Positions 1 through 64,000 of a DNA stretch of 64,000 bases are shown here, piece by piece; the first letter of the stretch is position 1; each line of letters starts with the position of its first letter. Below the pieces are notes generated by a model. It was not told the DNA's origin, made no database searches, and saw only the letters and a program-made list of their open reading frames with translations. This DNA is from Cinnamomum chago (Eukaryota > Streptophyta > Magnoliopsida > Laurales > Lauraceae). Both the position numbers and the translations under genes were made by a program. The stretch spans positions 29,921,501 through 29,985,500 of the forward strand of contig CP142455.1 of NCBI GenBank assembly GCA_038049695.1, written 5' to 3'.

Positions 1-49
1 CACTTCATCAGTGTTGCTTGAAACCTATACCCATCTGAGAGCACTACTG

Positions 50-3000
50 ATGGATCACCTCAACTCCTTCCCTTTTACTAAAACTTCATGTTGTTTCCTC
101 CTCTCTCTTCTTGCCTTTTCGCTGCAGCTGCTTATGCTCTTTGAAACCACGCTCTCTTTTTCATTCATTGGGAGTGAGAACAGTTCCGCATCAAAGTGCC
201 TTCATCATGAGAAGTTTGCCTTGCTTCAACTCAAGCATGGATTTTTTATAGAACGTGGCTTTTATAACTCTTCTTCAAAGCTCGATTCTTGGGATCCAGC
301 CACTGATTGTTGCTCTTGGGATGGCATCACATGCAACGAGGCTACGGGTCACGTGATTGGACTCGATCTTAGCTGCCCTGATGCGAGAAGTAGTTGGATT
401 GTTGGTCAAATTGACTCTAGCCTCTTCAGTCTTCGCAGCCTCCAAAAGCTCAACCTTTCTTGGAACAATTTCTATCCTCACCCAATACCCTCTGGGCTGG
501 GCCACCTCACCAATTTAACCCATCTGAACCTCTCATTATCAGAGTTTACTGGTCAAATCCCATTGGAAATATCAAGATTGACCAAGCTTGTTTCCTTGGA
601 TCTTTCTGATCACTATCCTTACGGATCATTAGGCAACCTAAAGCTCAAAAACCCAAACCTCACAACACTCATTGGAAACTTATCCAGCCTCCAAGAACTC
701 TTTCTTGACTGTGTAAACATCTTGGAGGAGCATGGTGGCAAGTGGGCTCAAGCTATATCCGTCACAATGCCTAATCTTCAGAGGTTGAGCTTACGTGGTT
801 GTGGTCTTCAAGGACCCATTGATCCATCTCTTTTTCGGATTCTTGATCTATCTCAACTTTCTTTGGATGGAAACAATCTCTCATCCATTGTTGGATTTGA
901 TTTCTTAGATGACACCTCTGCTTTGACATCTCTCACCCTTCGTGATTGTGGTTTGCATGGAGAATTTCCTCATAGTACTTTCTTGATGTCAAATCTACAA
1001 AAACTTGATGTTTCAGACAATCCACATCTCACCATTGATTTTTCAGAATTTCCTCAAAACAAAGCTTTGCAGAAATTGTACCTAGATGGCCAAGACATCC
1101 ATGAGAAACTATTGGATTCCTTCAGCAATCTCAAATCCTTGAAGGTATTATCACTTCGGAATTGCAATTTTTCTGGTTTGTCACCTTCTTCAATTGCAAA
1201 GCTCACCCAACTTGAGCACTTGGACCTTTCATCAAATAACTTCGGTGGTATGGTTCCTTCTTCATTCTCAAACCTCACCCAACTTGAGCACTTGGACCTT
1301 TCATCAAATAACTTTGGTGGTATGGTTCCTTCAATTTCAAACCTCACCCGACTTGAGTACTTAGACCTTTCATCAAATAACTTCAGTGGTACGATTCTTT
1401 CTTCAATTGCAAACCTCACCCAACTTGAGAATCTGGATCTTTCATCAAACAATTTCAGCGGTACAATTCCTTCATCCTATGCAGATGGACTCAAACATCT
1501 CATTTCTCTTAATCTGTATAATAATTCACTTGAGGGATCTATCCCGTCATCTCTGTTTTCTCACCCAACATTGCAATACTTGCGTCTCTCTTACAACCAA
1601 TTTAGTGGTTACCTTCCCGACTCTCATAATGCATCATCCTCAGTGCTAGAGGAGATCGACTTGAATAACAACAAACTGCAAGGGACAATTCCTAGGCTAG
1701 TCTTTGAACTCACGAAGCTACAGTCTCTTTTTCTATCTAACAATAACTTCAGTGGCACTATAGCACTAGATATGTTCAAGAACTTCAAAAACTTTTCAGA
1801 ACTCGATCTTTCAGACAGTGGCTTGTCGGTCATTAATAACAAGAGTAGTCCCCATCTAATCCCCTCATCTCAAATGTTTAGTTTGAATCTACGTTCATGC
1901 AACATCTGTGAGTTTCTAAACATCCTTCAAAATCTCAATCAACTGTATTATTTGGATCTGTCAGAAAACAAAATACATGGTGAAATACCCAAATGGATCT
2001 GGGAGGTAGGAAATGGGAGTTTGCATCAACTTAATCTTTCCAACAACTTCTTGGAGAGTTTTGAGAATCCATTACCTCAATTTTCATCAAGTAGATTAGC
2101 AATTGTCGACCTTCATTCTAACAAATTGCAAGGGTCACTTCCAATCATGCCAAATCAAGTCTATTTTCATGACTATTCAAATAACAGGTTCTCATCCATC
2201 ATTCCATCTACTATAAACTTTACTTCCACTCGATACTTTTTTCTTTCAGGTAATAATGTCAGCGGAGAGATTCCTTCATCAATTTGTAAAGCACGTCTCC
2301 TTGAAGTCCTTGATATGTCTAAAAACAACTTTAGTGGAAACATTCCTACTTGTCTTGGTGAAATTGGCAATTCCCTCAAGATTCTAAATTTGCAAAGAAA
2401 TGCTCTTCATGGCACTATGCCTGACATGTTTAAAAAAGAGTGTAGTTTGAGGACGCTCAATCTTGATAACAATGAACTAGAAGGGCCAATACCAAAGTCA
2501 TTAGCCAATTGCAAAACATTGGAGGTTATTGACCTTGGAAACAATCATCTAAATGATTCCTTCCCATTTTGGCTTGACGGTTTATCCGATTTGCGTATCT
2601 TGATCTTGCGATCCAACAAATTTCATGGTCCCATTGCTCATTCCCATACTAAAAATCTCTCATTCCAATTTCTGCAAATCTTTGACATTTCTTCCAATTC
2701 TTTTGTGGGTATTGTTCCGCCAAATTTTTTTTTGAATTGGAAATTGATGGCCGGAGGAGGTGGTTTAGACACGAGTTCCAACGACCAAATTGTCAAGTAC
2801 CAATTAGGTTTTGGAAATGGACTTTACTATCAAGATTCAGTTATGGTGACAATGAAAGGTCTTAATCTTGAGGTGGTTAAGATCATCACTGCATTGACTT
2901 CAGTTGATCTTTCAAACAATAGATTTCAAGGGCAGATTCCAAATTCAATTGTGAATCTCAAGTTCCTCCGCGAGCTCAACTTCTCACAAAATGGCTTTAA

Positions 3001-3451
3001 TGGCTCAATTCCAGCATCTTTGGAAAATTTAACAGTGCTAGAGTCATTAGATCTTTCAAGAAACAAGTTGTCAGGAGAAATACCCTGGGAAATGTCAAAG
3101 CTTACATTTCTTGGAGTATTGAACCTCTCACAAAATTTTCTTTTCGGAAGGATACCACAAAGCCAACAGTTCCTCACATTTACCAATAGTTCTTTCCTTG
3201 GGAACATTGGTTTATGTGGATTGCCATTATCAACAAAATGTGAAGATACTGTGGCTACAACACCATCAACCTTTAGTAGTTTTGGCTTGGATGGAGTTGG
3301 AGAAATTGATTTGGAATTCATGTGGATGGGATTTGGGATTGGAGTTGCATTTGGGTTCGGAGTGATCTTTTGGACTTTGGCACTTTGGAGGAGAGGAAGT
3401 AGAAAATACATGCAACTCATTGATAGAATGTTTGTTCATAATTTTCAATGA
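50..3451 (+). CDS. Receptor-like protein (LRR-RLP, Cf-9/RLP12-like), intact
   Basis: Predicted cell-surface receptor without a kinase. In plants this family senses extracellular ligands, often pathogen-derived, and signals through co-receptor kinases; the ligand here is unknown. The open frame begins with a GTG at 11, but the first ATG is at 50 and is followed at once by a hydrophobic signal peptide (about residues 1-38), so I start there: 1133 residues, normal for the family. Residues ~50-95 form the LRR N-terminal cap, with paired cysteines around DCCSWDGITC. A long run of plant LRRs (LxxLDLSxNxFSGxIP type) follows. It is interrupted near residues 895-950 by the non-LRR island that includes YYQDSVMVTMKG, and then the last four LRRs. 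An acidic juxtamembrane stretch precedes one membrane helix (~1091-1113, with GxxxG-like spacing) and a tail of ~20 basic-rich residues. There is no intron or break. The 5' UTR lies largely outside the window. Confidence 0.95.
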   Translation: MDHLNSFPFTKTSCCFLLSLLAFSLQLLMLFETTLSFSFIGSENSSASKCLHHEKFALLQLKHGFFIERGFYNSSSKLDSWDPATDCCSWDGITCNEATGHVIGLDLSCPDARSSWIVGQIDSSLFSLRSLQKLNLSWNNFYPHPIPSGLGHLTNLTHLNLSLSEFTGQIPLEISRLTKLVSLDLSDHYPYGSLGNLKLKNPNLTTLIGNLSSLQELFLDCVNILEEHGGKWAQAISVTMPNLQRLSLRGCGLQGPIDPSLFRILDLSQLSLDGNNLSSIVGFDFLDDTSALTSLTLRDCGLHGEFPHSTFLMSNLQKLDVSDNPHLTIDFSEFPQNKALQKLYLDGQDIHEKLLDSFSNLKSLKVLSLRNCNFSGLSPSSIAKLTQLEHLDLSSNNFGGMVPSSFSNLTQLEHLDLSSNNFGGMVPSISNLTRLEYLDLSSNNFSGTILSSIANLTQLENLDLSSNNFSGTIPSSYADGLKHLISLNLYNNSLEGSIPSSLFSHPTLQYLRLSYNQFSGYLPDSHNASSSVLEEIDLNNNKLQGTIPRLVFELTKLQSLFLSNNNFSGTIALDMFKNFKNFSELDLSDSGLSVINNKSSPHLIPSSQMFSLNLRSCNICEFLNILQNLNQLYYLDLSENKIHGEIPKWIWEVGNGSLHQLNLSNNFLESFENPLPQFSSSRLAIVDLHSNKLQGSLPIMPNQVYFHDYSNNRFSSIIPSTINFTSTRYFFLSGNNVSGEIPSSICKARLLEVLDMSKNNFSGNIPTCLGEIGNSLKILNLQRNALHGTMPDMFKKECSLRTLNLDNNELEGPIPKSLANCKTLEVIDLGNNHLNDSFPFWLDGLSDLRILILRSNKFHGPIAHSHTKNLSFQFLQIFDISSNSFVGIVPPNFFLNWKLMAGGGGLDTSSNDQIVKYQLGFGNGLYYQDSVMVTMKGLNLEVVKIITALTSVDLSNNRFQGQIPNSIVNLKFLRELNFSQNGFNGSIPASLENLTVLESLDLSRNKLSGEIPWEMSKLTFLGVLNLSQNFLFGRIPQSQQFLTFTNSSFLGNIGLCGLPLSTKCEDTVATTPSTFSSFGLDGVGEIDLEFMWMGFGIGVAFGFGVIFWTLALWRRGSRKYMQLIDRMFVHNFQ
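1202..1486 (+). repeat. Four near-identical 72-bp LRR units inside the RLP gene
   Basis: Units begin at 1202, 1274, 1343 and 1415, each with the sequence ctcaccc. Spacing is 72, 69 and 72 bp; the second unit lacks one serine codon. The first two units are almost identical at DNA level over ~60 bp, while neighbouring LRRs of the same gene are strongly diverged. Each unit encodes one 24-residue LRR with the core LDLSSNNF. Confidence 0.9.
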
Positions 3452-4076
3452 TTCCATCATAGGTACACTTGTAAGATAATTAATGAAGGAGAATACTTGA
3501 AAGAAAGATGGTGAGTTTTGAATACAAACAAGGAATGGGGTCTATTCATGGATGGTTGTGCCTTTTACTACCAATATGAAATTGTGAAATGTATAATCAA
3601 TACTTTTGTAGTTTATTTTACACTTATTGAAATTATGCAAAGTTACTTGTATAAAACCCAATAAAGGCAACTCGTAGTTTTATTCAAGTTTTTTTTTTTC
3701 TTCATTTTTTGAGGTGGTTGTATCTTTTCTTAAAACATTAAGGGCACATTTGTGTAATATTCACGGAAAACCAGTTTTGCAAACTTTTTCCTCTTCTACA
3801 ATTTTTTTTTTAATATTTCCAGACTCCTCATCATAACTAGCTTTTTGTAGAATCTAGGAAATCATTACTCATTTTCATGTTTGTCCTCGTTGAAAAGTGG
3901 ATTTACCATATGTGAAAAATTATATGTTCAAAACGCACTAAATTCTAACTAAATGCTTAAAGTTTTTCTCTTGAACAACTTCGCCTTTTGCGGATGAGGA
4001 TCGTTAGGAGTATAGAAAACAAAACATAATACATTCCAGTTGCTTGACGATTTTTCTTTTTTCTAAAAATATTATT
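3452..4076. other. 3' UTR of the RLP gene and short spacer
   Basis: No further ORF of interest. A canonical polyadenylation signal AATAAA lies at 3660-3665, about 210 bp after the stop codon, and T-rich stretches follow. From ~3700 to the hAT target site I see only AT-rich spacer. Confidence 0.5.
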
Positions 4077-4168
4077 CTTTATGTCAGGGGCGGCCCAACA
4101 AATTCGGAGGCCCTAGGCAAGAATATGAAAGTGGGCCCTATTAATAGGCAATAATTATTAAAATATAT

Positions 4169-6685
4169 TTATTTAAAAGATATTTTTCTAGCTTTTTGAG
4201 ATGCAAAAATATTGATTAAATTTTTATATTCAAGTTTTGTTAATATATCTTTTTCAATAGATAATATAGCTAACTCATTTAATCTTTCTTGTGACATAGT
4301 TGATCGGAGATAAGATTTTATTAATTTAAGTTTCGAAAAACTTCTCTCCGCTGAAGCAACTGTTACTGGTATTGTTAACAATATTCTAAAAGCTATACAT
4401 GCATTTGGAAAACAATCTAATCGTTTTATATAAGTTAGGGTTTCAGCTGGAGTATTAATTTCAGATTGTAGAACTTTTCTTAATACAGTTAACTCTTGAA
4501 ATAAATCTAAACCATCAATATCAGAAAATAAGTCATGCTTAAAAAAAGTTTCAAGGTTAAGACAATAACTTTTCAAACTATCATCATCTAAGGATTTTAA
4601 TTTTTTAAAACAAAATAAAAAACCAAAAATATTTTCATATATTTTGAATTGTTCAAATCTACTCTTGATCGAAGAAATAGCTAGATCAACTATAAATAAA
4701 AAATACTCAATTCTAAAAGACTCTTTAGCTGATAGTGTTACTGCATTTTCAATTGTATCACCAAATTGTTTTTTCCTAAAAATTTTACGTTTTTCTCGAA
4801 ATTCTGGTTCTATTTCCATTTCAAGTGCAATCTCTTTTCATGAAATCAAAGCAGAGTAAAATCCATTTTCTCTATATGATTCGAAAAAAGAAATAAGTCC
4901 TTTTAATTGATCAATAGCAACATCAATATGCATGTCTTTGGATTGTAAATTTTTACTAACTGTGTTAACATCAAATAATATATCATACCAAATATTCATA
5001 CCCAATAAAAATTCAAAGTTTTCAATCTCATAAGTAGCTAAGCATGTGGCTTCACTTCTTGTTTTAGGATCTTCACTAATTTTTGCTAATTGAATTAAAG
5101 CATCTCGTATTTTCGGAGTCTGATACTTGATTGCTTTAACACTTTCGATACGACTTTCTCATCACGTTTGAGATAATGATTTAAGAGTTAACATAGATAT
5201 ATTATCTTGTAAAATTTTTCATCGTTTTGTTGAAGAAGAAAATAATGAGTATATACGTTGTAATACTCCAAAAAAAGATATAGCTTTAGGACAAGAGTTA
5301 GCTATATCACAAAGTACGAGGTTAAGATTATGACATCCACATGGTGTGTAAAATGCTCTTGGATTTATATCTAGTAGTCTTTTTTGTACACCTTGATGTT
5401 TTCCTTTCATATTAGATCCATTATCATATCCTTGTCCTCTTACATCTTTTACATCAAGTCCAAGTTTTTTAATTACATTTATAAGTTCATCAAAAAGGCC
5501 TTTCCTAGAGGTATCATCTACTTCCAAAAATTCTAAAAAATATTCTTCTATTTTTATTGGACTTGTTGAAATATCTATACATCGCAGTATAAGAGTCATT
5601 TGTTCTTGATGACTTGCATCAGGAGTACAATCAAGTATTACTGAAAAATATTTTGCTTCTTTAATCTTATTAATGATTACACTTTTAATTTCAGAAGCTA
5701 ATATTTGTATTAATTCATTTTGTATCTTATGCCCAAGATAATGATTATGAATTTCACCATCTTCAATTCGTCGAACATGTTCTTGCATTATTGGATCAAA
5801 TTCCGCAATCATTTCAATTAAACTTAAAAAGTTTCCATTGCTGTCTTGATATATTTTCTCATTCTTCCCATGAAATGCCAAATTATTTTTAGCAAGAGTT
5901 TTTACCACAGCTAAAATTCTTACAAGTACTTTTTTCCAATAATCTTTCTCTTTGTTAATTTGTTCTTGAATATTTTCATCAATAGTTTTATTTTTTGACA
6001 ATCTTATTTCTAAACCAACCCATGAATTCATGTTAGCAATATGTTCATTAGTTGTTTCATGAGTTTTGAGCTTATAACTAAGATTTTTCCAATCTTTAGT
6101 TCCTTCATTAACTAATTGACTTGTGCTAGGTTTTGAATTGAATAACTTACAACAAAAGCAATATACTTTATCTAAATCTTTTGAATATATTAACCATTTT
6201 CTATCATGCTTTTCTCCGTTTGACAATTTTCGAGTGTAATATGTAATAGAAAAATGTCTATTATTTTCATCATTAGGAAAGTCTAAATTATTTTCCCTAA
6301 TAGGACCTCTTTCAACTAATAAGTCTCTTAATTTTGTGTCAATATTTTTCCATTGTCTTGGATCATAGATATTTATTGGAACATAATCTAATAGTTCACT
6401 AACATGTTCACATTCTTTATCATTTTCTGCTTCACTAACAAATTCACATTCTTTACCAATTTCATTTTCTTTTAAATCTTTTTGGCATTCCGTTGATTTT
6501 TCTATATTATTTAATTGTTCAATCGTTGAATCATCATTTGAATTTTTTGTTGTTGTTGGTTTATCACTAATAACAAATTTATCGAGTGCTCCTTTTTGAG
6601 ATTCAATAAATTCATCTTGTTTTCTTTTTTTCTTTTTTTTTTTTTTACGTTTTTCACATCTAGAATCATATCTTCGAGTAGACAT
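4169..6685 (-). pseudogene. hAT transposase pseudogene (zinc finger MYM-type 1-like)
   Basis: The coding frame runs 6685 to 4169 with no frameshift; both long ORFs (5219-6685 and 4169-4819) are in the same frame. The N-terminus is lysine-rich. A TTF-type zinc-finger region follows (CFCCKLF, then KLKTHETTNEH), then a DUF4371-like core (ILDCTPDASHQEQM), and at the C-terminus the hAT dimerisation segment (TVASAERSFSKLKLIK). Four in-frame TGA codons interrupt it, at 5219-5221, 5162-5164, 5159-5161 and 4838-4840. The codons between them still read as transposase. From the family pattern, the first three fit TGG or CGA changed by a single transition. The copy cannot make full-length transposase, but a non-autonomous role in trans remains possible because its ends are good. 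Confidence 0.9.
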
Positions 6686-6905
6686 ACTAATTATATAACT
6701 TGCAGTTACTACAATGAAAAATTATAACACAAAATTTATAAAAATTAAGTTAAACTAAAATAAAAGTTCAAGAACAACACAACCTGGTACTGTTCCGTTC
6801 TTCGGTACTATTGGCAGTAAGATTGATCCTTTTGTAGCAACAACATTCAAGCAAAAGCAAAAGGCAGCACTTTCGTTCAGAAACTTCACGCAGAGAAATT
6901 CATCC

Positions 6906-6985
6906 AGAGAGAGAGAGAGAGAGAGAGAGACGTTATATCTTGAACAAAAAAAAAAATCTGCCGTTAATGTAGAAGTCTAACCGTC

Positions 6986-7025
<40 letters not shown>
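6906..7025. repeat. Two (GA)n microsatellites in the hAT 5' leader
   Basis: GA dinucleotide tracts occupy about 6906-6930 and 6988-7025. They sit between the transposase start (6685) and the 5' terminus (7260). The second is bracketed by a repeated word agaagtctaaccgtcta at ~6971 and ~7048, so the pair probably arose by local duplication. Confidence 0.85.
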
Positions 7026-7030
<5 letters not shown>

Positions 7031-7268
7031 CTTACCATTTCTTTGTAGAAGTCTAACCGTCTACTACAACTAGGAGCAATTTTCTAGGTTAGTTATTAAA
7101 GTGTTAATGGACCTATCAATAAAACTTGGGCCCTCTCAAATCTCAAATCAGTCTATCTAAAATATATATACCCATATCTAAAATAGGGGGCCCCAAAATT
7201 TTGCAAAAATTGGGGACCCTAGGCGGCCAACTAAGTGGCCTAGGCGTAGGGCCGGCCCTGCTTTATGT

Positions 7269-8350
7269 TGAAAACTTAAGCTTTTTGTTTAGAATGGTGT
7301 ATGTCTTTTCTCAAGTTGCTTGCAAGTAACTTGCCAACTAGACTAGCCATGGATGGCTGCTTGATTGTGCTCTTTAATCATCTGATAGTCAATACTGTCA
7401 AATCCGAAGTTATTTTGGGTTGGCTACATAAATTCTATTACTTCATTGCGGTCATCATTGCGGTCATCCTGAGTCAAATCCTCATATAAGTTGCGCGTTT
7501 TCAAATTCACATTAATATTTATAAATAAGAAAATTTAACCCTTCTAGCATTTTCTCAAAGAAGATTAGGCCCTCATCTTGAATATTATATCCACACAAAT
7601 TCAAGAATACTTACAACTTGCAAGTATGCCTAAACCTTCCTCCGGTTTCAAGTTTTTTTTTTTTTTTTTTCATATGTATCATTTACTTTAATATCCAGCC
7701 ATGATAAATATAACACATTAAGCTCATGGCCAACCAAGGAACTTTTGGCAAGAGACATTTTTTTTTTTTTTTTGGTAAGATTTCCTAGGCGACTTGAGCA
7801 TCCATTTTGGCTTCCTTCATATTCACATTTAAAAAGGGGTACATGCGGAAACCTGTGACTGTTAAATATAATTTGTTTGCTGCAAATATAAAAATTTAAC
7901 AAATTAGTATAAAAAAATCTGAATTAGTTATATACAATAAGTAAAAAAAAAAAAAAAAAAAATCTTAAAACCTAATTAAGCACATGAGAATTGAGGAGAC
8001 TAAATCTGAGTTTAAACTGATCGATGGGTTGAGACACATGAAAGCTGGTCACCATAATGGGGTACAAACATAGAAAACAATTTTTTTATAATTTGAAAAA
8101 GTTATAGTATGGTTTTAAGTATCAGTTTACACAACACCAACACTGTGCCTCTCAAAATGTTATAAAAGATATATACATAGAGCCATGGTGTTTTTCTAAA
8201 GGTAAATTAATGCATTTGCACCCTCACCCAGGGGGTGTGATGATGAGCAATCATTGCGGTATGATAGTGCAATAACTACATCTCAGAAAACAAAAAATTT
8301 TGCTAGTCAAAATCCATGCTTTCTAGGATTTTAAAGTCCTAGGAGAGGTC
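7269..8350. other. Non-coding spacer
   Basis: I see no gene, TIR or LTR. The stretch is AT-rich, with poly-T or poly-A runs near 7652-7670, 7760-7772 and 7942-7961. Confidence 0.5.
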
Positions 8351-8361
8351 AACCTTGTTGT

Positions 8362-11040
8362 TTATCTGTCGAATTGTGCACTCTCCTTCTCTCCAGCAAT
8401 ACACCAAACAAAAATTACAGACCCAGCAATAGAATCAGCCAAGGTTTCCAAACTGCCCTTAATTATAAGATAACTGACGCTAGTAACAATTTTGCACCTG
8501 TGGTTCACTTCTTGGTGAATCAAAACAAGCTTCTCTAAATTGTGCCTCCCCCAACTCATTCAGTATTCACAATTAGATTTGCCTGCTTCAACTAAATTAT
8601 AACATGTACAATCACCATATGAAGTTGATGACTTCAAACGAATGTTGAATATCATGCAAATTTACGTAATATGTGGGCTGCTGATTCACATGGGCTTTGT
8701 TTTGGTTCAATGGCGGGCTAAAAGATCAAAATAAATAAAAATAAATAAATAAAGAGTCTGATCAGGTCAGGCTGCGAAAGTGTTGGTGCTTAAGCATTCT
8801 GCATTCGAGCTTAATTTGTAAACCATGGTACACTTACAACTAATATCAGATATAGACAAAGTTTTGCATCTACTGCAATAGAGGAATAAATCACTGAACA
8901 ATATGCAGAAACTAGAAGTAGGTGTCCATATCATACGTCTGCTACAACCTGTGATAACTACCATCAATTCAGAAATCAACATGACAAGTCTTTCATAGAT
9001 GATAGATTATCTGGTTCCGGAAATTATTTTATGCTCTTTATGGGTGAAACGTGTCAAAAAAATTTGTTCATACAAATCAATGATTGAACATTGAAAATAC
9101 AAACTATTTTTCATAACATCAGATGCAAGATTGTTTTTTGTTCCTGCACATTTAAATTTTCCTCTTGAAATCTTTGTAATACTCTATATTATCTTCAAGT
9201 GCGTTTGAAGAATTGAACACTGTGCGAAACTTGGTGTCATCACGACCTGGAATTAATGTTGAAGACCCACAAGCACATACATACTGAAAACCCACAAACT
9301 TTACAAAATCCAGGAGCTACATTGTCACTACCAAATGCAAATACCAGGTTATCATTGGACGTAGGTAAAATTTTGGTATGACAACCCAAGTTTTTTTTTC
9401 TCCTTCTGCTGCCATGTATATATTTGATGACAATAACGAGTGACAACCCCCTATTATTTCCCTGCATCATCATCTTCATTGAAGTCTCATCTCCCATATA
9501 TTCCTGGCACATTTTCGTAAGTACCATTTGTTGAAAAGAATCATAACACAGTATGCAGGTTTTCAGACAATGCCCTGAAACAAACTGTACCTGTCATCAG
9601 AAAGTCTCAGATGAGAAAATTGCCATCAACAATATCAGCATCTCTTTTGTATTCTTAATCATCAAAATTGCTTATATCAAACACGTTTCTACCAAGTGCA
9701 AATGAGATGTTTGAGGACAACTTTGTTATTCTAGAACAACATTGGGTGTCTTGTTTTTGCTTGCTGGCACTGCCCGAAATCTCAAGCCCACTTGCAGCAA
9801 GAAGGAAACGTTTTCCAACCTCACTTCTTTCAGGTTTGCTCGTTGGAGTTTCAGTAATTGGTGATGCAGACCATTGGACTGAGACTGTATGGGTGGAGAT
9901 TTCACTGCAGCTTAAGGAGTGGCATCAACTTTAGTAGATACATCTGGACGCCGCCATGCTCATCTGTAGCGTCATGGCTCACAGTATTTCTCCCTTTCTC
10001 ATCAATACCCATTACTCCCATCCCAGTGGAAAGCAAAACTTTATGTTTCCTGAACTTTTTACTAGAGGTCTCAGATTTTCATTTTTCTACATTTGGAGCA
10101 ATGAAGGGGTGACATGTATCTTCTAGTTTCTGCATGCCTGAGTGAGGGCGGACCTACATGTAACCACGCTGATCGAGAAATTTCTTAAATAACACTATAA
10201 AGTTTTTATTTTATTTTTTAACTTTTTAACTTGACTACTGCTGGCACCACCCAAATGAAAATCCAAGATCCGCCATTGCCTGAGTCACTAGTTTGAGTCA
10301 CCAGTTTGAGTTGAACAATCTGAAGTGTTCCCTTGACTTTTAGTTTGGCTATTAACCTCATCAAATTTAAAAAAGTATCTTGTGATGATACATAGATATT
10401 ATGTCAGACACTGATGGAGAAGTACATCTTTTCCACCCACTACTTCATCTAAGGAACCAAGGCAATCTACCCGCGCTTGTCGAGAAAGAGAAGCACCTTG
10501 GTCTTTCTGAGTTATGTGAGGAAAACCGTTCTTAAAAAAAAAAAAAAAAAACCTAATTGTGCCCATAAACATTCACATCTGTAGGATTGCTTTCAAGCCT
10601 CTTGTTGCAATGCTCATCTTTACTTCCCTCTTCTGCAACTGCTATCTTTCATCTAGATTGACTATCTTTGCATGAGTTTGCTTTCTTTCTAAATTTTGTA
10701 GTAAGAGTACCACTTCTATCATCTTCACCATTATTTGTCTCCTCAGATTCTTGTTGTTTACATGAATTATCAAACAATAAATTATCATCATTTGAGTAAC
10801 CACTCAAAGATGAATGAATTTTCATTTTGACATACTTTGGAAACCCAACAGCAATATCCTTTGAGTTACATTTTTTCTTCAGTCTTAGTTTTCTCCTTGG
10901 ACCATGCATGGGTGTTAAAGGTTTTTCAAGTGGATTTTCCGGGCACATATACTATTCATTCTGCCTTCTAGACTTGTCATTGTCGGACCTCTTACTTCAA
11001 ATGTCATGTGGTTTCCTGACTTGGGACAATCCAGTACATT
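8362..11040 (-). pseudogene. Unrecognised decaying minus-strand gene or exon fragments
   Basis: Several minus-strand stretches have protein-like composition but no common frame. The best is 10649-10948, 99 codons, basic and serine-rich, with GPRRKLRLKKKC. Others lie near 10430-10560 (KDQGASLSRQARVDCLG), 10000-10110 (KKFRKHKVLLSTGMG) and 9650-9880 (SKPERSEVGKRFLLAASG). They read in one direction and are separated by stops, frameshifts, poly-A tracts and a MITE at 10144-10277. I do not recognise the family. They could instead be exons of a live gene with long introns, because several segments lack internal stops. Boundaries are approximate; the part left of ~9600 is weaker. Confidence 0.3.
10144..10277. 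mobile_element. 134-bp MITE with 8-bp target duplication
   Basis: The ends read GAGGGCGGACC and, from the other side, AATGGCGGATC, sharing GGCGGA. The direct repeat GCCTGAGT lies immediately outside at 10136-10143 and 10278-10285. The 8-bp duplication and GGCGGA-type ends fit a small non-autonomous hAT element. It has no coding capacity. Confidence 0.75.
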
Positions 11041-11177
11041 GTTAGCATTAGAAGTGGAGTCTATCAGTTTGCCTCCCAAATATCCATGGTCCCCATCTTG
11101 TGATTAAGGCATATGATTCAATTCTCTTGACTTCTTGAAAGAAGGACCTGGGATTATAATTTTCTCACAATAGTCAC

Positions 11178-11950
11178 TTTTTTTTGTTAAGTTGCAAAAT
11201 GAATATAAGAGAAGAAAAGAGGAACAAACTACAGCCCAATCAGGCAAAAGAGAACAACCAAAGCAGAAACATCAGAGCAACAAAACAGCAGCACCCAGAC
11301 TTGAAGAGAGCTATTGCTGATTACAGAGGATGAAAAAAGAATCTAAAATAGAACTGGAGAAGGGAGGAGAAAAGTTGCCCAGAGCCAGAGAAGTATCCTC
11401 TAAGAAGAATTTAAAAGCTGTGTCCAGAGAGGGTACCTTGTTATTGAAGATACACAAGTTTCTAACCTTCCAAATGCTGAAGATTGCAATGATGAATATT
11501 GCACCCAGACCCTTCTTGGCAGTGGAGCAGGAATTGGAAGAGAAAGCTGCCCATTTTGCTGAGACAGCTGTGGACTGGGGGAACCTGAAGTTCCCTTTAG
11601 CTTCAATCCAGCCCCAGAAGGCAGATGCAAAAGGGCAGAGGAAGAACAACTGGAAAGCTGTCTCCTGATGGGAACCACACAGACTACAAGTAGACGCCAA
11701 TTGCACTCCTATAGACTGGGCCCATGCATTCGTGGGGAGCTTATTGAGAAACAATTTCCAGGCGAAACAGGCTGTGGAAGGCTTCAGCAGAGAGTTCCAG
11801 GCGAGCTTGAACCAGGCTTTGGGGAGGGCTCTGGACCTGATGGATTCCCAGGCTGCAGCAAAAGAGAGGCTGGTGGAGTTGGCACTAGACCAAATTAGCT
11901 GGTCAGGTTCTTCCTTTGGTCAGGGGGTCCAGACAAAGACAAAGCCACAA
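11178..11950 (-). mobile_element. 5'-truncated LINE (non-LTR retrotransposon) tail
   Basis: On the minus strand a frame from ~11905 to 11311 encodes the zinc-binding C-terminal domain of plant L1-type reverse transcriptases. Visible signatures are an aromatic run ending in AWKLFLNKLPTNAW, then CSLCGSHQETAFQLFFLCPFA and W residues in the IWKVRN segment. The frame is followed by a transcript-like tail and an A8 run (T8 at 11178-11185 on the plus strand). The reverse transcriptase core and endonuclease are absent. A possible target duplication CACAATAG occurs at 11166-11173 and 11946-11953, but bases next to it differ, so I hold it loosely. Confidence 0.8.
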
Positions 11951-11953
11951 TAG

Positions 11954-13498
11954 AGGACTACAAACATTACATACCTTGTTAAAAAAACATATGCATCAGG
12001 TAAGTGACACTAACATATGAACATTTCACCACGAGTCAAAATGTTAAAAGTCAGTTGATGAAATTTTGAACATTGTTCCATATGAAAACTCCAATTTGGT
12101 CTTAGTTTTAAAGTATCTTGGAATAATTTCATGTTAGATCAGTTTGCTTTTAACATCTCGAAATTAAATTATTACAATTCAGAACTCCCATACAGTATTG
12201 TTGGAGATTGTTTGAGTGCCTATTATACAAGATGCCATTCAATCTCAAAGAAACTACAATTTATAATCTAAATTTTGTAAGTATTGGACTCAAAATTTAT
12301 AGTTTGAAGAATTTAATAACATCTCCACTATACATCTGGCACAAGCATCGAGGGGTTGGACCCATTGACATGGGAGTGTCTCAGATAAATGAACCAAAAA
12401 TAATTAATTAACACAGATGTACTTTGTCAATTGAGTTTTTGCATTGTGTTACGGTCTGCTAACACAAAGTTGACCAGATGATATTCAAGGACTTCAAGCC
12501 CCAATCAGTGCTTTGACAAGTCAAGAAATGGCTCATCCACCAAGTGCCTCACCAAGTCAGTGGACTTCAAAAATCTCGATCACTATCCATGAGCCTCTTG
12601 TTCCCATCCTTAAAACTCATATTTTGCAAAGCCTCAAAGGAAAAGTATCATCTAATAAGGATTGCAGCGCAAATATTCACTGCAGATATGGCCACATATC
12701 AGTATCCACATTGATCATCTGGTGGGCCTGAACACAGATTGGTGATAAACAGAATACCAATGCCATTGAATAATTCCAGCCAATGGAACAGCTGGCTTTT
12801 CTTATTGCATTTGGACCATTTGCTTATTGTTTCTATGACAACCCATTCACAGACTGCAAATGGAGTCATTGGCAACAAACCCTCATTCACAGTAGGTCCC
12901 ACCAAAGGATCTTTCTCATTCTTTGAAAGGAAGAACCCATTTGTACAGAAAGACAGGTTCAAACCAAGCATTATACACTACCTCCACCATGTCACCCAAC
13001 ACTATTTCTAAATTCTAATCATATAAAACTAGCAACAAAGGCCCGTGCTAAGCCCGGTCCAAAAGAATAAAAATTAATTTAAAATCAATTTTTTTATTTA
13101 TAATGTTATTGATTGAAATGAATTAAAAATTAATCAAAGCATAAGGGCTAATAAAAAAAAATAAGTGCCAAACAAAAGGTCCTTGCTAATACAAGACATG
13201 AAAAAATATATATATATATAAGCACCAAAAAATATATAAATGGTGAATATCAAAATGAAAGCCCCTTTAAATGATTTTGAAAAGTTAAAAAAATTAAATA
13301 TGTAAATCTCATCTTCAAGATCTTAGTCAATCTTGGTGAGGGATGTATTATCTTTCTTCCTTTGTTGGCATGTGTGAAATAGTACAAGATTTGTGGGATA
13401 AGAAGTTGAACAATTCATGAAGTAATGGTCTCCCAAGTACAATATTAATTCTTCAGCTTTTCAATCCCTTAAAAGCAAAACAACTCTTTCCCATAAAT

Positions 13499-13500
<2 letters not shown>
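11954..13500. other. Spacer without recognisable genes
   Basis: Only short ORFs (up to ~90 codons, 12699-13011, overlapping on both strands) are present and none resembles a family I know. No LTR, TIR or RNA gene was found. Confidence 0.5.
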
Positions 13501-13502
<2 letters not shown>

Positions 13503-13540
<38 letters not shown>

Positions 13541-13816
13541 CCTTATTAAGAATTAGCAAGAAAAATAAAGTGCAATAATATTATTTGAAATTAGGTACCT
13601 ATCATAGTTTTCATACTTCTTTAGGTTATTAAAACCCATGAAGATGTTTGAAATACCTATACCTAAATTATCATCTTATAATTAAGAATTAGCAAAAAGA
13701 ATAAAGTGCAATAATATAATTCAAAGTTAGGTACCTATAACAGTTTTCATACTTCTTTAGGTTATTAAAACCCATGAAGATGTTTAAAATACCTATACCT
13801 AAATTATCATCTTATA
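13503..13816. repeat. A35 tract plus exact 136-bp tandem duplication
   Basis: A run of 35 A at 13503-13537 is followed by two head-to-tail copies of a 136-bp unit, 13545-13680 and 13681-13816. The unit begins attaagaattagcaa and ends cttata. The copies differ at only a handful of positions. There is no coding content. Confidence 0.9.
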
Positions 13817-15230
13817 TCCCAAGTCGATTTGTTAAAGCCTCGGCCACCACCATAAAAAATTTCCAATAACAAAGTCGCCATCTTTCAGATCTCAACAATT
13901 GACATAATTTTACTTTCTTCTTGGGCTTATTTCTGATTGGCCATGGTCCGTTCGGGGCTTAATTATTAATTGGATTTAAAAAGAGTCTTGACGCGTTTTT
14001 ACAGTCCAATGGGGGCAACGGGCCCCAAAAGCCAATAGGCAGGTCTGCCCTTGATCAATAAGATACCTTTGTATCCATGAATTATGCATGCTAATGTCAA
14101 TAAAGAAATATCCACCACAGAAGGACAATACGATGAATGAGTGGTAGCAAATTATCAGAAGAATATAGATGGCATAAGTGAATCAAATAATAGGAAAAAC
14201 AAAATTGTATACCAAAAGATCTCTCACATGCAAGTGCATATATAGATTTGACATCATATAAACACTTGATTTCTTCCTCTTCCTCCTCCTCAAGAGGATG
14301 TTAGCATCGTGGTCTGACATGTAAAAAATACCTTGTCTGTGTCTATCTCAATCACATTCTAGATCCTCAGAATAAGTTTAGAAAACTTAAAAAAAAAAAG
14401 ATAACTACTGCCACAGACCGCATCATCATCTATATCTAAAATGTAAATAATGTTAAATTCTGACACAAACATCATCCAATAAATATAAAAAATGTAAATA
14501 GTGTTAGATTCTGACACAAACATCCACCAACAATCTAATAATAGAGAACTGAGGGAGAGGAAATGCTCGATATGATGAATTTATTATTTCATAACAGTGC
14601 AGCCCACTTAATGGTTTAATCATAAACTGTTAAATACATAGTAAATAAAATTTCAAATAATGAATAATTAAATAATTTCAAATAATCAAATGGTTAATGA
14701 ATAATCCCAAATGAATTTAATGAAATTGCTATTAAAATACATACTATTACAATATTATAATAAAAGTTTCAGACACAAGTACATATCAAACGCTTGAATG
14801 GAGCATACTATTATAATGAAAATGATTAAAAGGATAATCTTCATAATTCATACACATGTATGCTGAGTAAAGGAATAAAGAATCTAAATTGGAAAAAAAG
14901 TTACAAACTAATTCAAGGCTGATATAGTTGGATCGGATTGTCTTCTTAATGAAGGTGTCATTAAGAAAAGTAGAATGAAGGTGTAACCAACAAAAGCTCG
15001 AAATCCAATCATACAAACCCCAACAAATCATGAATAGATACAAAGCTGATAAGCAATATTTCAGATTTTCTGTTAAAATAAATAAGTAACTAAATAAATA
15101 AGAACACTGATAAATATCGTCCATCATGGCACATAATTTCGTATAGAAATCCTAGGCTAATACTTTTAGACTTTTCAGTCTCACCATATATCCTAGGGGT
15201 TGCTAAGTCTTTTATATTTGCCCAAGACTA
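13817..15230. other. Spacer, possibly interior of a decayed LTR element
   Basis: No gene is visible. The right part (~14780-15230) may be the 5' untranslated interior of the minus-strand LTR element whose PBS lies at 15232-15243, but no gag or pol can be read. Confidence 0.35.
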
Positions 15231-15231
15231 T

Positions 15232-15260
15232 GCTCTGATACCACTTTGTAACGCCCCGAA
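15232..15260 (-). other. LTR end and initiator-Met tRNA primer-binding site
   Basis: Read on the minus strand, the sequence is GGGGCGTTACA, then two or three bases, then TGGTATCAGAGC. The 12-mer (15232-15243) is the standard plant retrotransposon PBS complementary to initiator tRNA-Met, and GGGGCGTTACA (ending at 15247) is a typical gypsy LTR terminus. The LTR therefore extends rightward from 15247 and the interior leftward. I could not find its other end or a partner LTR, so this is a remnant. Confidence 0.5.
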
Positions 15261-15680
15261 GCCTGGAGTTCTTCAGATTCTGGAACATTACTTTAAGTAT
15301 TTCAAGATCACCACATAAATCAAATTTGTGCAAAGAATTGAGCAATACCTCTAATTTATTTAAAAGTCATTTAAAACAGATGATAAAAAGATAGCCCAGA
15401 TGATAAAAAGATAACAAATCTAATTGCAAATAAATCCTGATCTTGTTTTCTATAGTAGTCTTGAAAAGAAGCAAGATAATAAAGGTCAAAACTGAAAATC
15501 AACTGACAAAAAATAGATATATTAAAAAGTCTGACGCCAAATGCACCCTATAATTGGTGCTGGTCATGTTGCTTTTTATTCATTTTAAAATAAAAAGGGG
15601 TACTTGAGATGGGTGGGAATGTAACACATGATTGCATTGTGTATTACCACTTTTGCTACTGTAACTTTGCCTTAAAAGAT

Positions 15681-15686
<6 letters not shown>

Positions 15687-15719
<33 letters not shown>
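15687..15719. repeat. (AT)n microsatellite
   Basis: About 16 AT dinucleotides without interruption, within AT-rich spacer. Confidence 0.9.
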
Positions 15720-15722
<3 letters not shown>

Positions 15723-18700
15723 TAAAGGTAGATAGGACAATACAACTCATATATAAAATAATTATTTAAAATGTCATATAAATCTTTCAATTTTTTGTAT
15801 AATTGTGAAAAAAAATTTACGAAAAAGCGAAACAGAAAAACAACTACGGAATATCAAGAGAGACCCCACCATTAGGGGAGATGGCCCAATCTTTGAATGG
15901 CTGGGGATTTTCTTTCCCATCCACCACTCATCCCTCCACTTCTTTAAAAAACCATAACCTTCCCCAGTCCAAGAACCTAGAAAACTGGCATAAGGAGAGT
16001 GGAAGAAAAAAAAAAAAAAAAACGTAGGTGCTCAAGAAGAGGAAGGATAAAAGAGAGAGTTTGGTATTGAGATGACAGATTATTTGAAGAAGGCCATTGC
16101 AAGAGAGTTATTGCACCCAGAGAAAAAATTAAAAAATCAAATCTAAAGTTGATGAACCATAATAGATTCAAAACCATATATGAGATTATCCTTGTAGAGG
16201 GATATAGAAGCATCACAGATTCACAGTAATGTACAGATGTACTTTGGTCTGCACATAGAACAAAGACAAAAACATCAACAAACTTAATAGAGCAGAAGAA
16301 AAAGAGAGAGAAAAAAAAAAAAAAACACAGATGGAGAGATGGGTCTTTATTAATATGAAAATAATGTATACAAATAGAAGTTGGATTGCTTAAAATGAAG
16401 TTATACTCATTTAGGATGTGAATCACTCTAGACAGAGATTTGATTACCTTCCAGATTTGGAGTTGATAGAAGATTTTTTCTTCCTGATATATGGGGTTGA
16501 AGGATGCGTTTTTAGAAGGAGCCGTTTTGTGGAGTGTCTATTAAACCCTTGCCAACTCATCCAACAATTTGAAGAGATGGAAACTGCCCATTTTCATGAT
16601 CTTAAGTAACCGCCCTACCATCATTTAGCTTGCCAAAAAGAAGTAACTGCCCTCCACAACAAAGAGATAAAAGAGAAGGAGAGCCATCTTTGTGTTGATG
16701 AAATACGTGGGTAAGGAGGCATGCAAGAGGGAATTGACAGGGGTCAAAATAAATTTGAAAAGGTCAAAATCAATTCGTTGATTTCTATAGAACTCTGGAG
16801 GAATGATGAAGGGGAAAAATATGTGGAGCCTACCTAGTGCAGCTCAATTTTGAGGAGAGTATACTACTCTCCGATGTGTACGAATAAATACCCACTACAT
16901 ATTAGTAGAGCTAAATTAAAAATTCATCATCTTTGGGCCTCCTCATTAGTGGATGATGCCTAGAAGAACCTCCCCATAAAGATCTCGGTGATTCAATCTT
17001 TGACATCGATCAATCATATATGCAGAATCAATTGCAACGACTTAGCTGCAGAACACCAATTGAACCAAAATTCATCAACTTCAAACACCAATTCCAGAGA
17101 AAAATAGACCCAATTTGGATTTCAAAGAGCTTTTACAATCTAAAAGAGATTAAATTGTCTATTCAATATGATCAACCTATATTGCACTCCACTCAATCGA
17201 CGATGGTTTGGATCATATCTGTTCTTTCTTATGTAGATAACAGTAACATCAGCATCATCCACAACAGTTTCTCCATTCAAGATTCAAGTACTCTCCATTA
17301 GCAGCCACAGTCTAACTAAAGCCTTTGAAGAGCAATTTGAGTGATAAGTTTGATTAGATATTGGATAAATATATAGAGATCTGTTCTTGAGGCAGTTTTT
17401 TCTAGGACATGAGAGGACTGTATAACGAGTAAGAAGCTTTAAATCTCATGGCATCCTCTAGATAGAAGTCGTAACTCTCTTTTCCGCGGCAGAATTTGCA
17501 TCTAACAACAAAAAAAACTCGGAATGGAATTGATTGCCATGGCAGAATCAACTTCATCTGCCCGCGCTCGTGCATATCTCACCCTACACTTTCTCATCGG
17601 TTTTGGGAGTCATCTAGTATGAAATCAAATGATTTCTTTTTTAGAATTTCAGTCTTTAAGAATTAGGTCTTTGTTTTTAACATAATCAGGGGTATTTATA
17701 TTTATATAAGGGAAGGGAAGCAATTTGATCAATGCTACAATCAAAGCCCGTATCACTTCCAAGAATCTCATCAGGTGTGTATTTTTTCCTTTCTTTTTCT
17801 TCATTTATTGATATTTGTTCCCTTAGTTTGTACCACATTGTGGATTTAAAGTTCTTGATGTAGATGGGATTTTTGCTTGCTTTTCATAATTTCTCCATAT
17901 TTGTCCGGTCAATGCCTGCTTTTGCTCCGATCATTCCTATAAGATGTGCAAGGGTCAAAAGACTTTCTAGCTTGAGTTTGAATTCATGTTGACTATAAAT
18001 GTTGGTTAGTTATTGAGATTTGTTTGAGAAATCTCTGCGTATCATTTAGGATTTTGGTGTTTTGGTGGTGACGAATCAAAGCAAATTTGTATTTTAGGTC
18101 TTGGTCTAGAGATATTTCTTCTAGGTCGAAGCCATGTTATTTCTTCTAGGTCAAAACTGTTATGATATCACATTTCATACTAAGGAATATATTACGTTAT
18201 TCGGCTGGTACTTTGCATCTTGTACAGATTCTATGGATTCAAAAGAATACAATGGGGTTGGTGAAGAGAAGCCAATGTCCAATAGCAACCCTATTTGCAG
18301 TCACGGTGCAAGAGAATGCAGAGTTGCAACGGGGGATGTCGGACGCCTGAATGGGAGTCCAAACACCATTGTCTTCTTGTCTTTCAATCCCTTTTTCCTC
18401 CTTTGCGAATCCAAATAAATCTTCACAACTGTTGTTATTTCCATCTCCTGCCCAGAATCTCTGGTTATTTTGTTTTAGTTTATATCTTAAGACGAACAGG
18501 CCATAGTTTCTAGGTGGATCCTGCTCTCACATGTCTCTTTAAATCCAAATGTATCCTCAGAGCATGTTGTTTTGTTGTCTGGATTCTGAGAAGTGTAAGA
18601 CTTTCATATTTTCTAGTGCATTTGATCCAAAGGCAATATCGCCAGGTTTCCACCTTCCATCAAATATAGCAAATTCAAAATCCTTAATGTGAATATTTTT

Positions 18701-19225
18701 ATGTTGCAATATACTGAGATTCTTAATGCCAATTTGCAAATATTTAACCATTGAAAGATTTGCATATTAGTTTTCTAAATCAGAACTGAGGCTTTGTGAA
18801 GATAGAGATCTTGAGAGAAGACAAGTCGGGGAGGAGCGTTATGCCTCGGCAAAAAGGTTTTGAGGAATAAGAGATCTCTCCAAGATGGATGGGGAATATC
18901 AATCGATCACTTATAATAAAAGGTGTTAGAAGGAGTTCGCTTCATATTATATAATAGCACTGAATCCACTGCCCCCATTATATTTCTAACCCATGAACCA
19001 AAAAAAAACAGAACAATAAAAATTAGCAACAACCCATCTCAAGAAACAAAGACAATAATCCATTATCAATGAAATACAGAGTATCAATCAACAAAAAGCT
19101 GTGGAGTTTCAACCAAGAATCGGAGATTAAGAAAAACGGAAAATAATCAACTGATTAGAAGAAACTCGAGTAGAAAAGATAACTTTTTTCTTACTTTTGA
19201 GATCACCTCTGTAATGTGGGGAGAC
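15720..19225. other. Spacer without recognisable genes
   Basis: Only short ORFs (up to ~150 codons at 15977-16426 minus, hydrophobic and low complexity) appear. None has domain-like features. Splice-like signals occur by chance, but no coherent gene emerges. Confidence 0.45.
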
Positions 19226-19230
19226 GCAGC

Positions 19231-19766
19231 TGATGATGCCAAAAAGTGTTTTGGGCACCACTGGTCAAGTGATATGCAGTTAATGTAAAAATTAATGAGG
19301 AGAGAGAGTTTATAATGATTCGGTCGGTGTAACCTACGTCCACTTCAACTAATGATTTTACTGCTCTGGAGGAGAGGTTACAAAGTAAAAAATTTACAAT
19401 GATGATGTGAAGAAATTGGAGGAGATTGCTTCTTTGATAGGACTCTCCTTTTATACTATTTCTCTAACGGGTGGAGAGATTCTCCAGCGATCTCCAACGA
19501 TGTACACTCCAGTCTGGTGGAGTCTTCCGAACCCTCCTCAACAGACGACCAGATAAGATTTCCTTCGCGAGAATTGGTAAAAGCAGGTACGTGAAACGTC
19601 TCGATGACTTTGTCATTCCGTGGATTCGGATCCGGCCCTCAATGGGTAGATCAAGACCTGAGCTCATCATGAACTAAGGTCAGTTTGACCTGACCCGTTA
19701 TCGTGGACCGAGCCACTTGGGCCTAACCTGTCATTGCGGACCGAATTATTTGGGCCTGGCCCATCA
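19231..19766 (-). repeat. 3' LTR of the Tat element
   Basis: It starts TG and ends CA in plus orientation. Compared by eye with the LTR at 38657-39193 it differs at about 20 positions, mostly transitions, plus two small indels (a GA repeat unit near its start and one base near position 440). An internal TTTTATACTATTTC is the likely TATA region on the opposite reading. Confidence 0.92.
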
Positions 19767-19776
19767 TTTGCCCCTC
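19767..19776 (-). other. Polypurine tract of the Tat element
   Basis: On the minus strand GAGGGGCAAA lies directly upstream of the 3' LTR, the expected site of plus-strand DNA priming. Confidence 0.8.
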
Positions 19777-19961
19777 AATGTCTCGCGCCAAAGAAGGCTT
19801 TGAAAGGGAGACATTAGTAAAATCCAAGCTTCTTCAGTAGAGTTTTTCCGGCGGTTTATCCCTTTTTTGAATTTCATAGCAGAGTTCTTCAGGCATAGAA
19901 CTCTCTCTTTCTGTTTCCTTGGCTTAGTGTTCTTCATTCCTTGAAAACCCTAGAGCAAAAG

Positions 19962-19973
19962 TATATATAAATA
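19962..19973 (+). promoter_or_regulatory. TATA box of the Tat antisense gene
   Basis: TATATATAAATA stands ~150 bp upstream of the ATG at 20124 and ~195 bp inside the LTR boundary, on the strand opposite to pol. It gives the antisense gene its own promoter candidate, independent of the LTR. Confidence 0.5.
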
Positions 19974-20123
19974 GAGGATGTTGCCCAGTTTGTCCCTCAC
20001 TTGGAATTTTTTTTTCTTGTTGTTGTTCCAACAAAGGGGCAGCCACCTGCTACTTTTCTTTAAGAAGGGAGAGAAGTCACCTTCTTCTCTTTGTTGTTCA
20101 AAATAAAAAATAAAAAACTACCC

Positions 20124-22776
20124 ATGGACCATCAGGAAGAAGAAGAGATGTTGTCCATAGCCAAGCAGGCTGCTGTTTAGGAAAAACGAGAACCAAGCAG
20201 GGCTGCTGCTGCGACGCACGGTCAGGCGGTTGCTGAGCACGACAGACAGGCAGCGAGCGCTGGCAGCCGGGCGTCGGGCGCCCCAGGCGAGGGCGTCCCG
20301 GGCGAGGGTGGCCGCGCAGCGGGCGCCCCAGGCGAGGTTGGCCAGGCCGCGGGCGCCACAGGCGGGGATTCCCCGGGCGGCGGCCAAGTGTTGCTGCGGG
20401 CTGCGGGTGCCCCGGGCGGGGGCGCCCCGGGGGCGAGCGTCGCGATGCTGCAGGTTGCGGGCTCCCCAGGCGGGGGCACCCCGGGTGCGGGCGTCAGGGC
20501 GACGCTGCAGGCGGCGGGCGCCCCGGGCGCTGGCAGCTGGGCGTCGGGCGCCGCAGGCGAGGGTGGCCGAGCAACGGGCTCCCCAAGCGAGGGCGCCCCG
20601 GGAGCGGGCGGCCGGGCAACAGGCTTCCTGGGCGGGCGCGCTCCTGTCGGTTGTGCAGCCCCTGCTGCTTGTGCTGATGGGCGTGCAGCCCCTGCTATTG
20701 ATGGAGAGGGGACTACTGGCGCCACGGAGGTGGGCACGACACGTCCTCACCGCAAGAAGTACCGAGGAAAAGTGGAGTCGAGGATGACGGGTCCAAGGTG
20801 AGTACTCTCTTCAGCTTGCTCACTACTGATAATGATTTTTTTGAGAATTGCCTCTGCCTATCACATTCCCCCTACTGTGTTATGTCGTCGGGCTGAGACG
20901 GACGAACCCGCTTGCCACGACTCCTCGGGTGAGATCGCCATTTACGAAGAGATGCTCGAAGCTGGGCTTAGGTTCCTCATGCCCTCCCCCGTTTGTCGCG
21001 TTCTTCATTACTTCTCACTGACCCCGGGGCGATTAGCACCCAATGGTTGGAGGGTTCTGCTTGGCTTTCTTGCACTATGGAGGATGGTTCATCAGGAGGA
21101 TGCTTCTCCTGTGGAGTTCCATGCTGCCTATAGCCTGATTGAGTCTCCGGCCCCAAACAGGGGATGGTACTCCTTGCTCCTAAGGGTGGCAAGTTGCTTA
21201 CGGGTCTACGTTCTAACTGCCACAGTTGGAAATCCCGCTTCTTCTTTGTTGGCGGAGAATGGGCCTCTGAGACAGATCGAGTATTGGTGCCAACTCGATG
21301 GGGAGACGCCAGGAGACTTGGTAAGCCACTCCTTTGCTACTTTTTCCCCTTATTAATATTTTTTATGTGCTCATCCGTTGCTTATTGCAGACGCGCCGGT
21401 GCTCTCTACCAGTCAGGAGCGGAAGTTACAGGCTGTAAGAGACCATCCCGAAAAAGACTTGGGTGTTCTCTTACCCAAAGAAAGTGGTGGAGCTAGTGGC
21501 TCTTCTCAGGCACCTCCCATGAAGAGAAAGGGTATTTGACCTCTGCATTTCATTTCTCTTTTCCTTTTTTTTTTTAATGCACAAGTAACCTTTTGGCTTT
21601 TGCAGCAGTAGATAGAGGGATGATCGGGGCTCTCCTTTCAAGTAGGAGTGGTCCCCCTTCCAAGGCGGCGAGGATAGACAGCGCCACAAGAGGGGACTCC
21701 CCGCCAGTGTCTTTCAGGGCCAGTTCTCTTGCATCTGCCCCTTCAACAGTGTCCCCCCAGCCAGCCATCTCTTCCGCCCCGACCTCTTCTGCTCCGATGG
21801 CTATTCGAGAGTCTTCCTCTCCAGCTGCACCTCTTGCCCCTCATTCATGTCCCCCACGCCCGAGGGCTCCTACAGGGGCTGGTCAGAGTCAGATGTTGGG
21901 CAACCCGCCGGTGATCCGAGAGAGGCTCGGGAGATTTGTGATTCCTCATGAGGTTTCACGAATCACTTCATTGGGTACTGAGAGGGTCATAGATACCTTC
22001 CTGGAGGATCTGGCTCAGGTAAAGGCTTTTCCTTTTCTCCAGACTTTCAAAATAAATATATATATATATATTTTTTTTATGTCTCATTTCTTTTCCTATT
22101 GCTCCAGGCTTCCACTGCATCCGTCAGCTTGCTGTCAAAGGCCAGACATAACAGCCAGCTGAAGAGAGAGAATGAGAGTATGCGGAGGGAGCTCTCCATT
22201 GCTCAGAAGAAGATTGCAGATCTTGAGGCTGATAGGGGAGTTTTCGAGGCGGCCCGTGAGATGGCGTACCGGTTGGAGACTGAACTCTCGTCAGCCAGCG
22301 AGAGGGCTGCCAAGGCAGAAGGCGAGCTCTTGACTGCCCGCGAGAGGGAGTCCCGGTTCGAGACTACGCTTTCGCTAGCCCGCGAGAGGGCGAGGAGGGC
22401 AGAGGCTGAGTTGGTGGAGGCCCGCGAGAGGGCTTCACTTTGGGAGACTGAGTTGGTGGAGGCCCGCGAGAGGGCTTCACTCAGGGAGGCTGAGCTCATG
22501 CAGGCCCGCGAGAGGGCGTCGCTCAGAGAGGCTGTCGTGGCAACAGAGATGAAGGCGGTGCGTGATAGAGCTTCTCAGGCTGAGGAGGAGCTTGCGGAGG
22601 GCGTCGCCAATGCCTTTATCGATGGGTATGAGGGGCTTCGAGGGAAGATTACTGCTGCCTTCCCTGACCTTGACTTTTCAGGCTTTTTGCCCACCGAGGA
22701 GCCTGATGATACAGATGATGGCGAGGAGGATGAGGAGGATGATGAGGACGACGAGGGGAGTCATGAGAGTAGTTAG
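20124..22776 (+). CDS. Antisense gene of the Tat element, five exons, Transposase_28-like
   Basis: Encoded opposite to gag-pol. Exons inferred from phase-compatible GT-AG signals: 20124-20797, 20846-21320, 21391 or 21417-21531, 21606-22018, 22108-22776. Exon 1 starts with MDHQEEEEML and continues as glycine-alanine-proline repeats. Exon 2 carries the plant domain called putative gypsy-type transposon (PF04195 style; SLTPGRLAPNGWRVLLGFLALW). Exon 4 is serine/proline-rich. Exon 5 is a long heptad-like coiled coil with repeated AREREA- and ASLREAEL-type blocks and ends in an acidic D/E tail. An AATAAA at ~22867 follows. A TAG at 20178-20180 breaks exon 1 after 18 codons; the first acceptor of exon 3 is out of phase while the second (21417) fits. 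Function is unknown for the whole family. The gene is probably non-functional because of the TAG, unless translation starts later. Confidence 0.75.
20230..20640. repeat. GC-rich GGGCGCC minisatellite in antisense exon 1
   Basis: An irregular repeat built on gcgggcgccccaggcgagg-like units, far more GC-rich than its surroundings. In the antisense frame it codes for GAPGEG/GAPGAG blocks; on the other strand for proline-alanine repeats. Similar GGGCGCC-based repeats occur at 24777-25040 and 38180-38300 of the same element. Confidence 0.8.
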
Positions 22777-22981
22777 GATGTAGGAGACTCTGTCATGCTT
22801 CATTACATGTAGTTTCTCTTCTTTTTTTTTTTTTTAAGGCAGTTATGTAGCCTAACACTTGGAATGAATAAAATATAGAACTTTATTTATCCATTGCTCA
22901 TGGTAAAGAAAATTTTACAATGTGCTAAAAAAAATGAACTACCCCTTTCCATTGCTTTTTTTCCCCTTTGTATATCACTGG

Positions 22982-24730
22982 TCACTGATAATATTTCTTC
23001 AGATGTTCTGCATTCCACAGATGAGGTAGGACTTTTCCTTCCGAATCCTGAATCCTGAATCCTGTATGTGCCAGGTCTCACCACTTCCGTTATGAGATAA
23101 GGACCTTCCCAATTCAGGCCTAGCTTGCCTTCCCGAGAATCCTTAGTGGCGAGGATGACTTTTTTGAGGACCAGATCTCCGAGTTGGAGGGGGCGAGGCT
23201 TTACCCTTGAGTTATAGTGTTTGGCCATGCGCCGCTTGTACTCAGCATTACGGATGTTGGCCATCTCCCTCGCTTCATCCACCAAATCAAGGTTGATGCG
23301 AAGTCCCTCCTCATTGGTGTCTGGGTCATGGTGCTGGACTCTATGAGAGTGGACCCCAATCTCAACTGGGATGACTGCCTCAGTCCCAAAGGCGAGAGAG
23401 AAAGGGGTTTCCCTGGTTGGAGCTCTTGGCGTGGTCCGATACGCCCACAATACCCTGGGAAGCTCGTCGACCCAAAGGCCCTTTGCTCTTTCTAGCCTCG
23501 TCTTCAAATTTCGCAGGACCGTTCGCACCATGACCTCTGCCTGCCCGTTTGCCTGTGGATGTGCCGAGCTGGAGTGGGGCTGCTTGATCTGAAGGTCGGA
23601 GCAAAACGAGTTGATGAGCTTGTTGTCAAATTGCTTTGCGTTGTCACTGACGATGGGATGTGGAATCCCAAAGCGGCAAACTATGCTTTTCCAGACAAAG
23701 TCCTTTACTTTGGAGTCTGTGATCCTCGCCAAGGGTTCCGCCTCCGCCCACTTCGTGAAGTAGTCGATGGCGACCACTACAAATTTACATTGCCCTTTGC
23801 CCAATGGAAGGGGGCCTAGAATGTCGATCCCCCACTTGGAGAAAGGCCATGGGCTCATGATGGTAGTGAGTTCCTCTAGGGACTGCCTCGGTACAGTGGC
23901 AAAGCGCTGGCATTTGTCACACTTCCTGGCAAATTCTTTGGCATCCGCTAGCATGCTAGGCCAAAAGAAGCCTTGCTTAAGTGCTTTGTGAGCAAGGGAG
24001 CGCCCGCCCGAGTGGTTCCCACAAATTCCCTCGTGGATTTCCCGCAAGCCATAATCAGCTTCTTCGGGAGAGAGGCACCTCAACAGGGGTAACGAGTAAC
24101 CTTTCTTGTAGAGGACATCCTGCAGGAGTGTAAACTTGGAGGCTCTCATCCTCAGCTTCCTCGCCTCGAGGGGGTCCTCAGGCAGTGTCCCCTCTTGAAG
24201 GTACGCCCTTATCGGGGCCATCCAACTCATTTCGGTCGCAGCACAGTTGATGTATGCAGTGTTTTCGTTCACCTGACTTGGTTCGAGTTGATGCCCAAGG
24301 AATGTTGGTTCGCCTGCTGAGGTCTCAATGGACGAGGCGAGCCTGGCAAGTGTATCGGCAGCAACGTTACTCTCCCGAGGGATATGACTGATTTGGAAGT
24401 GCTGGAATTGCGGGATCAATTTTCTCACTAGGTTGAGATAGTCCTGCATTCTGGTTTCCTTTGCTTCGAACTCGCCCTTTACCTGGTTCACTATCAGCTG
24501 AGAGTCGTTGTAAGCTATGAGGTGTCTGGCGTTCATTTCCAAGACCAACTTTAAACCAGAGAGGAGAGCCTCGTACTCAGCTTCATTGTTGGAGGCTGGA
24601 AAGTGAAACTTCATTGCACACTTGAAGGGTGTGCCATCAGGGCTGATTAATACAAGACCCGCTCCACCTCCATTGCTGGTCGCGGAGCCGTCAACATAAA
24701 GTTTCCATAGTAGTACTGAGAGATTCTGGG
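22982..24730 (-). pseudogene. Tat pol C-terminal half: second RNase H and integrase
   Basis: An almost open frame. It begins with an archaeal-type RNase H (YVDGSATSNGGGAGLVL, then NNEAEYEALLSGL, a D in AYNDSQL, and RESNVAADTLARLA). This extra RNase H after the native one is the hallmark of Tat elements. A zinc-binding segment of integrase follows (H...H...CDKCQRF), then the catalytic core with WGIDILGPLP, IVSDNAKQFD and a glutamate in NGQAEV (D, D, E). The C-terminal chromatin-binding part ends near 22982. The usual SDNG is SDNA here. Near 23041-23064 a tandem triplication of a 7-bp word (AATCCTG on the plus strand) shifts the frame just before the family's normal end, so the annotated stop at 22887 belongs to a shifted frame. 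Confidence 0.9.
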
Positions 24731-24776
24731 CATCAGATTGAGGAACAGGAAGCGACGGGGCGCCTGAGGTAGGCGT

Positions 24777-25040
24777 TGCTTGGGCGCCCGGGGCTGCTGG
24801 AGATGCCTGGGCGCCCAGGGCTGCTGAGGAGGCCTGGGCGCCCAAGCCTTGGGCACCCAGGAGTGCTGAAGGGGCCTGGGCGCCCAGGGCAAGGGATGCC
24901 TGGGCGCCCAGGGCTGCTGAGGATGCCTGGGCGCCCAGGGCAAGGGATGCCTAGGCGCCCAGGGCTGCTGTGGAGGCCTGGGCGCCCAAGCCTCTCCAGC
25001 GCCCGCAAGGGTTGCATGGGCGCCCAGGGCTGTCGGGTCC
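24777..25040. repeat. 27-bp GC-rich tandem repeat between the two RNase H domains
   Basis: The unit is about 27 bp, centred on ctgggcgcccaggg and alternating with gctgctgaggatgc or caagggatgc. It is open in all three minus-strand frames (WAPRHP, GAQAS-P and GRPG types). The pol frame enters it in one phase and leaves in another, so an indel lies inside it, near 24990. It lengthens the linker between native RNase H and the second RNase H. Confidence 0.85.
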
Positions 25041-25059
25041 CCCGCGGATGCTTGGAGAT

Positions 25060-26353
25060 CTGGAGTTGTACGGGTGACCTCTTGGTTGTCCTCCTCTAGT
25101 GGCGACCCACCTTGTATGGGCGAGGCTAATTCATCCGTCTCCCCCTCTGCACGTGTAAACTCAGCTACAAAGTCTGCCAAGGCTTGCGCTTTGATGGCCG
25201 ACCTTCGTTGATACTGAACACCAAACTCCCCCAGCTCTACTGCCCATTTGACGAGCCTCCCGGATACATCCGGCTTTCCCAGTACTCTCTTCAAAGGTTG
25301 ATCAGTAACAACAACAATTGTGTGACTCTGGAAATAATGACGCAGCCGCCTTACTGTCGAAATGAGGGCGAGTGCCAGTTTTTCCAGCTCCGTGTATCTG
25401 GACTCTGCCCCTCGGTATGCTCTGCTTACATAGTAAATGGGCTTCTACATTCCATCATGATCTCTGATGAGGACAGAGCTGACTGCTGAAGGGGAAGCAG
25501 AGAGGTATAGATATAACACCTCGTGGTGCAGCATGTGAAAGAAGAGGGGGAGTGGCCAAGTAGGCTTTAAGCTTCTGGAAGGCTTCCTCCGCCTCGGGCC
25601 CCCACTCGAAAGCCTTCCTGGGGATTTTAAAGAAAGGCAGGCACTTGTCTGCAGACTTGGAGACAAATCTGCTAAGTGCTGCCACCCTTCCATTGAGGCG
25701 CTGCAGCTCCTTGGTGGAGGTGGGCGACCTCATGTCCAATATAGCCTTGATTTTGTCGGGATCCGCCTCTATTCCCCTTTGATTGACCATGAAGAAGCCC
25801 AAGAATTTCCCCAACCCACGCCGAAGGCACACTTTTCAAGATTTCACTTCATGTGATAGAGCCTGAGAACACTGAAGGCTTCTTGGAGATGATTGATGTG
25901 ATCTGTGGCGGCGAGGCTCTTCACCAACATGTCGTCCACATAAACCTCCATGGTACGCTCAATCTGTGAGTGAAAAATTTTGTTCACCAGGCATTGGTAG
26001 GTTGCCCCTGCATTCTTCAATCCGAAAGGCATGACCCTATAGCAATAGGTCCCTTTCGGGGTGATGAATGACGTCTTCTCTTGATCTGGGGGATGCATGC
26101 TGATCTGGTTGTACCCAGAATAAGCATCCAGGAAGGAGAGAAGTTCGTGTCCCGCCGTGGCGTCGATGAGGAGATCAATCCTGGGCAACGGGAAGCAGTC
26201 CTTCGGGCACACCTTGTTAAGGTCAGTGAAGTGGACGCATAGGCGCCACTTCCCATTTGCCTTAGTCACCATCACTACATTCGAGAGCCATTCGGGGTAT
26301 GCTACCTCCCTTACAGCTCCATTCTCTATCAGCTTCTCGGCCTCCTTGTCCAT
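25060..26353 (-). pseudogene. Tat pol: reverse transcriptase and native RNase H, broken
   Basis: Reverse transcriptase is read from 26353: NGKWRLCVHFTDLNKVCPKD, then PLPRIDLLID, SFLDAYSGYNQI, FGLKNAGATYQ and the active-site YVDDMLV. The chain then breaks at a TGA (25844-25846), a one-base frameshift about 40 bp further on, a second frameshift near 25525, and a TAG near 25445. The remaining pieces still read as the thumb (RSPTSTKELQRLNGR) and native RNase H (DQPLKRVLGKPDVSGR, then RRSAIKAQALADFVAEFT). No functional enzyme can be made. Confidence 0.9.
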
Positions 26354-26356
26354 TGC

Positions 26357-27351
26357 TTAGGCCCTTTCAGTGGAGGCGCCTCTTAGTTTTTGTCCGACAG
26401 GTTTGTGCTGGGAGTCGACGTTGAGACGATGAGTGGCGACCTTGGGATCAATCCCTTCAAGATCTGCATGTGACCATGCAAAGATGTCCATGTTGTTCTT
26501 CAGGAAGTTGGTCAAGCGGCGGACCAAGTCTTCAGGGAGAGAATAGCCAGTGTACACTTTCCTATCAGGGAGGTCTTCATTTAAGACCACAGTGGTGAGT
26601 GCTTCAACTAGTTCTCCCCTCTCAATGGTGGAGTCATCCCTTGGATCAAGGGTCTCAATCTGCAACGCTTCCTTCTGTTTTTTATCCTTTACTGAGGAGA
26701 CGTAGCATTCCCTGGCGGCCAACTGGTTTCCCCTGACCTCTCCGATTCCATTAGGGGTTGGAAAGCGGAGAATGAGGTGATAGGTGGAGGGAACAGCTTT
26801 TAACGGGTTGAGAGCAGGTCGCCCCAATATGATGTTGTAAGCTGACGGGCAGTCTAGCACTAGGAAGTTGACCATGATTGTGGAGCTTCGAGGTGCTACT
26901 CCGGCAGTGACTGGAAGCGTGATCGCTCCCAGGGGGTACACCTTCTCTCCTGAGAAACCAATAAGAGGCGACTTGACAGGTCGTAGCCTTTCCCTATCTA
27001 GGCTCAACTTGTCATAAGCATCTGCATACAGTATGTCAGCGGAGCTGCCACTATCTACCAGGATCCTATGCACCTGGAAATTGGCGATGGTCAGGGATAT
27101 TACCAATGGGTCGTCGTGGGGGAGCTGCACTCCTTCCAGGTCCCTATCCGAGAAGGATATGACCTCGCCTTCTACTTGCCGGGGCACTTTGGACGGACGT
27201 GCTTCATCAATATGTCTGGCCTTTCTGGAGTGGGCCTTCATCGCTGAGAGCGACTCCGCCGATCCTCCGGAGATAGTGTGAATTTCTCCGAAGGGCTGCT
27301 GATTCTCTTGATGACAAGGTGGTGACGGTGCTTGAGTTCTCCTAGCAACAT
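26357..27351 (-). pseudogene. Tat gag-pro region: protease with DSGSSADIL
   Basis: An open frame continues from the insertion boundary (27356) through GEIHTISGGSA, typical of the gag-protease junction in Tat elements, into an aspartic protease with LVDSGSSADIL. It goes on through ILGRPALNPLKA to the start of reverse transcriptase (DMDIFAW-like segment at FAWSHADLEGIDP). A TAA at 26357-26359 separates it from reverse transcriptase in the same frame; one codon later the frame resumes, so a single CAA-to-TAA change is the simplest explanation. Confidence 0.9.
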
Positions 27352-27854
27352 ATTGGTGTTAGGGTTTTTATAGATTGCAATTTGATGGATGCATTATCAT
27401 TCTAGCATCATGTGATTTACACACTTGCATTGGTTTTTAAATAAACTTGAAATCTAGTTTTATACATGCATTGGTTTTTAGATTTGGAAAAGTTTGTGTT
27501 ATATGCATGTTTTGGTTCTAAACTTGGATGCATTGGTTTTAGAACCCAAAACTCTTTTGAAAACCTAATTCCTTGTGCATTATATTTGGAAAATCATCTT
27601 GTGAATTTAGGTTTGAGTTTTGCATACATTCATCACAAAAAGAATCATTTGTGTATGCAATTTCATTTGAAAAGAGTTTTCAAGAAATCAAGCAAGCCTT
27701 TGTTTTAAAAGTTTTGAAACTTTTTAGGCTTTTTATGTCATGTTTTAAAAACCTTTAGAATCTTTAAAACATGTTTTCCAAGCTTGATTTAGTGGCCAAA
27801 AAGTTCCCCCAAGCAAAACTGTGAAAAATGCATTTTTTGGGAATTTTGGTGCTG

Positions 27855-28060
27855 CGGGGTTAACCATGGGGTTAACCGGGGTGGTCAACCCGCAGTGTAG
27901 CCGGTTAACCGGCCATGTTAGCCCGGTTAACCGGCCACAGTGCAGGATGACCCAAAACACAACGGCTCTTTTTATGACCGTTGTGCTTGGCCGGTTAACC
28001 GGCCTGTCATGGCCGGTCAACCGGGGATATAGCCGTTGGGGCTGTTTTGGCTATAAAAAG
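27855..28060 (+). promoter_or_regulatory. CCGGTTAACCGG palindrome cluster and TATA box of LTR 1
   Basis: Three perfect 12-bp palindromes CCGGTTAACCGG stand at 27901-27912, 27923-27934 and 27991-28002. A variant CCGGTCAACCGG lies at 28013-28024 and degenerate GGTTAACC copies further upstream. TATAAAAAG follows at 28052. CG-rich palindromes upstream of the LTR TATA box are reported for Sireviruses. An identical cluster lies in LTR 2, with TATA at 33441-33449. Confidence 0.8.
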
Positions 28061-28224
28061 GAGTTCTTTCCCTTTCCAAAAGTTGGGATTTTTAAGCCCC
28101 TCCTTGAGAGGTATTGAGGCATATCAAAAGGGAAAAGAACCAAGGGATGAAGGGGAAGATTAGGAAAGCTAAAGCTTGGATTAATGAAGTTAAACCACCA
28201 AGTAGGCTCTTCCTTTCTTAATCA

Positions 28225-29470
28225 TATGTTTTCATGCTTTGTTTTATTTTTGGTAAATCATTTCTAGCATGATAAACTATGTTTGTGTTGTGTCCTTAAC
28301 ATATGTTATGTTTTGAGTTGATTTATTATTTTGGACACAACACCATATGATTCAATTCAAGTAGTACTTAACTTTGGTAAATCTAAGTAGATCATGTTAA
28401 TGTAAAAACCTTTGAAATCATATGTAACATGATCCATATACTTGGTTGAATCTTTGGTTGTTGTTTTCCATCATAAGAACATCTCTCTCAAAACTATCTT
28501 ATGTTTTGGATTCAACTTCTTTACAAATCATATGTTTTCATGTTTTGCTTTATCATTGGTAAATCTTAGTAACATGTTAATCTATGATTTGTTGTATCCT
28601 TAGCATATTCTATATTTTGAATAGATCTATTGTTTTGGATACATCACCATTGATTCATCAAAGTAGTACTTTATCTTTGGTAAATCTAAGTAGATCATGT
28701 TAATGAAATATGTAACATGATTCATATACTTTGTTGAATCTTTGGGTGTTGTTTTTCCATCATAAGAAAATCTCTCTCAAATGTATCTTATGTTTTGGAT
28801 CCAACATCATTACAAATCATATGTGTATTATTGTTTTAAAGTATCACAACTTGCCTTACTTTGATTGGTAAATCATTTTCAAGTTGTCCTTATAATTACA
28901 TATGATTTGTCCCTCTCTTCAATCAAATCTATTTTTATGTTTTGAGCTTCTTTGATGATTTGATTGACATCCCTATGCATCACATGTTTAGAGCTAATCC
29001 ATTTCATACAACTTGTGTAACTTTGATATCATTAACAAGTTGTTACTTTTAACATGTGATTGCATCATATCCTCAATCATAAATGTTTTATGATCTTAAA
29101 CTTTCAAAAGCCTTAGGCATACATTTATGAGCTTTCATTTTCAAAATGATTGAGGACCACACACACACACTTCATATGTTTTCATCTTTGCATTCATAGT
29201 GTGAGTGTGTATTAGAATTTCATTTCCATATCCGTCTAATTAAGAGGCAATGTAATGAGCTTAATAGAATCTCCATCAAGTGTATGTTAGACACTAATTA
29301 GTGAGATAACCAACCTTGTGGTTGAAGAGGTTATTGCTTAGCCTTTAAAAGCATAGTGTAAAGGTTGATGTTAAGCCTTGAAAAACATCAATGTAAAGGT
29401 TATTGCTTAGCCTTGAAAAGCATATTGTAAAGGTTATTGCTTAGCCTATTGAAAAGCATAAATAGTGGAA
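28225..29470 (+). repeat. LTR inverted-repeat series with TTGGTAAATC loops
   Basis: Examples: arms TCATGCT (28232-28238) and AGCATGA (28266-28272); GATCATGTTA (28390-28399) and TAACATGATC (28425-28434); ACAACTTG (28846-28853) and CAAGTTGT (28880-28887). Several loops contain TTGGTAAATC. Near 29330-29460 four ~35-bp units each have short complementary arms around an AGCCTTGAA-type loop. Three use TGCTT/AAGCA and one uses GATGTT/AACATC, so both arms changed together. The same series recurs at about 33613-34859 in LTR 2. Confidence 0.75.
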
Positions 29471-29721
29471 ATCCGGTGGGGTGTTGGATCACAAGCCGGT
29501 AGTGGATGTAGGCATTGAGGCCGAACCACTATAAATACTTGTGTAATGGTGATTGCTTTGTGATGATTCTTTTGTTAGCTCCCGCATCTTGTATGATTAA
29601 TCATCACATATGACTAGTTTGTTTTTAAGAAGTTAAAATTGATTAAAATTGGTCATAGTTGTAGCTCACCCTATTCACCCCCCCCCCCCCTCTAGGGTTC
29701 GGATCCCCATGGACTTACAAG

Positions 29722-29733
29722 TGGTATCAGAGC
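29722..29733 (+). other. Primer-binding site 1 (initiator tRNA-Met)
   Basis: TGGTATCAGAGC, two bases after the LTR end. Its duplicate is at 35110-35121. Confidence 0.9.
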
Positions 29734-29865
29734 GGGTTACTCCATTTTAGGGCTTAACAACCCGGAGTTGATCCTTGCTAGATTTGAACCCTAGTGTTGT
29801 GTTTTTATTGCATATCTTTATGATGAATTCCACTATGTTTGAAAATGTTTTTCCCTAGCCTCTTT

Positions 29866-32160
29866 GCACCACTCTAAGACTTTTCTAAGTTATATCTTCT
29901 AGAGTTGGTGAGTCCTCAAAGTGATCTCTCAAGGACACATTTTCAAGACCTTAGGTGTATTTTCAAAGGTAGACTATTTGAGTAACCTTAAGGCCTTGAT
30001 ACCCCTAGACCAACCTATGCTTTTTAGTTATATCTTTTTGTTGGTCATGTCACATTTGCATTTTGTTTCTTTAAAGTCACATCTTTTAAAATGCAATGTT
30101 TCTTTGTGATCATTTGATTTTGTCTTCATGAACTTTTATAGTTATATCTCATGGTTTTCAAAATCCTTTGATTGCAATTTTTTCATGATGGATTTGCATG
30201 TTGTTCATATAGTAATATCTCTTGTTGTGCATATCTATTCATGATCAATTGATTGTGATTGCAAAAGCTTTCATAGCTAGACTTTTCATGATCAATTGAT
30301 GTTGGAAAATCATTTGATGTTTGTCATAATTATATCCTTTTTGTAAATCAAATGATTTAAAGCTATTTAAGTTTTCCATTGATTTTCAAGCTATATCTCT
30401 TGGTATGGAAAATTTGTGAGTGTCTATTGTTTTTCAAATTGAAAACTTTACAATAGTACACTTCTTGTTTTTCAAAATCACTTGCTCTTAATTCTATAAA
30501 TGATTCTTTGTTGGAACTTCATACATTGAAGTGATTTGAAAAACTTTGGAAAATGTTCTAAGCTTTATTAGTTATATTTCTAGAAGCATTTTCCTTGAAT
30601 TTATTTCCTTGTGCCTAATTATGATTATATCATTTGGAAGGAAATAATTCTTACAAACAATTTGCATCTTTGCTCTTTTAGTTACATTCTTTATGCAAAT
30701 TGATGTTGGTGTCTTACATTGCTTGGTTGGATATGGTTTCATTGATTTGCATGTTTGTGCCTTAACTTGGTATATGTTTTCATTAATGCAAATTGATGAG
30801 TGTTTATGTGCTTTATAGTAAAATCTTGTATTTGAGCTTTTTAAGTACATTTGTGATTTAATGTGCTAAGTTCATTTGGTGTAAACCCCATATCTTTTTC
30901 CATTGCATTGTAAGCTTAGTACATTTGCTAAGAGTGAAAATGTCACATGATAGATTGATCCAAAGGGTTTCATTGATCCCTTCAACTTCATACCTTCTTG
31001 TGCTTAAATAGTAATATTCTTTTTTATGAATGGTATGAGTTAGATCTTGAGTGTTGATTAATCCTCTCTATGCAAATGTCAAATTGTTCTATGTATGGTT
31101 GTGACCTTAGTTGTATTTGTAGAAACCATACTAGAACCCAAATCCATCCTCTATGCCTTATAGTTATTTCTATATGGATGGTTATGATGTTGATTCATGT
31201 AGATTCTCTTGGTATCATCTTTATACATGTTTCAACTTCATAGTAGTGATCTTGATCATATGAAACTCTTTGAAACCCATTTCTCATATTTCTATATGGT
31301 TGATGGATATCTTAGATGTTAAATTCATATGATTTAATCACTTTGTAAATTGCATGCAATTCAAAGTTATATCCTTTTGCATTGCAATTTACCTTGTTCA
31401 TCACTATGCTCAATAGTTATATCTTTAAAAGTGATGAATATGCATTTATGATGCTTGATGGAATTTTGTCACATTCTTGTTCTTTATCATGTTATCAATT
31501 TCAATTGGTTTCAATTGGTATAATGTTTGATTGATTTGATCTCTTGTGAATGTGATAAATCTTGTGTGCATTGGATTGAACTTGATAAGTTATATATTTG
31601 TTCCATGTCACACACCATTAGCATCATAATGCTCATGTTGCCACCTCTTTTGCTCATATAGGTATACCTTATGACCACCATGTTTATGTGTTCATAATAT
31701 TGGTTGGTTATTAATTGAGGTTGGCTTCATGTTTGAATTCCATTTCACTCATTCATGCACCATAATAGTCACATTTAATGTTTGAATGAAATGAGTTCAA
31801 AACCTTCATAGCATATGCTTTCCATAGTTAGATTATTTGATGCTATGATTATTAAACCCCATTGCTTCATGGATAGCTCTAATTTGGATTTTTCCTAATA
31901 GGTATATTTCTAAATCCATTTTAGAGTGATTGATTTATTAAGTCATATCCTAAATCTCAATTGGTATTCCTTGTTTGTCCAATTGATATCCATGATTGCT
32001 TTTCCCATTGACCTAGCTCTCTTTTGGTAATTTGATCATATTGAGCTTTATAGTTATATGAATCTAATCCTTTCCTTGAAGTTGACCCTCACTTGGTTAA
32101 ACCATTTTCTTCTTGTACCTAATAGTTAAATCTTTGTCAAAAGTTTGACAAAAGGAGATA
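29866..32160 (+). repeat. Internal stem-loop array with TAGTTATATC loops, copy 1
   Basis: Consecutive inverted repeats about 60-75 bp apart fill the interior. Arm pairs read directly: GACCAAC 30008-30014 with 30040-30046; AATCATTTGAT 30308-30318 with 30347-30357; GGAAAATGTTCTA 30548-30560 with 30581-30594; CAATTTGCAT 30658-30667 with 30693-30702; GTAAATTGCATGCAA 31345-31359 with 31377-31392; TTCATCACT 31397-31405 with 31430-31438; TCATAGCAT 31806-31814 with 31840-31848; CTCTAATTTGGATTT 31877-31891 with 31912-31926. Loops are mostly 20-28 nt and share a TAGTTATATC-like core. Stem sequences differ from unit to unit. No ORF above ~90 codons exists here. Confidence 0.85.
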
Positions 32161-32165
32161 ATGGA

Positions 32166-32745
32166 TTGAGGGGGAGTGTAAACTTTCATAGGAAGTATTA
32201 GTTTTGATCAAATTGACCCTTGGATTGCCTTTGAGCCCTTAGAGACTACTACCTCACATGATAGCCTGTTATGTACTTCATTTTCGATTTCATTTGTTAA
32301 CAGGTGCTACTAATGGTATTTTCCTTGTTTCATGTGTGTAGGTACCTTTGCAATTTAATGGCAAAGGGGGAGAAATTATGCAAGTTCTCAATAGGGTGAA
32401 GAGAATGTCCAAGCTTCCTAAGGGGAGAGTTGTGTATGATCTTCTACAAAGGGAGAGAATGCATAGCTTGCCAAAGGGAGAAAGAGGCATGGTCAAAGGG
32501 GGAGAGCTAATAGAAGAAAGAAGCTTGGAAGCTAAAGAAGATGCTTGGATAAAGAAAAAAAGAAGAAAGAAAGCTTGAAGAGTGATCAAGCTCCAAGCAT
32601 CATGAAGATTGAAGCCCAAGAGCCCAAGCAATGAGAAGGAGCATCCAAGAAGATTTCAAGCCTTGTCCAGCTGAGGGGGAGCTGAAGACTAAGTGTGTAA
32701 TCTCGGTGGTGAGTGAGTTTGCCATCAAATTGCAAAGGGGGAGAT
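32166..32745 (+). other. Multiple purine tracts and 76-codon ORF at the interior's 3' end
   Basis: At least six purine tracts of the type CAAAGGGGGAGA or GAGGGGGAG occur between 32166 and the LTR, the last being the presumed functional polypurine tract. A small ORF (32348-32578) reads KGGEIMQ... and is lysine-rich; it looks like translated purine tract rather than a known protein. Repeated polypurine tracts before the 3' LTR are described for Sireviruses. The duplicate is at 37554-38131. Confidence 0.7.
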
Positions 32746-35107
32746 TGTTAGGGTTTTTATAGATTGCAATTTGATGGATGCATTATCATTCTAGCATCAT
32801 GTGATTTACACACTTGCATTGGTTTTTAAATAAACTTGAAATCTAGTTTTATACATGCATTGGTTTTTAGATTTGGAAAAGTTTGTGTTATATGCATGTT
32901 TTGGTTCTAAACTTGGATGCATTGGTTTTAGAACCCAAAACTCTTTTGAAAACCTAATTCCTTGTGCATTATATTTGGAAAATCATCTTGTGAATTTAGG
33001 TTTGAGTTTTGCATACATTCATCACAAAAAGAATCATTTGTGTATGCAATTTCATTTGAAAAGAGTTTTCAAGAAATCAAGCAAGCCTTTGTTTTAAAAG
33101 TTTTGAAACTTTTTAGGCTTTTTATGTCATGTTTTAAAAACCTTTAGAATCTTTAAAACATGTTTTCCAAGCTTGATTTAGTGGCCAAAAAGTTCCCCCA
33201 AGCAAAACTGTGAAAAATGCATTTTTTGGGAATTTTGGTGCTGCGGGGTTAACCATGGGGTTAACCGGGGTGGTCAACCCGCAGTGTAGCCGGTTAACCG
33301 GCCATGTTAGCCCGGTTAACCGGCCACAGTGCAGGATGACCCAAAACACAACGGCTCTTTTTATGACCGTTGTGCTTGGCCGGTTAACCGGCCTGTCATG
33401 GCCGGTCAACCGGGGATATAGCCGTTGGGGCTGTTTTGGCTATAAAAAGGAGTTCTTTCCCTTTCCAAAAGTTGGGATTTTTAAGCCCCTCCTTGAGAGG
33501 TATTGAGGCATATCAAAAGGGAAAAGAACCAAGGGATGAAGGGGAAGATTAGGAAAGCTAAAGCTTGGATTAATGAAGTTAAACCACCAAGTAGGCTCTT
33601 CCTTTCTTAATCATATGTTTTCATGCTTTGTTTTATTTTTGGTAAATCATTTCTAGCATGATAAACTATGTTTGTGTTGTGTCCTTAACATATGTTATGT
33701 TTTGAGTTGATTTATTATTTTGGACACAACACCATATGATTCAATTCAAGTAGTACTTAACTTTGGTAAATCTAAGTAGATCATGTTAATGTAAAAACCT
33801 TTGAAATCATATGTAACATGATCCATATACTTGGTTGAATCTTTGGTTGTTGTTTTCCATCATAAGAACATCTCTCTCAAAACTATCTTATGTTTTGGAT
33901 TCAACTTCTTTACAAATCATATGTTTTCATGTTTTGCTTTATCATTGGTAAATCTTAGTAACATGTTAATCTATGATTTGTTGTATCCTTAGCATATTCT
34001 ATATTTTGAATAGATCTATTGTTTTGGATACATCACCATTGATTCATCAAAGTAGTACTTTATCTTTGGTAAATCTAAGTAGATCATGTTAATGAAATAT
34101 GTAACATGATTCATATACTTTGTTGAATCTTTGGGTGTTGTTTTTCCATCATAAGAAAATCTCTCTCAAATGTATCTTATGTTTTGGATCCAACATCATT
34201 ACAAATCATATGTGTATTATTGTTTTAAAGTATCACAACTTGCCTTACTTTGATTGGTAAATCATTTTCAAGTTGTCCTTATAATTACATATGATTTGTC
34301 CCTCTCTTCAATCAAATCTATTTTTATGTTTTGAGCTTCTTTGATGATTTGATTGACATCCCTATGCATCACATGTTTAGAGCTAATCCATTTCATACAA
34401 CTTGTGTAACTTTGATATCATTAACAAGTTGTTACTTTTAACATGTGATTGCATCATATCCTCAATCATAAATGTTTTATGATCTTAAACTTTCAAAAGC
34501 CTTAGGCATACATTTATGAGCTTTCATTTTCAAAATGATTGAGGACCACACACACACACTTCATATGTTTTCATCTTTGCATTCATAGTGTGAGTGTGTA
34601 TTAGAATTTCATTTCCATATCCGTCTAATTAAGAGGCAATGTAATGAGCTTAATAGAATCTCCATCAAGTGTATGTTAGACACTAATTAGTGAGATAACC
34701 AACCTTGTGGTTGAAGAGGTTATTGCTTAGCCTTTAAAAGCATAGTGTAAAGGTTGATGTTAAGCCTTGAAAAACATCAATGTAAAGGTTATTGCTTAGC
34801 CTTGAAAAGCATATTGTAAAGGTTATTGCTTAGCCTATTGAAAAGCATAAATAGTGGAAATCCGGTGGGGTGTTGGATCACAAGCCGGTAGTGGATGTAG
34901 GCATTGAGGCCGAACCACTATAAATACTTGTGTAATGGTGATTGCTTTGTGATGATTCTTTTGTTAGCTCCCGCATCTTGTATGATTAATCATCACATAT
35001 GACTAGTTTGTTTTTAAGAAGTTAAAATTGATTAAAATTGGTCATAGTTGTAGCTCACCCTATTCACCCCCCCCCCCCTCTAGGGTTCGGATCCCCATGG
35101 ACTTACA
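32746..35107 (+). repeat. Second Sirevirus-like LTR
   Basis: 2362 bp, apparently identical to 27357-29719 apart from C12 in place of C13. It joins directly to the purine tract of unit 1 on its left and to PBS 2 on its right, so it serves as 3' LTR of unit 1 and 5' LTR of unit 2. Confidence 0.9.
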
Positions 35108-38100
35108 AGTGGTATCAGAGCGGGTTACTCCATTTTAGGGCTTAACAACCCGGAGTTGATCCTTGCTAGATTTGAACCCTAGTGTTGTGTTTTTATTGCA
35201 TATCTTTATGATGAATTCCACTATGTTTGAAAATGTTTTTCCCTAGCCTCTTTGCACCACTCTAAGACTTTTCTAAGTTATATCTTCTAGAGTTGGTGAG
35301 TCCTCAAAGTGATCTCTCAAGGACACATTTTCAAGACCTTAGGTGTATTTTCAAAGGTAGACTATTTGAGTAACCTTAAGGCCTTGATACCCCTAGACCA
35401 ACCTATGCTTTTTAGTTATATCTTTTTGTTGGTCATGTCACATTTGCATTTTGTTTCTTTAAAGTCACATCTTTTAAAATGCAATGTTTCTTTGTGATCA
35501 TTTGATTTTGTCTTCATGAACTTTTATAGTTATATCTCATGGTTTTCAAAATCCTTTGATTGCAATTTTTTCATGATGGATTTGCATGTTGTTCATATAG
35601 TAATATCTCTTGTTGTGCATATCTATTCATGATCAATTGATTGTGATTGCAAAAGCTTTCATAGCTAGACTTTTCATGATCAATTGATGTTGGAAAATCA
35701 TTTGATGTTTGTCATAATTATATCCTTTTTGTAAATCAAATGATTTAAAGCTATTTAAGTTTTCCATTGATTTTCAAGCTATATCTCTTGGTATGGAAAA
35801 TTTGTGAGTGTCTATTGTTTTTCAAATTGAAAACTTTACAATAGTACACTTCTTGTTTTTCAAAATCACTTGCTCTTAATTCTATAAATGATTCTTTGTT
35901 GGAACTTCATACATTGAAGTGATTTGAAAAACTTTGGAAAATGTTCTAAGCTTTATTAGTTATATTTCTAGAAGCATTTTCCTTGAATTTATTTCCTTGT
36001 GCCTAATTATGATTATATCATTTGGAAGGAAATAATTCTTACAAACAATTTGCATCTTTGCTCTTTTAGTTACATTCTTTATGCAAATTGATGTTGGTGT
36101 CTTACATTGCTTGGTTGGATATGGTTTCATTGATTTGCATGTTTGTGCCTTAACTTGGTATATGTTTTCATTAATGCAAATTGATGAGTGTTTATGTGCT
36201 TTATAGTAAAATCTTGTATTTGAGCTTTTTAAGTACATTTGTGATTTAATGTGCTAAGTTCATTTGGTGTAAACCCCATATCTTTTTCCATTGCATTGTA
36301 AGCTTAGTACATTTGCTAAGAGTGAAAATGTCACATGATAGATTGATCCAAAGGGTTTCATTGATCCCTTCAACTTCATACCTTCTTGTGCTTAAATAGT
36401 AATATTCTTTTTTATGAATGGTATGAGTTAGATCTTGAGTGTTGATTAATCCTCTCTATGCAAATGTCAAATTGTTCTATGTATGGTTGTGACCTTAGTT
36501 GTATTTGTAGAAACCATACTAGAACCCAAATCCATCCTCTATGCCTTATAGTTATTTCTATATGGATGGTTATGATGTTGATTCATGTAGATTCTCTTGG
36601 TATCATCTTTATACATGTTTCAACTTCATAGTAGTGATCTTGATCATATGAAACTCTTTGAAACCCATTTCTCATATTTCTATATGGTTGATGGATATCT
36701 TAGATGTTAAATTCATATGATTTAATCACTTTGTAAATTGCATGCAATTCAAAGTTATATCCTTTTGCATTGCAATTTACCTTGTTCATCACTATGCTCA
36801 ATAGTTATATCTTTAAAAGTGATGAATATGCATTTATGATGCTTGATGGAATTTTGTCACATTCTTGTTCTTTATCATGTTATCAATTTCAATTGGTTTC
36901 AATTGGTATAATGTTTGATTGATTTGATCTCTTGTGAATGTGATAAATCTTGTGTGCATTGGATTGAACTTGATAAGTTATATATTTGTTCCATGTCACA
37001 CACCATTAGCATCATAATGCTCATGTTGCCACCTCTTTTGCTCATATAGGTATACCTTATGACCACCATGTTTATGTGTTCATAATATTGGTTGGTTATT
37101 AATTGAGGTTGGCTTCATGTTTGAATTCCATTTCACTCATTCATGCACCATAATAGTCACATTTAATGTTTGAATGAAATGAGTTCAAAACCTTCATAGC
37201 ATATGCTTTCCATAGTTAGATTATTTGATGCTATGATTATTAAACCCCATTGCTTCATGGATAGCTCTAATTTGGATTTTTCCTAATAGGTATATTTCTA
37301 AATCCATTTTAGAGTGATTGATTTATTAAGTCATATCCTAAATCTCAATTGGTATTCCTTGTTTGTCCAATTGATATCCATGATTGCTTTTCCCATTGAC
37401 CTAGCTCTCTTTTGGTAATTTGATCATATTGAGCTTTATAGTTATATGAATCTAATCCTTTCCTTGAAGTTGACCCTCACTTGGTTAAACCATTTTCTTC
37501 TTGTACCTAATAGTTAAATCTTTGTCAAAAGTTTGACAAAAGGAGATAATGGATTGAGGGGGAGTGTAAACTTTCATAGGAAGTATTAGTTTTGATCAAA
37601 TTGACCCTTGGATTGCCTTTGAGCCCTTAGAGACTACTACCTCACATGATAGCCTGTTATGTACTTCATTTTCGATTTCATTTGTTAACAGGTGCTACTA
37701 ATGGTATTTTCCTTGTTTCATGTGTGTAGGTACCTTTGCAATTTAATGGCAAAGGGGGAGAAATTATGCAAGTTCTCAATAGGGTGAAGAGAATGTCCAA
37801 GCTTCCTAAGGGGAGAGTTGTGTATGATCTTCTACAAAGGGAGAGAATGCATAGCTTGCCAAAGGGAGAAAGAGGCATGGTCAAAGGGGGAGAGCTAATA
37901 GAAGAAAGAAGCTTGGAAGCTAAAGAAGATGCTTGGATAAAGAAAAAAAGAAGAAAGAAAGCTTGAAGAGTGATCAAGCTCCAAGCATCATGAAGATTGA
38001 AGCCCAAGAGCCCAAGCAATGAGAAGGAGCATCCAAGAAGATTTCAAGCCTTGTCCAGCTGAGGGGGAGCTGAAGACTAAGTGTGTAATCTCGGTGGTGA

Positions 38101-38131
38101 GTGAGTTTGCCATCAAATTGCAAAGGGGGAG
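35108..38131 (+). repeat. Second interior with PBS 2 and stem-loop array, copy 2
   Basis: A repeat of 29720-32743 shifted by 5388 bp. It includes PBS (35110-35121), the stem-loop array (~35254-37548) and the purine tracts. It ends at CAAAGGGGGAG and passes abruptly into Tat gag sequence. Confidence 0.9.
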
Positions 38132-38605
38132 TCTTCCGTGTGGGACGACAGGCGGAGCTCCAGCAGAAGTCCCCTCGGCGTGGGCGCCATAATGACGGGC
38201 ACCCAGGGCGCCATGAGGATGGGCGCCCAGGGCTTGGGCGCCCAGGGGTAGTCCTCGACCCTAGGCACCCAGGGGTTGGGCGCCCAGGTGAGGGTGGCGT
38301 CGGTTGGCGCCTCGGCCCCAGGCACCGTGTGGACGGGCCCCCGGGTGAGGTGCCCCTCTGCGTGGAGCAACCAGTTGCTCTGAGCGTGGTACTTCCTGCG
38401 GTCATGCACCTAGTGCTCCTCCCTGGCTCGCCAACATGAGCTGCAATATTTGTTGTTTCTGAGTCACCAACTGCTGCATGGTCTCCAGCATCTGCTGAGG
38501 AGAGGGAGCGGGAGCATTCGGTGCGGGGTTGGTCGGTGGAGGATTACCTTCGCCTTCCCGCGAAGGATTACCATCTTGTCGCCTTGTTGACCTGGTGATC
38601 GGCAT
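38128..38605 (-). pseudogene. Tat gag N-terminal fragment with GGGCGCC repeats
   Basis: The gag start is the ATG at 38603-38605 (MPITRSTRRQDG, the usual opening of Tat gag). It is followed by a proline-rich stretch and a glutamine-rich helix (QQMLETMQQLVTQKQQ). A stop ends it at 38402; a TAG and a repeat-rich stretch with GGGCGCCC units (38180-38300) follow. The rest of gag is absent: the sequence runs into the Sirevirus insertion, and on its far side (27356) reading resumes just before protease. About 1 kb or more of gag was therefore lost at or after the insertion. Confidence 0.8.
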
Positions 38606-38635
38606 AGCTTTTGAAAAAAGGAAATTCTTTTCGTA

Positions 38636-38653
38636 TTCCCACAGACGGCGCCA
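38636..38653 (-). other. Primer-binding site of the Tat element
   Basis: On the minus strand TGGCGCCGTCTGTGGGAA, three bases after the LTR end at 38657. It is a common PBS of Tat-type gypsy elements. Confidence 0.8.
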
Positions 38654-38656
38654 AAC

Positions 38657-39193
38657 TGATGATGCCAAAAAGTGTTTTGGGCACCACCGGTCAAGTGATA
38701 TGCAGTTAATGTAAAAATTAATGAGGAGAGAGAGAGTTTATAGTGGTTCGGTCGGTGTGACCTACGTCCACTTCAACTAATGATTTTACTGCTCTGGAGG
38801 AGAGGTTACAAAGTAAAAGATTTACAATGATGATGTGAAGAAATTGGAGGAGATTGCTTCTTTGATAGGACTCTCCTTTTATACTATTTCTTTAACGGGT
38901 GGAGAGATTCTCCAGCGATCTCCAACGATGTACGCTCCAGTCTGGTGGAGTCTTCCGAACCCTCCTCAACAGACAAACAGATAAGATTTCCTCCGCGAGA
39001 ATTGGCAAAAGTAGGTAGGTAAAACGACTCGATGACTTTGTCATTCCATGGATTCGGATCCGGCCCTCAATGGGTAGATCAAGACCGAGCTCATCATGAA
39101 CTAAGGTCAGTTTGACCTAACCCGTTATCGTGGACCGAGCCACTTGGGCCTAACCTATCATTGCGGACCGAATTATTTGGGCCTGGCCCATCA
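38657..39193 (-). repeat. 5' LTR of the Tat element
   Basis: 537 bp, aligned end to end with 19231-19766. It is followed by ACAGC, one mismatch from GCAGC before the other LTR. Confidence 0.92.
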
Positions 39194-39359
39194 ACAGCTA
39201 TGGCTAAATGGGTTTCAAGGTTGGAGTCTATGAAAACAGTCAATTCAAGGGAAGAAGAAGCAAAGGCCATGTAAGAATGAGAATAAAGTTAACTGCTTTG
39301 TTACTTACTCCTCCGTGGAAATGCCATTGGGTTAAAAAGTAGCGAAAATCACATACAGA

Positions 39360-40850
39360 TGTTTCAAAACCCTTCATTTACTCAAGACCAGATGAAACAC
39401 TGTAAAACCGTAAATTATCTAACAGAAGATCATACATAAAAGGATGTCCAAAATTGAAAAGTTTTACCCTTTTATCATGCGATATCATAATCTTGTAGGG
39501 TATCACAGGCTTGTATGATATTGCACCGTTTGATATCTTAGTCGTAAAATTTTCACCATTCTCCTTTCTTGCTATAGCGAAAATAGTAGCCAGAATATGA
39601 GGTTTTTCAAAGGAGTTCTCGCTATAACGAGACCTATTCTCACTAGAGCGAGAGTCTCGCTATAGCGAGCCCACACTCATTGCCAAGGGTAATTTCATAA
39701 AATGATTAATGTCATTATCCCTTTCTCCTCAATGATTAATGCCATTTATCCCTTTCTCCTCTCTGTATCCTACCCACTCCTACTCTCGTCACTTGTTTCT
39801 TTCATTTTCTTCTCTCATCTTCTCAGGTGTGATCCTCTTCTCTTCTTCTTCTTATGGGTATTATAAATTTTTTTCTCTTACATTCACTCGTGTAGTTTCG
39901 GTTTTCTTGGGTTTTCTTGATTCATCCCAAACTTATGTATTTGGCATTTCTCTTTATAATGTGCACGAGGAAGGGTTCTCTTGAGATCTAACACTCATAT
40001 CTAAACATATTTTGAAGTCTGGATAATGCAAAAAAAAAAAAAAAAAGTTTCGGATTTCAAAAATACATTATTTGTCATGTCAGTAACCATGGGTCATGTG
40101 GTATAAGATGATGTTTACTAACGGAAGTCAATAGTCATTTTGAAACTAACTGTTCGTTAACAACATTATTCAGTGCATAAGGCCCAACAACCTGTTGTTC
40201 TAAAAAAAATAAGGAAAAATGAACTTTCAAATTTGATTGAAGGTTGGGTGGAAGTGCATATGATTCTATTTTGGGTGTTCTCCATTTTAACAGATGACAT
40301 TACTTAGTTATATGCTCTGTGACAAAGTGCTATATGATGAACAAAATAATGCATTTCATGGAAGGATTTAAAGCTTAATAAGTGATTTACAGTTTCCATA
40401 ATAAGAATCTAAGCAGAAAAAAGGTTTATCAATACTATATTTATGGGATGTTTTTTTTTTAACGCATTTAGAAATTATATGGTCCCACATCCCTATTGTG
40501 ATGAAGAAAATGTATAAAGTACGGATGAAAGAAGATGGAATGGTAATATCCTATCGGAACCCACAAGCCAAAAGGGAGAACATGGAAACAGTGGTCTTCA
40601 GATTGTGGTATAAAAATGTGTTATCAGTAGGTAATAGTGCGATATCCTACGAGCATAGGATATCGAAGGGTGCGATATCCTTACAGGCCTGGGATATCGA
40701 ACCTTGGGATATCCTACCGCCTTAGGATGTCGTAGGATAAAGGGTAAAACTATCTCACTTTGGGCATCCTTTTATGTACGATCTTCTATTAGGCAATTTG
40801 TAGTCTTTTATCTGGTATTGGTAAATGTCGAGTTTTGGGCCGTCCGTACG
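39360..40850. mobile_element. Element with ~200-bp inverted arms and GATATC hairpins
   Basis: The segment 39360-39560 (for example gaagatcatacataaaagga) is matched in inverted orientation by 40630-40850 (gaagatcgtacataaaagga on the minus strand), with further agreement through accagat, ctaa-agaag and ttttaccctttatc. The arms contain many GATATC words and smaller hairpins, such as CGATATCCTA 40640-40649 with TAGGATATCG 40656-40665. The ~1.1-kb middle has no recognisable gene. No target duplication was found, so the boundaries and superfamily (MULE-like or fold-back) are uncertain. Confidence 0.6.
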
Positions 40851-40869
40851 GTAATTTCCCTAAAAAAGT

Positions 40870-42450
40870 AACCAGCAACAACGCGCTGAAATAATAAATA
40901 TTACAATTTAAATTTATGAGATATCAAAATTAATTATAAACATATAAGCATATATTCATGCATATTTATATAAAAACAGTCAACACATCTTCAATCACAA
41001 ATACAAGTGGTCAACATCAACAATAAACTATTACAAAGATAAAGTTTAAAAAATTCATTCAACAACAACATAAAAATAATAATAACGGCAATAATTACTA
41101 AAGAAGATATAGAAAAGCGAATTTTGTTAATAAATATAATATTAGTAATAAGAAATGCATTCAAGTTTTTGTTACCCATTGATAATTTCAAAGCCCAATA
41201 AAACAGAGTCACGCCATTTGGACTTGTTTGTGCAGCAAGAAGATTCTAGTTTATGTGCAGATTTTTATTTCCTCATGAGAATGGAATTTTGTATTTTCGT
41301 AGAAAATCAAAGTCCTCTCTATTAAGGAAAAATTATTCATTTTTTTCTTCTATGCAAGGAAAATACATCACACCAAGCAACATAATATTGTTAACAAAGA
41401 AAATCATAAAAACATGCAATCCTCTCATTGTACAAATGCACCACTTTCTTTTATTTTCACATAGGCCAATGGTCATTTTAATCCCTTCGCACAAATTTCT
41501 TCTCTACCTATCCCTTTGAAATAGCACCAATACCAATTTAGAACTAATCAAACCATTTTTTAGCTCTAGATTTCAAAAAAAAAAAAAATGTATAAACATC
41601 TTAACTTTAAAAACCATAAATTATGAGACTTTAAAACCACAGGCTAGTGTTATTTGATCCCAGTAATAATTGGTCCACCTTGGATCATTGTATATATATC
41701 TCTTAATTATGAGTCCATGTGGGCCGACATAAGTGTAATTTATGGTGGGCCAAACCTAGAGTTATATGTCTATATAATCAGATCAGAAAAGGATACCTAT
41801 AAGATTCAACCAAAAAACTCCAACCTCAAAACATTTTTATCATAAGCCCATCCATGAGGTAGTCTACCAGAAGGTCGGGTCTAATTTTCGTTTACGTGTC
41901 ACAATATTTTAATAGAGTAGAGCTGTATTTAGAAACTAAAAGAAAATGATATTTTTAATGAAAAATTTATCAGTATGAATTGTAGAAAGGTGGGCCCCAA
42001 ATATTAAAATAAAAAGATGACAATTTTGAGAAGATGAAAGATAAATAGTGTTGAGAGAGAGAGAATAAATATAGCAAAATAGAGAGATTTTAGGGGATAT
42101 TGATTGAGAGACTTTGTGAGGATATGGATAATGAGATTTTTTTTGAGAAAAAATTGTGGCATGTAATGACATGGCACCTTGAAGAAAGCACTCTAAGTTT
42201 TTTCTCCATATTTATTTGAAAGGAGAACGATTGGGTTGTTGAGGTGGCACCCTTCACAACCCACCTCCCCTTTTGCTTTAATATATATAATGCTCGCCAT
42301 GAATATAGTTGTCTTCCCATTACAAAAATACAAGCCATAACTGCCCGGGCTAAACAGTAAAAATATATATAATATTATTATTATTTTTAAAATATTATTG
42401 ATAAAAAATAAAGTAAGATAAATATATATATTATTTAGCAAAATGACTAA
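40870..42450. other. AT-rich spacer
   Basis: No gene, LTR or TIR recognised. Short ORFs are hydrophobic or low complexity. Confidence 0.5.
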
Positions 42451-42588
42451 ATTAATTAAAGAGGATTTTACTGAAAAATTCCTAAAATGCAGCCATTTAT
42501 CCCAAAGGGTCCCGGCAAAATGTACCGCACTGATGGGGTTTGTCAGTACTAGTTTGGTTTTTTTTTTTTTTTATTAAATCTAGGGTAA

Positions 42589-45500
42589 GTGACGCTAGCA
42601 TCATTGTGTTTCTGACGACAGTGACGCTAGCGTTGTCGTTCACGAAGCCATATAACCTCAAACCTGTCTCATTTTTTACCATTTTGAAGACTGTAACTTC
42701 TCATTCTTCTCTAGAGTGACGCCGCCGCTTCATCTACCTTCTTCATTCTTTATAATCCATCAACCTTTCCCCGCTATCACACATCCATGCGAATGCATGT
42801 CACATTAGCTACGTTTTTGCACATTATTTTCGGAGCATTATGTATGTTTGGAGTTCTTGATGCATTATGTATGGTATGAAATGTATATTGTGTAATTTCG
42901 CAGCATTATGTATGTTTGGAGTGGGAGTTCTTCATTTTTTATTTTATTTTGTAACCTATTATTATGCTCATTTTATTCTCTCATTTACTCGTTTCCACAC
43001 AGTTTGCACTCACGCACGGTATTTGTTCGATGAAATGTCACATTGAAGGTCCTCCCTTATTATCATGGCAAAATACTTACTACTTCTACCATTTTCATTA
43101 GTGAAGGAATACACACACCACTTTGAAGGAATACATTGATTGATGTATGTTGGTTGTTGGCATTGACGGTACACCAATCAAAAACTCATACTGCACACTC
43201 TTGCCTAGGACTTTTGTGGAGAATGGACCACATCACTTGGACATCCTCATATCCACATGCCATCACTTCCCCTGTTAAGGATGGACTTTTAATTAATATA
43301 CTCTTATCACATTTCTTATTCAAATGAGACATAAAAAAAAGAAACCATATCCAATGAGTCTAAAATGGGCTCCACGGTTCAATATTTCTAGACACATTTT
43401 AATCCTTCATTTGTCTAGGATAAGCTTTTTAATTTATACATTTTTATCACAATTCTAATGCAAACGATACACATGGAAATAAAAAAAACATGACAATAAA
43501 GTTGGGTGCTGCCAAATGACTGACGCCTTCCTCTGTTAAGGATGAACTTTTAACTAATATACTCTTATCACAATTCTCGTGCAAATGACACACATGGATT
43601 GACCTTTGTGGGGCCAACTGTAGCCAACTCTAAGTAGGAGTCTAGACATGTTACCTCATTCACCCAAGACTGAAGCAAATCTACAAGTTTCTCTTTTATT
43701 TAGCGTAGTTATAGGGACTCACAAGCATGCCAAGAGTCCACTATTTGAAGAAAAGTTGTCAAGAACTTTACACCAACTGAAAGAGACTTCCCTGATGAAT
43801 GATATTCTATCCATAGATTCAAGATCATGTATGTAAAATTCAGAATAGACAAAATCTTAATCTTCTTACTTTTTTTTCACTGGAAATTCTTGAGATGGTT
43901 TATAACCATCAAATAAAGCTGATGTTTTTATTTTTCTCAAAGCTGCCCCGCATAATGGGTTTGACTTTAACTTTTGTACAAGCCATTGCACCTCAAAAAA
44001 AGATCAAACAAGCAATTCTTTCATTCCATCTTTTTTTTTATTTGTTTCTTTCTTCACAATTCAGTCACTTGTTTACCTATACCCGATCATGAATTGGTTG
44101 AAAATGTCATATCGCATGTTTACATTGCTAGAAAAAATGTTGAACAGTCATGCAAATAGAAATCTATTTCCAATGCGTTGGTGAACTCATACATGTATAT
44201 GCTTCATATTACATGGCTTGAAACTGAATAGATGGTGAAAGACAATGAGTCTTATGATGAGGGAGAGTTATTGTACGATCAAGATGAACATGTTTCAAAA
44301 GCCATATTAAAAGGAGTAGAACCTGGAAATTATAGATGCATTAATACCACCTAGACAAAAAGATATGGGTATTGACTGAGAATCAGAAAGAGCATGTGAG
44401 GGATGCTGGTCTATCACATCTGTCAGAGATAGACTATATGAGGATAGACCAAGCTCTAATATATGGGCTGTGTTCAATTTTAACCTGACGACAGTGACGC
44501 TAGCGTCACTTAAATTAGCTATTGTATTGACTATTTGCCTGATTTCCACGACGCTAGTGTCACCTCAATTAGATTCTTTCTCGACTTTATGCTTGACTAC
44601 AGTGACGCTAGCGTTAGTCCATTTGCATTCAAATTCAGGGAATTGGAAACATAGGCTTGTGATTAATTTGAGGCAGAGAGAATTCAAACCATAAAGATTG
44701 GCAATGGAAGGACTAATGTTTCTAGAAAGGTGTTTGGTAATGTACATAGGAGAGATTATTGGAGTAAAAAGTTTTTTCTTGGGATTTAAGTCTCTTCTTT
44801 ACCACACACAAGTGAACAAACAGGCTTGCAGAAGTGTTCAGACCTTAGGACATGAGCCTTGGAGAGGTTATGGCAGAACCTAAATCTCCTAGGTATTGGG
44901 CAAGGGCATTATAGAGCTTTAATCCTTAATGCACAGCTTAAGTCATTCTTCATCATCACCTAACAAATTGGAGCAAATCTTACAACATTTTTTCAAAATG
45001 GGCATTCTTACATTTATATTTCACAAAAGCTCTTCCAAAATCCTCCACTCATATTCTTACAAATTCAAAATAGTAACGCTTAGATATATTCAAAAAAGTT
45101 TCTTACAGAAAGTGAGGTACAAAAGTAAGCAGCAAATTCTAGGAAAAAATTTCTTACAAAAAAAAGGAGTCTTCTATTGACATCATTTACAAAATATTCT
45201 TGATAAGTGTTCAGTTTTGAGCAAGGGGATTTCGACAACTCTAGCGATTGTGGCCTCTCTATTTGCAATTGGAGCAAGTGAACACCCTACGCGACCTGTA
45301 ACGATCCTCAGTTCGTATTCTATTCTTCTTTGGTCCCTCGGGCTGTCTAGAGGCAAGAGGAGGTAGAACTCTTTCATTTGAACTGTGCTCCCACTGTCTG
45401 TTATCACAAGGAGCATGAATCACCTCACTATACGTGGCTTGAAGTGCACTTGTTAGATACCAATTATTGCAAAAACCATATGGATATTATTTCCTCACTC

Positions 45501-48390
45501 TCATTGAAGCGATTGCCTGTGAACACGGTATCCCAAGTACTTCCCATTTGTGGTTCAAGTCCGATGATCAAGATGAACAATGTCTACATAGTTTACAGAC
45601 TAAACTTGAAACTTGACTAGACTGGCAACGCATACATGCAACCTCCGGGCTTCTTCTGTTTTGTGTCTTAGCATCTTCTCAGTGTATGGAGTCAAACGAC
45701 TATTAATATTGAGGTTTTCAGCATGTCGTTTTTGGAAGAACTCCATCAATCTAACTCTTATCTCCTCCACTTACTTAACTATCGCTAAAGCTCGAGTGTC
45801 TTTCAACATGTTGTTGGTAAACTCAGCGGCATTACTTGTAAACATGTCGTCGGCCTTCAACAAATGCATTTACCCAATGCTGCCGATCAAATCCGTTTAT
45901 ATAATTATATGCATCTTGGCTGACAGCCTTAATGTCTTCCATAAACGCCTCATATTCACATGCCCTATATGCCTTTGCGGCACACCAGAATTTCATCACA
46001 ACTACCGGATCTTTGAAGGTTGATTTAATGTTTCCCGCGAGATGGCGACAACAGTAATAATGACTTGAACTTGGAATAATGTTTGCCAATGCAGGAACAA
46101 GGTGCTTCTAGCGATTGGAGGTAATTGTCAAATTCGTCAGTTCTCCTAATTATACCAAAAGATTGGCGAGGAACCACTCCCAGTTGTCGCGCCTTTCTGC
46201 CTCCGCAAACGCAAAGGCTATTGGAAACAGCTTGTGGTTTCTATCGAGGGTCATGGACACCATTAAAACTCCTGGGTAGTTGCCACAGAGATGTGTTCCA
46301 TCGACCGCAATCATTGGCCTAAGCGATGATGTGAATGACCGAATGCAATAACCAAAAGACCAAAAAAATCTCTTGAACTTGTTGTCGTCTGACGTATCAA
46401 TATTTGTGACAGTACTCGGATTCATCATTTTCAACTCCTCACAATACAGAGGGAGGATCTTAAAAGATTCTTCATATGAGCATCTAACTATGCGCAGTGT
46501 AATGTCATTTGCCATATGTGCCAATCTGTAAGAAATTGTGACACCAAACTCCATTTGATAGTCATTCATTATTTCCTTTAGCCTAATGTTGTGATTTAAC
46601 TGTACTTTCTCCAAAATGTACTCCGCAATCAGTTCTGATGATGCCCGCCGATGTGCAGTGCCCATCATTGGCTTTGAACATTTATGGGTTGGGTTGTAGG
46701 TTCGAACCTTGAAGTGTGGTCCACTCCCAATCATGGATGCATGAATGCGCCATGGGCAGTCACATTCCTTGCAACGTGCAATGACTTTGAACTGTTGTGT
46801 CTTTAGGTGCCAAAGAGTGAAGTTGTTGTATGTTGCAAATTTCTCTAAAGTCCTCCTAAAATCATTACGATTCTGGAATTCACACCCTAGCCACATTTCT
46901 CGAGATGAATTGTGTTCCATCTTAGTAACAAATTCATTCGGGACTATGTCATCTTTGAATATAACTTTCCGATTATGCGAGCTATGTTCTCCGACAATCA
47001 ACATCAGAAGCCTTTTGCCTCTTATACTTGAACTCCCTGCAATATTGGTTCCCATGTTCCTAGATTCAATTTCAATATTGTAACAAACTCTCTGTCATCA
47101 ACCATGTTCACTACACCAACACAGCCAACAGGAACGCAATAAGTTTCTGAGAAATGAATGCTAGCAATGTTCTGCCCTTCTTAAAAATGAATGTCGTCGT
47201 CTTCGCATAGATTGACAGTAGGAATTTCATAACTTTGAACGGGAGGTACTTTGCACTTCACATAATGTTTGCTCTTCGAACAATCAATTTGTTTGCCTCG
47301 TAAAGAACGGATGTCCATCCCAAATGACCTTCAAGATAAACACATGGAGAAAACTACATTAGACATTAACTATAAATAGTATTCTGCATTATTTAAAATA
47401 CCTTAAAAGTAACTTATGTACCTTGTCTGTTCTCTAATATGTTTGGCGGAACCAATTGGTCTTCTATTGATGTAGAAATATATCATATTTGTCTTGTGGT
47501 TTGCAAGTGTTAACATGCACTTGATGTCTCTATCATCCTCTATGGCAGCCAATGAAAACACGTGACCATTTTGATAGAGATAATGTATGCTTAGGTTCTC
47601 ACAAGTTTCCACCCAATGTGAACTTTCAAGATCTATATTCACCAATTCGGGAAATGTTATGACGCTTTGAATGGACTCATCTTCTGTTTTTCGCCTTCAT
47701 ATACCGGGTGAATCATGTCAAATTTAAATTCCCCGTCGTTGTGGAAAATCATAATCAACTCACCACTCGACATCCTAATTAAAAACAAAAAACAAATATT
47801 TAGGCATTATTATTGTACAAACATATACTTAAAAATGCCAACAGCACCTCATTAACCAAAGAAGTGTGAGATTGCAAGGGGCTAAAGAGGGACACTTGGT
47901 GATTCTTAATAGGTGGATCTTATATGGTACATGGATGTGATTTATTTCTTTTAAGAATTTCATCAAACAACGAAAACGAACAACCTACATCACTAGTGAC
48001 TCGGGATGTGGGCCCCATTTTAACAAACTTTTTATACCAATAAACAATACAAATGTCTGTGAGCTGGTCTCACTTCTTTTATACCAAAGTAAAAGGAAAA
48101 GCATAAAAAATGAGACATTATATTGATTTTTTCCATGTAAATTTGCAAAAGTAGGCATAAATGCACAAACCTCTTAAATGGAGATCAACAATCACTAAAA
48201 TGAAGTCAAAATGAGCAATAAAGTGAGTATACAAGCCCATAGAAATTACTTGCCTTCAGTTGGAGACAAAGTACAACTTTTGAGAAAGATATGGTAGAAA
48301 AAGAATGGAAACCAGGGGATGTATTTGAAGTTATATAGGGTGCGAAAAGAGACGATAGCGTCACTCAATATTTCTTTGAGTGACGCTATT
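42589..48390. repeat. Repeated TGACGCTAGCGTCA-type palindromes within the MULE
   Basis: The motif GTGACGCTAGCG or close variants occurs at ~42590, ~42620, 44493-44510 (perfect 18-bp palindrome AGTGACGCTAGCGTCACT), ~44550, ~44600, ~48350 and ~48380. Two copies lie just inside each TIR. It is absent from the flanking DNA I read. Confidence 0.8.
45211..47773 (-). pseudogene. MULE transposase pseudogene, multi-exon
   Basis: Read on the minus strand from ATG 47771-47773 (MSSGELIMIFHNDGEFKF). A frameshift occurs near 47690. An exon end at REQTR|GT near 47420 and an acceptor near 47330 imply an intron. A TAA lies in exon 2 (~47185), and a frameshift near 47060 leads into the long ORF 46150-47055. 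That ORF carries the MuDR-type N-terminal zinc-binding region (FKVIARCKECDCPWRIHAS) and the transposase core (MIAVDGTHLCGNYPG, ERRDNWEWFLANL). Downstream, the second catalytic aspartate position reads TSNR instead of the usual TSDR, next to a TAG. The SWIM-type finger (C.., then YGIPCSHAIASM) and a CCHC knuckle (CSNCK.RGHNR.SCR, two stops) complete it. It is dead by several independent lesions. Confidence 0.88.
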
Positions 48391-48523
48391 GTTGGTAGGA
48401 ATAAAAAATAAAAAAAATAGAAATGTGGCTGGAAGACCCCATTAGTGCTGCACATTTTGCCAGGACCCTTCGAGATAAATGGTTGTATTTCGAGATTTTT
48501 CTAGTAAAATCCTCATTAATTTA

Positions 48524-48980
48524 CATTGAAATGCTATTGTCGTGTAATTTCGAAATTGCTATAAAATAATTATATAAAAAAGAAGAACGATGATGATAAT
48601 TGAAATTTTTTACTATAAAGACTATAAAATAAAAATAAACACCACTACATACAATAGATATATGTCAATCTTTCATCAAAAAAGTTTCATAGATGATGTA
48701 AATATCTTAAAATAGCCATGATCTTTACTCTATAAAATCTTATATACAGATTAGTAAAGTATTTATTTGGTAGGTCCTACTCAGATGGTACATGGGTCAG
48801 ATTTATTGAGTTTCATAAAACTTGTGCTGGATAACACATAAATAAAAAAGGTTGATATTTTTGGGTCATAAGGTCTAAATAATGGGCCCCTTAAAAGCTT
48901 CTTTTATCTTATATTCACAAGATGGAACTTTAATTGCATTTTGCAACCATTTTATCGTAGCATATGATTTTTATAGGTGG
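48524..48980. other. AT-rich spacer
   Basis: No features seen. Confidence 0.5.
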
Positions 48981-48981
48981 G

Positions 48982-49195
48982 CCCTAGGCCTCTCAATGGG
49001 TCGAGCCTGGGCTTGGACTGTCCAATCACGTTCCGAATATTGGGCGGGCTTCCGGGGGGTTGTCCAATCCCAACCCTAAATTGAAGGCCTACTTCAAATC
49101 TCGTCCTATGCTGGCCCGGGCCGGACCAGGGCTTAACACAATCTTGAATATAAGCTAAACATTCTATAATTATTCCTGCGGCCAAACATCGGGAG
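48982..49195 (-). mobile_element. Terminal fragment of an Ac-like hAT element
   Basis: It starts at the left with CTAGGCCTCTCAATGGG, a typical Ac-like hAT terminus, and then the GC-rich subterminal words GAGCCTGGGCTTGG and GGCCCGGGCCGGACC. Its reverse complement aligns with 63010-63200: AGAATGTTTAGCTTAT against agaatgttttgcttat, followed by GATTTGAAGTAGG and GGGATTGGACA. It is a solitary element end; no transposase adjoins it. Confidence 0.65.
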
Positions 49196-49504
49196 AGTAC
49201 AACGGCTACTGAGGAATGACCTAGTTAGAAATCTCTACACCAAACCGATTTATGTGAAGGGCATGAAACTCGCAGGCACATCAGGTCTACACTAAGCCTT
49301 AAAGCCTTTTTTTTTAATAATAAAAAAAAAGAGCCTCAAAGCCTGAAACCCACGGACGGAGAACTCTGGTTCTTAAACGTGTGGAAATTGAGCATTAGCT
49401 TTTCTTTTTGTGCCTTAGCGGTTGCGTTTCAGGAAATGATTCCTGTGAATATGGGGCCCACCAGGATGCCGAACACCCAAAAGGAAGAGTAGAAGAGAGA
49501 AAAT
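49196..49504. other. Spacer
   Basis: About 310 bp between the hAT end and the GATATC-family repeat, with a T/A-rich run near 49309-49330. Nothing recognisable. Confidence 0.5.
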
Positions 49505-49700
49505 AAAATAGGGATTTTTTCGGTATGATCACCTAAACTCATCGATAACCCCCCCTTCTTACCAAAGTAGACAGTTTTACCTACATGCTTTCCGTACTGT
49601 CCATACCCATGCACTGGCAAAATGTCGATTTTTCCTTTGCGATATCACAACAAATTTTGCGATATCGCAACTTATTAACTTGCGATATCGGAATTTCACA
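49505..49700. repeat. Dispersed repeat with GCGATATC words, copy A
   Basis: It aligns in the same orientation with 60063-60240: both run through GATTTTTTC, a GTCACCTA-like word, a C-rich AACTCCCCC, ACCTACA, the shared string tcctttgcgatatcacaac and aaattttgcg. GCGATATC occurs three times here. Related words occur in the inverted-arm element at 39360-40850. Confidence 0.7.
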
Positions 49701-50678
49701 TATGACTCAGTTGCCTTCTTGTTACTTTTTTCCCTGGGTTTTGGGCTATGGCAATTGCTAATCGGTCAATCCTATTAACTTGGATTGCGTCAGTTGTAAG
49801 ATTTTTCATCTTTAGATGGATCAACGTTCTGTTCTCATCAATTTGTTCATTGTTACAAATTAGTTAGTAGTTATTAGAATATTTTGAAACAAGTCCCTAA
49901 ATATTGTTTCTTAACACGTACGGTCTACTCTAGAATTGGTTTTTCAGGTGGAATATGATTTGGAGTGTGTTTAGCACCTGCTGTTATAGATAGGAAGTAG
50001 AAGATCTAAAGCAACAAGTGCAAAACCATCTCTTCATTCGGAGTCAAGTAACTTCATTTAAATTATTTAAACGTACTAGAAAGGATAGATTTATCCAATG
50101 TGTCTGGCCTCATCACTGAATTTGAAACAGTAGCATACCGGAGTTTACCCATTAGTTGATAAATGGAGGTCCCTGCATATCAACGCTTGTGGTGAAGAGG
50201 TTCCAAATTCTTCTGCAAAGCCCAACAAGATATATTATCGTGGCAATAGAATTAATGCCAAGCACTCTGATGAACTTGGTTACCTGTGCTATAGAATTAA
50301 GTACTTAGCATTACTGAATACGCAGCAACAAGCCATGTTTCCATTACAGTCTCCATTTGCTATTCAAAACATACAAAAAGTCACATAAGCTATTCAACCC
50401 ATTAAAACTCACGTCCATACTAGGATCCAAGTCCTCCTACAACAACACCCACCTTCACAAAATTGATATTTTTTCACTTCGCTAAACGTTCATGCGAATG
50501 CATCTTAAAATCTAGACTATCCATCTGTTTAGTATTCACGTAGCGATGATAAATCATAAGCAAGTTACTTGAACTACAAACAGATAATTCTCCCCTCTCT
50601 TACTCCTACAGATAGTGTTATATACCTACTCCCTGCCTCTTTCTTTTTCACGTCTGTTTTTTTTCCTCCTTTTTGGTA
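49701..50678. other. Spacer
   Basis: No gene or element recognised. Confidence 0.5.
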
Positions 50679-50683
50679 GCTAT

Positions 50684-53600
50684 TGTGAGGTCCCGCCCTT
50701 GGTGGGCCCTCTAATGGCTATTTTATAGACTAATTAATTCTAATTTATGTTAATTATTGGTTAATTATGCTAATTATTGCTAATCCTTGCTAATTATTGC
50801 TAATTATTATTTAATTGGGCTAAGTAATGGTTAACCAGGGTGATTGGGTAGATTCCCCTAAGTTTTTTGTTAGACTAGCTTAGTTAGGTTAGCTTTATAG
50901 TTAATAGGAGGTTTTATTAATCCTAGGGTCTATTAGAGCTAGATTGGTCATTAGTTGGGTTTAATTTTAATTAGTGAGGGATTAGTGTCTAATGGTGCTC
51001 CTCCTCTAGAACCTTCCAGCCAAAAGACCTAATCTACCCTAACCCTAACCCTAACCACATGAAAACCCTAAGGCTAATTTGGTCCTTAATCACTCCCCCT
51101 AAACCTATAAAACCTCTCTTATCCCAATGCAAGAACCCTAATCCCAAGACCAGCCCCCATCCCAAGACCAATTCACTATCCATTGCAAACTCTCTTCTCC
51201 TCCTTCATCTCTCAATCCTTCCCTACGGATGAACCATTGCTACTAACTGTTACTGCTGGGATTTTATTGAGGAGCTGCTGCCCCACCTGCTACAGCTGCT
51301 AACCTTCTTCTTCTTCATTTCCCTCTTCATTCTCTTGCTGAATCTCTGCTGGGACTCCATCTTAAAGCTACTGTTACAGTTACTGCTGTGCTGAGTTCTT
51401 CTTGAGAATTACTACTCCATCTTCCCATCTCATTTTCTCATCCCCTTCCTCTTCATTTCCTCACCTGGGAGGTCAATGCTACTGCGGGAATTTGTTTGAA
51501 GAGCTGCTGTGTCTTCTTCATCTTTTTCCTTGTCATTCCTCCCTTCTTTCTATTGTTGGATTTGTGTTGGAGAAAGCATTTGAGGACTGTTACTCTGCTG
51601 CTACAGCTACTCTGCTGCATCTCTTCTTCTTCTTCATCTTCTCTGCTGGAACACCTTCACTGTGACTGTGTGCTGGACTTCCTCTTGGCAACAGTTGCCG
51701 TTACTTCATCTTTCTCCTTCCAAGCCACTGCTGTTGTTGCTGTTATTATCTCCTATGAGCTGCTGCTACAGCAGCTGGGTTATCTTCTTCTTCTTCACTT
51801 CCCCTGTTCAGCTGGAAAGTGGGTTCCCTTCTCTCTTGCTCCATTTCTCTCTACAAACCTCTTCCCTCAAGCTAAAAGGCAAGTGCATCTTACTGTTAAT
51901 GTAGAATATATGTTGTCTTTCATGATTCAGTAGTTTCATTTCATGATTATGCTTAGTTAGTCCTAGAAATTCACCTGGAGCTCTGTTTTCTGTGTTTGGA
52001 TGGAAAAGGTCACTGATGGATGGGGTTTCACCCCCCATTTGGAAGATCAGTGGGCCATAAGGTATTAATGGATGGTTAATTGAGTTATTTAATGATTAGA
52101 AGTGTTTGGGTGAAGTTTGGAACCGATTGGAAGTGGTTTGGGCGAAAAAGGAGTCAAAACGGAGAAGTTGCAGAAATCCAACTGGGAGTGAAAATCCAGT
52201 GTGCTCGGTCGACCGAGCCAGGCGACACTGAAATTCCGAAAAAAAATGAGCCTCAGTTAAATTTTCTGCAGACTCGCCCGGGACTCGACCGACAGTGTTC
52301 TAGGTCGACCGAGACATGTCTAGGTCGACCGAGAACACTGGAATTTTGGAAATTTAGCTCCCAGTTAGCTGTTCTCTACAGACAGACTTTTCTGTTGTCT
52401 GGGTCGACTGGGACCTATCCTGGTCGACCGAGACTACTGAGTTTTTGGGGGAAAATTGGCCCTCAGCCATTTTCTTGCAGAAAACCCATTTCAATTAGAT
52501 TGGTTGACCCGGTTTAGCCCAGGTTGACCCGGTATACATGGTTTTCGCAGGAAATGACTGAAAGTTGGTTTTCACCCGAAATTCAGACATTTTAAACCCA
52601 AATCAACCTGAAACTTAGAATTGACATTTAGAAAGTGTTTAAAGCTGGAACATCAATCTTTCTAAGGTTTTTAGAGTATGCGGTCAATCACCTAGGCCAG
52701 GTTGTTTGACCGGACACGCTGTAAGCCTTTAGAAACGAATTAAGTTGTCCAGGAAGCCTGATTCAGATTAGTTAGTGCACTCGGTTGATCCTCCCGGCCA
52801 GGAGATCAACCGAGCTCACAACACATCAGGTTCACCTGGAAAACCCTGATTGTTCCAGTTTTCAACATTTAGGAGATATGATCAGTTGTGGGGCCCATTG
52901 ACCATCCAAATGAACATTTATCAGTGTTCTAAGCCCGAGTCAACGGTGTGGCTCAACCTTGACTCGCGGGGACCACTGTTTAGTATTTTGGTTGATAATC
53001 TAAGATGATTCGACCTCTAAGAGTTGTCAACAATGCCCTTAACCACCTAAGCACCAAATACAGTATTTTATGGCATTAATGACATCGTTTAGAGATCGAA
53101 TTACCGGAGATAGACCCGAACCTAAAGTGGCCCATTACCTAGGACTGGACCGTTGTTTTTCCCTATTGATTCATATGTTGAAGTTCATACTTCACTTATC
53201 ATTTACTGTCATTCTTAGATCTGTAGAATAGTTGTTTACTGTTAATTAAACATAATTGGAAGACTTGAACCTAGGGTATCTAGAGGTGACCCGATAGTGT
53301 GATTTCGGAGATCATTGACCCGTGTCTGTGTCTAGGCGGGCCCTTATTGGGCCTAAGTATGGAAATGTGAACCCTTTAGCTTGAAGAGGTAGTTTCTATT
53401 GGACTGTTAAGTTATATGGATTGAAATGGAACTGTTTATCAGTATAAGTGAATTAGTTGCCTCGTATGGATAGTTTTAGACCAGGTCATGTACTGATGGG
53501 CCTTAGTATGGATCCAACGAGTGGGCCTGGACCTTGAATGAGATCCAGAGACTGTATTGAGATGTGTAAACCTCTTAGAGACATTGTTAGGACCTTGCTC

Positions 53601-54575
53601 ACGCAAGGCAAAGCCTAGACAGACACAGACCTTAGAGTTATTCTCGAGTCGGCATGAACATTCACTCGGTTGATTTAAGCTCAGCCTGTGGACTGATCAT
53701 CCCCGGTAGGAGCTAGATGAGTGTTGTAGAGCTATCATGATGAGCTGTGTGATTAAGACGGACGGTGTGATACCGTGCCGATCTGGAGTGTTGAGATGAT
53801 GAGTTGATGAGCGATTTGCGGGATTAGTTATTCCCAGCACTGGTGAGATTTCCCCGCCGCAACTGTGTTTAGTATGGGAGGGCCGTGGCATAATATCCCG
53901 CGGTATTCCAACTCGTGTGAATGTGCCACCTAGTTGTAGTAGTTTAGATGTTTACATTTATACTGATTCCTTATGATTTAAATGCACAACTGCCTAGTTC
54001 ATTTCCCTTGCTATTCATTTAATTTAATTACCCATCTTTATTTCCTTTGGTATATATGTTCTATGTTAGTAGTATGCTGTAACTTGCCAGATCTTTTAGA
54101 TCTGACCCATTCATTGGTGCTTAGGCCTTGACCCAGAGATCCCTGACGACGCACTAGCTGTAGTGGAGGCACCCGTTGCAAGAGAGTACGCATGGGGCCC
54201 GGCCGACACGGACGTCGAGCCGGAGGGTGGAGACGATCTATATGGGTTTTGAGGGACTCCATTTATTTTGGGTTTTGAGAGGCTCAATTTTGTAGCGAGA
54301 TGGGTAGATTCAAATGTATTAACTTTAATTTACATTGAATCCTTTTAACTAGACTAATGTTCTGCTCACACTTTATATATCGATACCTATTGCTTCCGCA
54401 TTGTTTAATTGTTATGCTTCCGCAATTTAAATGTTATTGTTATATTGGTCAAAAAGTTTTAAATTGGACCTCACTGCGGCCTACGATCTTGGAAGTTCTC
54501 GGATTTTCCGGGAAGTAGCGCGCCAATTTCGGGTATTCGAACGAGTATATCGGTATCCGGAATTGGGGCGTTACA
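50684..54575 (+). mobile_element. Solo LTR, 3.9 kb, with 5-bp target duplication
   Basis: The element begins TGTGAGGTCCCG and ends GGGGCGTTACA (TG...CA). It is flanked by the perfect 5-bp duplication GCTAT at 50679-50683 and 54576-54580. No PBS, PPT or coding interior is present, so it is a single LTR left by LTR-LTR recombination. A TATA box TATAAAAC at 51106-51113 is followed by a CT-rich region (51170-51860), as in LTR leader sequences; the ORFs there are low complexity. The long LTR and GGGGCGTTACA end suggest a chromovirus of Tekay/Del type, but there is no protein evidence. Confidence 0.88.
52200..52440. repeat. GGTCGACCGAG repeats inside the solo LTR
   Basis: The word GGTCGACCGAG or a one-base variant occurs about six times, near 52206, 52275, 52302, 52321, 52400 and 52420, with a longer unit tctaggtcgaccgaga. 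Its core GTCGAC is palindromic. It lies ~1.1 kb downstream of the TATA box, within the transcribed part of the LTR. Confidence 0.75.
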
Positions 54576-54580
54576 GCTAT

Positions 54581-57500
54581 GGAATTCTGATACTCTGTTT
54601 TGTACTTTAGATCGATGCTGTTGTTCAAGGTTTTGTTCCTCGTACGTGGTAGGGTTTCATTGAACGTTGTTTTCTGATGTAGTGTTGAGTACATCATTCC
54701 ATCTCTTGGGGGTTCTCTCTCTCTCGTGCAGTTCTCTTTTGTCTTGGTGTACATACATATATCGTACATACATATATCATTTAACCAATCCTCTAGTTCG
54801 TGGGTTTTGATTTGTTTCCCCTGAGGGTTTCACATGACACGTGCAATTGTCTAACATTCCTAAAGAGGTAATGTTCTTTACATAATTTGTGTCATAATCA
54901 TTTAATTTATTTTTGCAACTTTTGTTTCTGCTGATCATTAATCGCAATATGACTTCTAAAGTCTCTCCAAGTATAACAAACAACAACTTCAGCTCTGATG
55001 GAGAAGACAATTCAAACAGATTTAAGGAAGATGAATCATTGACGCCGTTCTAGGTGTAATCCTCAATAATTAGTCAATGCATTCCATAAGCAATGTTTAT
55101 TATAATTTCTAGCATGATTTTTTTGTCTTTTATTTTGTAGGTCTTGCCATGTGGTCTTCGAGTCGTTATTAGCAAAATCTTGGATAAAATAATTTGGTCA
55201 TGATTTTCCTGTCTTTTATTTATGGGATTTGAATGTTATTTATTTATTTATTTATTTTTGCCAAGTTGGGTTTTGAGAATGTTTTTATGTAATTGGTTGT
55301 TGAATGGATGGAGTCAAAAATTTTATTTTATTGTTTCCAGTGGATGAATCGAAGGAGTTGTTTTTGGGCTTTTCTTTTTACATGTTTTAGATTATTCAGT
55401 TGAATTGAAATAGAGGATGGATGGTTATGGATTGACCTTTTCTTCTCAATGTAATTTGAATGGATGAATTGATGTTTTATTTTGGATAGATGTGACGGGG
55501 GCTATGATATGCTTATTTCCATTGCTAAATTGTGCTAGATATAATTAGCCGTGGCATGCTTGTGTGCTATTGTTATTCATAGAAATTGTTACACAGTGAA
55601 TCCAGAATCTGCAAAAATTAAACTGAATATTTCATTGTCTATCCTTCCTGCAAAAACCCAATTTTCAATTTTGGAGCCCAACTAGAATATACAGGTGATG
55701 TTCTACAACATGTTTGGATAAACAAATTTTATAGTGGATGCTATAGGCAAGAGTGGTTTGTAGTTGAATGGTCTGTAGTATAAGTGGAAATATAACTAGT
55801 CAGATTATTCCTGCAAATGGTTTGAAACGCAAATACAGAGTTTATATGGTTCGGCTTTTGGCCTATGTCCACGGGGAAGACGAGAGAGTTTACTATCAGA
55901 ATAGAGGTGTATATCCTAGAGACTCTGAGTCTCTATTTATAATATTAGCCCCAAACCCTGTTATACTCAAACCCTACTTCTAATCACCGTACAACTTGGG
56001 TAATAAAGGGGCCCGATTAACCAAGATTTATTAACTTCTATTGAGCCATACTAATTAATAGGTTTGAATCCACTGGCAATAGTAACCGGTGAGATTATTC
56101 CTACTCCTAGTTGCTTATTAAAGATCGTTTCCTGCTGATGGCACTTTCCTTGACTGAAGTACACATGTTGCCGGGAAATAGCTCCTATGCAATAGAAACT
56201 TGCATTGTGCAAGTGATCTAAAATCAAAATCCAGAGAGCTGCAGGACATAGATTCCAAACTAGAGAGAATCTCAACTTTGATTTTATGAAAACACCATGC
56301 TTCTAAAGGTGAACAATTTATAGAAACATTTATTTACAAGAAATGATTTTCTATAGAGTCCAGCTTTATCTTGTTTTTCAAGTAGAAGAATTTTTCTCAT
56401 GGTGTACAGCTTCTCTTGGACAACAAGCCTAAAGTTGGTGGAAATATTGGGAGTGGGTTTAATTGGAGATACTGGTGTACAATTTCTGATTAAATCCTAA
56501 GGGATGGGTTTAATTGGAGATGGTGATTTGGGACATAAGTTAGGATGGGTGGTGTGAACTGAATTTAAGATGGAGATAACCAATCCTTTTTTTTTTTTTC
56601 GGTGGATTCCACTCGCGTTGCCAAACGTGGGTTTGAAGGAATCATCTCTTATTCTTCTGTGCTAGCCAAATGTGGAATGCGATGAATCATCTCCGTCATA
56701 AATCCTTTCTACAGGAAGTTTAAATCCACGGCACCAAGTAATCATCCGAAGAGAGGATTCCTCTCCCATTACCAAACGTGCCCTTAGGTAGGATTTCTGG
56801 GTCCCATGTTGCACAAAAAAGTAGGTCAAAACCCGGCTCTTCGTCCTCGATATGTAGCTGCACCAGACGAGGATGAGGAAGGTGCCAGAAAATTTAGCAC
56901 ATTGTTGCCCTTTATTTCTACAGATAAAGGTCCTACATAAACGCCCTCCAGATAAATCCTTAGTTAAAAGAGTAGACTCCACGGTAGGGCCCATTTATTG
57001 AAATCTAAATCATTCTAAATAAAGGCCCTATAGATGTATATATGACGTCTATGGAGATGTCTACTCTGTTGGAAGAGTGATTAATACACTCTTATGTGTA
57101 TTGATTATCTTGTTCATCAACCGGTCAATCTAATGGTTGGACGAACTCTGAATCATGTAAAATTTGAGGATACCCCATCTACATGGAGGACCTTCCTTTT
57201 GAGCTCTTCCTATTTCAATTTTAGACCAATTATCTTCTTAAAACTTGAGACCTCGACGCAAAGGGTTATCGGCCGAGCCAAACTAGTTTATGCTTTTAAG
57301 ACCAATTCTGTCCAAATCCTCTCGAGCTCAAGAACTCAACTAGAAATTAGTGAGCTTCCTTTACAAGCCTACGATGAAAAATCTATATAGCATCTTTAAT
57401 GGGATCTCCCCAGATAACACCTTAATAGAATTTGGGCCACCAACGTATTGATCGTTATTTAAAAATTGGATTTTTACAAAAACTTACTCACGTTGCATTG

Positions 57501-60060
57501 TCCAACTTTAATTGGTATAAAATGCAAACAAAGCTAAAATAAGAGGGGTATTTATTTTTGAGCGGTTTAAACTTTTTGTTGATGATTGGATTTTTAATTA
57601 AGATTATGATGTGGCCGAAGTCTACATGGTGCAAAGTGCGCATCCTAACAAGGCCCATAAGAATCCCGCTAATAATTGATCAAAATTTGGGGTCTAAACA
57701 ATCTGAAATTGGGCTTAAACATGAATTTGAAGGGCCGTGTTGATATTTTAGAAGATTGCATCACGGCTGCATTCCAATTTAGAAAATTTTGAGAACTCAA
57801 ATTTGTTGCATACTCTCTCATCAATTGATGAGCCATGTGAGTCCCATGGACAGATTTGTCAATAGGGTCTGATTTCTTTGATATTTCTCCCAAATTCTTG
57901 CTAATTGTGTCTGTTAGGTTCTCATGACTTGAAAAAAGTGATAAAAAGTGGGAAGTGTTGATTAGATTGGAATTAATTAGGATTTTGTAGTGTAAGTGGT
58001 CGACTGTGACAATCTTTGGTGAACTTAATTTAGCAATTTTAGGTGTTTATTGGTCCTATTTAGAAAACAGGTGTATTAGGAACCAAAAAGATCTTGCAAT
58101 TAAAAGAATGGTGCAACTCGAGGATTAGTCCTATTGAGTCATATACCACGGAGACTTTCCTTTTTTCACCCTTTTTTCCTCTTTTTTTTTAGCCAATCGA
58201 TAGGGTGAATGAGTACAACTGGCTGAATAAAATTGAGATTGTCTCCTTGGATTTCTGTGATGCTTTTCTCTTTTTAGTGCCCATTTTGCACAATCGATCA
58301 AGTGCCTTGATCATTGCCTATGACTGTGGTGCATCATCAGGACTAGATGTAATGTTTTGACACTTTCACTTCTGTCTGCGCTCTTTGACTGCATCAATTT
58401 TTCATGACAAGCTTCAAATAGTAGGATCAATTCTTATTAAAGTAAAATTTTGAGATGACTCATTGAATAATGACATTTATTTTGAACGGTTTCATTTTTT
58501 TTAGTATAGGAATAACATATGAAAGAATATTTAATCATATAGGATTATTTTAGCTAGAGAGAATGAAAGGTACCTCATAGACGAAAGTTATACAAATTAT
58601 AATGTATTTCGTGGATAGATAGATTGGTATAATAAGTGAAGGGTAGCATCACGGTTGAGACTTCCCAAGAGAACGGTCAGCTTTTGCAGGCGGCCATGCG
58701 TATATATGCACCGTATCATGCATCAGATCACATGCACAATGTATTATGTGCAATGGATTTTTGCGTGGCATGATGAAACGTTTGCCTCCATGTAGTGAAT
58801 GCAGGATGGCGCCACTTCATCTTGCATTGAAATGGTGACTAAAATCTTGTGGGGCCCACTTTCTTTCAAAGTTATGGTTGGATAATGGTGGGATCAGGAT
58901 GTTTCCAAGCCATACCTCCGTCAAGGTACATGGGTGTGTGTGAGTTTGCATGAATTCGTGTCCCCAATGTATCATTTAACATCATGTTATTGATTTACTG
59001 GATCAGGAAAACAAGTCTATCACAAGTCACAACTATCTAATAGATATTTCATGAAAGGATTTTAAGTATTTTCATGGGTGAAGGACCAGGATGTGAAAGA
59101 ATTCGATATTGGCCCATCCGATGATTAGAAAGCTTTACATATCTCTTCGTCTCTAGCACACAACCTAGGAATACCCGACATAGGGTCAAGATGTTGAAGA
59201 ATCCAACGCGGGCTGCATAATCAAGTGTATTCCTCCTGTGATTGGGAAGCTACGCAAATATTTTCGCCTTTGCTATAAAGAGTTATACTTTCTGAAGACT
59301 TCAAATTATATATAAAGTCAATGGATGAACGCGGATGAATTATCTTAAAATTTTACTTCAATAGGAATCAATCTCAGCAAAAGATCGAAACACATTATGT
59401 ATAACATGATCGGCACAATCTTATGAACTATTACTCCTGTATATTGATCACATTATCAATCATGTGTGCAATATTGCAATGGGACCAATTTCTATTGAAG
59501 TAAGATTTACAAGTATTTCATCAGGTGGAGATGACATGTATTTTGAACAATCCAAATTACCAATAGTAGGCCCCACGGTAGAGTTCCACAAATCCCACTC
59601 ATGGGGAGCCTGTGGGAGACATTGAGGAGAACCGCAGTTGAGTTTAAAAAATTGTCATTTACAGGTTTGGACAGTCCTTCAGTTCTTCCCAAGTGTAATG
59701 ATGTCATCACATCATTTGGTTTGTAGGGGTTATAGTTTTTCCATGCTGCTAGAGAATGCTTAATGTTCTAACTTCTTATGATGGATCCTTGCCAACATAT
59801 TTTTTCATTTTTCGTTTTTACAATTATTTTTTAATTAGAAAATGAACTTTACCATATGAAAAACTTTCACCTAGAGCTGATCTCATATTGTGCTTGTGTT
59901 CTCCAGCTCCTGGGCCAAACTTGCATGCATTCCTATTAGTGAGGAAAGGGTCATGTGAAAACTCAACCCCACCAAAGGATAGAAATTATTTTCCCTACCC
60001 TCTCCCTTCCCCTGCGGAAAATACTTTCTCCGTGGAATCACGGATTGCACTTGTTCTAAA
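54581..60060. other. Long spacer with simple repeats
   Basis: No gene was recognised; ORFs are at most ~110 codons and unlike known families. A (TTTA)n run lies near 55229-55258. At 55830-55880 gagtttatatggttcgg and cctatgtccacgggg resemble the corresponding words of the Tat LTR (gagtttatagtggttcgg, cctacgtccac), so an old LTR remnant is possible. Confidence 0.45.
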
Positions 60061-60062
60061 TT

Positions 60063-60240
60063 TTTGATGGAGATTTTTTCTGTACGGTCACCTATATAAA
60101 CTCATTGATAACTCCCCCTTGTTACTAAACTAGGCAATTTTACCTACACGTTCGACGTACCGTCCATATATCTGCGCAAGCCAAAAGTCGTTTTTTCCTT
60201 TGCGATATCACAACAAATTTTGCGGATATCGTATAAACTT
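60063..60240. repeat. Dispersed repeat with GCGATATC words, copy B
   Basis: Same family and orientation as 49505-49700. Here one GATATC is preceded by an extra G (gcggatatcg). The end is not defined. Confidence 0.65.
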
Positions 60241-62088
60241 TTACGTTAAAAGTTAACGAATGCATTTCTGTTTATAACTTCATTCTGTTTCGTAGCTTTC
60301 GTCTTTTGCTTGGGTTTTCTGCTTCCTTTCTCTGCAAGTGAATCCCTTCATTTTCCATATATTGCATTGAGTCTCCCGCCGTATCTTTCTCTGCTACTAT
60401 TGTCCAATCCATCAGCAGTATTCATTCCTTGTTTCTCACCCTGTATGTATCTCCCTCTTATTTATTGTGTTAGTTTTTTCTTCTTTTGTGTATTTTGAAG
60501 GTGGTTAGGGTACAAGGGATCCCATGTGCCGCACAACTATCCTTAACATTCCTCTCTCTTCTTTAAAATACCATGACATTAAAAAAAAAAAAAAACCTAC
60601 TCTCAAAACCTAAATTCCTAGGTTGGGTTGGAGGATGAGGTTATTAATTACCATTTCCAATTGTCATATCAAACTATTATCTAACATTAGAAATCATGAT
60701 TTTAAAACTCAAAAGAAATAAGATTAGTAAATTTTAAAATCAACTATGATAAAAGGACTACACTTTAAGAAATTTACAAAATGCCAAAAGTGAAGAAATA
60801 AAGGCCGATCGCTTTTCATTCATGCTTATTTATTTGCATGAGGGTCGAATAAATAAAATTAAGAATCAAATAAATAGAAAATGATGAGAAAAGATATAAA
60901 ATGACAAAAAAAATAGTTATTCTTAAAAGCATTAAATGACAAAAAGGAGACGAGTACTAACTTTTTGTAATTTTGTGATTTTACCTTCAACTCTATCATC
61001 TTTCTTTATCTCTTTACTTGACCATTAATTTTATTTTATTCCAACCATCATGAAAACAAATAGGCCCTCGGTAGACCCACATTCAAAATCCTATCGGTTG
61101 TATGACCATCCTTAACATTCATCTAACTTCTTTAAAATACTGCAATAAAATAAAATAAAATAAAAAGGTAATCTCAAATTCTAAAAAGACTAGGTTCACC
61201 TGTGGATGAGGTTGTTAATCACCATTCCTAACTATCCTATCAAACTATAATGGAACATTACATATCAAAATCATTATTTTTAAATTTTCAAATAAGATTT
61301 CGTAAAAGTTACCACCCTTTAACAAATCTACAAAGGTCAGAAGCTAAGAAATGATTCACAACATTACTAGGACTTCTTAATAATGAGGCCAAAAGGAAGG
61401 TATTATAAAATCTATTTTTATTTTTTCAATATAAAATACTAATATGCGACCACTTTCCCCCCTCCTCCTAGATCACATGCAAATCTCATTAGTTGCGCGA
61501 CGAGTATTTTTTTAAAAATGAGCAAAAAATTTCTATGTATATATTTTTTTTTAAATCTCTCTTTTTTAAAAGAATTCAAAGCATTCACGGGGAATTTGTA
61601 AATTTCCCAAATATTATCCTCTAGGTGGAATTCCTACATCCTCAACCTTCGATGGAGGATTTACAAATGTAAAACAATTGAAATTTTAAGAATTTTAAAG
61701 GCTAAATGAGACTTTTCAAATGGCCGAAAGTCAAAATTTCTAAAAAGGAAGAGGGTGATTTCAAATGCCAAAGGCTTAGAAAACTACAATGAAACCGAGT
61801 TTTTCTCCCAAATTCACAATTTGTAGTTAGAAATTCTTTCAGAAAACAAGTCATAAAGGTATTTTTTTTCCAAAAAAATATTCTTTTTATGATTCCTTAA
61901 ACCTCTTAACTCTCATTTTTCATAGTTTAACCTCATTTTTTTTCCTAAAAAACCCAAAATTATAAGAATTTTGTTTCTTCATAAATTTAAAAACCAATCA
62001 CCGACCGCTCTTTTCTCTTCCTGGACCCACACTCCAAATCTTGTCATTCGCGGAATCGTCCACAACATCCCTTCTGATTCTTTAATAA
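60241..62088. other. AT-rich spacer
   Basis: No gene or element recognised. Poly-A and (AAAAT)n runs occur near 60580 and 61145. Two loosely similar ~120-bp stretches (~60540-60720 and ~61095-61290) share the words catccttaacattc and ctatcaaac. Confidence 0.5.
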
Positions 62089-62317
62089 AACTAGGCTTGT
62101 CAATGGGATGCATTGAAACAGGTAGAAAGCCCGGCCTTGCCCTTCCCAAGCCCGAAAATACAGGGCTTTTAAAAAAAATTGAGCCCAATGGGCTGGGCTT
62201 GGACAATACATTTTAAAACCCGGCCAAAATGGGACTGGGACTCGACAAAAACAACCCAGCCCGTTCAGGCCCGGCCCGCTACAAAGTCATTTAATAATAA
62301 TTATTTATATATTATAA

Positions 62318-62586
62318 TGGTGGAATTAAATTCAACTAAGTATTCTATTTCATCTCGAATGGCTCGTGATATTTTAGCTATTCCAGTTTCTACCGTTGCT
62401 TCAGAGTCAGTATTTAGCACTGGAGGGAGGGTACTTGACCCACATAGGATTTCTGTAAAACCAGATACGGTAGAAGCATTATTTTGTGCCCAATATTGGT
62501 TTAATCATGACCCAACTAGTGATGGTGATTTAGACAATGATGGGAATGCACTAATTGTTGTTTTAGACATATTACAAGAAAAATAA
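62318..62586 (+). pseudogene. hAT transposase C-terminal fragment (dimerisation domain)
   Basis: About 90 codons, the C-terminal dimerisation region of Ac-like hAT transposases. The core is RMARDILAIPVSTVASES, then FSTGGRVLDPHRISVKPDTVE, then QYWFN. It ends naturally at a TAA (62584-62586). No DDE part precedes it; upstream is GC-rich subterminal DNA, so the gene was lost by internal deletion. It belongs to a different hAT lineage from the ZMYM1-like one at 4085. Confidence 0.88.
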
Positions 62587-62599
62587 TTTCTGTTGATTT

Positions 62600-62915
62600 C
62601 TTTTTTTATATTACTTGACCGATATAGGATATTCATTCTCATTCATTTTATTGATTTTCTACTTTCACCGGCAAAAAATAATAATAATAATAATAAAAAT
62701 TTAACCGATTCTACATTACTTAAACTTGACTCATATAGGATACTCATTATCATTCATTTCTATTGATTTTATGATTTTCTATTTTCACCGACAAAAAAAA
62801 AAAAGAAAAGATTTTAACCGTTCCTACATTACTTGACCCATATAGCCTATAGGATATTCATTTATTTCTATTGATTTTCTGATTTTCTACTATCATCGGC
62901 AAAAAAAAAAAGTTA
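62600..62915. repeat. Three diverged ~105-bp tandem repeats
   Basis: Each unit runs through tacattacttgac, catataggata, cattcatttctattgatttt, gattttcta and tcaccgg or tcatcgg, and ends with an A-rich run. Copies begin near 62608, 62710 and 62825. The first ends in (AAT)n. Confidence 0.8.
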
Positions 62916-63210
62916 TTAACTCCGCCATGTTGCTTGTTGCATTGCATTGCCGGTCCTAAGCACAGAAAAAATGAGGATGGTTTAAAGTCCAGTTCACATT
63001 GGATGTCGGCGACAATATGGTAATTAAAGAATGTTTTGCTTATGTCCAGGATCGGGTAAGCCCAAGCCGGGCCCTCTCTCAGCCCGGGCCGTACGAGATG
63101 AGATTTGATGTAGGTCCGTTTATTTTAAGGCCGGGATTGGAAAACACCAGTCAAGCCCGTCTTATTTTGAGGTCGGGATTGGACAGCCAACGCCCACGCC
63201 CACCTTAAAA

Positions 63211-64000
63211 CACTGCAACAAGGATGGTATCTTGGTCCGAACAGCCGCTCCATACATCTCTTGCAGAAAGAAACCACGGCAAAGATATCGTCATCACATC
63301 ATTTCTTTGTAAGGGTTCTAAAATTTGAGTTTGTTGGTGATTTCTGTTTTTACTCTTTGCTAAAACACATTCGCAGTGATTTAATGCAATGCTTCGGTTC
63401 TTGGGTTAGATCTGATTGCGTTTTCTTGCCTTTTCCTTTAATGGGTTCTTTTGCTTTTTGGATTTTTGTTCATGCAACACTTTAAATTGGGGTTGTTTCT
63501 GTAATTGTATGGGATAGTCATTTGAAGGAAAAAAAAAAAGCTTTTGGCGTGTTTTTAGAAAAGACCCAGAAGCGGGAGATTCCTATTTTTGTTGTTTGAA
63601 ACCGATTCATGGTGGTGAAAGGAAGCATGGAACGGGATTCCGGGAAAAATTCTGCGGAATCTGAAGTAATTGTGAACGATTTGTAGCTTGTGGACCGTTT
63701 GGGTGTATGGAATTAGAAGGAAGTAGTTTTTTTTTGGTATAATAGAAGGAAGTAGTTAAAGTTTGGATTTTGATGCAGACTGCAAATATCCAATGATACG
63801 TGTGTAATGGCTTTCTCAAAAACTACTTTTGTTTCTTTCATATATATTTTCTTTATTAGCAGACAATGTAAGTTGATTAATATAGGTCTGTGCCAGGATG
63901 GTTAAGCACGGACCTACATGGGATATCCACATGTATAATAAGTTGCAAAATTCTACAATTTGGTTTGTTATGATTTCTGTTTTTGTATTTTCATGTCCTT
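63211..64000. other. Spacer at the right edge
   Basis: No gene recognised; ORFs are under 75 codons. A gene could continue beyond the window, but I see no supporting signal. Confidence 0.4.

Follow-up and report, generated by a model that had tools for sequence, protein, structure and literature searches.

How protein-less plant retrotransposons are recognized by the machinery of other elements is a long-standing question. LARD elements such as Sukkula combine long LTRs, a primer binding site (PBS), and a polypurine tract with a non-coding interior of several kilobases, and rely on other elements. The original LARDs are Gypsy-like, in contrast to the Sirevirus (Copia) hallmarks of the element described here. 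Retroviral packaging signals usually occupy a single compact 5′ region. TR-GAG elements are defined by LTRs and a gag frame, with no pol (PMC6022998). Sireviruses are marked by non-coding signals: the tract AGGGGGAG, repeated in the linker with its last copy 10 bp before the LTR, an AT/TG junction, an inverted repeat bordering the polypurine tract, and CGG-CCG palindromes in the LTR (PMC2829016); the passages describing these signals name no hairpin array, and the terms stem-loop and hairpin are absent from them. In packaging-signal systems, dispersed stem-loops share a common degenerate recognition motif (PMC6281560), and the RNA of STNV codes for coat protein only (PMC3593212). The Cassandra TRIM forms head-to-tail (LTR-interior)n arrays (PMC7215508). 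At the level of titles and abstracts, where a description in print could still be overlooked, we found no array of hairpins comparable to that reported below.

The element lies in a 64,000-nucleotide stretch of Cinnamomum chago DNA (the window) and comprises, head to tail on the plus strand, an LTR, an interior, a second LTR, and a second interior that runs to 38131, with no third LTR. The first LTR (27357–29719, 2363 nt) starts TGTTAGGG, finishes TTACA, and is rich in hairpins; the second spans 32746–35107. The PBS, TGGTATCAGAGC at 29722–29733, is presumably of the initiator-Met type. It is followed by a gag remnant at 29887–29993, corresponding by homology to the final ∼35 codons of gag in relatives described below: by BLAST, window 29887–30413 aligns with positions 1207–1709 of the relative L066, whose gag frame stops at 1313. 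The hairpin array (29866–32169) recurs at 35254–37557 within the second interior, and this duplication is 99.98% identical over 5387 nt. Between the first array and the second LTR lies a 3′ linker (32160–32745). As judged by frame length, the interior (29720–32745) lacks coding domains, the longest ATG frames in its three plus-strand frames being 66, 41, and 36 amino acids, in an element of at least 2 kb. Frame lengths and LTR layout thus bear out the initial annotation, made from the letters alone, which had described a retrotransposon interior without gag-pol. In the 1.06-Gb, 14-contig genome that was searched, two interior pieces each gave at least 40 scored copies (from 3443 and 4853 candidates) at 91%–100% identity. 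Among 20 fetched copies, all seven elements with both ends located carry 5-bp target duplications.

The Sirevirus signals are all present. The linker holds AGGGGGAG polypurine tracts at 32169, 32365, 32497, 32674, and 32736, the last of them starting 10 bp before the LTR at 32746, and the AT/TG junction is present; there are five copies in the interior and none in the LTR. A perfect 14-bp inverted repeat, CCATCAAATTGCAA / TTGCAATTTGATGG (32722–32777, arms 32722–32735 and 32764–32777), spans the last polypurine tract and the beginning of the LTR, with its left arm bordering the tract. Palindromes of the CCGGTTAACCGG type with a CGG-CCG core lie around 27857–28024 in the first LTR, as identified by inspection rather than by the published authors' method. 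Apart from the lineage of the lost pol, these features show the element to be a non-coding LARD-like LTR retrotransposon of Sirevirus type from which gag and pol have been lost. We place it with LARDs by content, since it has their LTRs, PBS, polypurine tract, target duplications, and, in the array, a conserved RNA secondary structure for which covariation itself is weak; its non-coding signals place it with Sireviruses. Unlike LARDs, it has a modular structure in which numerous short hairpins share a single loop core, its hairpin richness extends into the LTR, and the array is common to gag-bearing relatives. Unlike Sireviruses, it has this array where pol would be expected, and no pol was found. 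It shares head-to-tail (LTR-interior)n arrays with Cassandra, but its family's units are 5.2–6.0 kb long, and an Rfam scan of the window, in which no 5S was noticed, returned no match at the gathering score.

The most striking feature of the interior is the array itself, which is real. Perfect, non-overlapping hairpins (loop 8–40) with arms of at least 7, 8, 9, and 10 bp number 20, 13, 8, and 5 in 29866–32160, compared with shuffle means of 6.8, 2.1, 0.65, and 0.14; none of 200 shuffles reaches any of these counts. The initial annotation had proposed a comparison with shuffled sequence for inverted repeats of 8–16 bp, and this comparison goes its way, with 0/200 shuffles reaching 13. Enrichment is not significant in three control stretches of the window or at the 3′ end of the interior (32160–32745), and 1-kb bins within 27001–38000 hold 3–9 hairpins, versus 0–4 in the other bins. 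A chance origin is rejected by the shuffles and bins, and an ordinary tandem repeat by Tandem Repeats Finder, which shows no array in 29866–32160. When small mismatches are tolerated, 26 hairpins can be listed, with a median center spacing of 70 nt. The initial count of ∼30 units, a dozen of them with arms of 8–16 bp, was a fair description, but the longest perfect arm is 12 bp, longer arms being imperfect, and the spacing ranges over 48–246 nt rather than 60–75. Comparison of folding energy with shuffles, also proposed at the outset, gives plus-strand z scores of −8.3 and −8.15 for two 1-kb pieces and −5.1 for the minus strand of the kilobase that scored −8.3 (20 shuffles each).

In all, the array amounts to roughly 26–30 short stem-loops over ∼2.3 kb, which differ from one another in arm sequence but have in common a T-rich loop built on a degenerate TAGTTATATC core. 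Exact copies occur at 30025, 30139, and 31414, for example in the hairpins at 30008–30046 (motif at 30025–30034) and 31395–31440, the arms of the latter being unchanged among 20 other copies of the family. Allowing one change gives 11 matches (0.2 in shuffles) and allowing two gives 23 (3.0 in shuffles), 14 of which fall inside a listed hairpin loop. The loop motif had been recognized initially, and the two loops singled out then (30561–30580 and 31406–31429) do contain it. Across copies the core changes unevenly, with letters 8 and 10 slowest (0.3% and 0.7%) and letter 5 fastest (12.6%), so that the slow-changing letters make up only part of the motif. A PUF-like reading of the core was dropped as resemblance only.

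We examined pairing of the sequences flanking each motif, using the TAGTTATATC word and not pairing as the anchor. The longest helix between a motif's own flanks averages 7.09 bp, compared with 4.76 bp between flanks of different units, a sum reached in 0 of 20,000 permutations. All 12 array sequences from gag-bearing relatives show the same own-flank pairing, which at most 1 of 2000 permutations matches. The 5′ flanks of different units are slightly more alike than shuffled ones (5.12 versus 4.88; common word of at least 7 in 32 versus 18 of 253 pairs). The earlier statement that arms share no sequence between units is therefore nearly, but not fully, true.

The LTR is hairpin-rich like the array, with 16 perfect hairpins of at least 8 bp compared with 2.1 in shuffles. 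In 28061–29700, its arms differ among copies at 1.42% of cells, loops at 3.50%, and spacers at 2.85%, and 2 of 1639 circular shifts of the annotation give arms as low. Its units are partly duplicated from one another, and a loop word, TTGGTAAATC, used there as unit anchor, gave no significant own-flank pairing (1752/20,000).

The arms are the most conserved part of the array. Taking the window's 26 hairpins as fixed annotation, we counted departures from the commonest letter in 20 other copies; these amount to 1.54% of cells in arms, 5.40% in loops, and 3.71% in spacers. When the annotation is shifted circularly, 1 of 2294 shifts gives an arm divergence as low as that observed. When hairpins are called separately in each of 21 sequences, arm values are 1.2%–2.4%, compared with 2.3%–4.7% for direct-repeat pairs located by a similar rule; these control arms show no slowing, and ascertainment as the source of arm conservation is rejected. 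Among 41 sequences covering 31300–32200, the values are 2.05% (arms), 6.62% (loops), and 3.60% (spacers). The ordering holds for arms at greater distance: between arrays and their counterparts in gag-bearing relatives, arms, loops, and spacers differ by 10.6%, 27.5%, and 29.3% in region A and by 4.6%, 13.2%, and 8.2% in region B. Copies are also more stable when folded than versions of themselves with the substitutions randomly relocated, in 115/120 copy-window tests on the plus strand and 113/120 on the minus strand, with 63/600 simulations per strand as stable as the real copies; the copies in this set are related by descent, and its last two windows have 51 nt in common.

Single changes in Watson-Crick stem pairs favor G-U over A-C products, by 14 versus 3 types in the 21 sequences and by 16 versus 6 types (50 versus 8 cells) in enlarged sets; transitions outside arms show no comparable G-U excess. 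The excess is absent from LTR stems (7 versus 6) and from region A across families (10 versus 7 types, 30 versus 30 cells). Together, these data show that the array arms are under purifying selection on pairing and on sequence, and the main evidence for this constraint is arm conservation, not covariation. Stems had been described initially as “freely changing,” which is the reverse of what we find. The preference for selection on structure over plain tandem duplication, by contrast, is supported by the shuffles, arm conservation, and fold tests, and a suggested rewriting of both arms together applies to a few units, the arms otherwise keeping their sequence. The initial interpretation as a whole is thus partly supported.

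Covariation in the array stems is present but thin. In the hairpin at 31806–31848, the outer pair 31806/31848 is T-A in 24/41 sequences, A-T in 15/41, and unpaired in 2/41; however, mutual information is equal or higher at linked non-stem column pairs, and linkage therefore confounds this swap. Two other hairpins differ from their counterparts in gag-bearing relatives with pairing intact. Three stem pairs of the hairpin at 30467–30544 (30468/30543, 30470/30541, and 30481/30531) are changed on both sides, and the outer pairs of that at 30658–30702 (30658/30702 and 30659/30701) are rewritten yet paired. Because automatic alignment had paired one middle unit with the wrong partner, units were anchored by hand; in three of five middle units, selected post hoc after inspection, six both-sided changes leave 24/24 cells paired, beside 15 one-sided cells (10 G-U, 5 broken) and 93 unchanged. 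Arm-core anchoring of 33 sequences gives outer pairs paired at 0.92 and 0.79 with their own partner, compared with 0.80 and 0.58 with that of another type. In the automatic alignments, 3 types of stem pair altered in both arms still pair in region A and 6 do not, which is no better than slid controls (2/9 to 7/12 paired); the corresponding figures for region B are 4 and 3, and the middle region has 3 double Watson-Crick cells versus 44 broken. As proof of covariation, automatic alignment failed in all alignments tried; the compensating changes anticipated in family members are clear in the three hand-anchored units and weak elsewhere.

A relative able to supply protein, in that it bears gag, and sharing the array was found in the same genome. 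The upstream part of the first LTR (27357–27980), used as a query, matches 40 copies at 99%–100%, many of them in tandem, with units of 5.85–6.03 kb. We compared the interiors of four such relatives (L066–L069). Their gag-like frames encode 436 (L066), 383 (L067), 427 (L068), and 441 (L069) amino acids, those of L066 and L068 being open at the 5′ end of the stretch, and the two frames scanned have a CCHC knuckle at E values of 4e-4 and 1.2e-3, below Pfam's cut-off. In all four, the gag frame is followed directly by the same hairpin array and then by a linker with seven AGGGGGAG tracts. The window matches them at 73%–78% identity over 29887–30413 and at 85%–87% over 31069–32760. Gag is the sole coding domain seen in these relatives; as judged by the absence of long frames, neither the window element nor any fetched relative shows a pol. 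They fit the TR-GAG definition, differing from it in the 2-kb hairpin array that lies past gag, while the window element is without gag. The LTR of the relatives is ∼1.92 kb long, and beyond ∼27971 its identity to the window LTR falls to ∼75% where alignable. Since one LTR part is 99%–100% alike and the remainder ∼75%, the window copy is a gag-less/gag-bearing recombinant, and parts of the LTR have passed between elements with and without gag.

A search for Gag homologs found only four proteins, one of which (P0002) was used to search the genome, giving at least 85 scored copies from 8306 candidates; 35 of 40 full-length Gag matches are free of internal stops. The 2 kb downstream of each of 16 of these gag copies holds the array in eight (9–13 hairpins, 12–16 motifs) and lacks it in the other eight (1–6 hairpins, 1–4 motifs), so Gag does not require the array. 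Codons of the four gag frames differ by 57–66 non-synonymous and 22–39 synonymous changes, and selection on Gag itself therefore looks weak. Two array-less gag copies that we examined share linker type and a related LTR with the array-bearing ones and have a second frame that starts MARTKQT and contains a PF20167 domain (46.9 and 43.9 bits, cut-off 45). This second frame is not pol.

We tentatively read the array as a multivalent cis-acting RNA element, probably a set of packaging or assembly hairpins for the Gag of this clade, a reading to which we give appreciable but less than even weight. It draws on the pairing constraint, the common loop core, the fixed site after gag, and the exchange between gag-less and gag-bearing elements, which would be expected if element RNAs are co-packaged. 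One loop core would be displayed on many hairpins, and the stems, pairing solely with themselves, would set its copies apart. Either the clade's Gag, which has a CCHC knuckle and a coiled coil, or a partner protein would bind many of these sites, and such multi-site binding would package or assemble the element RNA. For the gag-less element, the retained array would be a ticket into its relatives' particles, with reverse transcriptase and integrase supplied by a putative pol-bearing element. The arrangement would work like packaging-signal assembly in MS2, STNV, and other single-stranded RNA viruses, where several stem-loops with unrelated stems share one loop motif, and the coat-only genome of STNV resembles the gag-plus-array relatives. 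In contrast to those viruses, the hairpins here lie in a dedicated non-coding cassette, stem sequence is conserved, and binding by Gag is putative. The position of arrays next to an open gag frame counts for a packaging role; counting against it are the equal maintenance of fold stability on both strands, the eight of 16 gag copies without an array, the weakly constrained gag frames, and the weak covariation in automatic alignments.

Array-less gag copies would be less puzzling if the array instead bound a host RNA-binding protein, a reader of U-rich sequence or of the loop core, and served export, stability, or translation rather than packaging. The core, short, U-rich, and with fixed letters, is like the targets of many host readers, but the array is strictly tied to an element clade with its own Gag, and most single-strand readers need no regular stems; we regard a host reader as somewhat unlikely. 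Base composition raises another alternative, in which the array is structured, CpG-free filler that would keep RNA length and shield the transcript or cDNA from silencing, with the loop motif secondary, its stems of 7–15 bp being too short for Dicer and the absence of CpG lessening methylation. The strong fold fits this reading. So does base composition: the 2295 nt of 29866–32160 contain no CpG although 52.5 would be expected, whereas the palindrome block of the LTR (27841–28060) retains 14 of 16.6. Plain methylation decay can also remove CpG, however, and filler leaves unexplained both the 23-fold loop core and the conservation of arms across families, making it the less likely of these two alternatives.

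The faster change of loops than spacers (5.4% versus 3.7%) and the rewriting of both arms in a few units could also reflect a mutational process, in which template switching during reverse transcription or repair copies arm onto arm and single-stranded loops mutate faster. Such copying would rewrite the arms, yet they hold their sequence (10.6% versus ∼29% for spacers), and it would yield neither a common loop core nor a G-U excess; we consider it highly improbable. A DNA-level module of dyad sites or cruciforms for a DNA-binding protein or chromatin, compatible with stability on both strands and with LTR stems free of G-U excess, is hardly more than marginal given that G-U exceeds A-C in interior stems and that the fold excess is greater on the plus strand (z −8.3 versus −5.1, same kilobase).

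A wider scenario is possible, although we hold it more loosely than the packaging role itself: the clade may have evolved a cassette of 20–30 RNA hairpins in place of pol, with a gag-less sub-clade parasitizing gag-bearing elements that would themselves depend on a pol donor. The genome of the gag-bearing elements would then be reduced to a minimum, a “shell gene plus address label,” comparable to that of a satellite virus encoding only coat protein, the gag-less sub-clade would retain the address label alone, and a three-tier chain of dependence would be written in RNA structure. The array is a countable cis-element, with a defined loop core, stems, and spacing; because it is constrained, multi-copy, and present with and without gag, recognition is directly testable. 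Orthologous units with differing loops and arms across copies provide natural replicates.

Several further observations concern the family and its surroundings. The unit at 27340–38170 halts on its right at GGGGGAG beside TCTTCC, its left flank terminates in CATATTGG, and it is flanked by minus-strand Gypsy-like frames; the missing third LTR could mean that a dimer derived from a circle was integrated, that a deletion occurred, or that the assembly is faulty. Equal-scoring copies mark tandem (LTR-interior)n arrays at C12:32222154, C12:44368297, C1:56562296, and C5:55724931–55825000, the C5 group being ∼100 kb long with a step of ∼5994 bp. Matching 5-bp duplications bound three of four tandem arrays examined, the 3′ end of the fourth having been missed. 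Two further loci, L029 and L030, were considered as autonomous partners and rejected, both being family members without long frames; in L029, an LTR is inserted into the array near the position equivalent to window 30762–30767, and the copy is in tandem at a 7.5-kb step.

The second frames of the two array-less gag copies lie at 1210–2001 in L075 and at 1071–1319 and 1368–2000 in L088, and start MARTKQTARR or MARTKQTWRR, followed by PF20167. We take these starts to resemble the histone H3 tail, and the frame is a possible histone mimic inside a retrotransposon. Elsewhere in the window, frames at 4169–6721 (minus strand) and 46150–47094 (plus strand) look by eye like hAT-type and MULE-type transposases, respectively.
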